A DNA stretch of 64,000 nucleotides from Sialis fuliginosa (lineage: Eukaryota; Arthropoda; Insecta; Megaloptera; Sialidae). The stretch is taken from contig OY540810.1 of NCBI GenBank assembly GCA_961205875.1, positions 8,060,001 to 8,124,000 of the forward strand, given 5' to 3'. This document shows positions 1 through 64,000 of the stretch, piece after piece. The notes beneath the pieces were generated by a model. That model was not told where the DNA came from, searched no databases, and worked only from the letters and a program-made list of their open reading frames with translations. The position numbers and the translations under genes were made by a program. The stretch's first letter is position 1. Every line of letters begins with the position of its first letter.

Positions 1-1419
1 AATTACCACAGTGTTTTGCGTATGTTGTGCGTGAATGGGCTGCTGTAAGACTAAAACCATTTGAAACCGTGTTCCATTCATTCTAACTTCCGGTGAACAG
101 ACGTTTGAAGCATTCGCCGCAGAATTATTCATAAATCAGTAGCGGTTCTTACATTTTTAGTTAATAATAATTTTAAGGTACCATTGTTTTGATAATACTG
201 TGGGTAAGAATTCTACGATTTTAAGTTTCAATCTTGAATTTTTATATACAACCCTATATTTTTAAGCGCAAAAACGAATTTGTTAATAAAAAAGGTTACT
301 GATTTTGAGTGTCATGATAATATTATTTTTACCAAATTAATTTATACGAACCTCAAAAATTAAACTAACCTAACTTTACTTGGCGTTCTTAAAATTCAAA
401 ATTTGCTTAATATCGTATTATTTGTCAAAAAAAATTAAATAGAGATACTAATTTTTCATATTTTTTTTGTCTCTGACTAAACTCGTGGTTACATTTTATA
501 ATTTGTTTGTGAGCTTTAACAATAGTTTACAAAAATTAAAGAATTTTTAGGAGTAAAAAAATTACATTAAACTCCAAAATTAAATTAAATTAATTTTAAA
601 GTTTGAACAATCTAGTTTTCGAATCATTCGTTGAAAATTTTAATATCCTTAAGGATAACCTCTTTTCTTGAAAATGAAACGCCGACAAAAAATAAAGGAT
701 GTTTGTAGATCAGACTTTTCTCCCCAATTTAATTTTTTTTGTATTACGACCATTTTTGATCGAGTTATTTGCGTCCAAACATTTATTGTTGATTTATCAT
801 CGTTCATATTTTATCAAAAATAAAATTTTGGAGTTTAGTGTACAAAAAACAGATTTTTATAATTGCACGTTGCTTCAAACCCGACCATAAAATAGGAGCA
901 AAATTTTGGGGGGGCAAAAAGTAGTCATTGCCCCTCCTCCCACTGAAAATTTTTGTGGGGGACATCACTGTATTTAACAGATGTGCACCAAGTTTTTAAA
1001 AAGTTTAACAGTTAACTGGTAACACAGATAGAAGAAATCAGGTATAAAAGTCTATGATACGAACCACCACTGTTTTATTGACAGATATTTCGTGAATCGC
1101 AACTCTCCATCATGAATGCATGCCTGTCACAGTTGACTCACTCACTCGCTCACTACTACACACGCTATTCACCTCTCTCATTCATCAACAGAGCTAATGA
1201 CCACGCGAGTAGAGCGCCGTTCCGGTTTTTAACTCAACTCCAATGATGATGACGCCAATACTATTCACGCATCCGTTGTAAATCTAACCCGATGTAGTTT
1301 TGTTGTTCAATGCATAATGTTTGGGCGTTGAAATGATATTTGATGACCTCGTTTCGAGTTTGATTCATTCTATCGTACTATTGTTGTTTGCAGTTGTATC
1401 AGAAATACATAGGTACTAA
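1..1419. other. Gene-free AT-rich flank
   Basis: No coding region is supported here; the 63-codon frame at 699-890 has no recognisable composition or motif. A G-run followed by a C-rich run at about 905-960 looks like a degenerate transposon end but has no matching partner. A TATAAAAG box at 1043-1050 precedes a slightly GC-richer patch (1110-1280), which could be a minor promoter, but no exon follows. Confidence 0.5.
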
Positions 1420-1560
1420 TATTATTAATGCGAAAGTAACCATGTATGTTTGTTACCTTTTCATGGCTAAACCGCTGAACAGATCTTGATGAAATTTCGC
1501 AGGTAGATAGATTACAACCTGAGGAAGGACATAGGCTAAATGATTAAGATAATAAAATAT
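1420..1560 (+). repeat. Dispersed repeat fragment, Helitron/SINE-like
   Basis: The stretch begins TTATTAATGCGAAAGTAAC and runs through CTAAACCGCTGAACAGATC and GATGAAATTTCGC. This wording (cell-scale phrase 'genes-like repeat: GCGAAAGT..ACCGCTGAAC..TTGATGAAATTT') is a very common dispersed repeat of arthropod genomes, usually the start of non-autonomous Helitron or SINE/RTE-type elements. No matching 3' end (CTAG) is visible nearby, so it is a fragment. Family assignment is from memory of the motif only. Confidence 0.5.
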
Positions 1561-1607
1561 AAATTCCATATTATACAGGTTATCTCAGATAACTTTTCCA
1601 GCATAAG

Positions 1608-1990
1608 GATATCAGTTACTACAAGAGATACAGAAAGATACATAAACTTACCATATTTGAAAATGGACCGTTTTACATAGGTTCCAAACTGTTTAATAAG
1701 CTTCCAAAAGAAATAAAAGAAATTTCTAACAATAATAAATTTAAAAGTACATTAAAAACATATCTCCTAAAGAAAGAAATCTACTCAATCGATGAATTTT
1801 TCGCCTTAACATAGGATTTCCTTATATCTTATTTATGTACATATGTATTTTATTTTTATTTTTTTTTATCTTAGTGCATTTCTGTTTTTATAATTATAAT
1901 TAACGTCTTTACTATTTTCTTATTATGTACTATGTTCATAGCTCTTTATGGCTCACGGACAATAAAGATTTATTATTATTATTATTATAC
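1608..1990 (+). mobile_element. 5'-truncated LINE 3' end (reverse-transcriptase C-terminus)
   Basis: Frame 1608-1814 encodes 68 residues and a stop. It includes GSKLFNKLPKEIKEI, then FKSTLKTYLLKK and IYSIDEF. This is the typical extreme C-terminus of non-LTR reverse transcriptases of the Jockey/CR1-like group (pattern LFNxLPxxI...FKxxLKxYLL...FYSxDEF). About 170 bp of 3'UTR follows, ending GGACAATAAAGATTTATTATTATT, an AATAAA signal running into a (TTA)n tail, which is how many such LINEs end. The upstream part of the element is missing, as in a usual 5' truncation. The clade (Jockey versus CR1/RTE-like) is uncertain. Confidence 0.8.
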
Positions 1991-2940
1991 AGATTTGGTT
2001 AAATGAGATTAATTTTTTGTAACGAAAGAATTAGTATTAATACATCATTTTTTTTAATTAAACGTGGTTTATTCGGTACACACAAAAAAAATGAAAATCC
2101 CTAAAATGCTTTAAAACCCTACATACAAAAAGTACCTATCTACTTGGACAAAAAAGTTATAGCCATTAAAATAATTTCGGAATTTTCAGTTTTTTCACCC
2201 CTTCTTTACAAATAATTCTCATTTAACGGGATCTGTACCGTAAAACGGGGCAACTTTGAACAGGTTTTGGAGGTTTTTGGTTTGTAACTTTTTTTTTACG
2301 GCTCGAATTTCACTTTTTTTTACGCCAACAGAACAATGTGTCCTTTGGTTATCAGATCTATGGCAAATTTAAAACCTACCACCCCCCTAACTCCCTACTT
2401 TTTTAAATTTATTAAATGTCAAAGTAACCTCAGAAGTGGGGTTTCTTTAACAGGGCATTGAAATGCAACTGACGTCAAAGATAGTAAAAGCATGGGTTAC
2501 TTTGATATCATTTTGACCAAAAAAACTATTATTTCATTGAAAACTACATGGATTTACATAAATGAAAACAAATATTTTTACAATTAAATTATTCTTTATT
2601 AACGCAAGTATTACAATATTTGTATACTGTTAATGCCACTTAATCAGTCTCTTAAGTAATAATTAATATAATTGAGATCAATTTAAACAAGATAGGTAAC
2701 AATCAACTTTGGCAATATTATAGGCAAGAAACAATTAGTTAGAGTCGTCCTCACACACCACACATTCGTATGACGGATTGTTTGAGCCCTTATTGCTCTG
2801 TCAAAGTAGCCCCAAAATCTGTCAAAGTAACCCTGGAAGTCAAAGTAGCCCCGTTTTACGGTATATCTGTAGTTACTGAGATCCTCATTATGGAAAAGAT
2901 ATCTGGGACACCCTGTATAATACGATAGCTATTTAGTTAC
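1982..2940. repeat. Dispersed repeat split by a Tc1-type MITE
   Basis: The flanks of the inserted element at 2238-2861 belong to one older repeat. The left side ends CATTTAACGGGATCTG and the right side resumes ATCTGTAGTTACTGAGATCC and GGGACACCCTGTAT. A second, uninterrupted copy lies at 29700-29815 (CATTTAACCGAATCTGCATC, then GAGATCCCTATG and GGACACCCTATT). The older repeat was therefore present before the MITE jumped into it. Confidence 0.6.
2238..2861. mobile_element. 624-bp MITE, TIR CCGTAAAACGGGGC, TA target duplication
   Basis: Terminal inverted repeats CCGTAAAACGGGGCAACTTT (left) and its near-exact complement at the right end (AAAGTAGCCCCGTTTTACGG) are flanked by TA on both sides (2236-2237 and 2862-2863). 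TA target-site duplication and TIR-only structure fit a Tc1/mariner-type non-autonomous element. The phrase GTCAAAGTAACCC/GCCCC recurs near both ends as subterminal repeats. No transposase frame is present. An internal TGACGTCA at 2469-2476 is presumably chance. Confidence 0.85.
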
Positions 2941-3169
2941 CTAAAAAAATGTCAAAAAATTGACGTTTTTATTATTTGCTAGCATCATTAAAAGTGAATA
3001 AATAAAAATTGAGTGATTTATTAAACTGTCTGAAAGTACATTATTAATCAAACATAATAAGAATAATAACAACTGAACGGCTCATTTAACAGTATCTATG
3101 TAGTTATAAACATCACGTCACTAATTAATTGTAATCAAAATTACCAAAGAGGAAGTTCGAAAAGGTGAA

Positions 3170-3310
3170 TTTTAAATAAGGCTGCACATCGAGGCGAGAC
3201 ATTTCTTGGTTTCCGACTTGAAACGAAATTGAGAACAAGATGAAATTAGTTTTAATTCGGATGAGATGATACTACTTGAATATAATGAGACGAAATATCA
3301 ACTTCATTTA
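3170..3310 (+). repeat. GAGACGAGA-family dispersed repeat, copy 1
   Basis: Starts GGCTGCACATCGAGGCGAGA and continues with repeated GAGACGAAA-like words. The same head (GCTGCAC..CGAGACGAGA) and the same word-rich body recur at 6735-6900, 14510-14700, 19315-19650 and 39305-39645. Ends are too diverged to define a target duplication. Confidence 0.6.
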
Positions 3311-3393
3311 TGTAGTATTTGTATCTTGAATTGATTCATTAACCCTAAAAAGTTAATCATATTTTATCTACGTAAAGGTTTTTTTACGCAGTT

Positions 3394-3452
3394 AAGCCTT
3401 GACACTTCACGAAGCGGTGACGGAGACCGTTTCTGTAAAGTGCCAAGGCTTT
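3394..3452. repeat. Short GC-richer hairpin
   Basis: AAGCCTTGACACTT at the left pairs with AAGTGCCAAGGCTT at the right, one mismatch in about 14 pairs, with a loop of about 30 nt. The arm resembles the terminal word (CCAAGGCTT) of the palindromic elements at 56376-56516 and 63335-63510, so it is probably a small relic of that family rather than a gene. Confidence 0.5.
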
Positions 3453-3670
3453 ACCCCAGTTGTCCCCTTAAACTACTTGCCGACGACTGAGTTGACACAA
3501 GGAATCAACGTGATACATTAACTAGTTAGAAAAATAGATCAGAAAATGTTCGCTGTGTTAGTCGAAACGACTAGGGTTAAATGCACTTAATAAAATGCAA
3601 CTTTTTATACACATATGTATGTAAATGTAAACTAAAAAGTATTTTTATTTAAAAAAATAATAAATGAGTA

Positions 3671-4203
3671 AGGTACTAGTAGCAGTTTTGGATATGACCC
3701 CAGTAACGGTTATTTTTTAATTAAATATACTGAATTATAAATATTTGTTGATGTTTGATTATTACCATTTATATTTATATTAATCTATATACATTTAACT
3801 GTTTGACAGCGTGATTTGATGACAATCGGCCAATAGATGTCAAAATGGTGGACATTAAAACTATTTACTAGTATAATTTAGTTATTAATTATTATATTAT
3901 CATAGCAACTGCTTTACATTATTTCAAATTTTGTGTCGTAGTACTTATCATTAGCAAGTGTCCATAATTGCGTTTCATTACTGGTTTTATTTAACCCATT
4001 ACTGGAGAAAAAACAAACAAAATAAAAGGCTATAATTTAAAAAACAAACTATATTTGCAGCCTTTGGTTATTAAATTGATTAAATAAAGAGTCACTTGAT
4101 TATTAGTAACATGAGTTCATGAGAATTACAAAAAATAATCCAGTCAATCACAAAAACAGTAAACCTTGCTCTCTTATTGCGGCCATAACTGGTGCCAGTA
4201 CCT
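3671..4203 (+). mobile_element. 533-bp Tc1-type MITE, family M1 copy A
   Basis: Begins AGGTACTAGTAGCAG and ends TGGTGCCAGTACCT, flanked by TA on both sides (3669-3670, 4204-4205). It is collinear over its full length with the reverse complement of 11965-12503; shared words include GATGACAATCGGCCAATAG and TTACTGGAGAAAAAAC. No transposase frame is present. A 5'-truncated third copy is at 45381-45589. Confidence 0.85.
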
Positions 4204-4205
4204 TA

Positions 4206-5580
4206 TTTTGTAATAAAAAATAATAATCAATCGATTGTTCAATAAGTCATTATGATTGGAAGTAACTGCCAATTATACTTTTTTCTCTTCTAGATAAACT
4301 ACGTTGTTAAGTGCATTAAATATACGGCCTGTGTTGAAAAGCCCATGATTAACCATTACTAACACCTGTGTGGGTAGATTGAATATAAAAAAGCTTGTAT
4401 TTATTGTGGTCGATCTTCATTCTTTTCATGTTTTTTTGTACCCGCACGAGGTTTTTAAGAAAAAAGAACACGAAATTCGTATAATGAAAATGTAAACAAT
4501 GAAGTAATAACACCATATTGTTTATTTTGATGTTTTGTTTTGGTCTGAGCTGATTTTTAATTTTACTTACAGTGTAACTTCTTTAAATCGATCTGTGTTT
4601 GTGAAGATACTTTGATGTAAATTGTATTTTTTCTCTAAACTAAAAATTCTTATGGCAGTATTGCGTTGTGACGCCTAAATTTTAAGCTTATTTCAAAATT
4701 TTTTTTTCGTAACAAAATAAAGTATAATCTTTTCAATATTTTAGATATTTTTGTTTGCATCTTAAGGTTTAAAAAAAAAATCAAATATATTTTCATTTTA
4801 TAGACTTGTCTCAATCGTATATTGCATAATAGTAGTAAATAAAAGACCTGAGTTAAAAAATAAAAATTTTAAGTTCTTTCTTCGCTTTTTAATGGAGGCA
4901 AATGAGTAACCATAATTTTGTTTATTCAAACCCGGCGAGCGTAGTACCAAATGAAAGCTGACGATTCAAGGAATTTAAATATACGAACGCTTTGTTGTTA
5001 TTTAAAAATAGGTATTTGTGTAAATTTTTTTAAAAAATCATAAAAATATTTTGTCTCCTCCCCATATCTCCGAAAGTGACAGTGAAAAAAATTATTGGGA
5101 ATATGTAAAATAATACCGAGATCAAAAGAAAGTTATCAGCACTCACGTATTATTAAAAAAAATTTAATTATCTTAATCATCTGTGTTCAAATAAACGAAC
5201 TAATAAATATAATTTGTAGTGGTTTTTAATTTTGGCATTAGTTGAAAAGTTAAGTTTGTGTTACAATAATCGAATAAATTGAAAAACTATACGGTACGGG
5301 ACACTAATATAAGAGACTCGACTCGCACTTGACAAATTTTTTTAATGGTCTATGTGTCTGTAGAGTGACATCATCGATCTTCATCCCGGGTGTTACCCAC
5401 CTTTCCACTCCTAGTAGATATTATTTTATTATTGAAAAGTTAAAACCACAAATTGACTGTCATTGAATATTTTACCTACAGGTATATTTTGTTTACCAGT
5501 ACCTTTTAAATATTTTTAACGATATCATCGATCATTGTCAAAATATTCGTAACCAATTTATATCATCTTAAGAGAGAACA
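4206..5580. other. AT-rich DNA, nothing recognised
   Basis: No coding frame, RNA gene or complete repeat was seen. A GC-richer phrase at 5380-5410 (CATCCCGGGTGTTACCCACC) is isolated. Confidence 0.4.
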
Positions 5581-5589
5581 TATGAAATA

Positions 5590-5810
5590 ACGAACCTTCA
5601 TCCTGTTTGACGATTATCCGATCCGGGAATCAGTATTCCGACCGTTTGGAGTGCCGGATGTTGTATGTTTTCTGTTTGTTTTCTTAACTGGATGTAGTGA
5701 TTACAAATTCAAACACATCTCTTCCGGCCGTACCTGTATTATCGGCCGATCCGAGTTCAATTACACCGAAACTGTAAATAAAGCGTGTGCGCGTGTTTGT
5801 GTCTGATAAT
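5590..5810. other. Unexplained CpG-richer islet
   Basis: About 220 bp rise clearly above the surrounding base composition, with CCGATCCGGGAATC, TTCCGGCCGTACC and ATCGGCCGATCCGAG. No open frame, splice pair or transposon end explains it. It could be a regulatory element or an old exon or promoter relic. Confidence 0.3.
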
Positions 5811-5952
5811 TGAATTTACCAGCGAGTTCTTTGATCAAAATATAGAACTCGAAAAAAATAATGGTTTTATATACATAGGATGGAAATAAATAATTATATT
5901 GTTAAACCAGTATTATACAAATTTTTAAGTAGGTACTTAAATTTTACATCTA

Positions 5953-6358
5953 TGTGAAGTTAGCACCGCAAGTTTCGAAAAATTGAAAAAAAATTAAATT
6001 CTGGATAACACCCCATATTTAAAAAAAGATTTCTGCCAAAAAAAACTCTCCAAAGCGATTTTCTTAAATGAGCTTGTAACATTACTACTTTAATAGGTAT
6101 ATCAGGAAAGGGTTGATAAGAAATTTTGTCCATTTCCAAAAAACGTGCTATGCAAAATTCTTAACAGAAATTACAGAACTGCAAAAAAAATGTTATCTTA
6201 ATTATTCGAAAACCCGTTTTGAGGTTTAATCGACGAACCAAATATAGAGTTCTCTATATTAATATTTTTATTACCCTCAAAAATGATTATTTTTTAAGAT
6301 AGGTAACTCTAAATATTTTTTACTTCATTTTTTCGAAACTTCCGGTGCTAACTTCACA
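5953..6358. mobile_element. 406-bp MITE, TIR TGTGAAGTTAGCACCGSAAG
   Basis: Left end TGTGAAGTTAGCACCGCAAG then TTTCGAAAAA; the right end is the complement with one change (CTTCCGGTGCTAACTTCACA). The TIRs extend about 35 bp. The target duplication is not clear and the superfamily is unassigned. The interior is AT-rich and non-coding. Confidence 0.75.
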
Positions 6359-6734
6359 CAAGTTTAAAATGATTCTATTGTCTGTGTTGATTAAGTTTGG
6401 TTATAACGGCACTTTATTAAAACGTCCATTTTAATTGATGAACGTAAAAAATGTATTATTATTTTAATTATATTGTTTTTATTAAACATTTAATTTTAGA
6501 AATGTACAAATTCTCAAATAATAATAATGTCTAAAAATAATTTCACGTTCCCAAACAAATAATTTGATGAAAAAACAGTTGTGCGGTCATTATTATAGCA
6601 TGCCTTAATAATGGTTCCGTATTCAATTTGTGGTTTTGGCTCTGATGGATATAAATTACAAAAACATTATCATTATGGAATTAATGTTTTTTTTCTTCTT
6701 CCCATTTTTTATCGATATTTCACATTAGCAAGGC

Positions 6735-6900
6735 TTTAGAGCTGCACAGGAGACGATGTAAGAGTTTTGTAGATACAGTCTCTTCTCTATTCATCTCGTG
6801 AAAATTGAAACCATCGTGTTTATCTCGTCTTGTAAAACATTAAGCCAGCCTAGTCTCGTACACTTAACCGAGAAAAGTATTGGTCTCGTGTGAATTTTTT
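6735..6900. repeat. GAGACGAGA-family dispersed repeat, copy 2
   Basis: Contains GCTGCACAGGAGACGATG, CATCTCGTGAAAATTGAAAC, TATCTCGTCTTG and GGTCTCGTGTG; the same words in both orientations suggest inverted subterminal repeats. See the copies at 3170, 14510, 19315 and 39305. Confidence 0.6.
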
Positions 6901-6991
6901 TATAAAAAAATGTTTTTTCCATTTATTCTTATATCATAAACAAAGACATTTTGTAATATAATGAATCTTATATAACTTACTTTAATTACAT

Positions 6992-7407
6992 AGCTACACA
7001 AAAAAAAGTGCGCAGCCAAAAAAGCTACCTTTATAGCATTGTAGTATTGGCCCAACATAGTCTAAATCCAATTTTTTTTTAATTTTCTACTTACCAGTTT
7101 TTTAAAATTTAAGTTTGAATTTTGAGGTTAGGTTAAATTTTTTCCAAAAAAAATGTGTGATACCAAAAAACATTGTAGTATTGGTCAAGTATAGTCGAAA
7201 TCCGAATTTTCTGCTTACGTTTTTTTTATTTGAGTTTGAATTTTGGGTTTAGCCAACTTGGAAAAATTCAACCTAAACCCAAAATTGAAGTTCAAATAAA
7301 AAAAAAGTGGTAAGCAGAAAATTCCAAAAATTAGGATTTCGATTATGCTCGACCAATACTACTTACAAGAAGTCGCTTTTTTGGCTCCGCACTTTTTTTG
7401 TGTAGCT
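6992..7407. mobile_element. 416-bp palindromic MITE
   Basis: Starts AGCTACACAAAAAAAAGTGC and ends with the complement (GCACTTTTTTTGTGTAGCT). Inside, the halves stay complementary almost to the centre: GTAGTATTGGYCMARYATAG, GGTTTAG and TTCAAATAAAAAAAA all recur inverted. It is a near-complete hairpin element with no coding capacity. Superfamily is unassigned and the flanking duplication is not convincing. Confidence 0.75.
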
Positions 7408-9640
7408 GTGTTATTTATTTAAAGATTAACATAAAATAGTAATTTTTTACCAAGTAATTATTTACAATCGTTAAAAACTGAGACTCTTGAGAGTTATAAA
7501 TAAAATTGATATCGTCTCGGTGTGGAGCCCCAATAATTGAAATTTATTTAAAGTAGGTAACCTACTATTAGAATTATTTTTAGACGCCAGGATCCATATA
7601 AAAATGATAGTATTTAACATATTAATAAATTGTAAGAAATGCATTAAAACTTGTAACATTAAATGACACAAATATTTGAAACTAGAGATAATAAACCAAT
7701 TAAAGTAAAATGACCAAAAACAGTCAATAGCATAGCATAAATATTTGTCTGTCTTCTTTTAAATGTTGTTGGACGAACAACACTGAAAAGGGTCACGTTG
7801 TTAAAATTCCTTAACTCCCTTCGCCCTTCACACATGCCCTGTTAAACACAAACATGACACTGATCTTCTTTGACAACAAAATACAGGCTTGTATTTTAAA
7901 TAGTTTACTTTTCATTATAAAATATTATTTGAATTTCATTACGTGTGCTTACTTACACGTACCTTAACAATTTTAAATTAATGAAAATAAATGAAAACAT
8001 ATCTATACGTCCATATTCTGCACGTGTTATATGTTGCATGAAAACTATATTGGTTAATAGTCTCTGTAAATTCTATGCATCATTTAAAATTGCTACGGCT
8101 GATTGTGAGTTTTTGTAAGAATAATCTACTGATAATATTTTCTTCGGTCTTTTCTACATGTACAATGCACAGTATATGAATTTTATTTAACACGAGATAA
8201 ATAATTGATTATTACAATTATATACTCTATCCATTTTCTATAAAATATTTTTAAAAGTGGATGTGCGTACTTGTGTACACGCGTTAGAAGTTGAATTTCT
8301 TTGACATGATTGAAAAAAAAATAGTTGATATTAGTAGTGACATCAAGCGAGCAAATCCAAAACTAATAAGTATAACACCAAAAAATTTGTTTTACCGACT
8401 ATCATAAAAAATCTATGTTATCTACATATATCTAACCTAACTTCATAGTGTTGTTTTCGTTGCATGCAACACGTTGCCGTTGCATTACTAAAATTTTACC
8501 AATAAATTATTTGTTTGGAAGAAAAAATTAAAAACATAAGAAACATTTAACGATAACTGTGTTCAAGATAATGAAAAAATCACAGAAAACTATACATTCG
8601 ATTAAGAACACTGAAAAAACCTAAAATTTCAGATTTTATTTATTTTTTCAAAATATTTGTACATAACTTTCCTCTCCTTACAAAATTTAAAACGCTCTAG
8701 AACAAATTAATCTGCAGCCTAATGGAAAAGTTCATTTTGTCGCTAATACTAGAAAACTATAGATAGTATATTTTAATTTCAATTATTATTTTTTTAGTAA
8801 ATACTTCTGAATGATAATTAAATTTTCTAACCGTTGCGTGTGTTGTTCCCTAACAATTTACTAAATATCTGCTTTTTCTAATATTTTTCAACTTTCTATT
8901 ACCAAATTACCAACCAAAACATAAATACTAGAAATGTATTTGAAATGACATCAATAAAACGTTGATTACAGTATAAAGTTGTAATAATTGTACGCACATG
9001 CATGCTATACACGTCAAATGAGTGGGATTTTATGTTATTTTATAACCACATTGTAGGATATATTTTAAATAATCTATATATGATGTTAAATAACTTTCCT
9101 GTTTATAATCCCAAATGCATAGTTTAAAAGGCATCGCACTGTATTTCTAAATAAATTTAAAAAATTATATCTCATACATGCTTTTATGAATTCTACTCTT
9201 TTGTTTATTTGAGAATTCTTTATTTTTTATTGTATGTTTTTAATTACATCATTTGAAAGTATGAATATTTATTTTTTCCCACATTAATATCTCATAAATT
9301 ATTATTACTGTTCCCCCTAACGAACTTTGAGGAGTACTTCTTATTTATCTCGCCTTCAATTGCGAAAGTGTTTTTGTCGATTCGGATATAGTAAAAACAT
9401 TAAAAATTATAGACAAGACTACGTCTAGACGTATATAGGCCTAATAATAAAATACTAAATGCAATAAAGAATAAAGTTGTAAGAATTATACAGTGAATAA
9501 TATGAGCTTTCGTTTTTTGTTAATAATTATTGATCTGAAATGAATTTTTTTATAAAAATAATTATTATTTTATAATAATAAATTTCAATAATTAAACCCT
9601 CAAAATGTTCCGTAGAAACCCTATTAATATCACTTGGTCG
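7408..9640. other. AT-rich DNA, nothing recognised
   Basis: No gene, RNA or complete transposon was identified. Short minus-strand frames here have low-complexity AT-rich composition and no motif. Confidence 0.4.
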
Positions 9641-9657
9641 ACTGTTACAGCAAAATA

Positions 9658-9934
9658 TCTCGTCGAACTCGGTTATAACGTCAGAATTATTTCTGATAAA
9701 TTAATATCCTTATTAACGTCAGCCTAACTCGGGTATAACGTAAACAAATTAGATTAAAAACGTTGAAAAGGACCTAGAAAATCTTTTTTGGTCAGTAAAT
9801 ACAAAACAAAGAACGATTTCAGACAATTTCACTTGTCTTTTTTTATTATTACCGTAGCCCTGTAGCAGCATTTGAATAAAATGTTTTATATGTGATATAT
9901 ACATATATAATTTCGCTATAACCGAGTTCGACTG
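9658..9934. mobile_element. Pogo/Tigger-like MITE
   Basis: Left TCGAACTCGGTTATAACG and right CGCTATAACCGAGTTCGA are inverted repeats; TA flanks the right end (CGACTG then TA) and probably the left (TA then TCTCGTCGAACTC). CAGTCGAACTCGGTTATA is the usual kind of TIR of pogo/Tigger elements (established knowledge of the family). A second TIR-like word, CTAACTCGGGTATAACG, at about 9725 suggests an internal rearrangement or a nested remnant. Confidence 0.65.
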
Positions 9935-10499
9935 TATATGAAAGAAAAATTTAATTTTAGTTGTGGATATACTTAATGCTACAATCCCCAGACATAGATG
10001 TAAAAATTGTGGAAATTTTTTTCTTGTGGTGCCATATATAGAGCTAATGTTGGCAAAAAAATATTTTAGGGTTGTGCAATATATAGAACTAAAGCTAGCA
10101 AAAAATAATATTTTAAGGTAGTGCCATAGAGTTAATGCTGGCAAAAAAATTCATACATTTCTACCCACTTTTCATAAATGCCTGCAAGATGCTTCAAACA
10201 GTCATAGTCATTTGTCCCCCCTTCTATTTCATAGTTAGTACTACTAACTAAAAAAATTGGATTAATTTTACATAAATGTATGGTATTCACGTACTTATTG
10301 TTAAGAGGTTCCTACCCTAATGGCATACACCCGTATATGTATTGATTGATTTTTTGTTTACTTTCACTAAATTTGATTTTTTAAATTACCAATCGAAAAT
10401 ACGGAAAATCAGGAAATGTGAACTCAATTCCCGAACTATTCGAATTTTCAGATTTCTGTATACATCATGAACAAATATACGTGCTGTAAATACATCAAA

Positions 10500-10790
10500 T
10501 ATAGGTGACTTTTGAATTTCTTAACCCTTAAAGCAAACAAACACCTGAAGCCATAAGTATACATGCAAAGCAAACGCGTTGTGGTTAACGCCCTACAAAA
10601 AGCAAATAGGAAGCGGAAATCCGACGCAACCTCTAGGGATTCTTGTGTCCAGGTTATACACACTTCCGTTGCTGCAGGTCGCAGCTAATTGTGTTACCTA
10701 AACTTGTGTCAGCTTAATTTACACGGATCGAATTAGCGGCTGATTCACAACTTGTGAGAGCCTGTGTAGGTAACTTCAACCCTTTAGGGA
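10500..10790. other. Slightly GC-richer stretch, unexplained
   Basis: Contains GCAAACGCGTTGTGGTTAACG, GAAATCCGACGCAACC and CACGGATCGAATTAGCGGC but no convincing exon; the 71-codon minus-strand frame at 10448-10663 has no recognised motif. Confidence 0.2.
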
Positions 10791-10951
10791 GTTACGCAGT
10801 TGTTTTTTGTTCTATCGGTTTTAATTATAACTACGATAAAACGGTGCGATAATTTTTTTTTGAAGAATAAGCTTAACAGTTTTTATTATTCAAATGAATC
10901 GACCAGTTTTTGGGATTATGGTATTTTAATCTGTACAAAAATCAAGTACAA

Positions 10952-11199
10952 TCTATCTATACATAGTATAAAGTCCCTCGCCACGTCTGTCTGTCTGTGC
11001 ACAATTTTCTCAGTAACTTCTGAACGGATTTTATTCCGATTTTCTCTGATGGGTAGAGTGTTTCACGAGGAATAGATATTTTGTGTAAATTTCATAAAGT
11101 CGGGAGGTATCTTCGCGTAAATAACTAGCGATAAGTGAAACCAAGGTTTATTACAGATTAAATTTATATCCCCGGGTAATACTGGGTCCAATGCTCTAG
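10952..11199 (+). mobile_element. Short Helitron-like element
   Basis: Starts TCTATCTATACATAGTATAA, followed by the ACGTCTGTCTGTCTG phrase seen at the same place in the Helitron at 60036, and ends CTCTAG directly before T. TC..CTAG ends with T following fit a non-autonomous Helitron (A|T insertion). The exact start is ambiguous between two nearby TC dinucleotides (10952 or 10956). Confidence 0.55.
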
Positions 11200-11389
11200 T
11201 TAATCTATAAAAATATATACTTAAGTCATGGTCTCCGGTGAGTAATTTTTTTTAGCTGGATAGCCAATAAAAATCATTATTTTTTAATGTCGTTTTTTCT
11301 CTTCTATTCTGCATTGTATTTTGTATACTTACCATAGGTATTAACTATAGATAACTAACCTTCCCCCAGCCTAAGACCAACAGGCTAGC

Positions 11390-11655
11390 GCCGTGTCAGC
11401 CCCCTCCCCCCTTTGTGGAACCAAGACATACATAAGTACAAATACATTACAAAAAATGTAGTTAAATACAAATACTTTTCAGAAAATTGCACCTACTTTT
11501 ACAAAAGTACTCAATTATTTTTTACAAAGGTAAATAAATTATACATTAAAAATGTAATTGAGTTCATTTATAAGTAAATATTTAAGAGCAAATACAATTA
11601 CTTTAAAAAGTATTTAAGTATTTGTGCTTAGGTACATGCGCAGCTCTGATTTAAA
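11390..11655. repeat. GTACTT-rich repeat with AGAGCTG end
   Basis: AT-rich body full of AAGTACAAATAC/AAGTATTT words ending GGTACATGCGCAGCTCTGA. Related, partly inverted copies lie at 17585-17745 (starting CAGAGCTGTGCATGTACTT) and at 60980-61095 (ending GGTACTTGTGGCAGCTCTGA). The CAGAGCTG end resembles some hAT-like MITE ends; no target duplication was found. Confidence 0.5.
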
Positions 11656-11964
11656 TGCGACTAAAGATTGCATTTTCTTAGAAATATGATTCACTCGTTT
11701 ACCAATGTAACTAACAAGGAATGTCTTTCCGGTGCACTGCACCAATATTTTTTTTATATTTTTTATATAGAGTAATATAGTCTATTTAAATAGAAAACGC
11801 ATAGTATAGTTATTTTCTAACTCTTTGCTAACTCTGGATTTTTCCAAAGACTAGAGCTCTTGAAATTATATCTTGAATGGTCAATTAATGGTTCTAACTT
11901 TAATTAGTCAAAACAACAGTTAAAGGTAAACTTTAGACTTCTAAATTCCGACATAGTATAAATA

Positions 11965-12503
11965 AGGTACTGGCACCAATTATGGCCGCTATAAGAGCAA
12001 AGTTTACTGTTTTTGCGATTGACGGGCTTCTTTTTTTTGTAATTCTCATGAACTCATGTTACTAATAAAACAAGTAAAAGTCCGCAAATATAGTTTTTTA
12101 TTTTAATTATAGCCTTCTTTTTTTATGTTTTTTCTTTAGTAGTGGATAAAGTAAAATCAGTAATGAGCACGCAATGATGGACACTTACTAATGATTACAA
12201 AATGATACGTACCACGACACAAATATATAAAAGAAGGAATCGTCAAATTTGAAACACTGTAAAGCAGTTGTTATGATAATATAATAATTAATAAATAAAT
12301 TATACTAATAATTAGTTTAAATGTCCACTATTTTGACACCTATTGGCCGATTGTCATCAAATCACGTTGTAAAACAGTTAAATGTATATAGATTAATATT
12401 CAGAAATGGTAGTAATCAAATATCAACAAATATTTCTAATTCAGTACATTTAATTAAAAAATAGCCATTACTGGCGTCATATCCAAGACTAGTGCCAGTA
12501 CCT
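11965..12503 (-). mobile_element. 539-bp Tc1-type MITE, family M1 copy B
   Basis: Begins AGGTACTGGCACCA, ends AGTGCCAGTACCT, with TA on both sides (11963-11964, 12504-12505). It is the reverse complement of copy A at 3671-4203 along its entire length, so the two form a 540-bp inverted repeat 7.8 kb apart. The interior is non-coding. Confidence 0.85.
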
Positions 12504-12896
12504 TATCGATATTTTCAACTGTTTTAAGTGAAATAAATCGTTTTGGTTTCAGAATAACTTATGTGTCGCAAACTTTAAAATGAAATATTGAATATGTTTT
12601 TGTTAATTTAGCTATTATTACGGTGCAACTAGGGATATTTGGAAATAATAAATAAGTTATATAGGATACAATGTTAACATTTATTTAATTGATGTTACAA
12701 AATTATATATGTAATATGTATGATATTATTCATTAATATACGAGCTGTGTTTTCGTGATTGTGTTTATAAATAACATGCAACGAAATATTGGTTATGAAA
12801 ATTTTAAAAATATATAAACTCAAAAATGATCGACTATTTTTGCGTTTTTAGACATTACCATTATTAAATTATAAATTATACAAAAAAACTGCCATG

Positions 12897-13335
12897 GGAC
12901 TTTCTTATACACTGTACTGATTGTGAGTTTACATTGTACGTGTGTGTTTTTCTTTTTTTTTTTTTATTCTGGATAACTGATGAAAAAATTAACTTTAATC
13001 CAAAAAAAAAATTCTAGTTGGCTCTGTTTCAAAAATAATTCGAAATGTTCCAAAATTGACAAGAATAAACATCCATTTCCGGTTGTAAGATCGTTTTCAA
13101 AAGTAGGAGGTTTTTTCCCCGGACGAAAATTAATCCTAAATATAAAATTTCACCCTTCTTCGATTTGTCGTTTTTTAAGTTACAGCGTCTACAGATAGAC
13201 ATTATGGTGCAAATAGTCAAAATGAATTCAGAGAAGATCAAAATGTATATATATATATACCTATCAAAATCTCGAAAATGAAAAAAATCGGTATAATAAT
13301 ACTTACTTCCAGTATATCTATTTCATACATATGAC
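12897..13335. mobile_element. MITE family M2, simple copy
   Basis: Left end GGGACTTTCTTATAC and right end ATATAAGAAATT form the TIR ACTTTCTTATAY. The interior (AACATCCATTTCCGGTTG, GATCGTTTTCAAAA, CACCCTTCTTCGATTTGTCG, AGAAGATCAAAAT) matches 46900-47190 in the same order. Overlapping frames on both strands at 12980-13241 are by-products of this repeat. Confidence 0.7.
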
Positions 13336-13929
13336 CATATAAGAAATTAATAAGAATGTAAAACTAATTCTAAAAAGTAATCGCTTTTAAATCAAATACG
13401 TTCCTGATACAGAATAACCTGTTCCAAGTTCAATAAAATAGATATTTAAAACGCAGCATCCATAAATTATACTTAACTTTTAATAAAAAAACGAAAACTG
13501 AATTACATTTATAAATATGTTGTCTTCGCGTTTTCTTAAAATTGATCAATTAAAATAAACCAAGCCCAAACGAAATTCTTGACGTTAGATACCTGTGTTA
13601 ATAGGGTAAAGGTGAAATGCGTGTGTAAAACATCTAGGCAGTGAGTCATTCATTGGTGGTGACACATGCGAATCTAACAAGTATTGGGTTCGCTTTGCGA
13701 TGCTGTTTATAAAATCTATATACAAGTGAGGTATTTAGATCCCAATGTGATTCCACGAAAAAGTAAACATATCACAGAAGTACTAAAAATAATAAAGTAC
13801 TAAAGTATTAATAGGATATTACCGAATAAACTGTTTAACACATTTTTTTAATTTTTACACCAACGGTTCCCAAAACGCATACCATATCAATATTAAACAG
13901 ACGTTAAACAAAAATTGTTTTATTGATAC

Positions 13930-14314
13930 CAGGGCCGTAATTACAGCCGAGGCCCCCGATGATAAGAGGCCCCCGCGGTAGCGTAAAACTTTTTTTTAAT
14001 TTGGTTCTGACTTCATTTAGATTTTAATGACCTCTTTTTTATCCTTACTTGCAAATTTAACACTTATTACGAATATTTATTGAAATGACCAATGCCAACT
14101 TGAATTTTACATTTATTTTTCATTAATATTAGTTAGAAGTATAAAACTCAAATTGGCGCGATAAAAAAAAGGTAATTTAAATTAAAATTAGAAATAAGTA
14201 TTCAATTTGCAAGTAAGAACCAAAAAAAGGTCTTCAATTTTTATTTTTGCATATTCTGAGGGGGCCTCGGTCACTTCTTGCCCCGGGGTCCCCGAGCCTC
14301 TAGTTACGGTCCTG
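13930..14314. mobile_element. 385-bp hAT-type MITE with perfect 8-bp target duplication
   Basis: TIRs CAGGGCCGTAATTA (left) and TAGTTACGGTCCTG (right) are flanked by the identical 8-mer ATTGATAC at 13922-13929 and 14315-14322. An 8-bp duplication and CAGGG ends are the hAT hallmark. GAGGCCCCCG and CGGGGG/GGGGCCTCG words sit just inside each end. The perfect duplication argues for a rather recent insertion. Confidence 0.9.
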
Positions 14315-14509
14315 ATTGATACGTATTCTTTCAAACGACGGTTTTAATTTAAGGGTGTGATTTAAACGTGGTAAGAATAAGCAAAACAACACCAAAATAA
14401 ACGCGAAACTTTTTCCGTAGAATCCACTTTGGGTAACGCTGTTTTACACCGATATAAAAATCATTTATCATCAATTAATTTAATTATTTTGGATGATTTA
14501 AAAATATAG

Positions 14510-14700
14510 GGTTGCACATGCACATCAAGACGAGATTTGGTCTTGAAACGAGATCGAGATGATACAACTTGAATTTTAACGAGAATAGATCGAGTCGATG
14601 TATATGTATATTTTTTTACAAGATATGTTGGGTTCAATTTCCACAAGAATAAAATTTGAAACCGAGCGAAACAAAATTTACCTAACTTTCATCTCGACTA
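14510..14700. repeat. GAGACGAGA-family dispersed repeat, copy 3
   Basis: Head GGTTGCACATGCACATCAAG, then ACGAGATTTGGTCTTG, AACGAGATCGAGATG and a closing CATCTCGACTAG. It explains the 61-codon minus-strand frame at 14461-14646, which is therefore not a gene. Confidence 0.6.
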
Positions 14701-16021
14701 GTTCTATAAATAAAATAAACGTGATTTTCTTTGTATTATAATAATTAGTATATATCACTGCATATCCTCCAATTATAATTTGATCTATTTTATGAACTTA
14801 TGAAGTTATAAATTGCCACATCTTATACTTCGTGTGCTACCATAATCAGATGACACGATTGTCTCTATACCTTTCACATAAGGTATGTTGTTCGTAGCAC
14901 CTCAAACTGAAGTGGCATATCATGTGCCTATCATAGATTCATGAGAGCAATGCATAGTGTAAAAATGCATAAATACGATTGTTGAATTTAATATCAGTTG
15001 TAAATAAAAATATTATTTTAGTAAACTTGAATTAAATTAATTAAATATCTAATTGCGTTGTGGAATATTTTTGTATCGATTACAAATAACATTTTTTTAA
15101 TACCTCGCATATGTTTTCATTATCGCTTTGATAGGGGAAATTTTGAGCAGTCCAATCAATTTGTATTTTTTTTGTACGATGGTTAAATTCGTTTGATTAT
15201 TATTATTAGATCATGGATGATTTTGCGAAAAAAATCATAGATCAAAAATTCAAAAATTATTTTCAAAACGAAACAAGCTTTATAATGAAACCATGCAGGT
15301 AGACGTTTTTATAATGTATATTTTTTCCATTGAAATATATATTTTTTTGGATTCAATTCTTTACTACCCAAAAAATCGATTTTTTTTTTATTAAATATTA
15401 CAAATTAGAGATTTCAAGCTTTAAAATGTTTTTTGAATAATCGTCCTGGAATGATTAGGCCTTTTTTAATAAAAATAAACTTTTGGCGAGTGTAATTACT
15501 TAGAGATACTCATTATACGAGTTCTAAAAGCCTGAATCGATTTCTGATTGATTGAAGTCCACAACCGTATTTTCTGATTTATAAATTAAATAAACTTCAT
15601 ACATATAGGTAATACTATTACATAAATAAATTTTTGAATAAATCACCTCATCGCCGGTTTGGCTAAAAATGGCGACGCTGTCATAATTTTTCTACAATTA
15701 CCCAGACTAATTCTCTGAAATCCGGCACTGTAATGTCGTTTTTACGAACTCAAAAAGTCTTATTATTTCGATTTATAGTATTTAACAATAATAATACTTG
15801 TACTGAAAGAAATAACGTCTTATTACATTAGTTTAAGTAGTGTTATGGTCGATTTGGCTTCTGATTGATTCATATAATTTATTCTAAGCGCAGATTTAGA
15901 GGAGGTTATGGGAGACATTACTCCCAAACCTCTAAAATTAAAGAAAATTAAATAGAAAAATGCGTATTAAGTATACTAAAGAACTTTTTGTCGATTTCAC
16001 AGACCATGACCCCCTCTTAGT
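14701..16021. other. AT-rich DNA, nothing recognised
   Basis: No coding frame or complete repeat was recognised across this interval. Confidence 0.4.
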
Positions 16022-16337
16022 TAATACGAAGAATCGAAGAATATGGGGGTCCCGACGTTACTACTATCAAAAATCACGTGTTGATGTATTAGAATAGAGT
16101 AGAATGTGCTGTATCTATTGTAACATGTAGGAATTTTTATTTTACAATTATTTAATAAAAATAGTTCGTTGCGGCGGAGATTGTATCCCCGTTTTTATAC
16201 TATATTAACCCCCTTTCGCCCCACTAGATTGTCCTAACAAAGGACAGTTAAAGTGTACTTATATCAACTCTATTCTGAATAACTACATACGTGTTTTTGA
16301 CAGTTGTGACGTCGGGACACTCATACTCTCTGTATTA
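16022..16337 (-). mobile_element. MITE family M3, copy 1 (intact empty site)
   Basis: Imperfect TIRs of about 50 bp: GGGGGTCCCGACGTTACTAC, with AAAAATCACGTGTTGATG, at the left and the complement (ACACGTATGTAG, GTGTCCCGACGTCAC) at the right. The interior, read on the minus strand, contains TGTCCTTTGTTAGGACAATC, GGGGCGAAAGGGGGTTAATA and AAAAACGGGGAT. The same order is found at 59788-60753, where a Helitron interrupts TTAA|TATAG; this copy preserves the uninterrupted sequence. Confidence 0.75.
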
Positions 16338-16402
16338 GCCACTTCTCAAATTGCAAATCTAGATCCACACTTGATCTACTTCTAATAAGAAAAAATTACG
16401 GC

Positions 16403-16774
16403 TAATACGGAGAGTCTGGGGGTCCTCTGTCAGATTTGTGAAAAATCACGTATATAATTATTCAGAATAGGGTTGACGCGCATGCGTAACTAGATCAGTG
16501 TTAACAACTTTTATAAATCACGCATTTTATAAAACGACTGACCACGTTTAGCTGTGTTATATTTAATTATTTAATTTAAGTTAGAGTAGTCCAGATAGAT
16601 TGGTTCGTTTTCAGGTAGGGTTAGGTTAGGTTAGGTTTATGAATTTCTGTTATGCACTAAATAATATATTAACATAGATACAGGCATAGATACAACATAC
16701 TCTACTCTATTCTAACACATCAACACGTGACTTTCAGAGTTTTTGACAGAGAACCCCCAGACTCTCCGTATTTA
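16403..16774. mobile_element. MITE family M3, copy 2
   Basis: TIRs TAATACGGAGAGTCTGGGGG and its complement at the right (CCCCCAGACTCTCCGTATTTA), followed inward by AAAAATCACGTATATAATTATT on the left and CATCAACACGTGACTTT on the right. Only 65 bp separate it from copy 1. The interior carries a short telomere-like run at 16616-16635. Confidence 0.75.
16616..16635 (+). repeat. Interstitial (TTAGG)3 run
   Basis: TAGGG followed by three exact TTAGG units. TTAGG is the canonical insect telomere repeat, but here it sits inside a MITE and is too short to mark a telomere. Confidence 0.7.
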
Positions 16775-16929
16775 CCAAAATTACAATCAATTACGAAAAT
16801 CGTTTAATTATTAAGTTATAATATATGATAATATTATCAAAGAAAATATATCTCAGTGTAACATACATATCTTTACATCGAACATAGTCACATAACAATA
16901 AATATTCTTACTGCATCAACCGCAACACC

Positions 16930-17210
16930 GCACGTACATGACGTCACAAAGGTAACACACATAACAACAACGTACGCGCGGCCAGAGGGCACAGTCTGAA
17001 CTTGCAGATTCCTTTATCTCTAATCACCGTGGATAATTTCCGTGGAGCCGGTTCTGTGCGAGCCCTCGCTCGCTTGCTCGCGCTGGTGGTAGTGGTGCAC
17101 AGATCAGAGGGGGCTGGGCGCAACCTAAGGCACACGCTTCTCAGTCAGTCACCGTTTGCCATGCGGCCGTATCGCGTCGTTCAGTCCCAGTTCTTTGTGT
17201 TATTCTAACC
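16930..17210 (+). promoter_or_regulatory. GC/CpG-rich islet, candidate promoter of the RasGAP gene
   Basis: About 280 bp are strikingly GC- and CpG-rich (CGTACGCGCGGCC, GCGAGCCCTCGCTCGC, GCGGCCGTATCGCG) in an otherwise AT-rich desert. It starts with a perfect CRE and contains initiator-like TCAGT words (CTCAGTCAGTC near 17141; GTTCAGTCCC near 17180), the usual insect Inr. Frames on both strands exist only because stops are rare in GC-rich DNA. Position 6.5 kb upstream of the first coding exon, same strand, suits a 5' noncoding exon; a donor is not identifiable with confidence. Confidence 0.45.
16939..16946. promoter_or_regulatory. Perfect CRE (TGACGTCA)
   Basis: Palindromic CREB/ATF-type site at the upstream edge of the GC-rich islet. 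Its position relative to the initiator-like words (about 200 bp) is compatible with a promoter-proximal element; function is inferred. Confidence 0.4.
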
Positions 17211-17584
17211 TAACTTAAAGTGTTGTTATTTAATATAAATAATGTGTATTTTTTTTACTGTGCGAACCAATGGATATTAATTTTAAATGAGTTGAAATGT
17301 AAGTGACCTACCCCTAAAAACTTATGTAGTTTTGGACAAGTTTCAACTTGTTGAAACATAATATATTGTTGCATTCATGGTACATTTTACGAATGCATCC
17401 TGAATCTATTGTGAGTGTAGTTTTATAGTGAATGTGAGTTTATGGTATATTTTTACCCGTAAATCTATAATTGTAGTGGTATTAGTGAATAGTGTTGTGA
17501 ATTTTAATAAACAGTATATAGTACCTATATAAAACAAATTGTGAATATTTATGGTACCTATTTACCTTTTAAATTTATTTATAC

Positions 17585-17745
17585 CCAGAGCTGTGCATGT
17601 ACTTTCTGGGATGATTGTACTTTTTTACTTAATTTTATAATGAAAGTTATACCTATTTGCATTTAATAAACTTTTTAATGTATTTTTTTATTTGTCTTAA
17701 ATACATTTTTTAAGAATGTATTTGTACGTAAGTACAATTTTAGGC
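17585..17745. repeat. GTACTT-rich repeat with CAGAGCTG end, copy 2
   Basis: Starts CAGAGCTGTGCATGTACTT and continues with AAATACATTTTT and GTACGTAAGTAC words; inverted relative to 11390-11655. Confidence 0.5.
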
Positions 17746-17780
17746 AAAATTAATTGTTATTATACATAAATATATGCATT

Positions 17781-17955
17781 TTGGCTTCTGGGTATAAACC
17801 ACGTCGATTGGCCGTTCTATCGGCCAACGTTTCGTTACACATTGCAGTGGAATTTTTCAATAAATATGTCCAGTGTGCAACAAAACGATAAACGACCAAA
17901 TCAACGCGGCTTTTATCCAGAAGCCAAGATCCATATCAAGATCACCGTGGAAGCC
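17781..17955. repeat. Imperfect palindrome with TTGGCTTCTGG arms, Penelope-tail-like
   Basis: TTGGCTTCTGGGTATAAACC at the left pairs with GGCTTTTATCCAGAAGCCAA at the right; between them is a second hairpin TTGGCCGTTCTATCGGCCAA followed by CGTTTCG. The right flank continues GATCCATATCAAGATCACCG. The same phrases occur inside the palindromic element at 28851-29053. On the minus strand CGAAACGTTGGCCGA resembles the tails of Penelope-like elements; that assignment is tentative. Confidence 0.5.
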
Positions 17956-19314
17956 TAAAAGCTTATGCACAGTTCTGTTTTACTTACCCCTATATTTGCC
18001 CCATTAACTGTGATTTGTGTGCAGAAGAATTATAACATAAAAATGAAATTTTATATAGGAAATAAACTCTTACACATTTATATCGAATTGGCGGTTGATA
18101 AGATTTTTTATATTCGCGTGGGAAATACTATTTTGTTACTGTTTCACTACATATTAAATTTAATAGTGTGGGTGTTTGTTTGTATTATGTCAGGCAAGTT
18201 TTGACTGTTTTAATTTATCGATGACAATTTGCGAGTAAAGGTATATTTAGGCGTTGACGTAAACAGTTATTTTTCGAAATTGTATTATTAATTTTAACAT
18301 CGCAATAAAATGATTCCACGTCATTTTCTATATTAGTCAGCTTTATTTTTTAGCTATTTCGTTATGTATGCTAAAATATATTTTTCTTCATTATAAAAAA
18401 ATTAATTATTTTACTTTCTCGTCTAATTTTACCTACTTGTAATTAGTGGAAGTAAAATTCCCCAAAGCAATATAATAAGTATTTCATTATAAAGTACAAT
18501 GTTTAACATAATATGGGTATTATAAAAAAAATTATCTAGCCTAGACTAAAATCATACCAAATACTTTCTACAAGGTAAAAAAATATATTTGTGTAAATAC
18601 TAAATTGGAGGGTTCAAAACATAAATCCAAAATTTATATTTCGTACAAAATTCATTCAAAAATGTTTGGAGCCTAGACAACATACAACTATGAAAATATG
18701 GTCTAACTGTATTTAAAAACTATTTTTTTATTCAAGGCTAAACCCTTATCTATATGTATTAGGATAAAGATAAAACGTTTAAAAATGTATATATGCATAG
18801 TCCAAAAATTGTGGTCTATATGTTTTTTTAGTCTTCCAATTTCTAAAATCGATAACACAGCTGCCATTTGTATTGGAAATACCTCAGGCATTAATCATTC
18901 TAATTATTTTTCACTTGACATTGATTTTAAAAAATCAACATTACAGAATGAGTTGTATTAATAACTTTCAGGTTAAAAATGTAGAACGTCAAAGGATTTA
19001 AATGTGTTATTATTTTAGTTTTGTGTCAGTAGTGTTTTATAAGTGAGAAGTAAACATAAATATGGACTATATTTCTCAGTTGGTTGATCTTTAAGTCGTT
19101 ATGCACAGGTCATACATATATATACCTGTTCTAACTGTAGTTTTACGTTTTGAGAATGTTCAATGAGATTTTAGACATGATTTTACTCGAATCGTGTAAT
19201 AAATTATACATAATAGAACATTCAACCAATGTTTTGTATATTTGTTTGATGATGAATAGGTCGGTTATTCTTAGAATATTAATGTGTCATTATAGTTAAA
19301 TTTAAATGTCACTT
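17956..19314. other. AT-rich DNA, nothing recognised
   Basis: No coding frame, RNA gene or transposon end is supported; the 79-codon frame at 17965-18204 has low-complexity hydrophobic AT-driven composition. Confidence 0.4.
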
Positions 19315-19650
19315 ATAGAACTGCATGCCGCCGAGGTGAAATTTGTTTAAATTTTAATGAGACGAGACTTAAATATTGACCGATTTTATAGGATTATCAA
19401 TAATTAGTAAACATTTACTACTTGATATTAATCTTTAAATCAGTTATTAATCATAAATATAACTATATTAGTTTCTTCGCATTTCAAGTTTTACTATAAA
19501 AAAAAAAACAATCTCGGTCACGTGTGCAAGACGAGATCGAAATGAGACAGAAACGAAATGGTTTCAATTTTCGCGAAACGAGATCCAGATAAGAATATCA
19601 GTTACAAAAACCGAAACGAGACTTACTCTGTCTCGTATACGGTCACTAAA
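19315..19650. repeat. GAGACGAGA-family dispersed repeat, copy 4
   Basis: Longest copy together with 39305-39645: head ACTGCATGCCGCCGAGG, then AATGAGACGAGACTT, and a tail GACGAGATCGAAATGAGAC, GCGAAACGAGATCC, CCGAAACGAGACTT, TGTCTCGTATACGG. The two ends are roughly complementary, so this is likely a MITE with long degenerate TIRs and an AT-rich middle. Confidence 0.6.
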
Positions 19651-21639
19651 ATAAATAAAATAACTTTTTCTATGTGTTAAATTTAATAATATAATTATTT
19701 TGACTTTAGTGTAGTGTTTTAGAGTAATATTATATGCCTAAGCTACTTAAAAAAATATGTAAGTAAAATGCTTCGTTGTATTGAATATGAAATAGGTACT
19801 TCTTTTTTTAATGCTGATTAAAAAAAAACTTTATTTACTACAACTACTACTGTAAATGGTAGTAATGTTTATACGGAAATAATGATATGAATGAATTTTT
19901 AGAATAAATGCAGTTATGAGTATTTCCATTCATTCGAATACGTCAGTTAGACGTATTTTTTACCCTTATCACAAGTTGATTTTATATTAAAACCGAATGG
20001 TGTCAATTTTGAAAATTCCCTTTTCAACTTTCGATAAAATATGAATCATTTTATTATCTTTAAACTTTTATAGATAAACGCATTTTTTAGAATAGATAAT
20101 ATATAAAATGTTTAATATTGCATTAAAATTAAGCGGTAAATGCTTTTTATAATACACTATATTAGTTATATGAATAATGTTTTGCAACACTAATGACGAA
20201 ATTAATTTTGGATTTTGATTATGACCGCGTAATTTTTTGAAAATATGTGCACATATTTTCAAAAATACATACATACATATTATGTACGTATATTGTATAT
20301 GTAATGCAAATCGAGAAAAAATGGCGAAATAACAAATAAACAGTCTTCCTCGTGTTAAATTCTGCAATCATTAAAGGGAATAATTTATTACAAAAGTTGT
20401 AATTTTTATAGAAAATTTTATGCTCTATAAAAAATCAATACAATTTTCACGTATTATAAATATATAAAAAATACATAAAAAATGAAAAACTTCTCCGATT
20501 TTGATGTTTTTTTTTTTATACTGAACCATATGACAGCTAGACCCAACTAACAAGCTAAGTTTCATTAAAATTTCAACTTATTTGTTAATTTATCAATTTT
20601 AATTGACATTTTCGGTGATTTTTTAACATTTTTAAGGGGAGAGAGGGCGGAAAAATAAATCTCGCCCAGGGCGCCAGATTTGCTAAGACCGGTACTGAAA
20701 GTCAGGGAATTTTCTTTTAAAAAAACAGTAGACACCCTGTTTGGGCTTACTCGTTATAAACATTGTTATGTTATTAAAACAACTTCGTATGAAGAAACAA
20801 TAAACAAAAACACTTGACTTAACTAGTTGTAAGTAAGTAACCAAAAAGCATTTACATAAATATAAAGATTACCGCGGAAATCTAAATCTTGATGTTACTT
20901 AAAATCTATTTATAAAAAGTACTCAAACAAACCTATTTAAGTATGAGAAATATTACTTCACATATTAAATATATATTATGCATGTATATGTTTTATACAT
21001 ACATATAATTATCTCACAGTGCAAAAAACACTATCGTACAGAAATAATATTTTATCATGCGAGTGTTTGTGAATGTACATGTGTAAGATACCTGTATAGT
21101 TGTTATGTGACTGTGGTTTCATTTTATAATAGTTACCTGTTTTACTACTGGAATGTTGTAGCCTGGCGTATCACCAATGGTCTCATATTCTTTAAGTTAA
21201 ATAAAACTTTCATCATGTCATAGATTAAAATAATTATTGTTGTTGTCGTTTGGTTAGATTTATATGTTAATACCAACCTTTAAACTTTACGTTTGCATTT
21301 CATTTTTTATGTATGCAGGATTGAAATTATTTTTTTTTTTATAATGTCAAAATTAAAACAATTGTTATGATATAGGCAAAATAACGAATTAATCAAACAG
21401 AATTTTACCATTTAAAATGTGAATTTATTTTATTAAAATGTAACTGTAGGCATTGGTTATTATAATAATATATATCTGAAAGTATTTTTCTATAAATATT
21501 ATTATTAATTGTGTATTGTTGATTAAACCATGCAATCATTTTTAATTTTAAAATAACAGTAATGAGTTATCGAATAAAATATAAAATAATTATGATATAC
21601 ATCACAAACTACGTTTTCAATGAAGGTATACAATATATA
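19651..21639. other. AT-rich DNA with one repeat scrap
   Basis: At about 20690-20750 GAAAGTCAGGGAATTTTC and GACACCCTGT match the GTCAGGGAA repeat family seen at 35130-35280. Otherwise nothing was recognised; the minus-strand frame at 20068-20367 is low-complexity and lacks motifs. Confidence 0.4.
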
Positions 21640-22055
21640 TGCAAGGGTCCGCAAAAAGATTTCCAAGGAAAGGGAGCCAAGTTTGTAGAAAAAAATAACC
21701 AAATTCTTTTTTGTTTTTAGTAATAATAAAACTAACAAAAAGGTCTTTATTGTCAAAAAAAAAATTTTGACCTAAATATTACATTCCGTTTGCTTATAAC
21801 CACGGGGAGGGAGGAGTAACCTTATCAAAAATATTTTTTTAAAACCACATATTACAGTTACGTTACTTTACATTAGGTTGGTGGCGCTGGGGTCAAGATA
21901 TTTACGAAAATGTGTATTTATGGTCTAATTTTTAAACAAATTATTTTCGGGCAGAACAATTTTTGCCGGGTCAGCTAAAACATCAATTACAACCCTCCAT
22001 ACGTGTTAGAGGGTGAAATATAAACTCTCGTGCGAAGCCGGGGTCGGTCCGCTAG
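21640..22055 (+). mobile_element. Helitron-like 3' portion
   Basis: Ends GTGCGAAGCCGGGGTCGG then TCCGCTAG followed by T, the typical CTAG|T terminus preceded by a GC-rich GCGAAGCCG stem region, parallel to the end at 60590-60613. Upstream, CAACCCTCCATACGTGTTAG and GGGTGAAAT match 28230-28290. The 5' TC end was not identified, so the start is approximate. Confidence 0.5.
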
Positions 22056-23600
22056 TAATTAATAAATTTTCTTATATTTTATATGATGGTTAAAATATCC
22101 AATTTTTACTGATACAAAACGAGAGAGGGGGTTAATTTTAGACATAAATTAATAAATAATTATTTAAAACTAATTTCCATTTTTTATGAATATGATAAAA
22201 AAATACATATTCTGTCTTAATAAGTCTATGCTAATTAATTTTGCTTATCAGTTAATTAGTATAAGAAATATGTCTATTTAATCTTATCATGAGTTATTTT
22301 TTAAGAATAGAAGTAATTATAAAATGAATCCATATAAATTGAATATATTAGTAAAAAAATACTTAATGATATTACAGTTTGATTATGTTTCTGATAAAAT
22401 AGAGCAGGTCAAATGTAAAAAAAATATATGTACATATATTTGCAGCTATTTGAAATTTATATTTCGTTTCATTCATTTACAATACAAAAAAACATTTATT
22501 TTAAATGATTATACAGTAATTATATTCTAACTATCTAACAGAACGCTCTATTTTCATTTAATTTATATATTTTAATTAATTAAATTAATTGAATCACGCA
22601 TAAAATGCATTATAATTATTTCGTATACATATTAAATAATATATTTATTTTAATTATTAAATCATAATATTGATTAAACAGATAACAATGTTAAATATTT
22701 ATAATAATATGGAAATATGTAATTACTTCGTTTACACGTTAATTAAGAAGGTAGGTTGCCACATGGCTAAGAAACCATTATCAAAATATTAAATGCACAT
22801 TAGCATTTATTTCATAATAACATTTGTTTTCATAATGCACCCATAAAATATACTTATTTCGACATTAATTTGTAAACAATATAATGAAATAAATGGAACA
22901 ACAATTTTATGATAGTTTAAAAATATATTTATCAATAATAATAACTTACCCCTTGTAATTAATAACAAAATATGTCTAAAAGAGGTCTCAAAAAACAATC
23001 TTATTATAAAAAAATAACAAAATAGTAAGAAGTTAGTTGTGATAATGGTTTAGTAGGATAAATTAATAAAATTTGAAAACCGGGTTTTGAATTTTGCAAA
23101 TTTTTAGAAATTATTTTACAAATTTTTTGATATGGATGATAGAATTATTATGTAAAAATGTAGTAAAATGCTTTTTGTATTTATTTTTTTACAAACTAAA
23201 AGTATGAAATTCATCTTTTATATTCGATTTTCTTAAAATTCGAAAACCCGTTTAAAATTGATAGGTACAATATTTTATATAAGATCATTGGACAGTGTTA
23301 GCGACCTACATTATAGTATATTTAAACATACTTATGTTTACTTCTCACAATGAAACTAATTACCATGTTATAATCCATTCTTGCACATGTTCACATCTTA
23401 AACACTAACAAATTCTGCAATATAAATATCTTAAAAATGTATACAGTCAATTGTCTCAAAGATGATAAACAATCCGCGTGGAAAATATTAAAAAACATCA
23501 TACAATACAATGTCGTAACAAATACGAATTGAAATTATGAATTTAATTATGTGCTACAAACTCTACCATTGTCTCGAACTTATTTACACTAATAATAATA
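22056..23600. other. AT-rich upstream flank of first coding exon
   Basis: No gene or complete repeat was recognised. It ends in a candidate local start: TTCAGTGACGTAA at 23608-23620 combines an Inr-like TCAGT with a CRE-variant TGACGTAA, 65 nt upstream of the ATG. The same CAG could instead be a splice acceptor of a 5'UTR exon. Confidence 0.35.
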
Positions 23601-23675
23601 ACACAAATTCAGTGACGTAAAAACCTAATTAACAAAAAAACATTGTGAAACAAGTATGTGATATTTGAGAAAAAT

Positions 23676-24255
23676 ATGATCGCCACTGAGAACGAACTTG
23701 GTCGAAGAAGGTCGACATTCTATGTCCCTTTGATCGACGCAGAAGGCAAAGCTGTAGAGCCGAATAACTCGAGTCTTACACGTAAAATAGCAGCTCCGAA
23801 GAGGATATTCAGTTTGATCCCTAAATCTAACAGCCACAACAACATAAGTCTGTCGAGTAATTTAAAATGCCATGTATCTTTATCCCAGACATCACTGAAC
23901 GGAAGAAGCCTTACTACTACGACGTCAAGCAGTTCTGTGAGTTTCCAAGAAGTTGATGAGTCGAAAGCAAAATCTGTGACTCTACCATTGAATAGTACGA
24001 GTAGACTGTCTCTTGGGTCGGATAGTAGTAAAACAGTGGTTCCGAAGAAGTTAGTGTTCAGGAGTGCAGAAAAACAGGGCCGAATTGGGTTTAATTTAAT
24101 TAGAAGGAGTCAGTCGTCGAAGCTGTCGAGGAGTTCGTCTTTCCTCAAGACATTTACAGCAAGGTGTACGGAACCGAAGAATGTTGACGTTTGTAATCCG
24201 GACTCGAAAACTCCGGAGAAAATTGCAGATGGAGAAGATGCCGGTGTACAGTCTG
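23676..24255 (+). CDS. raskol: RasGAP coding exon 1 (N-terminal region)
   Basis: Encodes residues 1-193 plus one base: [19 protein letters not shown] onward, rich in Ser/Thr and Arg/Lys ([16 protein letters not shown]), with no domain. The frame could be read from a GTG at 23658, but ATG 23676 is the natural start. Ends CAGTCTG before GTATAT; the alternative reading continues only two codons to a stop, supporting splicing here. Phase 1 fits the AT that opens exon 2. Probably an isoform-specific N-terminus, so lower certainty than the other exons. Confidence 0.8.
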
Positions 24256-27200
24256 GTATATAATTACTTTTTATTTTATTTATTAGTCTTCGGAAACAAT
24301 TAATTGTAACATGTAATCTATATAAATTGCGGATATTATTTAATAATTATATTTTGTAGGTATAAAAAACTTATTTACCTATTAGATATTTTTTATGATT
24401 TGCAATTATAAATATGCTATAACTAAAATGTACAATAATTACGATCACATTACAATTTTTATTGATTATCAACCTTAATTTCATTGCATATTATACCTTG
24501 TAAAATGTGTTATTTATGGTAATATAATTTGAAATAAACGTTACCGTAATTAATAGTTAGCGCCTTGTTTTGATTTTTTAATGCTGTCAATTATTTAATT
24601 TCATCTCGATTATCAGTAGCCAGGAAAGATATAAAAATGAATCATATAAAATAATTTATTTGATTAAATATACGAGCAGTAAAATTCAAGTAGAATTTAT
24701 CAATAAGTTATGTAATAAATATAATATCTTCGTTTACTTTTAATATTCATTTTCATAAATGTTAATTTACATATGCTTAGGAAAATAAACTTTTATTATT
24801 AATAAAAAAAATATGGTAGTGTTATTATTAATAGCGGAAATGGTATTAATAATAATATAATGTATTGTATAGTTTTTTTTATATCTGCAATTTTTACAAG
24901 ATATGCTACTTCCGGAGTATTCAATCTTTATTTAAACTTCAATAGCAGAGGTCCACAAAAAAGGTATTATACTCTTAACTGGACTGTATTCTTACGTATT
25001 TTTGGATACTGAAAACGAATTTGACAATACTTACCAATTTTTTTTTGTTATCGTCAAAAAATTTAGGTATACCAATTTTGAAATCCTCCGCGAGCAATGA
25101 TACTTTTTTTGGCCAAATCTAATGAATGACTTTTGTATACCAGATTTTTTTCTTCAATTTGCTTTTTTTTCTATCGTTGTACGGCCATTTTTAACAATGT
25201 TATTTGTGATCAAAGCAAAAACAACACTTTTAACTTTGGACGCCTATAACTAGGGAACAAATGATCGTAAAAGAATGATAAGGGCAGATTTGGAAAGCCG
25301 AAAGTATTTTCATCATAAATCGGTAAAAAATGGTATTACAGTGATACAAAAAAGCAAATGAAAAAAAAAGTCTGAACTACCAAAGTCATTTATTAAATTT
25401 GATCAAAATTGATATAAAACTATTTTTGACGATAGCAAAAAAATAAAATTTGGAATAAGCGAGATTTTTTGTTTTAAAATTCGTTTTCAGTGCCCAAAAA
25501 TAGTCCGGTTAATTTTTAAATTAATAAAATTATATCACAAAGACGTAACTTATACTTAGAAACTTAGAAGTCAAAAATAACCACTCAAAATCATTACATG
25601 TATCATTTAAAAATAATCCCACCAATCTCTTATTATTAGTTACTCATAATAATTACTACGTATGGCGTTTATTCAATTAAATATCTGATAAAAAACATTA
25701 GTGAAAGTTCGGAAGCACTTAGATTAGATAATATAAATAAACCATAATAATATGTTGTATATTAAATTACAATTCATTTTTATGTTTAAAACAATGCATG
25801 TTAAATATACACACAAACAGATGTGCGTAAATTGGAACAATGACTGAGCGTGTAAGAAAAAAATATTACTACTGAATGTAATTATGCTGTATATCAGCGG
25901 TTCTTAAACTTATATGGTCTAGTGACCCCCTTTTGAATAATTATTTTTCAAGGAACTTCTCCTCCGAATAGAAAAACAAAAAGGGTTGTTAGATACTAAT
26001 AAATCACTGGTAAATAGAAATAAATTTTCTTAGTGGATTTTTTTTATATTAAAAAAAATATATATAGGTAGTTTGTTTTTCAACTTTGCTTACAAAAAAA
26101 CTTCCTGTAGAAGACGAAATCAACTAATTTGGTATACGTTAGTTTTACATCAACCAGGACTCGATCCCCAAATGTCATTCCGAAATTCGAATTTTTTTTG
26201 TTCATCTATCCTGGGACATACTATACTGTACCTATATCATTTTTCAAGAAAAAATATTGAGTAAATAAAAAGATGCATTACGAGATTGTTTAAACGTTTG
26301 ATTCATAAAACATATATTTAACTTGCATATGTAATATTGCAAAACGTAAATTAGGTCATACAAATCAGTTTTAAGAAAAAATAGTAAATTGACTCATTGT
26401 AATCTTATTTAAGAAAGTGAAATAATGATTTTTCCTTAAAAATGAATAACTATGTATGTTTTTAATGATTAATGTTAAAGTTGTTATTTAATAAAATGTT
26501 ACGTCCCTTTAAAAACAATAACTTGTGGTTGGGAGAGGGGGGGGGGGGGAGTAAAAATTTATGTACTAAATTAAATTTTAAATTCACTTTAAAATGAAAA
26601 ATATCCTTTGACTTTCAAAAAAACAATAATACCTGGAAAGAAAATATATCACTTGTAATTTATGGGACAATAAAATGTATGATTTTTTTTATTATTGCTG
26701 TGATTTATGAGATAATTTTGTCTGCGTACTTTTGGAACAATAAAATGTTGACCGACTTCCGTAAATATTTAGATAAAAATGTTACTGTTATCTTCTTTAA
26801 AGATAAAATGTCAATACATTTAATGGTTAAAAAAAATGCCATATGAACTTTTAAATTAATAAAATAAATAATTTAAAAATCTGAACGAGCGTCTATTAAT
26901 TACGAAATTTTCGATGAATTATTATTATAAAAACAAGTATTTGGCTAAATATATGAAAACAGTTGAAACTGGTTTCAATTAACGTATTTTAAAATAAATA
27001 ATTACAAAAAACGTAACTGTCGATTTAGACCCCCCCCCCCTCACAATTCGTATGGTTTTACGGACCCCAAGCCCATGAAAGCCTTATGTTATTAATAGAC
27101 ACTCCATTAACAAATTCCAAGTATTAACGTAATATAGTTTTCGTTATAATAAAATTTATAAAACAAAATATTTTAATAAATACAATTTTTACAATGTATT

Positions 27201-30200
27201 GATCTAGACTAGCACTTCAGACTGCAAGCTAGGCACCTTATCATCTGCAAAAGATATAACATTTTTATCTTATCTATAACTTCTATACTACATACACAGA
27301 CACACACCCGTCGACAAACAGGTTGTTTTTAAAAATAGTCCACATAATGAGCAAGTTTTTATTGATGAACTACTTCACCAAGTTTTTATTGATGAACTAC
27401 TTCACCGAGATCAGAACTTTATACGCAATATCTATACAGAAACCGGGCCTTGTAGCGATTTCAAGAATAAATAACTCATGCCTTCGAAATGATTTTGTAA
27501 TTTTAATGAGATTAGACATTGATGAATCAATAGGTAAAAAATTTCTATTTGTCACCATTCATTAATTCATTTAATATTTGGTTTGGATAATATATAGATA
27601 TCTTTTTCAGAGGCGCATACTTTTGGGCCCTCTAATTTTATCCGGAGGGGGAGGGGTATACATAATTAAACGTATTTGTATCATTAATCATTACATTACA
27701 TACATATTATACTGCATGCATTTATAATTATTATGAAGTATTAATCGATAATTATAAAGTATTAGTCAAAATTCGATTTTTTATTTACCAACAATTCGAG
27801 TGAGGGGAGTACGTGTAAGATTGAAATCACGAGTTTATTTTATTTTAATACACTTGCCATATCACGATGTAACTTAATTTTGTATACTATTTATTATTTA
27901 AAATATCAAGGTAAATTTAAAATAAGATATTTTAAAGTTCAGAAACAGATCCTTAAAAAAATATGTTCTTATTAAAGAGTTTATTTTTCGAAAGAAAAAC
28001 TTCGTAATTCGTTCTATTTTGAATTCAACAATTTTTCCTCTATCTTCAATAACGTGGAAAATATGCTAAAAAATGCGGAAAAACGTAAAAATTCGCTTGG
28101 AAAACCGGGAATAGTCAGGGAAATTTATTTCAAAGAATTTTTGTTTTTTATACATATATACAAAATCGTAAATATCTCGGCTCCAATACGAGATAGGGGG
28201 TTGTTCCCCCTCTCCCCTTAAAACCCACTCCCACCGGATCGAATGAAACTAATGACAACCCTCCGTACTTGACAGGGAATGAAATATTAAAAAAAAATTA
28301 TTCATTTCCTATACAAAATCGTAAATACCTCGGATCTTACAAGGGCAACTCTTCAACTTGTTGTTTCCGATTTTCTTTATATTGAAATATGTTGTAGAGG
28401 GAGGTTCCCTGATAACACCTATACCTGGTTTTGGGCGTAGACGGGTAATAGTTTAGAAGATATGACCCAAAATATTTTTTAATGCTGCATATATACCTAT
28501 TTGTTTAAACTATAAACACAAGCGTCTGTTGGCCCAGCGGTAATGATAACAGATCGATAATCGATGGGTCCGTGGTTCGATTCCGTGTTTATTATTATAC
28601 TCTTTAATTTTAATTTTAATTTTTAATTGCAAACAGTGACTTTTTAAAAATATATTATTCTTCTGTAAAATATCTTACGAATTTATTTGTTTTTTAATGT
28701 TTATTTTATCAAAATGTGCAAATGTACACAATTTTGTTGGTAAACAATTCAATATTGTAAAAATTGTAAAAGTTTATTTATGAACGGTTGTACACTAGGA
28801 AAATTTTATAAAAGATTGAAATTTAACACAGTTAACTACATTTATACAAGTCTTGAGGCTACCGCGGTGATCTTGATATGGATCTTGGGTTTTTGGTGTA
28901 AGCTGCGTCTTCATTTAAATTAATAATTATTAATTTAAATTATTATTATTGTTAATAATAATAATTAATTTAAATTATTATTATTATTAATTATTAAAAA
29001 TTATTAATTTAAATGTAGTAACTGGATCTTGGTTTCTGGGTGTAAACCGCGTCAATCTTTTATAAAATTTTCCTAGTGTACAACCTTTCATAAATAAACT
29101 TTTACAATTTTTACAATATTGAATTGTTTACCAACAAAATTGTGTACATTTGCACATTTTGATAAAATAAACATTGAAAACAAATAAATTCGTAAGATAT
29201 TTTACAGAAGAACAATATATTTTAAAAAAGTCACTGTTTGCAATTAAAAATTAAAATTAAAATTAAAGAGTATAAACACTGGGAATCGAACCACGGACCC
29301 ATCGATTATCGATCTGTTATCATTACCGATGGGCCAACAGACGCTTGTGTTTATAGTTTAAACAAATAGGTATATATGCAGCATTAAAAAATATTTTGGG
29401 TCATATCTTCTAAACTATTACCCGTCTACGCCCAAAACCGGGTATAGGTGTTATCAGGGGACCTCCCTCTACAACATATTTCAATATAAAGAAAATCGGA
29501 AACAACAAGTTGAAGAGTTGCCCTTGTTAGTTAAAAATAAAAAGTGGTACAAAATTCTCAAAACATCATTCAATTCTTTACATAAAAATATACCTTAAAA
29601 CCGCTGTAAGAAATATCCTATCTACTTTAAAAAAAAAAAAAAAAAAATTATAGCGAAATAAAGAAAATCAGAATTTTAATTACGTGCATTATTTTAAATA
29701 TTTTAAACTCTTTCCTCCCAACAAACCTTTGATCTCATTTAACCGAATCTGCATCTCTTAATATACAGAGATCCCTATGTTGAGAATGACTATGTGGACA
29801 CCCTATTGACAGGGACGTATTTACGTAAAGACGATAAGGGCACTTATCCAGAGTAGCAAATTTAAGTTTTTTGATCAACGCTTAAAATATTAAAATAATC
29901 AAAATTATTTTGGTTTTATTATACTTTTTTTGACCATTGACTAAAACAATCGAAAATATTTTTAGGACCGACAAATCGTCTTTGCAGGATTTACAAACAC
30001 GTTAATGTCCATTGTATAGGTATTAGGTATATTAAATAAAAGAAACTGCCTTGTTTATAGTTTATAGGTACATTACATACATAACATAATTAATGAGTTC
30101 TTTAACAACAACTATTATTTTGCCATACACATACATAATTTAATTACATACACAATTTCCTTTCTAGATTGATCTTGACTTTCAAATATAATATTTCGAT

Positions 30201-33200
30201 ACCTGCAGCTTTGTCTAAAAACTTCCTTATTTATATGCTATACGTTTCATATGTGATTATATTTCATATATGTACGTGCTTAAGAAGTTAGATCATATCA
30301 ATAAGTATAGTACGTAGTTACGGAATGACATAAATAAAAACTTTTTAATCAATTTGTACAATAATACATACAAATAGTGTATTAAGGGGAGTGCCTTAAC
30401 AAACTAGCCTTTCATATGTGTGTTATTATTATTATACAAGGGTATGGTTATAATTTCATGTCAAGGTTTTTTGGCTATGTACTAAATTTTAATACAACAA
30501 TGGTTTTAATACTTTACGTGTGTGTAACCTATGCTTTAGTTAATTAACGAAAAATAAAATATGAAAGTTTAAAAACCTAAACATATTCGAGAATATTTTA
30601 AAATAGTGCTGTTAATATTTTTTAAGTTTATTCAAAACTTTTGTACACCATAGAATGGATAGTAGCTTTAAATTATTATAAATGTATTACTACTGCTCTA
30701 AAATCATAATGATTTGGTACCTAGCAGATAGTATATGCTTTGATGCTTTTAGGTTTGAGGAGAATCTTTATAATATCGGACATGAATGATTCTGATTATA
30801 TTATTATACAGAATGATTCATTTAATTAAATTGCTTCAAGCTAATATTTCAAAAAAACAAAGCAGAATAGAAATAAATGTTTCGGACAAAAGTTGAAGGA
30901 TTTAAAAGGGCGTATCAGATGACGTTTTCAAAATTATTTTTTGTGGAGGTCATCTTCGTTTGTTTTTTTTTAATAAGGACCTCTATTTTTTTATTACAGA
31001 ATCGTTGAAAAAAAAATTATTATATTTTGTGTTTAATTGAACCACGAAATAATTGCAATTATATTTTCTAATTAATATTTGTATTATTTTGTATTTTGTA
31101 AAAATAATTAAAACATGATTGCAAGAACGTGTAAATTAATTAGAAAGAAAAAAAATGATTCCTTCTGAATTGGAAGGGTCTGGATTCCCAAAAAAGAACA
31201 CACAACTTCAAACGAAGACCTTTCGAATGAAACCTAGTTTGTCTAATTAAGGGCACGTAATCTAGGCTATATAGTTATCCCAATAATTAAATAAAACATT
31301 CTTTTTTTATATTAATATTCTTATTTTATGTAGAAACCTTAAAAACATAATTAAAAAATAAACAAATTAAATACAGTTTTTAATTAACCAATGACGAAAG
31401 AAACATTATTGATAAAAAATACACACTATCTACATAATAAGTTTTTTTTGTTTGTTGAATAAAGAAACACATTACTGTCAACGTATACGATCTACAAGAC
31501 AGAAGAGTGATTATATATTTAAGACACCGCGTTGAAAAATGACAAGAAAAAAAGCACAATGACGTCACCGGCAGTTCCGCTTCAACAATGATTCATCAAA
31601 CGATACAGTTTATACTTCCTATTCGCACACAACATCATTCTGATAACTTCATCTCACTCGTTTGAACTTTTGATGAATCCGAATAAACCTATTCATGCAT
31701 TTTTAACAAATAACAGTTATAAAGAGAGTGTTACTATTAATTTCTGTGATGTTTAATTTACATTTTATCCGGATAATTAAATGCCCGTTAATAAGAATAT
31801 TGTGTTTTAAATACAAAGCAAGAATTTGATAAAAGTCACAGCAGATGCGGTTGGTAAACTAAGAATCTGTAGTCGTTAAGAGTTGATTCACCTTTTGGGC
31901 GCTTAGATATGTATCTCCCGTATATGGATACAATTTTACTATTGTTAAAATTACATTATGTAGAAGATATTGGGTGCGTTCCGAAATCTAAAAAATTGTC
32001 CACACACTCACAATAATATTCTACAATATTATTGAGCATGTGTGGGTTCTATTGAAGGGTTGTACAATATATTATGTCAATCAAACGTACAAATACAGTT
32101 ACTTGATACCACAACAAATAACCGACACCCAACATAAACTTGTAAAAGAAACAGTTGAGTGTAGTAACATGAGCTACATTTTATATTCAAATTTTGCCAA
32201 CCTTATTAAAATTATTATAAAAGAAATTTATGATTTCAGAACGCATCCATTATAGATCCTTACAATGATATTTGCATGGGCTATATTGATGTCTGTATAA
32301 GACGCATCCATATCACCTTATATTACTAAACGTGATTCAAATGCGTTGAAACAGCTTCCGGTTAATGAATAGGAGTTGAACAAAAAGGGATTATGTAAAT
32401 ATAAACTTCTAAATACACGTGTACGGGGTTTAACTGTACAAAAAACATTTTCTGGTATGTTAATATTCGTGACTACCTGCACTGAAAACCGTTTAAAATT
32501 TTTGTTCAAAAATAATGTATTACCCATAACTTTTAGTACTAACAACTTTTAGTAAAAGTCAAATATAGGTATAAAATATTGTGCATAGGTATACTTACTA
32601 CCTAAATAACACTTGAAGGCGTATATTATAGATTAAACAGTGCAAATGTTTTTAAAAAAATTTGTGTACTTGTACATCTATTTAAAATCGGGAATATTTT
32701 CAACCTATTACTACAAAAATGATATAAATATAGTAGAACAAATTATATAAACAGATCCAGGGTTATTGGCCGATCAGTTGAAAAAATAGTGTGCCGCCCT
32801 TAGTAGTTTGACTTGAAATACTTAATAGGTTAGGTTTTGATTATTATTCTTATTGGTAAAAATTTCACATATATAATAAACGCTCTGTGCCCGCCCCTGG
32901 GTTTTGCCGCACAGGTACGGGATACTTTTTGCATCCCCCACCAGAAACGATCCTGAGTAGGCCCATCCTAACCAGTAGGCTAATAGTGTTGCAGCACAAT
33001 TACATTTTTTTGTAATTTCTTAAATTTTACTCAAAATTAATTTTTATTGTATAAAAAATTAAAACTGATAAATAATGAGAATCTACCTTATATTGTTAAC
33101 CTCCAGTGGTGTAATTAGAATATTTTTTTAAATACGCATATAAATATATATATATATATATAATATGATAGTAGTGACGTTAAATAAAAATAAAAACAAA

Positions 33201-36200
33201 CTTGTTTGTTTAAACGTCAAAATTAAATATTTGCATTATATTTTGCATTATATTTATTGTATTTAATTGTTACTTATTATATTTTAGCCTGACGATGATT
33301 CTGTGAATCGAAAGCTTGCGGTTTCCTCTTCTTTAATAAATTTTGACGTTTAAACAAACAAGTTTGTTTTTATATATATATATATATTTCATAGATAAAA
33401 AAATTAAACCAACTAGCCCTTCGTTACTTACACCACTGCAGTGAGGGGGAGGTTAACCCTCCACTGCTTATGCCACTGTTAGCCCAGGGCGCTTAAGAGT
33501 CTTAGAACGCCCCTGACTTAAATAAATGTTTAATATATCTATTTTCTCAGACTTGTTAATCAATAGAAACTGTAATTTTTACATGCGTTTGCATAATAAC
33601 ATCTAAATTGCCATGCAAATTTTAAGAATTTTGTAACTTACATTAAATAGTGAAAGTGAAATTTATACTTATCAAAAAAAAAATACAGTTACCTAAAAGA
33701 CACAAATATGTTTGATTAAAAAAAATATATTGAATATTTAAATATAAAATATATATAATAATATATAAGACTTAGTGTCTGACTCATCCACCCCATACCT
33801 GGAAACGTGAAATTTTAGGGGTGAGTTTCTTTTATGACGTAAGAAGAGATTTTCCAAAATTCAATCTCTAAAGAGAGGAAAAACTTGTTTTATTTCAATA
33901 ACCATTATAAAGACTGAATTTCAGGCAAAATATTCTTCTGTCAAAATAAAAATACACGTGTATCACGAATATTCAAAGTTCAACCCTAATAGGGGGGGGG
34001 GGGGGTAAACATTGTTCCAGACTAAAAGTACAAATGATGTTACATTTTATTAATTATATTAATGTTCATAAAAAACGAATAGATGCGGGCGATAGTCACT
34101 AGTCTTATGAATGATATTATAGTTCTTACTGCTATAGGTACTTATTTCTATATAGAATAAATATTTTAAAAAATAATATCGAATCAATTTGAAAATAAGA
34201 ATGTGTTTATGTTTATATTTACATTTAAACAATTGTTCGATAGGTAAAATATATTAAATTTTATAAACAGCTTTGCAACTAAATTTTAAAGCTGAATAGA
34301 ATTTATTTTGCACAAAAAATGGACTATATAAAAAATAATATAAATTAACTTTTCGCTTCAGTACATCTTAAAATTATTATTCATAAAAAATAAAAATCAT
34401 AGTTTTTACAATTTTTTCAAAATAATTAATTCACTTTTGGATATTCAAAAATACTAAATATTCTCTCGAATATTTACTAACAGAAAATTAAGATGAAACA
34501 TTTGAAGTGATGACGAAAATTAAAAGTAAAATGTAAAATCATTGATTTCTATTTATTAATAACTCACTTAACCATTACCCTTCGTGGTTAAATATTATTA
34601 AATTATGCAGTTGAAAGATTTCACTTTGAACTGCTATATTTGTAAAAGTTATTTTTAGCTAATTATTTTAAACGGATGTTTTCTATTATAAACTTTTGCA
34701 AACATAATACGAGTTTGTGTATTTTTAAAGGTAATGTTACGAACTACGAAGTATCCATTATATTTTGTGTTATGGGGTCTACTTCTTAATATAATCCACC
34801 TTTTTAGCTTAAAATGACTTGCAATACTATAATAGAAAGATTGGAAGTGTGTTCTTATCTTAAATATTATACTTATCACAAACAGAAATAGTGTTTTCTA
34901 TTACTTAACTGATATTGGATTATATTTACGTGAATTGGAATTTGTATTTTATTGTTTCGTTCTAAACATAGGGGTCGTTTGCAGGGTGGGGGGTGACAGA
35001 AACAATTTTCACTATAATTTTGTGATTTAAGCAAAATAGTTCAAGTGAATGAATGGGTTTTAAAACATTTGAAAAACATATTTTACAATATAAAGGAAAC
35101 GTTTGACATATTTTTAGCAAAATACTGACGCAGGGTGTCCACTTTCTGGAAAGTCAGGGAAGCCTAAAATGGTCAGGGAAAGTCAGGGAATTTCTTTAAA
35201 ATTCTGAAAAGTCAGGAAATTCATTATTTTTTTTTTTTGGAAAGTCAAGGAATTTATTATAACTAAGAAGTCAATGAAGAAGAAAATTTGTTTGATAATT
35301 TTGATAGTAACTTAGAGGCAACTTGTCTTTTCTATCTCATCGTAAATGTTTTTTTGACGCCAATGAACTAAAACATGGTGTCAGAAATAATATACCCATT
35401 TTAATATATTGTTACTTATATTTTCACGATTATAAATATTAAAAAAATAATAAACAGGTTTATTACAAAAAAATTATACTTCATATGACAGATTAATTAA
35501 ATGTCAATGTATATTTAATAACAATTACTTCTTTATCAAGAACAAAGGCAAGTACTAGAATCTGGATTATCTAGACTCAATAATGTATAAAGAAAATGAT
35601 AAATTCTGTCTCGAGGGCATATATGGCATTTAAAGTGTTTATACACATAGTTTTTAATTAAAACACACGTGGAACATATTTTACGGAAACTGTAACTATA
35701 TATTATTAATTATTGACTCCGTCGTTATAATTTTACTTTTTATCTTGGACGTGTGTGTGAAAATGAATTATATAATGTTTTTTAGTCTATGAACAATAAG
35801 GTCGCGGTACGGTGCATTATGTAAATAATATTAAGATTTGTGATTGTAGTTTGCAGGGACGAACTTACTACCAACCAAAGGAAATACTTTTACTTATAAT
35901 ATAAATTTTAAGTTTTAATTAATTTTTTTTATGATGGCGACACCCATTTTTATATTTTTATTATAAAATACGAGCTCTACTTCTGAGTGCTTCGCACCTG
36001 AACCATGGTATTTTAGTTTAATAAAAAATAAATGACAGATTTATGTTATTATGTTTATGTTTTGTTGTGCAGCTAACTTCAGGCGTTACATGACAGACAA
36101 CTATAGAAAACAAATTAATGTTTGTAAAAAATTAAACACCTACATTACCTAATAATTTTCATAGTTTAAAAAGGAGTCAAATACAAATCGGGCTTCACAC

Positions 36201-39200
36201 TTTTTTTTGTTCCGTACCATACAATAATGGGCTAAATCTAAAACATACCTTCGTTACATTTAGGTATATTATTTTTCGATACTTTTAGAGTAGAGACAAC
36301 ATTTTTCGATAGTAAATTATTGTTAAATAAGGTTGTCGTCTTAAGTTTTCATTTGAAAAATTGATTTTGAACGCTAAAAATAAAAAGCAAATAGCTAGAT
36401 AACTATAGCTGATATTCTGATTAATAATATGATTTGGTTTTTTTAATTTAGTTATAAGAATAGTCATTGACAATAAGCGTCTACTCCACCTCTGGTGTTA
36501 AGTATCTAATACGTTTTTCATTTCGAGGATTAGGTGTCGAAACAAAAGTGGCCCGCTCACAACTGGTCACGATTCTGTTAAATTATGTGATCTAGTTTTA
36601 TTTAGAAGTCAGTCATACGTGAGTCTTATCGAACGAAAATCCATTAGTGTTGTTTTTGGTAATGTGATCTATGGTACATTGTACAGGGTCGAATTTATCG
36701 ATTGAATTTTTTATTTATACTTTTGTTGTGTATTCAGTTAATTATTATTATATGATTTAAATAATTATAGACCAAAATCAAACCAAAAGCTATCTACACA
36801 ATATTAAAGTTAATGACAGCTACATCAGAGTGTCCACTGGTTTTTGGAAATAAAATTCCCTGACTTTCCTTGACCGAAACAAAATTTGAAGACTTTTTTT
36901 TGGTCATATCGTTCAAAAACCACTTATTCGATTTACGTGTTTTTTTTTAATTCATAGATAAGTTATTTGCCCAAGTTTTAGTGTATATTTTATTACGTTA
37001 GGCAACATAAGGAATAAGCAATGAGGATTATAATAAATCAAGTCGGAAAAAAGTTTGCCGCCAGCACGTTCTTTTGCAATACGCTGCCTAAACCGTTAAA
37101 TATTGAACAATATAATATAGTAAAGAATTGTGTAGAATCAAAAGATCTAAAAAAAATCAACTATATTTTTCAAAAATCCTAAATAGTAATTTTGTTGGCC
37201 ACGAGAGCAAAGCCTAAAAAGATCTAAAAAAAACCCTCTAAAATAAAACAAAAGTGTTATGTAATATGAACTTTCCATGAACGTATTAAAAATTTAGTAA
37301 TTAATTTAATAACTTCCTTCACATGTTATTGTGTCAATGAGATGCTACAATAATAAACACTCTTCGAAATGTATAAAAGTGTTAATATAGCAGGCAGTAA
37401 TAATATTTATAATACGATCGAAAATGTAACGTTTCTTTATTTGTTTTATCAAAACTGTTTAATCTAAAATGCACGTTGCACATACATGCAGTTAATAGTT
37501 TTTTTTTGTGCCTGTGACGCACATGTAAAATACTTATTGCACGAGCATAAAATTTTATTAAAAAAGATACACATTTGTACCGCATATGTGTAAAATATAC
37601 AACTATTTAAATTTAGTTGGTACACAGAGAGAAAAGTCATGATAATTTTTATACAGAAAATCTTAGAAAAATTACTGTGCTCTCTTATAATGCGTGCGCA
37701 ATCGACGATACAAGTAAAAAATATTTATACGTCCATATAAAAATTATCAGTGCTTACATTATATAAATTGCTTTTTTATCACGGTAGAAATTACGGTGCT
37801 AGCATGGTAATATTTGGAACGCTGTATCAGAAAACTGCCTTACCGGCCTTACCGATTCAGTAAAATTTCTATAGCTTATTATTTTTTTTTTCAAACAGAA
37901 AGGTAAAAACAATAAAAAGCAATTTTATTTTAAGAAAGTTATCGATTTATTTATATAATATACATTGTTTTGAATTTTACAACTAATAATAGTTTACAAA
38001 TATAGTTGTAGAACAATTTACATAAAGATATGACAACCAATACATGTGCAAAGAGACCGATTCACAGAACAAATTAAATATAAAATAACGTATTTTCAAT
38101 ATCTAAAATCTAAACTAACCTATATCTGTCAAAACTTATTTTACAAATAAAACTTCTAAAAATAACACATTAAAACCGAACAAAACATTATTGTAAAACA
38201 TTTATCACCCACTTTCATTTAAAATTCGCACAAAACAATAATTTTAATAAAATAAAAACAATCATAGCCATTTTAAATCTAAATATTATGCTACACGTCC
38301 CGCTTTAAATATTATTCACACTAAAAACAATTTTGAATATAAATTAAAATATAATACTTTAAAATCACGATAACATAGAAAAATATCTTTAAAATAGAAA
38401 ACACTACACAATTACAATATGTACTTTTAAAACAAATATACATTCTAAATATGTATGTAACTGTCAGCTTATAGGCCGTCGGAAGATCGAAAATAGCCGA
38501 CTGTACTCGAACCTTACTACCTTGTTTATGCTGATAGTAAAATTTGCTTTATATCCTAACTTTCTATTAAGATATATCGAAAACCATAAATCTGAGATCT
38601 AGACATGTTGCGTATGATTTTCAGAGAATCGTTTTACAAACAAAATAAAACCATACATACATCTCCACGATAAACAGTTAATGAGATATCACATTTTTAG
38701 TTTTTGTGTTTTCAACATAATTGGTATCTTCTGTCTTTTTCTTTCTTTCTGCTTTTGCCAGATATCTTTGAAATATCATTGAATTTTATAAGTCAGTATT
38801 GTAAAATTTATCAGACCGCCTAATAATTTACATCAACTTAAATAGCATTTTTTTTAAGAAAAACAATTAAAAAATACAAATTTGTCGAGATAGGAACTTT
38901 TTACTGTGCTGTTTTATAAATTTCGCTGGCCTGTATTTTAAAAAATACTATTGTGTCCTTTACTTTTTATATTATGAATTTTAATTTTTCTTATTTTACC
39001 GTATAAAATTGACCATATTCGACTTTCGCACATCGTTTATAGTGCAGAGCACAGTAATTTTTCTAAGATTTTTCTCTCCGTGTACGGTACTTTCTTCGTT
39101 TACAATTAATTAAATGTTTTATTGGATTCTTTGTAATAAATTCAAATTTCTAGTATAACAAACTCTAATTGAAACATTGCAACATTTTGTAATATTTGTT

Positions 39201-42200
39201 GAAACGTTATTTTCACTGCATTTCCATTTTTTATGTATTTAGAAAGAATTAAATGTGAAGTACAATTAAATTTATAAAACTGAATTCAGCTTTTTTTTAG
39301 CTTTGAGTAGTGCTACACGCCGATACGAAACTTTTATCAGTCTCGTCTCGAAACGAGATTGGTTTATTAGACCATCTCAAATTTTGACGAGATATTAACT
39401 TTTCTAGAAGTCTCGCTTAGAATATCGGTTTTCAAATATTTTCATTAATCAGTAAATATATTTACTAATTGTATTTTTTTTTAAATGAACATTAAAGCAA
39501 TATATGTATAAAAGATTCGTTATATTTAATTTTGTTTGGTTTATTATGTAAGAATAAACGAAAAAAATATTAAAAAAAAATTCACTTGACACCAAGATTT
39601 TTCTGTGTCGAATTTCAATTCCAAAAACCGATACGAGACTATCCTGAGTTTACTTAACTCTGAAAAAGCCAATAATAATAAAAATTTTAATCTATTAAAA
39701 ACAAATTATAAACGATTTGATTTTATTACTTAAATTTTGAAACATTGTATTTTTTTTTCATTGTCTAAAAATCAAACATTTTTTAAAATTATTACTAATT
39801 TTAGTAATTTTATTTTACAGATACATCATATGAGAAAGCATGCAGACGAGGCAGTGCTCCAAGCACCCCCATTTTGGGGGGATCCAGAGCACCAACATCT
39901 GGAGGGAGTTCATCAAGCAGAGGGGCGTTCGCCAACTTCTTCTCGAAGAGATCTTTCCGGGCAAATCCTCTGAAACGTACCAAATCTGTTACCAAGTTGG
40001 AGCGTGGAAAAAACACACCAGGTAAAAAAAATATTAATTCTTTTGATAATTAAAAACATATTAATTTAATATTAAAGGGCAGACAATATCGCTGATAGTG
40101 TTATCATTTTTATACTTCACAATAGATTATTACAAAACAACCGCTGAGTATATAATATGTTCTACTCGAAAGAGGCTGTAGATACTTATTTTTTATCACT
40201 AATTCCTAAGTGACCTAGATTCAGATGAGGAAACTGGATTTTATAGCTTAAATTTTAGTACTATGCTCTGATTATTGAGAGTAAAACAGTAACGACGCAA
40301 GAATTGGTTTCCTATTAATAAACTGTACCTATTATAAAAACTAAGCTAACGCTATCTACTAGGTGACAAATCGTTATGAATTTACTCAGGATTTTAGAGC
40401 AGTAGTAATAAATGTATATTAATGTGAATGTTCTATGCCAGAGGTTCTTAAAATGTGAATCGCGACCCACTGATGAGTTTCTCGAGAAAAATTAAAAAAA
40501 AAACACAATATGGATGTGAACATTAAGGACATAATAATAATTTTTAAATTGGTAAGAAGTTAAGTACCCATATATCCAATTGCTGTCATGTCATGATTTT
40601 TATTAAAAGAAAGTGTTTCATTTAAATTTTATTTATTTTATTAACATATCTTAATTAAATGTATTAAACAAAAAACATAATAAACATTCCATTTCACTCA
40701 CAAGTCGAATGGGTCGCGAAAAGTTGTCATTTTTAAATGTAGGTATAAGTTTGAGAACCCCTGCTCTATGCATTTTATTGCACACTTATTACTACTTGTG
40801 CATGCGTTAAGATTATTCATATAAACCATAGCATTGATTAGAACTGTCAGTGGACTGTCATTTATATTTGATACCTCACAGATAGTGTTAGCTTACAATT
40901 AGCTCTTGCTCAAGTGCAATTTTTTTATAATACCGGACAAGAGTTTTGTAAAAAGTTTAAAATTATTCTAAATTTTCGTTCGGTATTGATTCGTCTAATA
41001 TTAAAAAGGTAAATACATAATTTATAACTGCATATAACAGTTAACATAATGTTCACCTACATTTACTTTATTAACACAACTGGAGTGCGATTTAAATAAA
41101 CAATTTCCAAACAAATACGACCACAAACAAACTACTGACATAATTATGAAATTAAAGTACAAACAATATCGAAACAGAGAGAGTTCAATAAACCTGACAA
41201 GTTTATGTGTAAAATTGAATTGAGATTAAAGGAGAACACATTCTTTGGAATGCAGACAATAATTACTGCTTAGATTCGCGTGCATTATGATTGAGGATCG
41301 CTCAAAATTACCTAGATACAGATTTGTATTGAGAAGGAATTTAACAATGCGTTTGTTTTGTATTATTTAAATTTTACACTTGGGTATAATTAATTTTTTT
41401 TTATCTTATAACAAAATTAGAGTAAGTTATAATGGGGCACTTTCTGTATTATATACAGTGATGTAGCTAGAGGTTTCTGCACCCCTGGCCTAAACTGAAA
41501 ACAGCATCCCCCCCCCTGGTGTAATCATCACAATTTTGGGGCCACCTCAGCCCCCCTGCTTTTTGATTACTTTTTTTCATTGTCATGACAATTTTTTTCG
41601 GCCCCTAAAACTTATTTTTAAGTTTACTCTTTATATTTTTGAAGGTTTTTTTTAACCCTCATGTCACTTTTTAATAACCTGCAATCTTGCAAATATTTTA
41701 TTTGATCACGAATTTTAGCTAAAATATGAAAATTACAGTTCTCAGTTCATTAATGTATAATTAAATAATATTATACTAATCAAAAAAATAAGCAATTAAT
41801 ACACTTGTAAAGAAAAAAGGACAATATCCAAACAATCTGTAATTTTAATACAAATGATAGTACATAAATCAGAAGAAAGCATTTTTAAGATTGAAATATT
41901 CTACTTTCCGGAACTTTTTGCAGATTGGATTTGTTTCATTTCCGCAAAGCTATATAAATATAAGAATATGAATGCGGACAAAAATAGCAATATTTCTGAG
42001 ATTGCACATTGCACAAAGGTATAGTTTCAGGTTTAAAATCCTTTTTTAAATTTAATTTCCGATTTTTTTAGATAATTATTTGATATTTTGAAACTCTCGA
42101 CACTTTTAAATTATATCAACAGAACGTGTATATATAAATAATATTTTAAAGTTGATATTTATAAAAAAATTAAGTAAAGATTAAAAAAAATTAAATAATT

Positions 42201-45200
42201 TTTTTCTAAATGTGTGGCCATTTTTGGTTTCTCAATTTCATTTGAGTGGTATGTATGTTACTGGCAAACCCCGAATTTAGGCAAAACTAGTGTTCCTAGG
42301 CAATATTAGTTTTACAAATCAACCATCCTTGGTTAGGGCAATCTCTAATTTTAAAAATAGTCAATCTTAAATACAATTAGTTTTTTCTAGGTAGAATAAA
42401 AAATATGGTAAAACTACATAGTGTTGACTAACTTAGGTATTTTTCGGTATTATAATTAAAAATCAATTACATACATAGCTACATCTGTGACTATACAATA
42501 CATATATTTTTAGATAAAAAGATTTTGTAGCAGCAAAGTACTTTACTATTTAACCAAAATAATCTATTTTCATAAATTTTCAACGCACATTTTTTTATAG
42601 ACGGAAACGATCCAAACGGCTTAAGAACATCAAGGTCTCATGAAAGCCTGCTCGCGGGTACGGGGGGCGGCAGGGCGGTGTCTCAGCTCGAGCTGGGGTC
42701 CGGCGGTGAGGTCCAAGCGGTCCATCCCTCGGTGTTATCACGGCCGCACTGTTTCCAGCTGTCACTGCCACCTGACGGACAGCCCAGGTTTTTCAGCTGC
42801 TCGAGCCAAGAGGAGTGCGACAAATGGGTCCACAGGTAACATATTTTATATATTGGTATTTTGATTTTGCGATAACAGAGTTGGATTTAGAATTTCTACA
42901 TTATATTCTTCTAGATTTTTTTTCAGGAGATTAAAATTTGTTTATTTGAAAATTCATTCAACATTTGTACTTATAAAAAATAGCATCTATATAGAATTAA
43001 GAAGTAAATTGGTTTAAAATTAACTGAACTATTTATCGTACACTGGAAAAAAATTTGACAGTTAAAAAACTCGCAGATCCCAATTTTTTTTGCTATCGTC
43101 AAAAAATTACAAAAAATATTTTTTAAATGTATTAATTTCGAGGGCCTCCACAGGCTGTGTTAAATTTTATTGACCAAATCTAATAAACGACTTTTATAGA
43201 TTAGATTTTTCTCTTCAATTTACTTTTTTTGTTTATTTATATACGGCCGTTTTTGGCCGAATTATTAGCGATCAAATCAAAAATCATACTTTGGATGATA
43301 TTTTTCAAAGCTGGGTCAAAAATGATCGTAGAGTGATACAAAAAAAGTAAATTATAATCCTGTTAAGAGTTTAGGCTTTTTTGTGAGGCTGTATAATTGA
43401 TGTCAAATTATTCATGTTTTATTATAAATATTTATTCGTCCAATATTAAAGAGCAAATAAAATACATAATTTATAAGTGCACAATAGAATGTTCACCTAC
43501 ATTTATGTCTTACTCTTATAACAACTAGAGTACGGTTTAAATAAACAATTTCTAAACAAATAGACTGACCCTGAAATTGAATGTTTTACAGTAGGTAAGT
43601 TTATGTTTAACAATAAGACAAATGTTATGTTGTGCTTTTTCGACCGAAACTGCATTAAAGCTTAGGGGCGCATTCCTACATATTACAAGCTAATAGTAAA
43701 AAAAGGGATAATATTTGGCACATTGAAAGGTAGTGCAACTAAAAATTTTGAGTCTCGCCTAGGGCGCATAGAACCCTTGCGCTCATGGACGTACGCAGGG
43801 TGGGGAGAATGGGACACTTGCTCCCTTGGGATATGGATATGACTTAAAATTAACTGAAAATCACATTTACACTTACAGATTTAAGTTTGATTTTAACTTT
43901 AATTTATTGTTGAAAATAGAATATATTCTATTTTTCCGTCAATATTTTGGTAAATCAATTCCTAACTATTATTTTTACAGTGCAAAATTACTACTTTGCT
44001 AATTTGTGCTGATTTAGAATGATTTTGTGTTAACTATTTTAATTAACGTTTTTTCTAAGTTGGTATTGCTGATTAACAATAAGTTAAAGAAATTGCTGAA
44101 AAAAGTAAATAATTAATGCGGGGAATATGAAGATTTTTGGAGAGCAAAAAAGCTTTTAATTACTAACCAAACTTAGTTTTTTGTGTGGGGGGGAGGAAAA
44201 AATCTAATGTCCGGTATTATAAAGGAGCTCGCAAAATTTGCAAGCTTGCAAACACTTTCAAACGAGCTATTAAACTTATATGACAGTTCTCTTTGAGTTT
44301 TTAACAGATATTTTCATGCATAGTAAGTCGATTTTTACCGTTTTTACCAATATTAGTAAATATACTTTGCATACCTTTGTTTTTACTTCCTATGCATGAA
44401 ACTATCTGTCAAAAACTCCAATAGAACTGTCATATGAGTTTGATAGTCCATTTGAAAGTGCTTGCAAGCTTGCAAAGCGAATTCCTTTATAATACCGTGC
44501 TATTTATTGTTTATATCACCCATGTAAAATATTAATTAAATGAAAATATTACATAAATGACCATCCCATAATCCACATATTGCAATTAAAACGGAAAAAT
44601 AGAATCAAGTTGTGTATTTAATTTAGTAAATTGTAATCCAAGCATTCATTTGCTGCAAACACGAACCACTCTTCTCAATATTGGCTCAACATTCTTTATC
44701 AACAACTGTGTCAAACGTTCAAACAATTATACTTAAGTGAGAATAGACAATTAATTTTTGTTAACACTGAACTTATAGTATTTGAATTAGATTCGCTTAT
44801 TCGAATTTTGCTTGCCTGGTGTATTTTTTTTATTTTGCTAATTATACATTTTATTGAGTTGTCGTTTTAGAAAAATTGCTTAGACCGTTTTTGTAAGTGA
44901 ATTTTATTAACTTATAATAACATTGAAAAGATTCTGTTCATTTCATACTTTGTTTGGACTTATGATAATGGAAATAGTTAATATTTTATCGTATACTATT
45001 ATTATTTTGAAGATTCTTAAATTATTCACTGTACAGCCATATAAACAAATTGCACATTATTGAAAAGTATAGAATTTATCCGTGATTTCGAAATTAGGAT
45101 TTGTCGATTTTTAAAAACCGGTTTTTGACAAAATTTACAAAATTCGAAAACCGATTTTTTTAAGTCTGTTTTTGTATAAACCTTTCAATGGTGGTTTAAT

Positions 45201-48200
45201 TACATCAACATTAGGAAAGTTTTCTTATTATTAATACGTGTCTGATACTATTAAATGATATAATGAATTGACCCCAGAAGGGGGGTTAGAATTGGGGGAA
45301 GGAGCAAGTCATCAAGCTTTTTTTAGTTGTTAAATGAATTATACATAAATAACCTCATTATTTATTATAAATGTCTTTGATTTCATTTACTTTATTCGTT
45401 ACTGGAGAAAAAACATAAACAAAATAAAAGGTTGTAATTTAAAAAACAAATTTTATTTGCGGACTTTGGTAATTAGATTGATTTAATAAAGAGATATTTG
45501 TTTTATTAGTTACTGAGTTCATAAAAATTACAAAAAAAAACCCGTCAATCCCAAAAAACAATATACCTTGCTCTAGTTATAAATTAATTAGCATATGCAT
45601 TGCCTAAGCCTATACTAATTCTAGGATCTTAGGCTTTCGAATAGTGAATGTCCCATCAAAATTGATTCAGTGATTTTTTTTTTATCAAATTGGAACAAAA
45701 ACACATTTTACTTTCTTATAGTTATGTATATGAAATATAATATAAATAACCTAAAAATATTAGAATTAACAGATAATATAATTATTTTATCAATTAGTTT
45801 GGTTAGTTCTTGAATATAAAAATTAGCAAAAATTGAGTTGATCGATTATATTATCGGCGTATTTTATATCACTTAAAATGTATGCGATCTAAAACCGCCC
45901 CTGAAAGCAGGTGTGACAGAACGCTACTGCCATGTCGCCCCCTTCCTTCACCGCCCCGCGCATACAGACGTGGTAGATCACCTGCAGAGGGACCAACAGG
46001 TGGTCGTGTGTTTCGTTTTTCTGATTCGTAACGCACAGATATGGAAGTCCGCTGTGATATTGCTTCTTCCATCTCGCCGCCGAGATCCAACATGAATACT
46101 AATGAACAGGACATGTGTGTCTGTCTGTCTGCGGCCGTCCGTGTTTGTTTGTTTCGGCCGGTGGTCGGATATATGTCCTGTTATTATTGTGTGGAAATTT
46201 TTAATGCATGGTGTTTTGATATCATGAACCCAGTGGCGTATTTACCATGGGGCCATGGCCTAGGGCGGCAGGCTGAGAGGGGCGGTAGATTCTTTAGTTT
46301 TTTAGTTGTATATAAAAAAATATCTGCCTTGGGAACCACGGGACTTTCTTATACCTAACCTAACCTAACCTAACAGTGAATTGTATACGTGATTCTTTGT
46401 TTATTAAAACATTTCTAACAAACTAACAAGAAAGAACAAAATGAATAATTTTATATTTATATAACAAGTGATTTTTTTAACGTAATAACTTATGTAATTA
46501 TTTAGATTCACCTACACAGTTCACTCTCAGTATTACGTATAAGAAAGTCCCATGTTACCTACGAATAACTTATGTAATTATTTAGATTCACCTACACAGC
46601 TCACTCTCAGTATTACGTATAAGAAAGTTCCATGTTACCTACGGCAAATACACACACTGTTCAATCTCTGTAATACGTATAAGAAAGTCCCATGACACTC
46701 ATGACAGATATTTCTCCTCTGTTATGAACCATTTGAATTATAATTAATTTTTTTTTTCAAAAATTCGTTTTTACAAAAAAATGAATAGAACATAAATTAT
46801 AGATATAGATATTACCTACATTTTTTAACTTGCCCATTTTTCTCTATTTCGCTCTGTTTCAGAGTAATTCGAAAAATTAAAAAATCGACGTAGGTAAACA
46901 TCCGTATCCGGTTGAAAGATCGTTTTCAAAAACAGGACGTTTTCTTCCAAGCCAAAAATTAATCTTAAATATAAAATATCACCCTTCTACGATTTGTCGT
47001 ATTTGAGTTACAGCGCTTACAGACAGACAGACAGACAGACGGACACACAGACATCATGGCGAAAATAGTCAGAATAGATTCAGGGAAGATCAAAATAGAT
47101 AATTCCGTCAAAATCCGGAGTTCGAAAAAAATCGGCTTCACTATACTTACTTATACTAATATATATTTCATATACATGGTATAAGAAAGTAAAAAAGGTC
47201 ATCGGTTTTTTATTTATATTATATTTTGTATTACATTATTTGTAAAAATTATCACTTTTCAGTTCGTATAGTAATTCTGACTTCTGTCAAAAATAAATTA
47301 TATTTTTCCTTGGTAGAGGGGCGGCAATTTTTTTGTGCCCAGGGCGGCACTTAACATAAATACGCCACTGCTGAACCACTTATTTATAAAAAGTGTATTG
47401 TATTATTTATTTACGCAGGGTTGCCATAATTGAAAAATTTATTTTCGGACGACTTTTTTCATTTCAAATGCACGTGTAAGGTGACCAGTATTCAAATTAT
47501 AAATTCAACGATCACTTATCATAATCTTTGAAGTACTAATCAAATACTCGGAAAATAAATTAATATAAAAGTATGCAGACAGTTACAATAAATTTTTATT
47601 CGATTCAGATTTAGATATTTTAGATAAATATTGTCTCCTCTGTGAGACCAAACTATTTAAATCTAACTGTTTTTATTTTATTTTTAACTGATTGTGAATG
47701 TAAACTAAAAGTAACACAATTCTCACCCCCAGAGGTGAAAATAGTTTTTTTATTATTGGTAGATTTGTTTTAAATTAAATAAAAATTAATAAAACCAATA
47801 TTTAATTATTTTTTTTTTCAAAAATATATAAAGGGAAAAAAGTAATTATGCATAATGCGAAAATTTAATCGTTTTGAAAGGGAGTCAGGGTATATAAGTC
47901 CCACTAATTATCCTTGGTCAGGACAGTCAGGCGAAAGGAGGTTGGTTAGGTTAAATTGAAAATCACAATAAATATATCAAAAATACTTAATAAATAATTA
48001 TCAAAAAATCACATTAAAAATATCAAAACATTAGTGGGTTCATTATAAATGCATTTAATTTGGCAATGATTCTTTGATAACAATTAGAGCTGAGCGCGTG
48101 TGTAATTTTTGCTCGCGACACGCACGCTCACAAACAAAATATTTTTAATCACGCCTGCTCTTTCATTGTATTTTTTTACTCACTCCCGATCACGCACGGC

Positions 48201-51200
48201 GGGTCACGCTCATGACGCGATTTAATTATTACAAAAAAAAATTGTTTAATGATGAATAATATGTGTATTATATGTATTTTATATTCGTATTATTTTTTTC
48301 TAAACTACATTTCTAGTGCAAGTAATAGGAGAACAAAGTAAAAAAAACAACAGTACTTCTTTGAACTCCTTATATAAAATTATTTATGTTCTGATAAAAA
48401 TAAAATGAGTTTTGTGTATTTGTATTTTATTATTATAAAAAGTCGTTTTAATAGATTATAATCATTATATTATTATGAGTTATTTTGAGTTTTTTACTTT
48501 CAAAATATATTCACGAAATTACGTCCGACAAAAACGTACGATTATTTTATTTCACGCTCACATTGGGTCACGGTGGAGACACGAAAAATTTACAGCTTGC
48601 TCTTAGCTTAATGCAATATATACCTTAAGTTTAAATTTATAAGAAAGATCGTAATTTATTATAATTTTTCTGCAACTAATATGACATATTTTTCCAGTTT
48701 ACGATCATGCATGGCCGGAAATGAAACTCCATCATCTCCTCGAACCGATCGAAGTTTACGTATCTGGGTACTAGAAGCGAAAGGAATTACTTCACCTGGC
48801 GGAAAGCGTAGACACTCACAGCCTCTACGCTGTGAAATATATCTAGATGATAATCTATGGGCGAAAACAGCGGCTAAAGGCTGCAGGTCACCAGAAGTAG
48901 GTACAAACAAAGGAGCGAAAACAGAATTAGGGACAGGAGCTTTCTGGGGTGAACTATTTGACTTTGCAGCTTTACCTCCAATACAAATGTTAAAATTGAA
49001 GTTGTTGAGAGAACCAGCAAAGGCACAAAGAAACGGGACATACAAACCAACAGTTATAGGTGAGTGACATAATATGTAAATTTTCTTTAATTGTTTCAAC
49101 TGGCATATCTTATGGTTCATTTAAGCAATTGATGGATTTTGTGGCTTAATTTACTGTTAGTGAAGACGCGCACTATCAATTTTTTAGTTTGACAAAAGTT
49201 TAGTTGGTTCGGCAAGAACCATTGGTTTATGGAACTGCAGTTGATTAAACCCAATGTTTCTCACTGAACCAATTAAAGTAACAACTAATCAAAAATTGAT
49301 AATGCGCACTTTCACTTTATGTATCAACTATTTGAATAAATTGAAATATCAACGATACACTCATATTTATTATAAACAGGTATTTATTTTATATTATAGA
49401 GTAGTAAATACCATTATATTCATAATAACAGGGTACACAAAACTGAAGGTAATAAAAGTTATTTTGATAAATTATAATGAATTTATAGTTTTTTTTTGTA
49501 TACTGACAAGGGGACGGTCACAGAGGTGCAACGAGTTATGGGTAGAGAATCCGCGTGGTTATAGTTAAGGCAGGTACTAATTAATCCCCACTAGACTTGG
49601 ATGTCAATTTGTCCCCGTTTCCGAGAAATCGTGGGTAGAAATTTACCACTGTATAAGTCATAAACTACTGCACTGAAACAATAATATATTTGGGTGAGCA
49701 GTCAATGTCCAGGACTCTTTTTTTACCATTGATGTTAGTTTTTCTTTGAATGAAGTAACGTGTAAGAAGTTTTTTTTTAAATAAAATAAAGCACCCAGGG
49801 ATATAAAATATAAGTACAATAATCTGCTTTATTATTTGAAAAGTTCTTAAAATTAGTTATATATTCAAGATTATACAAAATTTTAAAAATAATGTTTATG
49901 AAATATCTATTTTTATATCAAGTTTAGCAACATATTTCAATTTTATTAAAATTCATGAAATCAAATATCTATTGTCACAAGTTATTTTAAATGATCTTAC
50001 TATAGTTTTGTACAAAATAAACTTCAAAATTTTTCAAAACAAATTGAATATTTTCTACAAACCTTTTAACAATTTTTGAAATAACAAAGCAGATTATGTT
50101 ATAATAACGGGGATGAGTTGGCACCCAAGTCTAGCAGGTATTAATTAGTATCTGTCTCAACTATAACCACACAGAGTCTCTACCCGTAACTCGATGCACC
50201 TCTGTCTGACCGTCCCCTTGTGAAACCGAATCCGTGGTCTAAATTGCTTCATCACATCAGCTATTTTAAATAAGCCAAAAATGACAATTTTGGTCATATT
50301 TATGAATATTTTACCAAGCAGCATATTTTTTCTTAATTTTTTTGTTTATGGCAACAAATAGTAGTTTCCCTTTAAAGCGATCTTTTACTTTTGATTGTAC
50401 GATTTTTTTGTGTAGTATAGTCCATTGCATCTTATTTTTAAAAATATTATATCTTGAAACTAATCCTCTTTGGTAAAAAAAATCGTACAGTGAAACATAA
50501 AAATTCATTTTCAAAGGAAAATATATTACTATTTGCTGTCGCGAACAAAAACATGGAAATAAATTCATAAAAATTACTAAAATTGTCATTTCTCACTTTT
50601 TAGTTAGGATAACTCAAAAACTTAATGTGATATGCAAAAACGGATATTATTTATGGATTTAGTAGAATAAGTTTAGTATAAAACATCAAAAATATTTAAA
50701 AATCAAATGTCAGGTTTGCCTGTGTTATTGTTTTCAATAAATTATATTTATTTACAGGCACAGTACAAATTCCGATACGTGACATTTCGTCTCGTTATTT
50801 CACCGAAAAATGGTATCCAGTAGACATAAATGACAAACCTGGAAGAGAAGTTCCTTCATTAAGAGTGAAATGTCGATTCCAAGCTATTCATATTTTACCG
50901 GCAGCTGTTTATATAGATTTCTTAACCTTCCTCAAAACAGACTATAAGAAAATATGTGAAATTTTAGAACCTGCCATAGGTGAGAACATGTGACATTAAA
51001 AATAAATATTTTTGTTTTTAAAATTTTCTCACAACTATTAACTTTCTTTGTATTTCAGGTGTAAAGGCCAAAGAAGACATTGCAACAGCTCTTGTTTTAG
51101 CACTGCAACACGAAGGTCTAGCAAAACCTTTTCTAGCAGACGTAGTAATGTTAGACGTAGAACGCGTAGACGACCAACGTCTAACATTCCGAGGTAACAG

Positions 51201-54200
51201 TCTTGCGACCAAAGCCATGGAAGCTTATTTGAAACTTACAGGTGACCGATACCTAAGACAAACACTCGTTGATGTCGTGGATGCAGTCGCTAATGCTGAT
51301 TGTGAGGTTGACCCCTTGAGGGTTACGGGAGGTGCTAGTGCGCTAGCTAAACAGCAGAGGGCATTGAGACAAGCAGTCGAATTAGCTTGGAGTAGGGTGT
51401 TGAACAGTGCTAGAATATTTCCTGTCGAGTTGAGAGAATGTTTTGCAGCATTTAGAGAAAGATTGAGTTTGGCAGGTAGAGATGACGTTGCTGATCATTT
51501 GATATCCGCATCTGTGTTTTTGCGATTTCTTTGTCCAGCTATTCTTAGTCCAAGCTTATTCAATATTACAAATGGTAATTCCTATATTTGTATTAATAAA
51601 TTTAAATATTATTTTTGTATAATTACTACATTTGATTTATTTGTTATAGAATATCCAAATGAAAAAGCTGCACGGAATTTGACTTTAGTTGCAAAAACAC
51701 TTCAAACATTAGCTAACTTCACTAGGTTCCAAGGCAAAGAAAACTTCATGGAGTTTATGAATGATTTCTTAGAAAGGGAAGCACCGGCAATGAAACAATT
51801 TTTACGGGATATTTCGGTAAGTTTATCTATTGTAATAACTTTAATGTGTCATCAGATTATGGGTAATATAATTTTGAATACACCATTTGTGATACTACAC
51901 AATTTTTTTTCATTTCAAAACAACTCTTCACATATTTTCTTAGTCAATGTTTTGTGAAATGGTCATAAGGCTGTTCTGAAGAAGAAAAAAACACTCAATA
52001 CAAAATATATACCTTGCAGCTCAATTTTAAGAGAAGAGGGGGTCCCGTTTATTATTTAAGTAACATGGGAAAATGATTATTTAGTACTAAAATTTGTATT
52101 ATTGATTCATGAAAACTGATGAAAAAAATTTTATTGCCATAAATTAAACACCTTTTAATATATTTTAATTGTTTTTTAGTATCTAAGAATCATTTAATTT
52201 TTTTACTAAACTTTAAAAAAATTTCTAGACTCGAACATCTGATGAGGACTTACGAGGTCTAAGACGCCACAGTCAGCTTGAATTTGACGGACATATTGAT
52301 TTAGGAAAACAACTAAGTATCCTTGCAAATTTATTAAGCGAATGCTTAAATAAAGTTTCTTCTTCAAAACTTCAAGAATTGGACCCATTGACTCGTATTT
52401 TAGATGATCTCCATTTACAACAACGTGGAGGACCCATGCGTTCTGGCTCTACTCCACAATCACCTGATTCCCTCCAAAATAATATTTTTAGGTAATTTAA
52501 AAAAAAAAATTTATTAAATTAAATGTTCTAAAATAAAATCATTTTCAGATTTAATGACCCGACTGTCCACAACAGCAATACCAATTTAAACTCATCAGCA
52601 GCTACTACTCCAACTAGTAGCCCTTTTGAACCACAACCTTTAACGCCACAGTTAAAACCACAGCTCTCTCAGCAATACATTCATGTACCTAACACATCGG
52701 AACCGACAGCAATAAGATCTAACACTTTACCTCGCAATGGCCACCAGGTCACTCTGACTATACCTGGAGCTGAGTTAGAATTGGAACCCGCAAGAGCTTT
52801 TGTCAGTAAAAGTCCATGTACTCCACGTCGGACTGGACCAAACGAACAAGATCTTTCACAGTTATCTGATCTTTTGAGGTAAAGTGTTCTTTTTTCTGGT
52901 AAATTATTATTGATATATTTATATAGTGGAGTAAAGTAGCACAAATTTTCTTCAATAAAGAACTTATTAATGTGTTCTAGGTATTAAGGGGTACGTGTAA
53001 CTAAAATCCTTACATTGGTCGATCTCCAGAAGTAATTTTTTTTTACTTTTTTGAAAAATAATTATGGTTTCTCTTCTACATTTATTTTAAATATCTCTGG
53101 TTCTATTAGTTAGATTGCAAAAATATCCGTTATGTTCATTATGAATTCCCCTACAAAAATAAATAAAGTAGACGTTCCATAATATAAACCCGGTTGAGCA
53201 CTGTACCTTCCATACTGTGAATCCCCATTCCTCAAAGCCCCTATATGTACAGCTATCATTTATAAAAGAATTAATGGCACTGACATGGTTCACAGTATAG
53301 ATTGGCTGCTGTAGTTAAAAACTAAGTTTATTACATAACCTAAAAATAAAAACAGTAAATTTTTATTTTTTTGTAATCTCAAATAAGTGTGCCAAAATGT
53401 TGCTTCTTCCTTTTTTAAGAAAATTTTTACTGATATTACTCAACTATACGAATAAAATTATGTATTGAAAAATGATGAGGCTTTTGCTGTTCTTAAGAGC
53501 CAATCTCTAAACCAGTAAGTATTTTTAAAATATATTTACAGATATGCAGATGACAGTGCTAAAGGATCGAACGTTTCAATAAGTCAGCTATCAAACGTTG
53601 CAAGTTCAGGATATCAAAGCTTTGCTTACAGCCAATCTAGCAGCCCTGTAGATCACCCTAACGGCATACATCACAGACAAAATGCGCATCCCCGTTTAGG
53701 CCTCAAGTCACAAGGCTTAGCGTTTACTAATCCAGTGTACAGCGCAGACTTTGGTCCAAAGAGAAGGTTAGAGAGTTCAAGTTCAGAAGAAAGACTTAGC
53801 GAAGTTGACAAAAACAAGGAAGAAGTGAACGAAAAGAGACGTACGCCCAGAACGAATCCCACTGTAACGTATAGAAAAGGGTACGGGGTCGTTTCTGAAC
53901 CGGAACGGAGGATCACACCTCAGAGGAATGAAAGCATTGAATTTGACAACCATAAGAATTACATATGCGTTGCAAGGGATGTAAGAAATAATGGATTTGA
54001 AGGACCGTATTTCAGCAGAGATTTGACTGATAGGAATCATAGGTATGTGTAGCCAGCTTTAAAGCTTCTGCAGTGCTATTTACCTGTCTCTTGGCTTCTA
54101 GGTATAATCTGGACATTAATTTAGCTAGATCAATGACCAGAACACCTAAAAACTAAGAGATAGAATTATTATTATTATTATTATTATACTCGCTTCGTCC

Positions 54201-55427
54201 GTGTGTATTTTAAAATCGGTAAACGTACTGTTTGATTCTCCCATCACTCTCTCTACATTGCAGATATTTTGTTTTTTCTTGAGATCTATATTACCTAAAT
54301 TGATGATTTACACATTAAAATAATCCGTGATGAATGTACTATTTACTATAAAAAAAGTCTGCAGCAACTTAATTAAATACTAAAGCCTTGTGAAATTTTA
54401 TGCAGAACTAATCAAAGTCTACAAAATTTTGATGGATCTCATAGTTTAGGCTAAAGTACAAGTTGAACAATCTGCATAGCTCGTTTTTTTTTTACTTGCA
54501 CAGTTAATTTATTCACTGCTCAGCTGTTTTCAGTGATAGTTTAATGATATAATATAATACTTCTGAGATTTCATGAAACATGTTTGTGTAAGTTTCATTA
54601 AAATCAGTCCAATAGTTTTCGAGATTACCTCGATCAAACACATACACGAACTTACAATTAGTATAAATTTGATATTTTATGCCATTAGTTTTTATTTAAT
54701 TTTTTATTTGGGCATATTCTTTCTATTTGTTCTATAACATGCTCATTATTTACAGGCATGAGAACCCACATAACATACACCCTACTCCACATGACCATTC
54801 GCACAACGCCCGTTGGCGTCTGGCACACAGACGACTTTCTCTGGATCTGACAGACAGCTCCAGCGATGGTGAATCAAACGTAACAGCTAACGCAGCAACA
54901 CGAGTATTTCACACAACTGGCCGTGTCGGATCAGGCGCTGAAAGATATCAACGGGAGATAGAACGATTGCAAGCCGCTGTTGATGTCTTAAGGAGAAAGC
55001 TAGAGAGAGCAGAACTTGGTAGTTCTAGCCCGGAACTAGAAGCACATGATAGTGATGCAAAAATGAGAAGTATTATTCAAAGGTAAATTGATTTTGTTAT
55101 TTGAGAACTTTGTTTTATTTAGTTATTTGTTTTAACACAAATTGTAATGATGTGCAATAAATAAATTCCAGATTAATCAGTGTAGAAGAAGAACTGCGTC
55201 GTGAGCAACACAAAATGTCACTGGCTTTGTCACACAAACAGCGTGTCATTGAAGCACAAGAACATCAAATAGCAGCACTAGATGCAGCAAACAATCGCCT
55301 CCTATCGGCATTAAGTACACTCAAACACAGGTACACTGCTTCAAGTGCAAATCAGCATAACCAATCGCGGACTGAAGATAACGACAACGGAAATAATGTA
55401 GGCGATGTTCGTACTTCATCATGCTGA
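23676..55427 (+). CDS. raskol: SynGAP/DAB2IP-family RasGAP, 12 coding exons, 1319 aa
   Basis: GTPase-activating protein predicted to switch off Ras (and possibly Rap) at the membrane. Coding exons: 23676-24255, 39821-40021, 42601-42835, 48698-49059, 50758-50979, 51059-51574, 51650-51816, 52229-52491, 52549-52878, 53542-54042, 54756-55082, 55172-55427; all introns are GT-AG and all phases join. Order: Ser/Thr-rich N-terminus (1-193); basic [12 protein letters not shown] (about 245-256); PH domain to about 345; C2 (about 355-505); RasGAP (about 515-775) with finger R578 in [10 protein letters not shown] and FLRFLCPAI from 687; [19 protein letters not shown] at 969-987; C-terminal coiled coil (1187-1212 and 1235-1290). 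This architecture and these motifs are those of SYNGAP1/DAB2IP/RASAL2; Drosophila raskol is the single fly relative. The first in-frame ATG is used; ATGTGA, a start-stop uORF, lies 20 nt upstream. Alternative first exons are likely. Confidence 0.93.
24975..25512. mobile_element. 538-bp MITE with about 110-bp TIRs, family M4
   Basis: Left TTAACTGGACTGTATTC, ATTTTTGGATACTGAAAACG and TTATCGTCAAAAA reappear inverted at the right (TTTTTGACGATAGC, CGTTTTCAGTGCCCAAAAAT, TAGTCCGGTTAA). Inner words ACGGCCATTTTTAACAATG and GCAAATGAAAAAAAAAG are characteristic. A diverged copy is at 43045-43380. Confidence 0.65.
27353..27406. repeat. Perfect 27-bp tandem duplication
   Basis: AAGTTTTTATTGATGAACTA plus CTTCACC occurs twice head to tail with no mismatch. 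Being 27 bp it keeps a short frame open, but no gene is supported. Confidence 0.85.
28180..28339. repeat. Helitron-like interior fragment
   Basis: CACCGGATCGAATG, AATGACAACCCTCCGTACTT and GGGAATGAAAT match 21950-22015 upstream of a CTAG|T end, so this is another piece of that family. The palindromic element at 28340 begins within it, since TCGTAAATACCTCGG precedes the insertion point. Confidence 0.4.
28522..28592 (+). other. tRNA-like pol III promoter region, left arm
   Basis: GCGTCTGT then TGGCCCAGCGG (A-box type, 28530-28540) and GGTTCGATTCC (B-box consensus, 28574-28584) with 33 bp between, normal tRNA spacing. The acceptor arm does not close and the anticodon and T stems are poor, so it is a SINE-type head rather than a functional tRNA gene. 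Transcription would run into the palindrome centre. Confidence 0.6.
29270..29345 (-). other. tRNA-like pol III promoter region, right arm
   Basis: Mirror copy on the minus strand: A-box type TGGCCCATCGG (complement of 29326-29336) and exact B-box GGTTCGATTCC (complement of 29282-29292). It points toward the left arm, so the two promoters are convergent. Confidence 0.6.
29700..29815. repeat. Uninterrupted copy of the repeat split at 2238
   Basis: CATTTAACCGAATCTGCATC, AGAGATCCCTATG and GGACACCCTATT match the two flanks of the MITE at 2238-2861. A poly-A run (29629-29647) lies just upstream. Confidence 0.5.
31560..31567. promoter_or_regulatory. Perfect CRE (TGACGTCA) in intron 1
   Basis: Palindromic site in a locally GC-richer patch (31555-31640, with GTCACCGGCAGTTCCGC). 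Could mark an internal enhancer or an alternative promoter; single sites also occur by chance. Confidence 0.3.
31972..32248. mobile_element. 277-bp MITE, TIR GGGTGCGTTCCGAAATC
   Basis: Left GGGTGCGTTCCGAAATC, right GATTTCAGAACGCATCC, flanked by ATT on both sides (31969-31971, 32249-32251). Near the left end is a strong hairpin, CCACACACTCACAATAATAT pairing with AATATTATTGAGCATGTGTG at 32000-32046. The 3-bp duplication and GGG start suggest a PIF/Harbinger-like origin. It accounts for the 71-codon frame at 32040-32255. Confidence 0.7.
33104..33438. mobile_element. hAT-like MITE carrying a hairpin with a hammerhead-like core
   Basis: Left CAGTGGTGTAATTAG and right GTTACTTACACCACTG are inverted. 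A second candidate right end, TTATGCCACTG, is at 33478; the duplication is unclear, so the right boundary is tentative. Inside lie a (TA)n run and a perfect 33-bp inverted repeat (33192-33224 and 33339-33371) enclosing about 114 bp with the hammerhead-like motif at 33289-33313. Confidence 0.55.
33289..33313 (+). ncRNA. Hammerhead-ribozyme-like core
   Basis: CTGACGA, an unpaired T, GATTC-TGT-GAATC (perfect 5-bp stem II), then GAAA. CUGANGA..stem II..GAAA is the conserved hammerhead core. The extra T and the unproven stems I and III make activity doubtful. The same layout in diverged form is at 59857-59881. Penelope-like and retrozyme elements are known to carry hammerheads. Confidence 0.35.
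35130..35280 (+). repeat. GTCAGGGAA dispersed repeat
   Basis: CAGGGTGTCCACTTTCTGGA, then AAAGTCAGGGAA repeated several times. Related scraps: 20690-20750, 28095-28125 and 36830-36890 (GTGTCCACTGG..TTCCCTGACTTTCC). A widespread short repeat with internal GTCAGGGAA iterations; superfamily unassigned. Confidence 0.5.
36915..37155 (+). mobile_element. Fragment of the Helitron family at 60036
   Basis: GATTTACGTG, ATTACGTTAGGCAACATAA, TTTTGCAATACGCTGCCTAA, ACCGTTAAATATTGAACAA and TGTAGAATCAAAAGATCTA occur in the same order as in 60110-60345. The 5' TC and 3' CTAG ends are not present, so it is truncated and diverged. Confidence 0.7.
37623..39082. mobile_element. 1.46-kb non-autonomous element, TIR CACRGAGAGAAAA, TA duplication
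   Basis: Left CACAGAGAGAAAA and, after a small insertion, ATCTTAGAAAAATTACTGTG; right end the complement (CACAGTAATTTTTCTAAGAT then TTTTTCTCTCCGTG). TA flanks both sides (37621-37622, 39083-39084). The interior is AT-rich with no transposase frame. The largest simple element in the window, probably Tc1/mariner-type by duplication only. Confidence 0.75.
39305..39645. repeat. GAGACGAGA-family dispersed repeat, copy 5
   Basis: Head GTGCTACACGCCGATACGAA, then CTCGTCTCGAAACGAGATTG, GACGAGATATT, and a tail AACCGATACGAGACTATCC. It lies only 175 bp upstream of RasGAP exon 2, inside intron 1. Confidence 0.6.
39821..40021 (+). CDS. raskol: RasGAP coding exon 2 ([10 protein letters not shown] and KRTKS motifs)
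   Basis: Acceptor TATTTTACAG, donor CCAG before GTAAAA. Translates to [14 protein letters not shown], then [20 protein letters not shown] and [23 protein letters not shown] is a conserved block just before the PH domain in SYNGAP1 and DAB2IP. Frames read here in other phases are shadows. Confidence 0.93.
40439..40763. mobile_element. 325-bp hAT-type MITE with 8-bp duplication
   Basis: CAGAGGTTCTTAAAATG at the left and AAGTTTGAGAACCCCTG at the right, with GTGAATCGCGACCCA/GGGTCGCGAAAAG subterminal inverts. Target duplication TTCTATGC (40431-40438) and CTCTATGC (40764-40771), 7 of 8 identical. CAGGGGTTCTCAAACTT-type ends and 8-bp duplications are hAT features. Confidence 0.87.
40985..41215 (+). 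repeat. Dispersed repeat, copy in intron 2
   Basis: ATTCGTCTAATATTAAA, ATACATAATTTATAA, GTTCACCTACATTTA, GTGCGATTTAAATAAACAAT and AAGTTTATGT are found in the same order and orientation at 43430-43615 in intron 3. Upstream at about 40928 TTATAATACCGGAC matches the end of the MITE at 44212, so a longer unit may be involved. Confidence 0.55.
42601..42835 (+). CDS. raskol: RasGAP coding exon 3 (PH domain), unusually GC-rich
   Basis: Acceptor TTTTTTATAG, donor CACAG before GTAACA. Encodes [20 protein letters not shown], then [20 protein letters not shown] and [23 protein letters not shown], the V-H-S-x-L segment, C-F-x-x and the closing DKW are family signatures of the PH domain. The exon is far more GC-rich than all its neighbours (runs such as GGTACGGGGGGCGGCAGGGC), which changes codon use sharply. 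Confidence 0.92.
43045..43380. repeat. M4-related diverged copy
   Basis: GCTATCGTCAAAAAATTAC, ACCAAATCTAATAAACGAC, CTTCAATTTACTTTTTTTG and ACGGCCGTTTTTGGCCGA match the left two-thirds of 24975-25512. Part of the right TIR is missing or unrecognisable. Confidence 0.5.
43430..43615 (+). repeat. Dispersed repeat, copy in intron 3
   Basis: ATTCGTCCAATATTAAAG, ATACATAATTTATAA, GTTCACCTACATTTATG, GTACGGTTTAAATAAACAAT and TAAGTTTATGT match 40985-41215 collinearly. Two copies 2.4 kb apart flank exon 3. Confidence 0.55.
44212..44497. mobile_element. 286-bp MITE with about 110-bp TIRs
   Basis: CGGTATTATAAAGGAGCTCG, TTTGCAAGCTTGCAA, ATATGACAGTTCT and TTTCATGCATAG are repeated inverted at the right (CTATGCATGAAA, AGAACTGTCATATG, TTGCAAGCTTGCAAAG, CCTTTATAATACCG). 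Almost the whole element can fold into one hairpin with a loop of about 65 nt. Target duplication unclear. Confidence 0.8.
45381..45589 (+). mobile_element. MITE family M1, truncated copy C
   Basis: TTACTGGAGAAAAAACATAA, AATAAAAGGTTGTAATTTAA, GAGTTCATAAAAATTAC and CCTTGCTCTAG correspond to 3990-4185 of copy A in the same orientation; both TIRs are gone. Confidence 0.7.
45885..46180. other. GC-rich islet in intron 3, possible promoter or exon
   Basis: About 300 bp of GC-rich sequence (CATGTCGCCCCCTTCC, CACCGCCCCGCGC, CTCGCCGCCGAG, GTCTGCGGCCGTCCGTG) with no repeat match in the window. Open frames exist on both strands: + [18 protein letters not shown] from 46041 and a minus frame 45869-46114. 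Neither shows a known domain nor a clear splice pair. The transposon at 46231 begins 50 bp downstream. It may be a first exon or promoter of a shorter C2-GAP isoform; this is inference. Confidence 0.3.
46354..46373 (-). repeat. Interstitial (CCTAA)4 run
   Basis: Four exact CCTAA units directly abutting the M2 terminal word CTTTCTTATA. Insect telomere motif on the minus strand, too short to be a telomere. Confidence 0.75.
46484..46700. repeat. 80-bp tandem array, 2.7 copies, each with the M2 end motif
   Basis: AATAACTTATGTAATTATTT starts at 46484 and again at 46564, exactly 80 bp apart with very few differences; a third, partial and more diverged unit follows. Each unit ends GTATAAGAAAGTCCCATG (or GTTCCATG), the same word as the M2 terminal inverted repeat. 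Confidence 0.85.
48085..48608. repeat. CACG-rich repeat with inverted ends
   Basis: AGAGCTGAGCGCGTGTGTAA and TTTTTGCTCGCGACACGCAC near the left resemble the complement of the right end (CACGCTCACATTGGGTCACG, GACACGAAAAATTTACAGC, TTGCTCTTAG). Probably a MITE of hAT type; no duplication found. It stops 90 bp before exon 4. Confidence 0.4.
48698..49059 (+). CDS. raskol: RasGAP coding exon 4 (C2 domain, first part)
   Basis: Acceptor ATTTTTCCAG, donor ATAG before GTGAGT. Completes the PH helix (WVHSLRSC across the junction) and encodes [44 protein letters not shown] and LKLKLLREP. LRIWVxEAK, LDD, FWGExFxF and LPP are shared with the C2 domain of SYNGAP1/DAB2IP. Calcium-ligating acidic loops look incomplete, as is usual in this family. 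Confidence 0.93.
49159..49316. mobile_element. 158-bp hairpin MITE
   Basis: AGTGAAGACGCGCACTATCA at the left, TGATAATGCGCACTTTCACT at the right; the inner words GTTGGTTCGGCAAGAACCAT and ATGTTTCTCACTGAACCAAT are roughly complementary as well. The whole element can fold on itself. Confidence 0.65.
49507..50220. mobile_element. 714-bp MITE with about 115-bp TIRs and TGA duplication
   Basis: CAAGGGGACGGTCACAGAGG and its complement (CCTCTGTCTGACCGTCCCCTTG) with CGAGTTAYGGGTAGAGA and GTGGTTATAGTT further in; TGA flanks both ends (49504-49506, 50221-50223). CAAGGG ends with a 3-bp duplication are shared with the palindrome at 28340 (CAAGGGCAAC, TTA), suggesting a common superfamily. Confidence 0.8.
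50758..50979 (+). CDS. raskol: RasGAP coding exon 5 (C2 end, GAP linker)
   Basis: Acceptor TTATTTACAG, donor ATAG before GTGAGA. Encodes [20 protein letters not shown], then [20 protein letters not shown] and [12 protein letters not shown]. The F.EKWYPV and R.K.R.Q...ILP blocks close the C2 domain and lead into the extra helices of the GAP domain. Confidence 0.93.
51059..51574 (+). CDS. raskol: RasGAP coding exon 6 (catalytic core)
   Basis: Acceptor TGTATTTCAG, donor AATG before GTAATT. Contains the arginine finger in [19 protein letters not shown] (R578), NADCEVDP, and the structural [16 protein letters not shown] block (FLR at 687-689), the three best-known RasGAP fingerprints. All key residues are present, so catalytic activity is expected. 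Confidence 0.95.
51575..51649 (+). other. RasGAP intron 6, 75 bp, in-frame and stop-free
   Basis: GTAATT..TTATAG. Length divisible by three and open in the coding frame, so retention would insert 25 codons between SLFNITN and EYPNEK. Confidence 0.85.
51650..51816 (+). CDS. raskol: RasGAP coding exon 7
   Basis: Acceptor TTGTTATAG, donor TCG before GTAAGT. Encodes [39 protein letters not shown] and FLRDIS. It matches the SYNGAP/DAB2IP stretch after FLRFLCPAI. The preceding intron is only 75 bp and has no in-frame stop. Confidence 0.94.
52229..52491 (+). CDS. raskol: RasGAP coding exon 8 (end of GAP domain)
   Basis: Acceptor ATTTCTAG, donor TTTAG before [26 protein letters not shown] is the conserved (E/D)G.IDLGR.LS..H.LL segment; [12 protein letters not shown] closes the domain, then the Ser/Pro-rich linker begins. 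Confidence 0.93.
52549..52878 (+). CDS. raskol: RasGAP coding exon 9 (Ser/Pro/Gln-rich linker)
   Basis: Acceptor CATTTTCAG, donor TTGAG before GTAAAG; the upstream intron is only 57 bp. Low-complexity S/T/P/Q region followed by [20 protein letters not shown], a plausible phosphorylation-rich segment. No folded domain is visible. Confidence 0.88.
52879..53541 (+). other. RasGAP intron 9
   Basis: Ordinary GT-AG intron, AT-rich; nothing else recognised. Confidence 0.6.
53542..54042 (+). CDS. raskol: RasGAP coding exon 10 ([19 protein letters not shown] motif)
   Basis: Acceptor TATATTTACAG, donor ATAG before GTATGT. Opens with [20 protein letters not shown] and [17 protein letters not shown], a strongly conserved C-terminal block of DAB2IP/SynGAP proteins, followed by a charged, likely disordered stretch ([20 protein letters not shown]). 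Confidence 0.92.
54160..54668 (-). repeat. SINE/RTE-type dispersed repeat in intron 10
   Basis: (ATT)n at 54159-54185, then ACTCGCTTCGTCCGTGTG and CTCTACATTGCAGATATTTTG, closing with GTAAGTTTCATTAAAATCAG, AATAGTTTTCGAGATTACC and ACACATACACGAAC. TTTCATxAAAATCxGTCCAxTAGTTTT is a very common arthropod SINE/RTE-related phrase. Orientation is given from the (ATT)n run, taken as the complement of a 3' tail. Confidence 0.5.
54756..55082 (+). CDS. raskol: RasGAP coding exon 11
   Basis: Acceptor ATTTACAG, donor AAAG before GTAAAT. His-rich start, [17 protein letters not shown] acidic cluster, then a heptad segment [20 protein letters not shown] starting the C-terminal coiled coil. Confidence 0.92.
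55172..55427 (+). CDS. raskol: RasGAP coding exon 12 (coiled coil, C-terminus)
   Basis: Acceptor AATTCCAG, stop TGA at 55425-55427. [20 protein letters not shown], then [20 protein letters not shown] and [13 protein letters not shown] match the C-terminal coiled coil of DAB2IP/SYNGAP (RLMSVEEEL..IDAQEKRIASLDAAN). The final residues are VRTSSC; no QTRV-type PDZ ligand as in one mammalian SynGAP isoform. Confidence 0.93.
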
Positions 55428-58231
55428 GAAAATTTGAATGTTTATTAAATGCAGTCATGCCTATTTATTTTACAAATGACTTTAAATTAACTAACTTTGG
55501 TACAAAACAACTAAATGTAACTTAAGTTTTATGTTTTCTTTTGCATTTTGAAATAATTGTTTTAACTTCTGAAGGTATGCTATTTAATAAATGTTTTTAC
55601 TGACTATTTTTTTTTAATAAGGTATGGCTGTATCATGATTTATTTTAGGGTTACCAAATATCGATTAAAAGATAACAATATTCTTCTTTTAAAAATCAAT
55701 AGATTAACCGATCAAGTGCTGACTAAAATATTTGTAGTTAACGCTAGTATTAGAATTTCCTATACATTCACATTAAAACAAAATCTCAAAAAAGGATGTA
55801 CAAGTAACCCTATTTATTTATTTTTAGAAGGTCTGTAGGGTCCACAAATTCTTCTATATATATTTATACCAACATGAATGTTTTCGCAATATTTTTTTAA
55901 CAACTAAATTGTTTTGACATTAAAATAAAACGTAATTTGTAGTATTTGCAAATTGATTATTGTATATGTTAGTAATTGTACCTATAAACGTTATTTATAA
56001 TTTATTTTTATTGTAATATCTAAATTTTCACGACAAATTCAGTTGATAGAATATTAAATATGACTAGTACAATTTCTTCAAAGATTATTTTTACCGATTC
56101 ACTACTTACTATATTTATAGTTTTATTTTTAAATACCTATGTGTATTTCTACATATACTTTTTTAATTTTAGTATTATGTAAATATAAGTATTGTAATTT
56201 ATTATTTTTTAATTGTAGTTTCTTAAATATAGATCTGTTATGATTTTTTAAGTATTTATAATTTTTTTAAACATTAAACAGTGTCATATGTACTTCAAAA
56301 GCATTTGGCTGATTTTGCATTGCGTTAAATTATGATTTTATAAGAAAATATCTTATAATATTTTATGAAGTATAAAGCTTTAGCAAAGAACACAGCAACC
56401 TTGATAATTTATACTGTAAAAATGAATGAGCCTGGCTCTCCAATGCCAAAATAATGCTGGCTAAAGAAAGTGCCAGGCTCATTCATGTTTCAACGCTGTA
56501 TTGTTTTCAAAGGCTTGAAAATACATTTGATTTATTAATTATAAAATATTTATTCAATATAAAAGTGCCAAAACAAATTTTTACTCTAAAAATTCTTTAA
56601 CATTTATTTTTAAAATTAGTATCAATATTCAAAAGTACTGATATCAAAAATTGGTTATTATAAATTATTGAAAATTATAAGAAAATATATTTTTTTTATT
56701 CTTAACTTACATTGATTTAATTTTTTTTTAAACTTAATTGATATAAAGTTAAGAGAAAAAAACAGTTTAAAGTTGAGATGTATAAAATTATTCAAGACAA
56801 ATTCAAAATATAAGGGGGGTTCTATGAAAATATAATTAATGCTATTTTCAAATATGCAAATTAAAATTTATTTAAATTATCTATAATAAATGAAATATGT
56901 AATCAAATAGAAAATATCCTGTAGATTCTGTAAATTTACAAATGTAAATCATACACGAATCGTAACATTTATTATTTTTGATGTTCAGTACTATTGAATA
57001 AACATATTTATAAAATAAAAAATTGAAATTAGTAATTACAATTTTTATAAATCTTTTAAACTATTAAATCATTGTATTTTCAATACATTAAAATTTGATA
57101 TTTTACAACTTTAAGGGCACAATAAAATTATAAATGTTATTTGTATAAAAACATTATTCAAATAAGTACAATGTTAGCCATTTCATTATGAAATTCAGAA
57201 ACTAAATGTGTACATTTTTTAATATTTATATAATTATTGATTAATTTTATTGTAGATATGTATATCTAAAATCTATATATAAATCAATATTGCACTTTCT
57301 ATTATTTTGTAAACGTAGTAACAGTATTGTTTACGTTAGTATTATATACTATATATACACACATTTATATAGCCAAAGAAATAAATATTAAATTAATATA
57401 TAAAAGTATGAGTTAATTATTTTTCCTTACTACAAATTTTAAATACAGAATGACGTATTTCAAAAAATTCACTAATAAAATATGAGTTGTCAATACATTG
57501 TACTTTCAAATACTTTCAATAAACAATTGGTTGTTTTTTCTTAACAAATAACGATGCTAGTAGTGTAATCTATTTGTCTGACAAAGTAAAATTCACGTAA
57601 GATTGTTTTGTTTCCAATTTAAGAGCATTTATCGGGTTGTACTAATATTGTTTATGAATTATGCAAAATATAAAATTTCTTAACAGAAATATTATCAAGT
57701 ATTCTAATTTTTTTAGGAATAGTAGGAGGGGTGAATGGGGAAAACTGAAGCGTGTAATCATATATTAATCAATGGTATATTATGAAAGCAGTTAATATGA
57801 AATATGTTTAATTCACCCCTGTATTTTACTGTTCCCCACTTCACTCTACAGAACACCACTATTTATTTTTAGTTTTTAGTGCTTTTGCAATGCTTTTGTT
57901 GTTTCTTTTTTGAACAATAAATACAAAACAAACATGAAGTTTGTGATCTTCATCTCTGAGTTAACCTATCTGTCACTGTGATCTGTCTTACTAATAATAA
58001 GTAATAAAAATATTATAATAATATATAATTTGTTATTATTAGAACTTCTGATGGTATTATTGGCTTAATAATAAAAATTGTCGTACATATTATAATAAAC
58101 ATACAAATTCAGTTATTCGATGTATTGATTTATACTGACAGCACATTGTTAGTAAATGTTGTACATTTTATTAATAATAACAGTGAAGAGTGGCCTTTAA
58201 ATTAAAGTGTTCTTATTATAATATTTTCAAA
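55428..58231 (+). other. RasGAP 3'UTR and intergenic DNA
   Basis: First AATAAA signal at 55586-55591, 160 nt after the stop; further AATAAA hexamers occur downstream (for example 57379-57384), so a longer 3'UTR is possible. A palindromic element at 56376-56516 lies here. At 57725-57850 AGGGGTGAATGGGG and ATTCACCCCTG..TTCCCCACTT are loosely inverted. Otherwise AT-rich. Confidence 0.55.
56376..56516. mobile_element. Small palindromic element, family M5 copy 1
   Basis: AATGAATGAGCCTGGC and GCCAGGCTCATTCAT form a near-perfect stem with a loop of about 45 nt. Outer arms (AAAGCTTTAGCAAAG / TTTCAAAGGCTTG) are weaker. Same inner word AATGAATGAGGCTGGCAC as the copy at 63335. Confidence 0.65.
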
Positions 58232-59725
58232 ATGGGAAACGATACAGAAAGTACTAAAAACGATGTTATAGAAGAAAATACTATAACAATAAAGTTTACA
58301 TATGGAAAAGATTTTTATGAAAAGAAAGTCGACAAATGTTTTGAAAATAGCATTGGTATTCTTTCAAAAGAAATACCTACATTAGATTTCAATATAAAAT
58401 TATTGAAATATCTTGATTTATCATCATCAAAACTGGATATGATACCTGCGGCAGTATCTGAGTTAGAGTTTCTTGAAAAATTAAATCTATCTCATAACTA
58501 CATTGTAGACGTATCGGTATTTATGAATAACTTATCTAGGCTAGAAGAACTTGACTTATCATATAATAAAATAAAAGAATTTTTTGCACCAAATTGTGCT
58601 TTATCATTATCAGTATTAAAAATCAACAATAACAATTTTGAGAAGGTTCCTTATTGGATTTGGAGCACAAATTGCCGCCTTATTGAATTAGATGTCACTG
58701 GAAATCCATTAAATGTAAATGCAAATGGAAATGGTGGAATATATAAAAGTTCATTTAGTACTACAAGATTCAGGAAATTATCAATAGCAAATTGTGGATT
58801 GGGTGATAAAGATATAGAAATTTTACGTGATTTGCCTTATGTATCGATTTTAAACATAGGTAATAATGGAATGTGCAATTACATGAATTACTGGACTTTT
58901 AATTTAAAAGCAATACAATCAAGAATGTTTTTAAAGGAATTATACTTATCAAATATGGGATTGAAATGTTTACCAATTACAATATGTGATCTGAAATTAA
59001 TAAAAATATTAGATTTAAAGAATAATTATATTGATGTTTTGCCAGATGAATTCAGCAAATTAACTTCTTTAGAAATATGCAATTTATCTAATAATCATCT
59101 TTCACATTTACCCAAAAATTTTGAACAGTTAAAACATTTGAAGAAGTTGTTTTTATCTAATAATTTTCTTTATTCATTACCTGATATAAATAAAATGATA
59201 GAATTGTGTGTTTTTGATGCATATAATAATAATATCATAAAAATTGATATTGAAGAATTTAAGGAATCGATTAGACTTGATTTAGATAGTAACTACATAT
59301 CAATTACAGACTCAGTTTATATCAAATCTAGAAATAAATTACGCGAGGAATTAAAACTTTTTGATAGATTAGATGGACCCAAAATCGAAATAAAAAATGA
59401 TGAAATTGACAATGATACTAATAAAAGTTATTCTGAGGATGAATGTTACGGTAACAATGAAGAGGAAGAAGAAATCCCTAATAATAATGAAGTATCTAAA
59501 ATTGTTAATCATAATGAAGAAAATGACAATGAAGAGGAAGAAGAAATCCCTAATAATGAAGTCGTATCTAATAATGTTAATCATAATGAAGAAAATTGGG
59601 ATGAAAATTTTTCAGATTCTGATTACGTACCATATAATGTTAAAAATGAACTACCTAAAACAATAAAAAATCAACAATCATATGATAATTATGACTGGAA
59701 TGAAATTTTTAGAGATGTCGACTAA
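58232..59725 (+). CDS. Leucine-rich-repeat protein with acidic tail, intronless, 497 aa
   Basis: Start chosen at ATG 58232 (MGNDTESTKND); the upstream in-frame GTG at 58190 is ignored. Residues about 55-380 form some 12-13 LRRs of the LxxLxLxxNxIxxLP type: LLKYLDLSSSKLDMIP, LEKLNLSHNYI, LEELDLSYNKI, LKILDLKNNYIDVLP, LEICNLSNNHLSHLP, LKKLFLSNNFLYSLP. The intracellular, SHOC2-like class is implied because there is no signal peptide or membrane segment. Residues about 395-497 are acidic and Asn-rich with a 24-residue tandem duplication (NEEEEEIPNN...VNHNEEN) and short aromatic-acidic motifs WDENFSDSDY and YDWNEIFRDVD at the end. I do not recognise an orthologue; likely a protein-binding scaffold. 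It is single-exon and very AT-rich; it may be an old retrocopy or a genuine intronless gene. Confidence 0.85.
   Translation: MGNDTESTKNDVIEENTITIKFTYGKDFYEKKVDKCFENSIGILSKEIPTLDFNIKLLKYLDLSSSKLDMIPAAVSELEFLEKLNLSHNYIVDVSVFMNNLSRLEELDLSYNKIKEFFAPNCALSLSVLKINNNNFEKVPYWIWSTNCRLIELDVTGNPLNVNANGNGGIYKSSFSTTRFRKLSIANCGLGDKDIEILRDLPYVSILNIGNNGMCNYMNYWTFNLKAIQSRMFLKELYLSNMGLKCLPITICDLKLIKILDLKNNYIDVLPDEFSKLTSLEICNLSNNHLSHLPKNFEQLKHLKKLFLSNNFLYSLPDINKMIELCVFDAYNNNIIKIDIEEFKESIRLDLDSNYISITDSVYIKSRNKLREELKLFDRLDGPKIEIKNDEIDNDTNKSYSEDECYGNNEEEEEIPNNNEVSKIVNHNEENDNEEEEEIPNNEVVSNNVNHNEENWDENFSDSDYVPYNVKNELPKTIKNQQSYDNYDWNEIFRDVD
59459..59602 (+). repeat. 72-bp coding tandem duplication in the LRR gene tail
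   Basis: GAAGAGGAAGAAGAAATCCC starts at 59459 and again at 59531, exactly 72 bp (24 codons) apart. It creates open frames in other phases and on the minus strand (59369-59584), which are shadows. Confidence 0.85.
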
Positions 59726-59844
59726 ATAATTAATTGTAATACGAGTTTAATTTTTGTGATATTTGATATAATAGATACTTTTGTGACTAAACTGAAGAAT
59801 ATGCGGACACGACGTCACAATTGTGAAAAATCACGTATATAATT

Positions 59845-59945
59845 ATTATATTAACCTGAGGATGAATCTAAATTCAAAAGCTTGTAATAATTTTTACTTA
59901 AATAAATTTCTGATGTTTACGCAATTAAGCTGTTATCATTTATAA
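59845..59945 (+). repeat. Diverged copy of the hammerhead-like tail
   Basis: CCTGAGGATGAATCTAAATT then CAAAAGCTTG, and AATAAATTTCTGATGTTTAC, parallel to CCTGACGATGATTCTGTGAA, TCGAAAGCTTG and AATAAATTTTGACGTTTAAA at 33288-33355. The flanking 33-bp inverted repeat is not preserved. The GAAA of the core is AAAA here, so this copy would be inactive. Confidence 0.5.
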
Positions 59946-60035
59946 TTGTTCAGAATAGAGTTGATGCTCTAATAATACTATTTATACGTTAACCGTCCTT
60001 GATTAAGGCAATCTATTGGGATGAAAGGAGGTTAA

Positions 60036-60613
60036 TCCTTAATATATATAAAGCTCAACGTCTGTCTGCCTGTCTGTCCGTTAGTGCGTTTATCACTCTA
60101 GAACCACTTCTCAGATTTACGTGGTTTATTTTTTAATTCATAGGTACATTCTCTGACCAGGTTATAGGCTATATTTTGTTACGTTAGGTAACATAACAAC
60201 TAAGCAATTACGATAATAGTAAATCAAGTCAGAAAAAATTTTACTGTCGGCACGCTATTTTGCAATACGCTGCCTAAACCGTTCAATATTGAACAAAATA
60301 ATGTATTAAAGAACTGTGTAGAATCAAAAGATCTACAATAAAGTCAGCGACACCATATGTCTAACTTTTATATCTAATTGTAAGTCACAATGACTGCTTT
60401 TATGTTACAAAGAAAATTAAAAATATTTGGGTTTTGTTTTTGTACGGCAAGGAGAGAGAGTGCCAAGTAGACGCAGGGCAGAGGGAATGATCACAGGTTT
60501 AGTTTTTATTACAATAATAACTAATCGTGTTTGTACTTAATTCAACTATATATTTTTTAAATCCTACAATAATTCCTTAGTCCACGCGAGCGAAGCCGCG
60601 CGGGCCCAGCTAG
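60036..60613 (+). mobile_element. 578-bp non-autonomous Helitron inserted A|T inside M3
   Basis: Starts TCCTTAATATATATAAAGC, followed by TCAACGTCTGTCTGCC, and ends GCCGCGCGGGCCCAGCTAG. Host A at 60035 and T at 60614. The paralogous M3 copy at 16022-16337 reads GGTTAATATAG (minus strand) without interruption, the exact empty site. 5' TC, 3' CTAG, A|T insertion and absence of target duplication are the Helitron signature. A related fragment is at 36915-37155. No Rep/helicase frame. Confidence 0.88.
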
Positions 60614-60979
60614 TATAGTATAAAAACGGGGATTCGATCTCTGCTGGAACAAACTGTTTTTTAATAATTCTGTTAAATAAATACTCTATTTTAACACATC
60701 AATACGTGATTTTTTAAATTTGTGAAGTTATTCCTGCATATTCTTCAGTTTTACCACTTTTTTTATGTTTTTTTAAAATGGTTGATTATTTGTAACAAAA
60801 AGTAGTGATGTTGTAATAATAATATTTACATATTTTGGAAATTTATAGTGCTACGTTTTTTATAACATTTTCTATAAAGATTTCTTAAATATTTGGTAAT
60901 ACACACCTCAATATGAAGAATGGCATACCTAGAACAAGAGATATGCATGGGCCTAAATTGTAAAAACTTGTGTCACCTG

Positions 60980-61095
60980 GTTGGTACCATATTAGTTTTC
61001 TATACTTAAAGTAAAATACTTGAAGTACTTTCACTAAGTACTTGGTACTTGTACTTCAAGTACTTTCATTGGGTACTTGTGGCAGCTCTGACACT
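60980..61095. repeat. GTACTT-rich repeat with AGCTCTG end, copy 3
   Basis: TACTTGAAGTACTTTCACTA, GGTACTTGTACTTCAAGTAC and a terminal GTGGCAGCTCTGA; internal inverted AAGTACTT words. Related to 11390 and 17585. Confidence 0.5.
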
Positions 61096-63334
61096 TATAT
61101 ATAATATAAAAAGCAATTTTAAACCTAATTAAAATGAAATAGTTGCTCAAGAAGATGAAAATTGTTCTAAGTAATGTTTGTTTGATATTATTTATACCCA
61201 GTTTGAGCCTGAAAAAAATCTATCATCCTCGGGCAAGGTCCATATAGATTTCTGCTATTGAGGTCAGAATTGTCAACTATGGAAGATAAATAAATTGTAT
61301 AAAACTTAATCTTTCAATGACTATAGTAGTATGAAACAGTATAATTAATATATAATGATTATTTGAGATATAATCAGTCACATGCATTGCGATACATATA
61401 CTATCTATAGTTTTGTGTATTCCACGCTGTTCACAATAGCAATCAGATGTGCGCTGGTTTATATTGAACACCTAAAGTGAACCTGCAGTGCACGCTGCTG
61501 GGTATATTTGAATTTATTATTATTATTTATTCTAACAACGTACAAGACTCTATAATTAAGTAGTTAAATTTTGTTATTTTATAACGGTTTGATCACAACT
61601 TTATTGTATATATCAATAGTTCTTAAACTTTAGTAGTCTGCAGACCCTTATTCAGTTAACTATATGATGAGAAATTATTTGAGACAAAACAAAAAAAAAA
61701 TATTTTGCAAATTCCACTTTAAGAAATGTTGGTATATATGATGAATTGATTAAATATGTATCATGCGTGAATACTCAATTTTAAACTTAGAAGTTTCCAA
61801 ATAAAAAAAATACAATTGTACAGAATTGTGTTTTGCTCTATTATAGATGAGGTACTAGAAGGAAGAGAGTGGATATTATATGACAACCGGCAACTATGTT
61901 CAGATTCATATAACTGAGACCTCTTAAAATGTCAAGGTGCCATTTGTTTTAAATCGCGATAAAGCCCTACATAATGGAAAAAAAAAATTTTAATCCAAAT
62001 TTTTATATATCATCATTAGACCTTTTCGCATAAAAAAGGTCCCTACACTCATAACTGTAATTCTACTCATTTATTTATTATGATTATATATAATTGTTAT
62101 AATGTATATATATAAAATATAAAAGTTCATAAAACCTTGAATTTAGGTATTTTAAATCATGAAAATGTATACTTTAAAACTAATATTATCATATTTAAAA
62201 AAAAATTTATAATCTTCAAACAAATGTTAACAATATGGTATACTTCAAGAACCCTATTGAATAGCATAGCGCGGTTAGCATTTCAGTACACTTATGCGTA
62301 GTGATGGGCGATTGCGAGATGTTTCTTCAATAACTTTTAAGAAACTTTTGGTTCACACAGAAGGTAATTATGTTATCTATAAGTGTGAAAAAATTCAAAA
62401 TGATCGATCAAACAGTTTTTGAGTTATCTTGTATGAGATTCACGAAAAAGTGATTTTCAGAAAAACATGTTTAAAGTTTCAAGGCTCAAATCCTACAGTT
62501 GAAATGAACGGACGACAAAGTGAAATTATTAGGATTTATTCAGTACCCTAATAACGTTCAAAATAAATATTAAAAGACTCTACAGTAGATGCTCAATCTA
62601 TTTATTTAATTTTTAAGAGGAGGGGGAGTAAAAAACAAACGAACTATAAAATGGACTGGCACTTCCAGAATATTAATCTTTGGGCTCTTGAGAGCTTATA
62701 TCGATTGAGAAAATTCGGTTGTCATATTATTTCTACTCACTTCCTTCGTAGAAGTGTTAGTGAGAGGGCTATGGATATGGATATTTTTTCTTAGTTTTGG
62801 TTTTGGATACGAATAGAGTTATTTTTTCTTGATTTCGGATATCGAAAGAGATATTTTTACTTTCTTGTTTGAACAAATGAATGAATTAAAGTCTTTAAGT
62901 GTTTTTGTTGACTATATATTTTAAAATGTTTTTAATGTATTTATTATTTACTGTTATTAATATTTACTATATTAATATTCATACCTCATATTATTTAAGT
63001 TATTAATAGTTGATATTATAATTATAAGTGTTCAATGTCTATGAAATATTCACTGCCATCATTTACAAATGCTATTTATTAATATAATATATATACATTA
63101 TATATCTACCGTTTATAGAAATATTTGTTTTCAAATAAAAGTACCTTATGACAAATAATTTTTTATTTAAATATAATCCCTGATATCTAATTTTTTCAGA
63201 AGACAAAAACATTGCAAGTAGTTTGAAATTGTATTGTATATTTTATGATTTTATTTGTATTTATATTTTTATTGTTCTATTGAGTTAATAACTATAGATA
63301 CTCGTGATTTCATAATCTCGTATTATAATCTTAC
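61096..63334. other. AT-rich DNA, nothing firm
   Basis: A hAT-like left-end phrase (CAATAGTTCTTAAACTTTAG) at 61612 has no partner. The 64-codon minus frame at 61277-61471 is not supported. No gene is seen. Confidence 0.4.
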
Positions 63335-63510
63335 GCCTTGGTAAATGCTGTAGCATCACTGTGTCGACCTTGAGAATTTAAACCATGTAAATGAATGAGG
63401 CTGGCACTTTAATCAATGTTACTGACAAGTGTTAGCCTTATTCATTTATGTGGTTTGAATTCTCAAGGTCGACACAGTGATATTACAGCATTGCCTTATT
63501 TTCCAAGGCT
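63335..63510. mobile_element. Near-perfect palindromic element, family M5 copy 2
   Basis: GCCTTGGTAAATGCTGTAGC, ATCACTGTGTCGACCTTGAG and AATGAATGAGGCTGGCAC are mirrored at the right (TTAGCCTTATTCATTTATG, CTCAAGGTCGACACAGTGAT, ATTACAGCATTGCC, CCAAGG). Arms of about 75 bp with few mismatches and a loop of about 20 nt give a long stable hairpin. High arm identity argues for a young insertion. Confidence 0.8.
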
Positions 63511-64000
63511 TTACACTAAATAATTATGCAACGCTGAAGTTACTGAAATTTCAAACAAAATAATTAATCTGACACAAAATTTACAAATATTTAAAAAAAA
63601 TTATTTATTACTATATATTTTATAATACTATTTATTACAAAAGGAGAGAGTTCATTTGTGATAAATTAATTATCTGAAAAAACATTACGTTTATAGTGTG
63701 ATTTTGATTAAAAAACAATAGAATATAAAACAGATTAAAAAAATTAAATAACAATTTAAGTTATAGTTTTTAACTTGAATTTTATATTTCAAGCAATTAA
63801 AGATTTGTAGTATTTTTTTGTTATTTTAACTTATTTTTCAAGGATTATAAAGTTTAAATTAATCGATATTTTTATCCCACCGAACACAATATTCCATTAA
63901 ATTTTTGTATACTTTTTAATGTTATATAATCAAGAGTTTACGAGATGTAATATGCCGAAATATTCACACCCAATAAATGTTATAAAAATCTCATTTTGGA
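63511..64000. other. AT-rich flank, nothing recognised
   Basis: No frame, RNA gene or repeat end is visible up to the window edge. Confidence 0.4.

Follow-up and report, generated by a model that had tools for sequence, protein, structure and literature searches.

A recently active palindromic non-autonomous DNA transposon family in Sialis fuliginosa that carries a tRNA-like, pol III-type unit in its arms

A palindrome found in a contig of Sialis fuliginosa (OY540810.1) combines the marks of a cut-and-paste transposon with tRNA-like pol III promoters. Within the window, by which we mean the whole 64,000-nucleotide stretch of DNA that was analysed, positions 28340-29526 form an element with inverted arms, terminal repeats and a short target duplication, and each arm contains an A box and a B box of the tRNA type. 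Is this locus a single transposon with a passenger, a pair of SINEs that landed in opposite orientation, or, as the original prediction suggested, a built-in source of dsRNA?

The element is a palindrome whose two arms are inverted relative to each other and match over 480 aligned positions (Table 1). Its termini read CAAGGGCAAC...GTTGCCCTTG with TTA on either side, and the inverted arms of 470-480 bp, terminal repeats and TTA duplication originally described for the locus are all borne out. No stop-to-stop frame of at least 110 aa occurs within the window element, which thus has no transposase of its own there. Parts of the unpaired centre (28853-28908 and 29023-29052) share a motif, 82-83% identical, with an inverted pair at 17775-17804 and 17904-17959; this motif belongs to a second, unnamed repeat family, possibly nested in the centre. 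The insertion site itself lies within or next to another repeat: a 27-bp direct repeat (28157-28183 and 28310-28336, 93% identical, 153 bp apart) abuts the target duplication. Downstream of the element, a + strand reading frame at 51022-51954 contains a RasGAP domain, and a location of the element within an intron of this gene is plausible. An intact 512-aa leucine-rich-repeat reading frame lies further along the + strand, at 58187-59725.

Table 1. Features of the palindromic element and its flanks, in positions of the window
Feature	Position	Strand	Basis or context
TSD TTA, left copy	28337..28339	.	sequence; family context C|TNA|G in 26/33 elements
Whole palindromic non-autonomous DNA transposon, 1187 bp	28340..29526	.	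arm alignment, TTA flanks, relatives
Left arm, 481 bp, first letters CAAGGGCAAC	28340..28820	+	96.9% identical to right arm
Left A box TGGCCCAGCGG	28530..28540	+	box pattern, zero mismatches
Left B box GGTTCGATTCC	28574..28584	+	box pattern, zero mismatches
Left T4, T4, T5 runs (28608, 28614, 28620); putative pol III terminator	28608..28624	+	
Unpaired centre, 231 bp	28821..29051	.	AT-rich stretch between direct repeats 28879-28909 and 29023-29053
Right T4, T4, T5 runs; putative pol III terminator	29246..29262	-	
Right B box, exact	29282..29292	-	sequence
Right A box TGGCCCATCGG, one base off left copy	29326..29336	-	sequence
Right arm, 475 bp, inverted	29052..29526	-	alignment to left arm
TSD TTA, right copy	29527..29529	.	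sequence

The claim that each arm holds a correctly spaced box pair pointing inward also stands: the start-to-start distance from A box to B box is 44 in both arms, a tRNA-type spacing, and both pairs point toward the centre. A strict box pattern with zero mismatches gives one match in the window (the left pair), as opposed to none in 100 dinucleotide shuffles and none genome-wide when the pattern is read backward as a control, so the left pair is not a chance occurrence; the right pair fails the strict pattern by a single changed base in its A box. The T-run clusters of both units are likely pol III terminators, judging by their sequence. The boxes are present in both arms, but the ‘two’ promoters of the original prediction are not independent finds, since they are one sequence doubled by the palindrome: the segment comprising A box, B box and T-run sits in the arm, and is hence found twice in every intact element.

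The source genome of the window, 392 Mb in 20 contigs, contains at least 42 matches to the left arm, with 40 of 270 candidates scored. Thirty loci that were cut out comprise 27 elements, each with a pair of inverted arms, although some arms are partial. Once ten further stretches are included, 37 places were examined, and two inverted ends are seen in 33 and one end in four. Among five more places, L101 (492 bp) and L102 (417 bp) are short, degraded elements with both ends, and L103-L105 have one end in the stretch fetched. In total, two inverted ends are found at 35 of the 42 family places and a single end at seven, where the rest of the element is truncated or lies outside the sequence examined. 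At one single-arm locus (L066, 3623-3778) the arm stops at position 152 and gives way to a perfect inverted repeat, not related to it, whose arms are 71 bases long and which looks like another palindromic insertion.

The hallmarks of cut-and-paste movement recur throughout this family. The 33 elements scored by script range from 374 to 1457 bp, with 21 copies at 1398-1432 bp, and the ends of the TIRs are constant across many copies. A 3-bp TNA duplication flanks 31 of the 33 (15 TTA, 8 TAA, 5 TCA, 3 TGA), and the two elements for which the script found none, L023 (one T short at its right end) and L068 (left end set 18 bases too far in), both show a TNA duplication by eye. The full C|TNA|G target, with all four bases represented at N, surrounds 26 of the 33, as well as L101 and L102. 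Paralogous empty sites, lacking the element and one TNA, are available for two inserts, L018 (in L024) and L026 (in L064); a third candidate (L030 in L013) was left uncounted because of its poor alignment across the junction.

Comparison of arms and copies indicates that the palindrome moves as a whole. Within elements of the 21-copy subfamily the two arms are 97.0-98.3% identical over ∼400 positions, while whole copies compared pairwise have a median identity of 99.2% and a minimum of 98.4% (gaps left out); three pairs of copies inserted at different places reach 100%. In a tree of arms, whose groupings were read without support values, all 22 elements of 1363-1432 bp (the 21 and L022) divide their arms between two sister groups. 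Because the arm groups split in this manner for each element, and copies resemble one another more than arms do, the palindrome was copied whole, small arm differences included, and recently. Each of the three window-type elements (L001, L004 and L006) has its own two arms as neighbours in the tree, which suggests that arms are also evened out within an element. Both arms therefore travel jointly as one unit, leaving 3-bp duplications and clean empty sites, and the whole palindrome is one non-autonomous DNA transposon, of which the 21-copy subfamily was recently mobile.

The tRNA-like unit has accompanied this family for some time. It is found in every subfamily seen that has long enough arms, and is degraded in relatives of ∼80% identity; the older relatives L101 and L102 keep a degraded unit in one arm, so its association with the family is an old one. 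Of 70 arms (from the 33 elements and four single ends), 57 retain the B box GGTTCGATTCC exactly, the other 13 including truncated arms and broken boxes, and the box pairs of most young copies carry at most one changed base. In L061, L062 and L070 (508, 506 and 884 bp), the palindrome junction or arm break falls in or directly behind the B box, at arm positions 238-245, in what are apparently two separate structures; such breaks may favour the pol III-type unit.

Taken together, we are confident, if short of certain, that this is a recently active, palindromic, non-autonomous family, most likely mobilized by a PHIS-type DDE transposase acting in trans, with a C|TNA|G target as in NuwaII, and that it carries a pol III-type unit as a passenger. 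As a composite MITE family it is real and recently active, and its passenger is unusual. Its history may have begun when an ancestral element took up either a tRNA pseudogene or a SINE head; an inverted duplication would then have made the palindrome, and the unit would since have been carried along as a passenger, doubled by the palindrome, with movement in trans presumably provided by the DDE transposase, of a PIF/Harbinger-related (PHIS) kind that uses C|TNA|G as does NuwaII. Transcription, if it occurs, would yield one and the same short RNA from either arm, in the same sense, ∼90 nt long and terminated at the T-runs, and dsRNA would be expected only from pol II read-through or leaky termination. 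As an example of a tRNA-type pol III unit that is spread by a DNA transposon rather than by reverse transcription, and in an inverted double form, the family is both clean and recent. Its 21 near-identical copies within a single genome also make it easy to ask whether pol III units in DNA transposons are active or help the element.

How closely does the passenger still resemble a tRNA? ARAGORN at default stringency, run on the window, calls no tRNA in the element, and the Rfam tRNA model, at E-values up to 10, detects nothing in the window copy and four relatives; the segment keeps tRNA-type boxes and, as far as its sequence tells, is decayed as a tRNA. In whole-sequence comparisons with 29 tRNA genes of the genome (an incomplete set of isotypes), each set against the best of 100 shuffles that keep base composition, the main subfamily scores at best 54 versus 46 for shuffles (Glu and Asn) and L029 51 versus 46 (Glu), whereas the window copy reaches 50 versus 53 (Lys) and L061 45 versus 45 (Ile). 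Scores thus exceed those of shuffles in two of four subfamilies, making whole-sequence similarity weak evidence of a tRNA origin; since these scores are not consistently above shuffles, it is the boxes, and the distance between them, that make the case for such an origin.

One alternative grants the transposon and holds that the tRNA-like unit is maintained in it by selection, with TFIIIC or pol III opening chromatin, insulating the element, or yielding a small RNA that aids transposition. The presence of the unit in each subfamily with long enough arms (degraded in the ∼80% relatives) and the exact B box of those 57 of 70 arms speak for such selection, and a link between transposon proteins and TFIIIC is made conceivable by work in a fish, where knockdown of a PIF/Harbinger-derived MADF protein reportedly reduces how much TFIIIC is bound to a 7SL gene nearby (PMC11893794). 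Substitution patterns do not bear this out. Parsimony gives 1.07 changes per site in the tRNA-like segment versus 0.62 and 1.14 in neighbouring arm segments, 1.27 in the A box and 0.55 in the B box (6 changes over 11 sites), from an alignment in which young copies predominate, the first 30 positions (1.63 changes per site) seem inflated by misalignment, four poor arms of 70 were left out (L008_A, L065_B, L066_A and L067_B) and seven were trimmed. At the sequence level, the boxes do not clearly show extra constraint over the surrounding arm, and selection on the boxes was accordingly set aside as giving no clear signal in changes per site. The boxes are, moreover, broken in degraded copies, the Rfam tRNA model is silent in the five copies scanned, and we consider maintenance by selection improbable. 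An exact 21-mer of the tRNA-like segment has no match in viral contigs.

A related proposal is that the arms carry working pol III units, such that young copies recruit TFIIIC, a short tRNA-like RNA is made from both arms, and the transposon gains from it; the advantage may be open chromatin, insulation, or replication forks that stall at the unit and help make the palindrome. We regard this as doubtful at best, although, if true, type 2 pol III promoters in the inverted repeats of a DNA transposon would constitute a new strategy.

The dsRNA proposal holds that pol III promoters, either paired or with one reading through, generate complementary RNA that is diced into siRNA. A single RNA spanning the element (1187 nt) is predicted to fold into a near-perfect hairpin with a minimum free energy of -801 kcal/mol, and most young copies keep their box pairs with no more than one base changed, as this proposal would have it. 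The geometry of the promoters, however, points the other way: inward promoters in inverted arms read identical sequence, so the two box pairs do not give the complementary RNAs originally envisaged, and because the RNAs become complementary only past the centre, no dsRNA arises from the promoter pair itself. Termination signals weigh against read-through as well. Counting from the left B box, the first T4 starts at the 24th base after it, nine runs of T4 or longer lie between that box and 28900, and in each of the 57 family arms whose B box is exact a T5 run (and likewise a T4+ run) follows within 60 nt; in the 506- and 508-bp elements the centre comes immediately after the B box, and the strand that follows an intact B box carries T5 runs within the loop. 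The read-through hairpin of the original prediction is opposed, for pol III, by these T-runs, but may arise from pol II, as with any inverted repeat. Pol III-driven dsRNA is thus disfavoured by both promoter geometry and T-runs, we give it very little credence, and inward promoters in inverted arms are not by themselves makers of dsRNA.

The SINE question was addressed genome-wide with the pattern TGGCNNAGNGG-N24-44-GGTTCGANTCC, which a SINE with another A box would escape. Of its 57 matches, 44 lie in the palindrome family and 13 are tRNA-like: twelve look by sequence like tRNA genes for Leu or Ser (some called by ARAGORN, some in the Rfam list, the rest the same as or very similar to those), and the thirteenth, C13:4535264, is tRNA-Gly-like, is not called by ARAGORN and does not resemble the head of the palindrome family. 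Neither the strict-pattern matches nor the loci examined include a free-standing SINE with the family's head, or copies of the unit with variable-length TSDs of their own; single SINEs landing independently were looked for and not seen, and the cut-and-paste reading survives. Two SINEs inserted independently in opposite orientation would account for a tRNA-type head followed by a T-run, but are rejected on the family's anatomy and have next to no likelihood, given two inverted ends at 35 of 42 places, a single 3-bp TSD that flanks the pair as a whole in 31 of 33 elements, homology that runs ∼185 bp upstream of the head as far as the TIR, and the lack of any free-standing head under the strict box pattern. 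Of the proposed fusion, a cut-and-paste-type element (TIRs, 3-bp TSD, two empty sites) with a tRNA-type head in each arm is supported.

An autonomous partner for the passenger-carrying transposon was not found through TIR patterns, a search with DDE_Tnp_4, the open reading frames of L066 and L069, or five single TIR matches, at least eight others lying outside that set. The 75 matches to the TIR ends, some of which are due to chance, as a backward control gives 18, include no convergent pair spaced 1.5-10 kb apart, and none lies within 30 kb of a DDE_Tnp_4 match among the matches listed (150 of 189 candidates scored). DDE_Tnp_4 matches are many in this genome, none of those listed being linked to the ends of the element. 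About 50 of the 146 listed DDE_Tnp_4 (Harbinger-type) matches, counted by eye, fall at ∼2.3-8.1 Mb of one 16.8-Mb contig (C14), some of them with long open frames.

Several known systems share part of this anatomy. Palindromic or fold-back MITEs of insects and nematodes have long inverted arms, a short centre and no transposase, all of which apply here; unlike them, the arms of the present family contain a pol III-type unit, and we know of no palindromic or fold-back MITE with such a unit in its arms. tRNA-derived SINEs possess an A box, a B box and a T-run at tRNA spacing, as do our arms; in contrast to SINEs, no single copies were seen, and the TSD is of the 3-bp kind made by a DNA transposase. 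A literature search, mostly at the level of titles and the openings of abstracts, turned up no paper recognised as describing a palindromic DNA transposon whose arms contain a pol III unit.

The target preference is that of NuwaII, a group within the PHIS superfamily for which the C|TNA|G target with a 3-bp TNA duplication is a hallmark, TIRs mostly start with GG and are 13-46 bp long, autonomous members encode a DDE transposase and a Myb/SANT protein, placement is by phylogeny, and the twelve host species given include no insects (PMC4482050). Like NuwaII, the palindrome family has a 3-bp TNA duplication in C|TNA|G and cut-and-paste anatomy; unlike NuwaII, its TIR starts with CAAGGG, its arms extend to ∼480 bp, and it lacks a transposase and has a tRNA-like unit inside. 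Given these differences in the sequence and length of the TIR, and since the searches above yielded no partner transposase, we liken the family to PHIS/NuwaII without filing it as a member. The nearest precedent found for part of a SINE within a MITE is MER6/MER6A, a Mariner MITE that contains the body and tail of a V-SINE without the tRNA-related head (PMC6887750). In both cases a SINE-derived piece is spread inside a non-autonomous DNA transposon; in contrast to MER6, the palindrome has only the tRNA-like head, with its boxes and T-runs, doubled in inverted orientation within a PHIS-like element.
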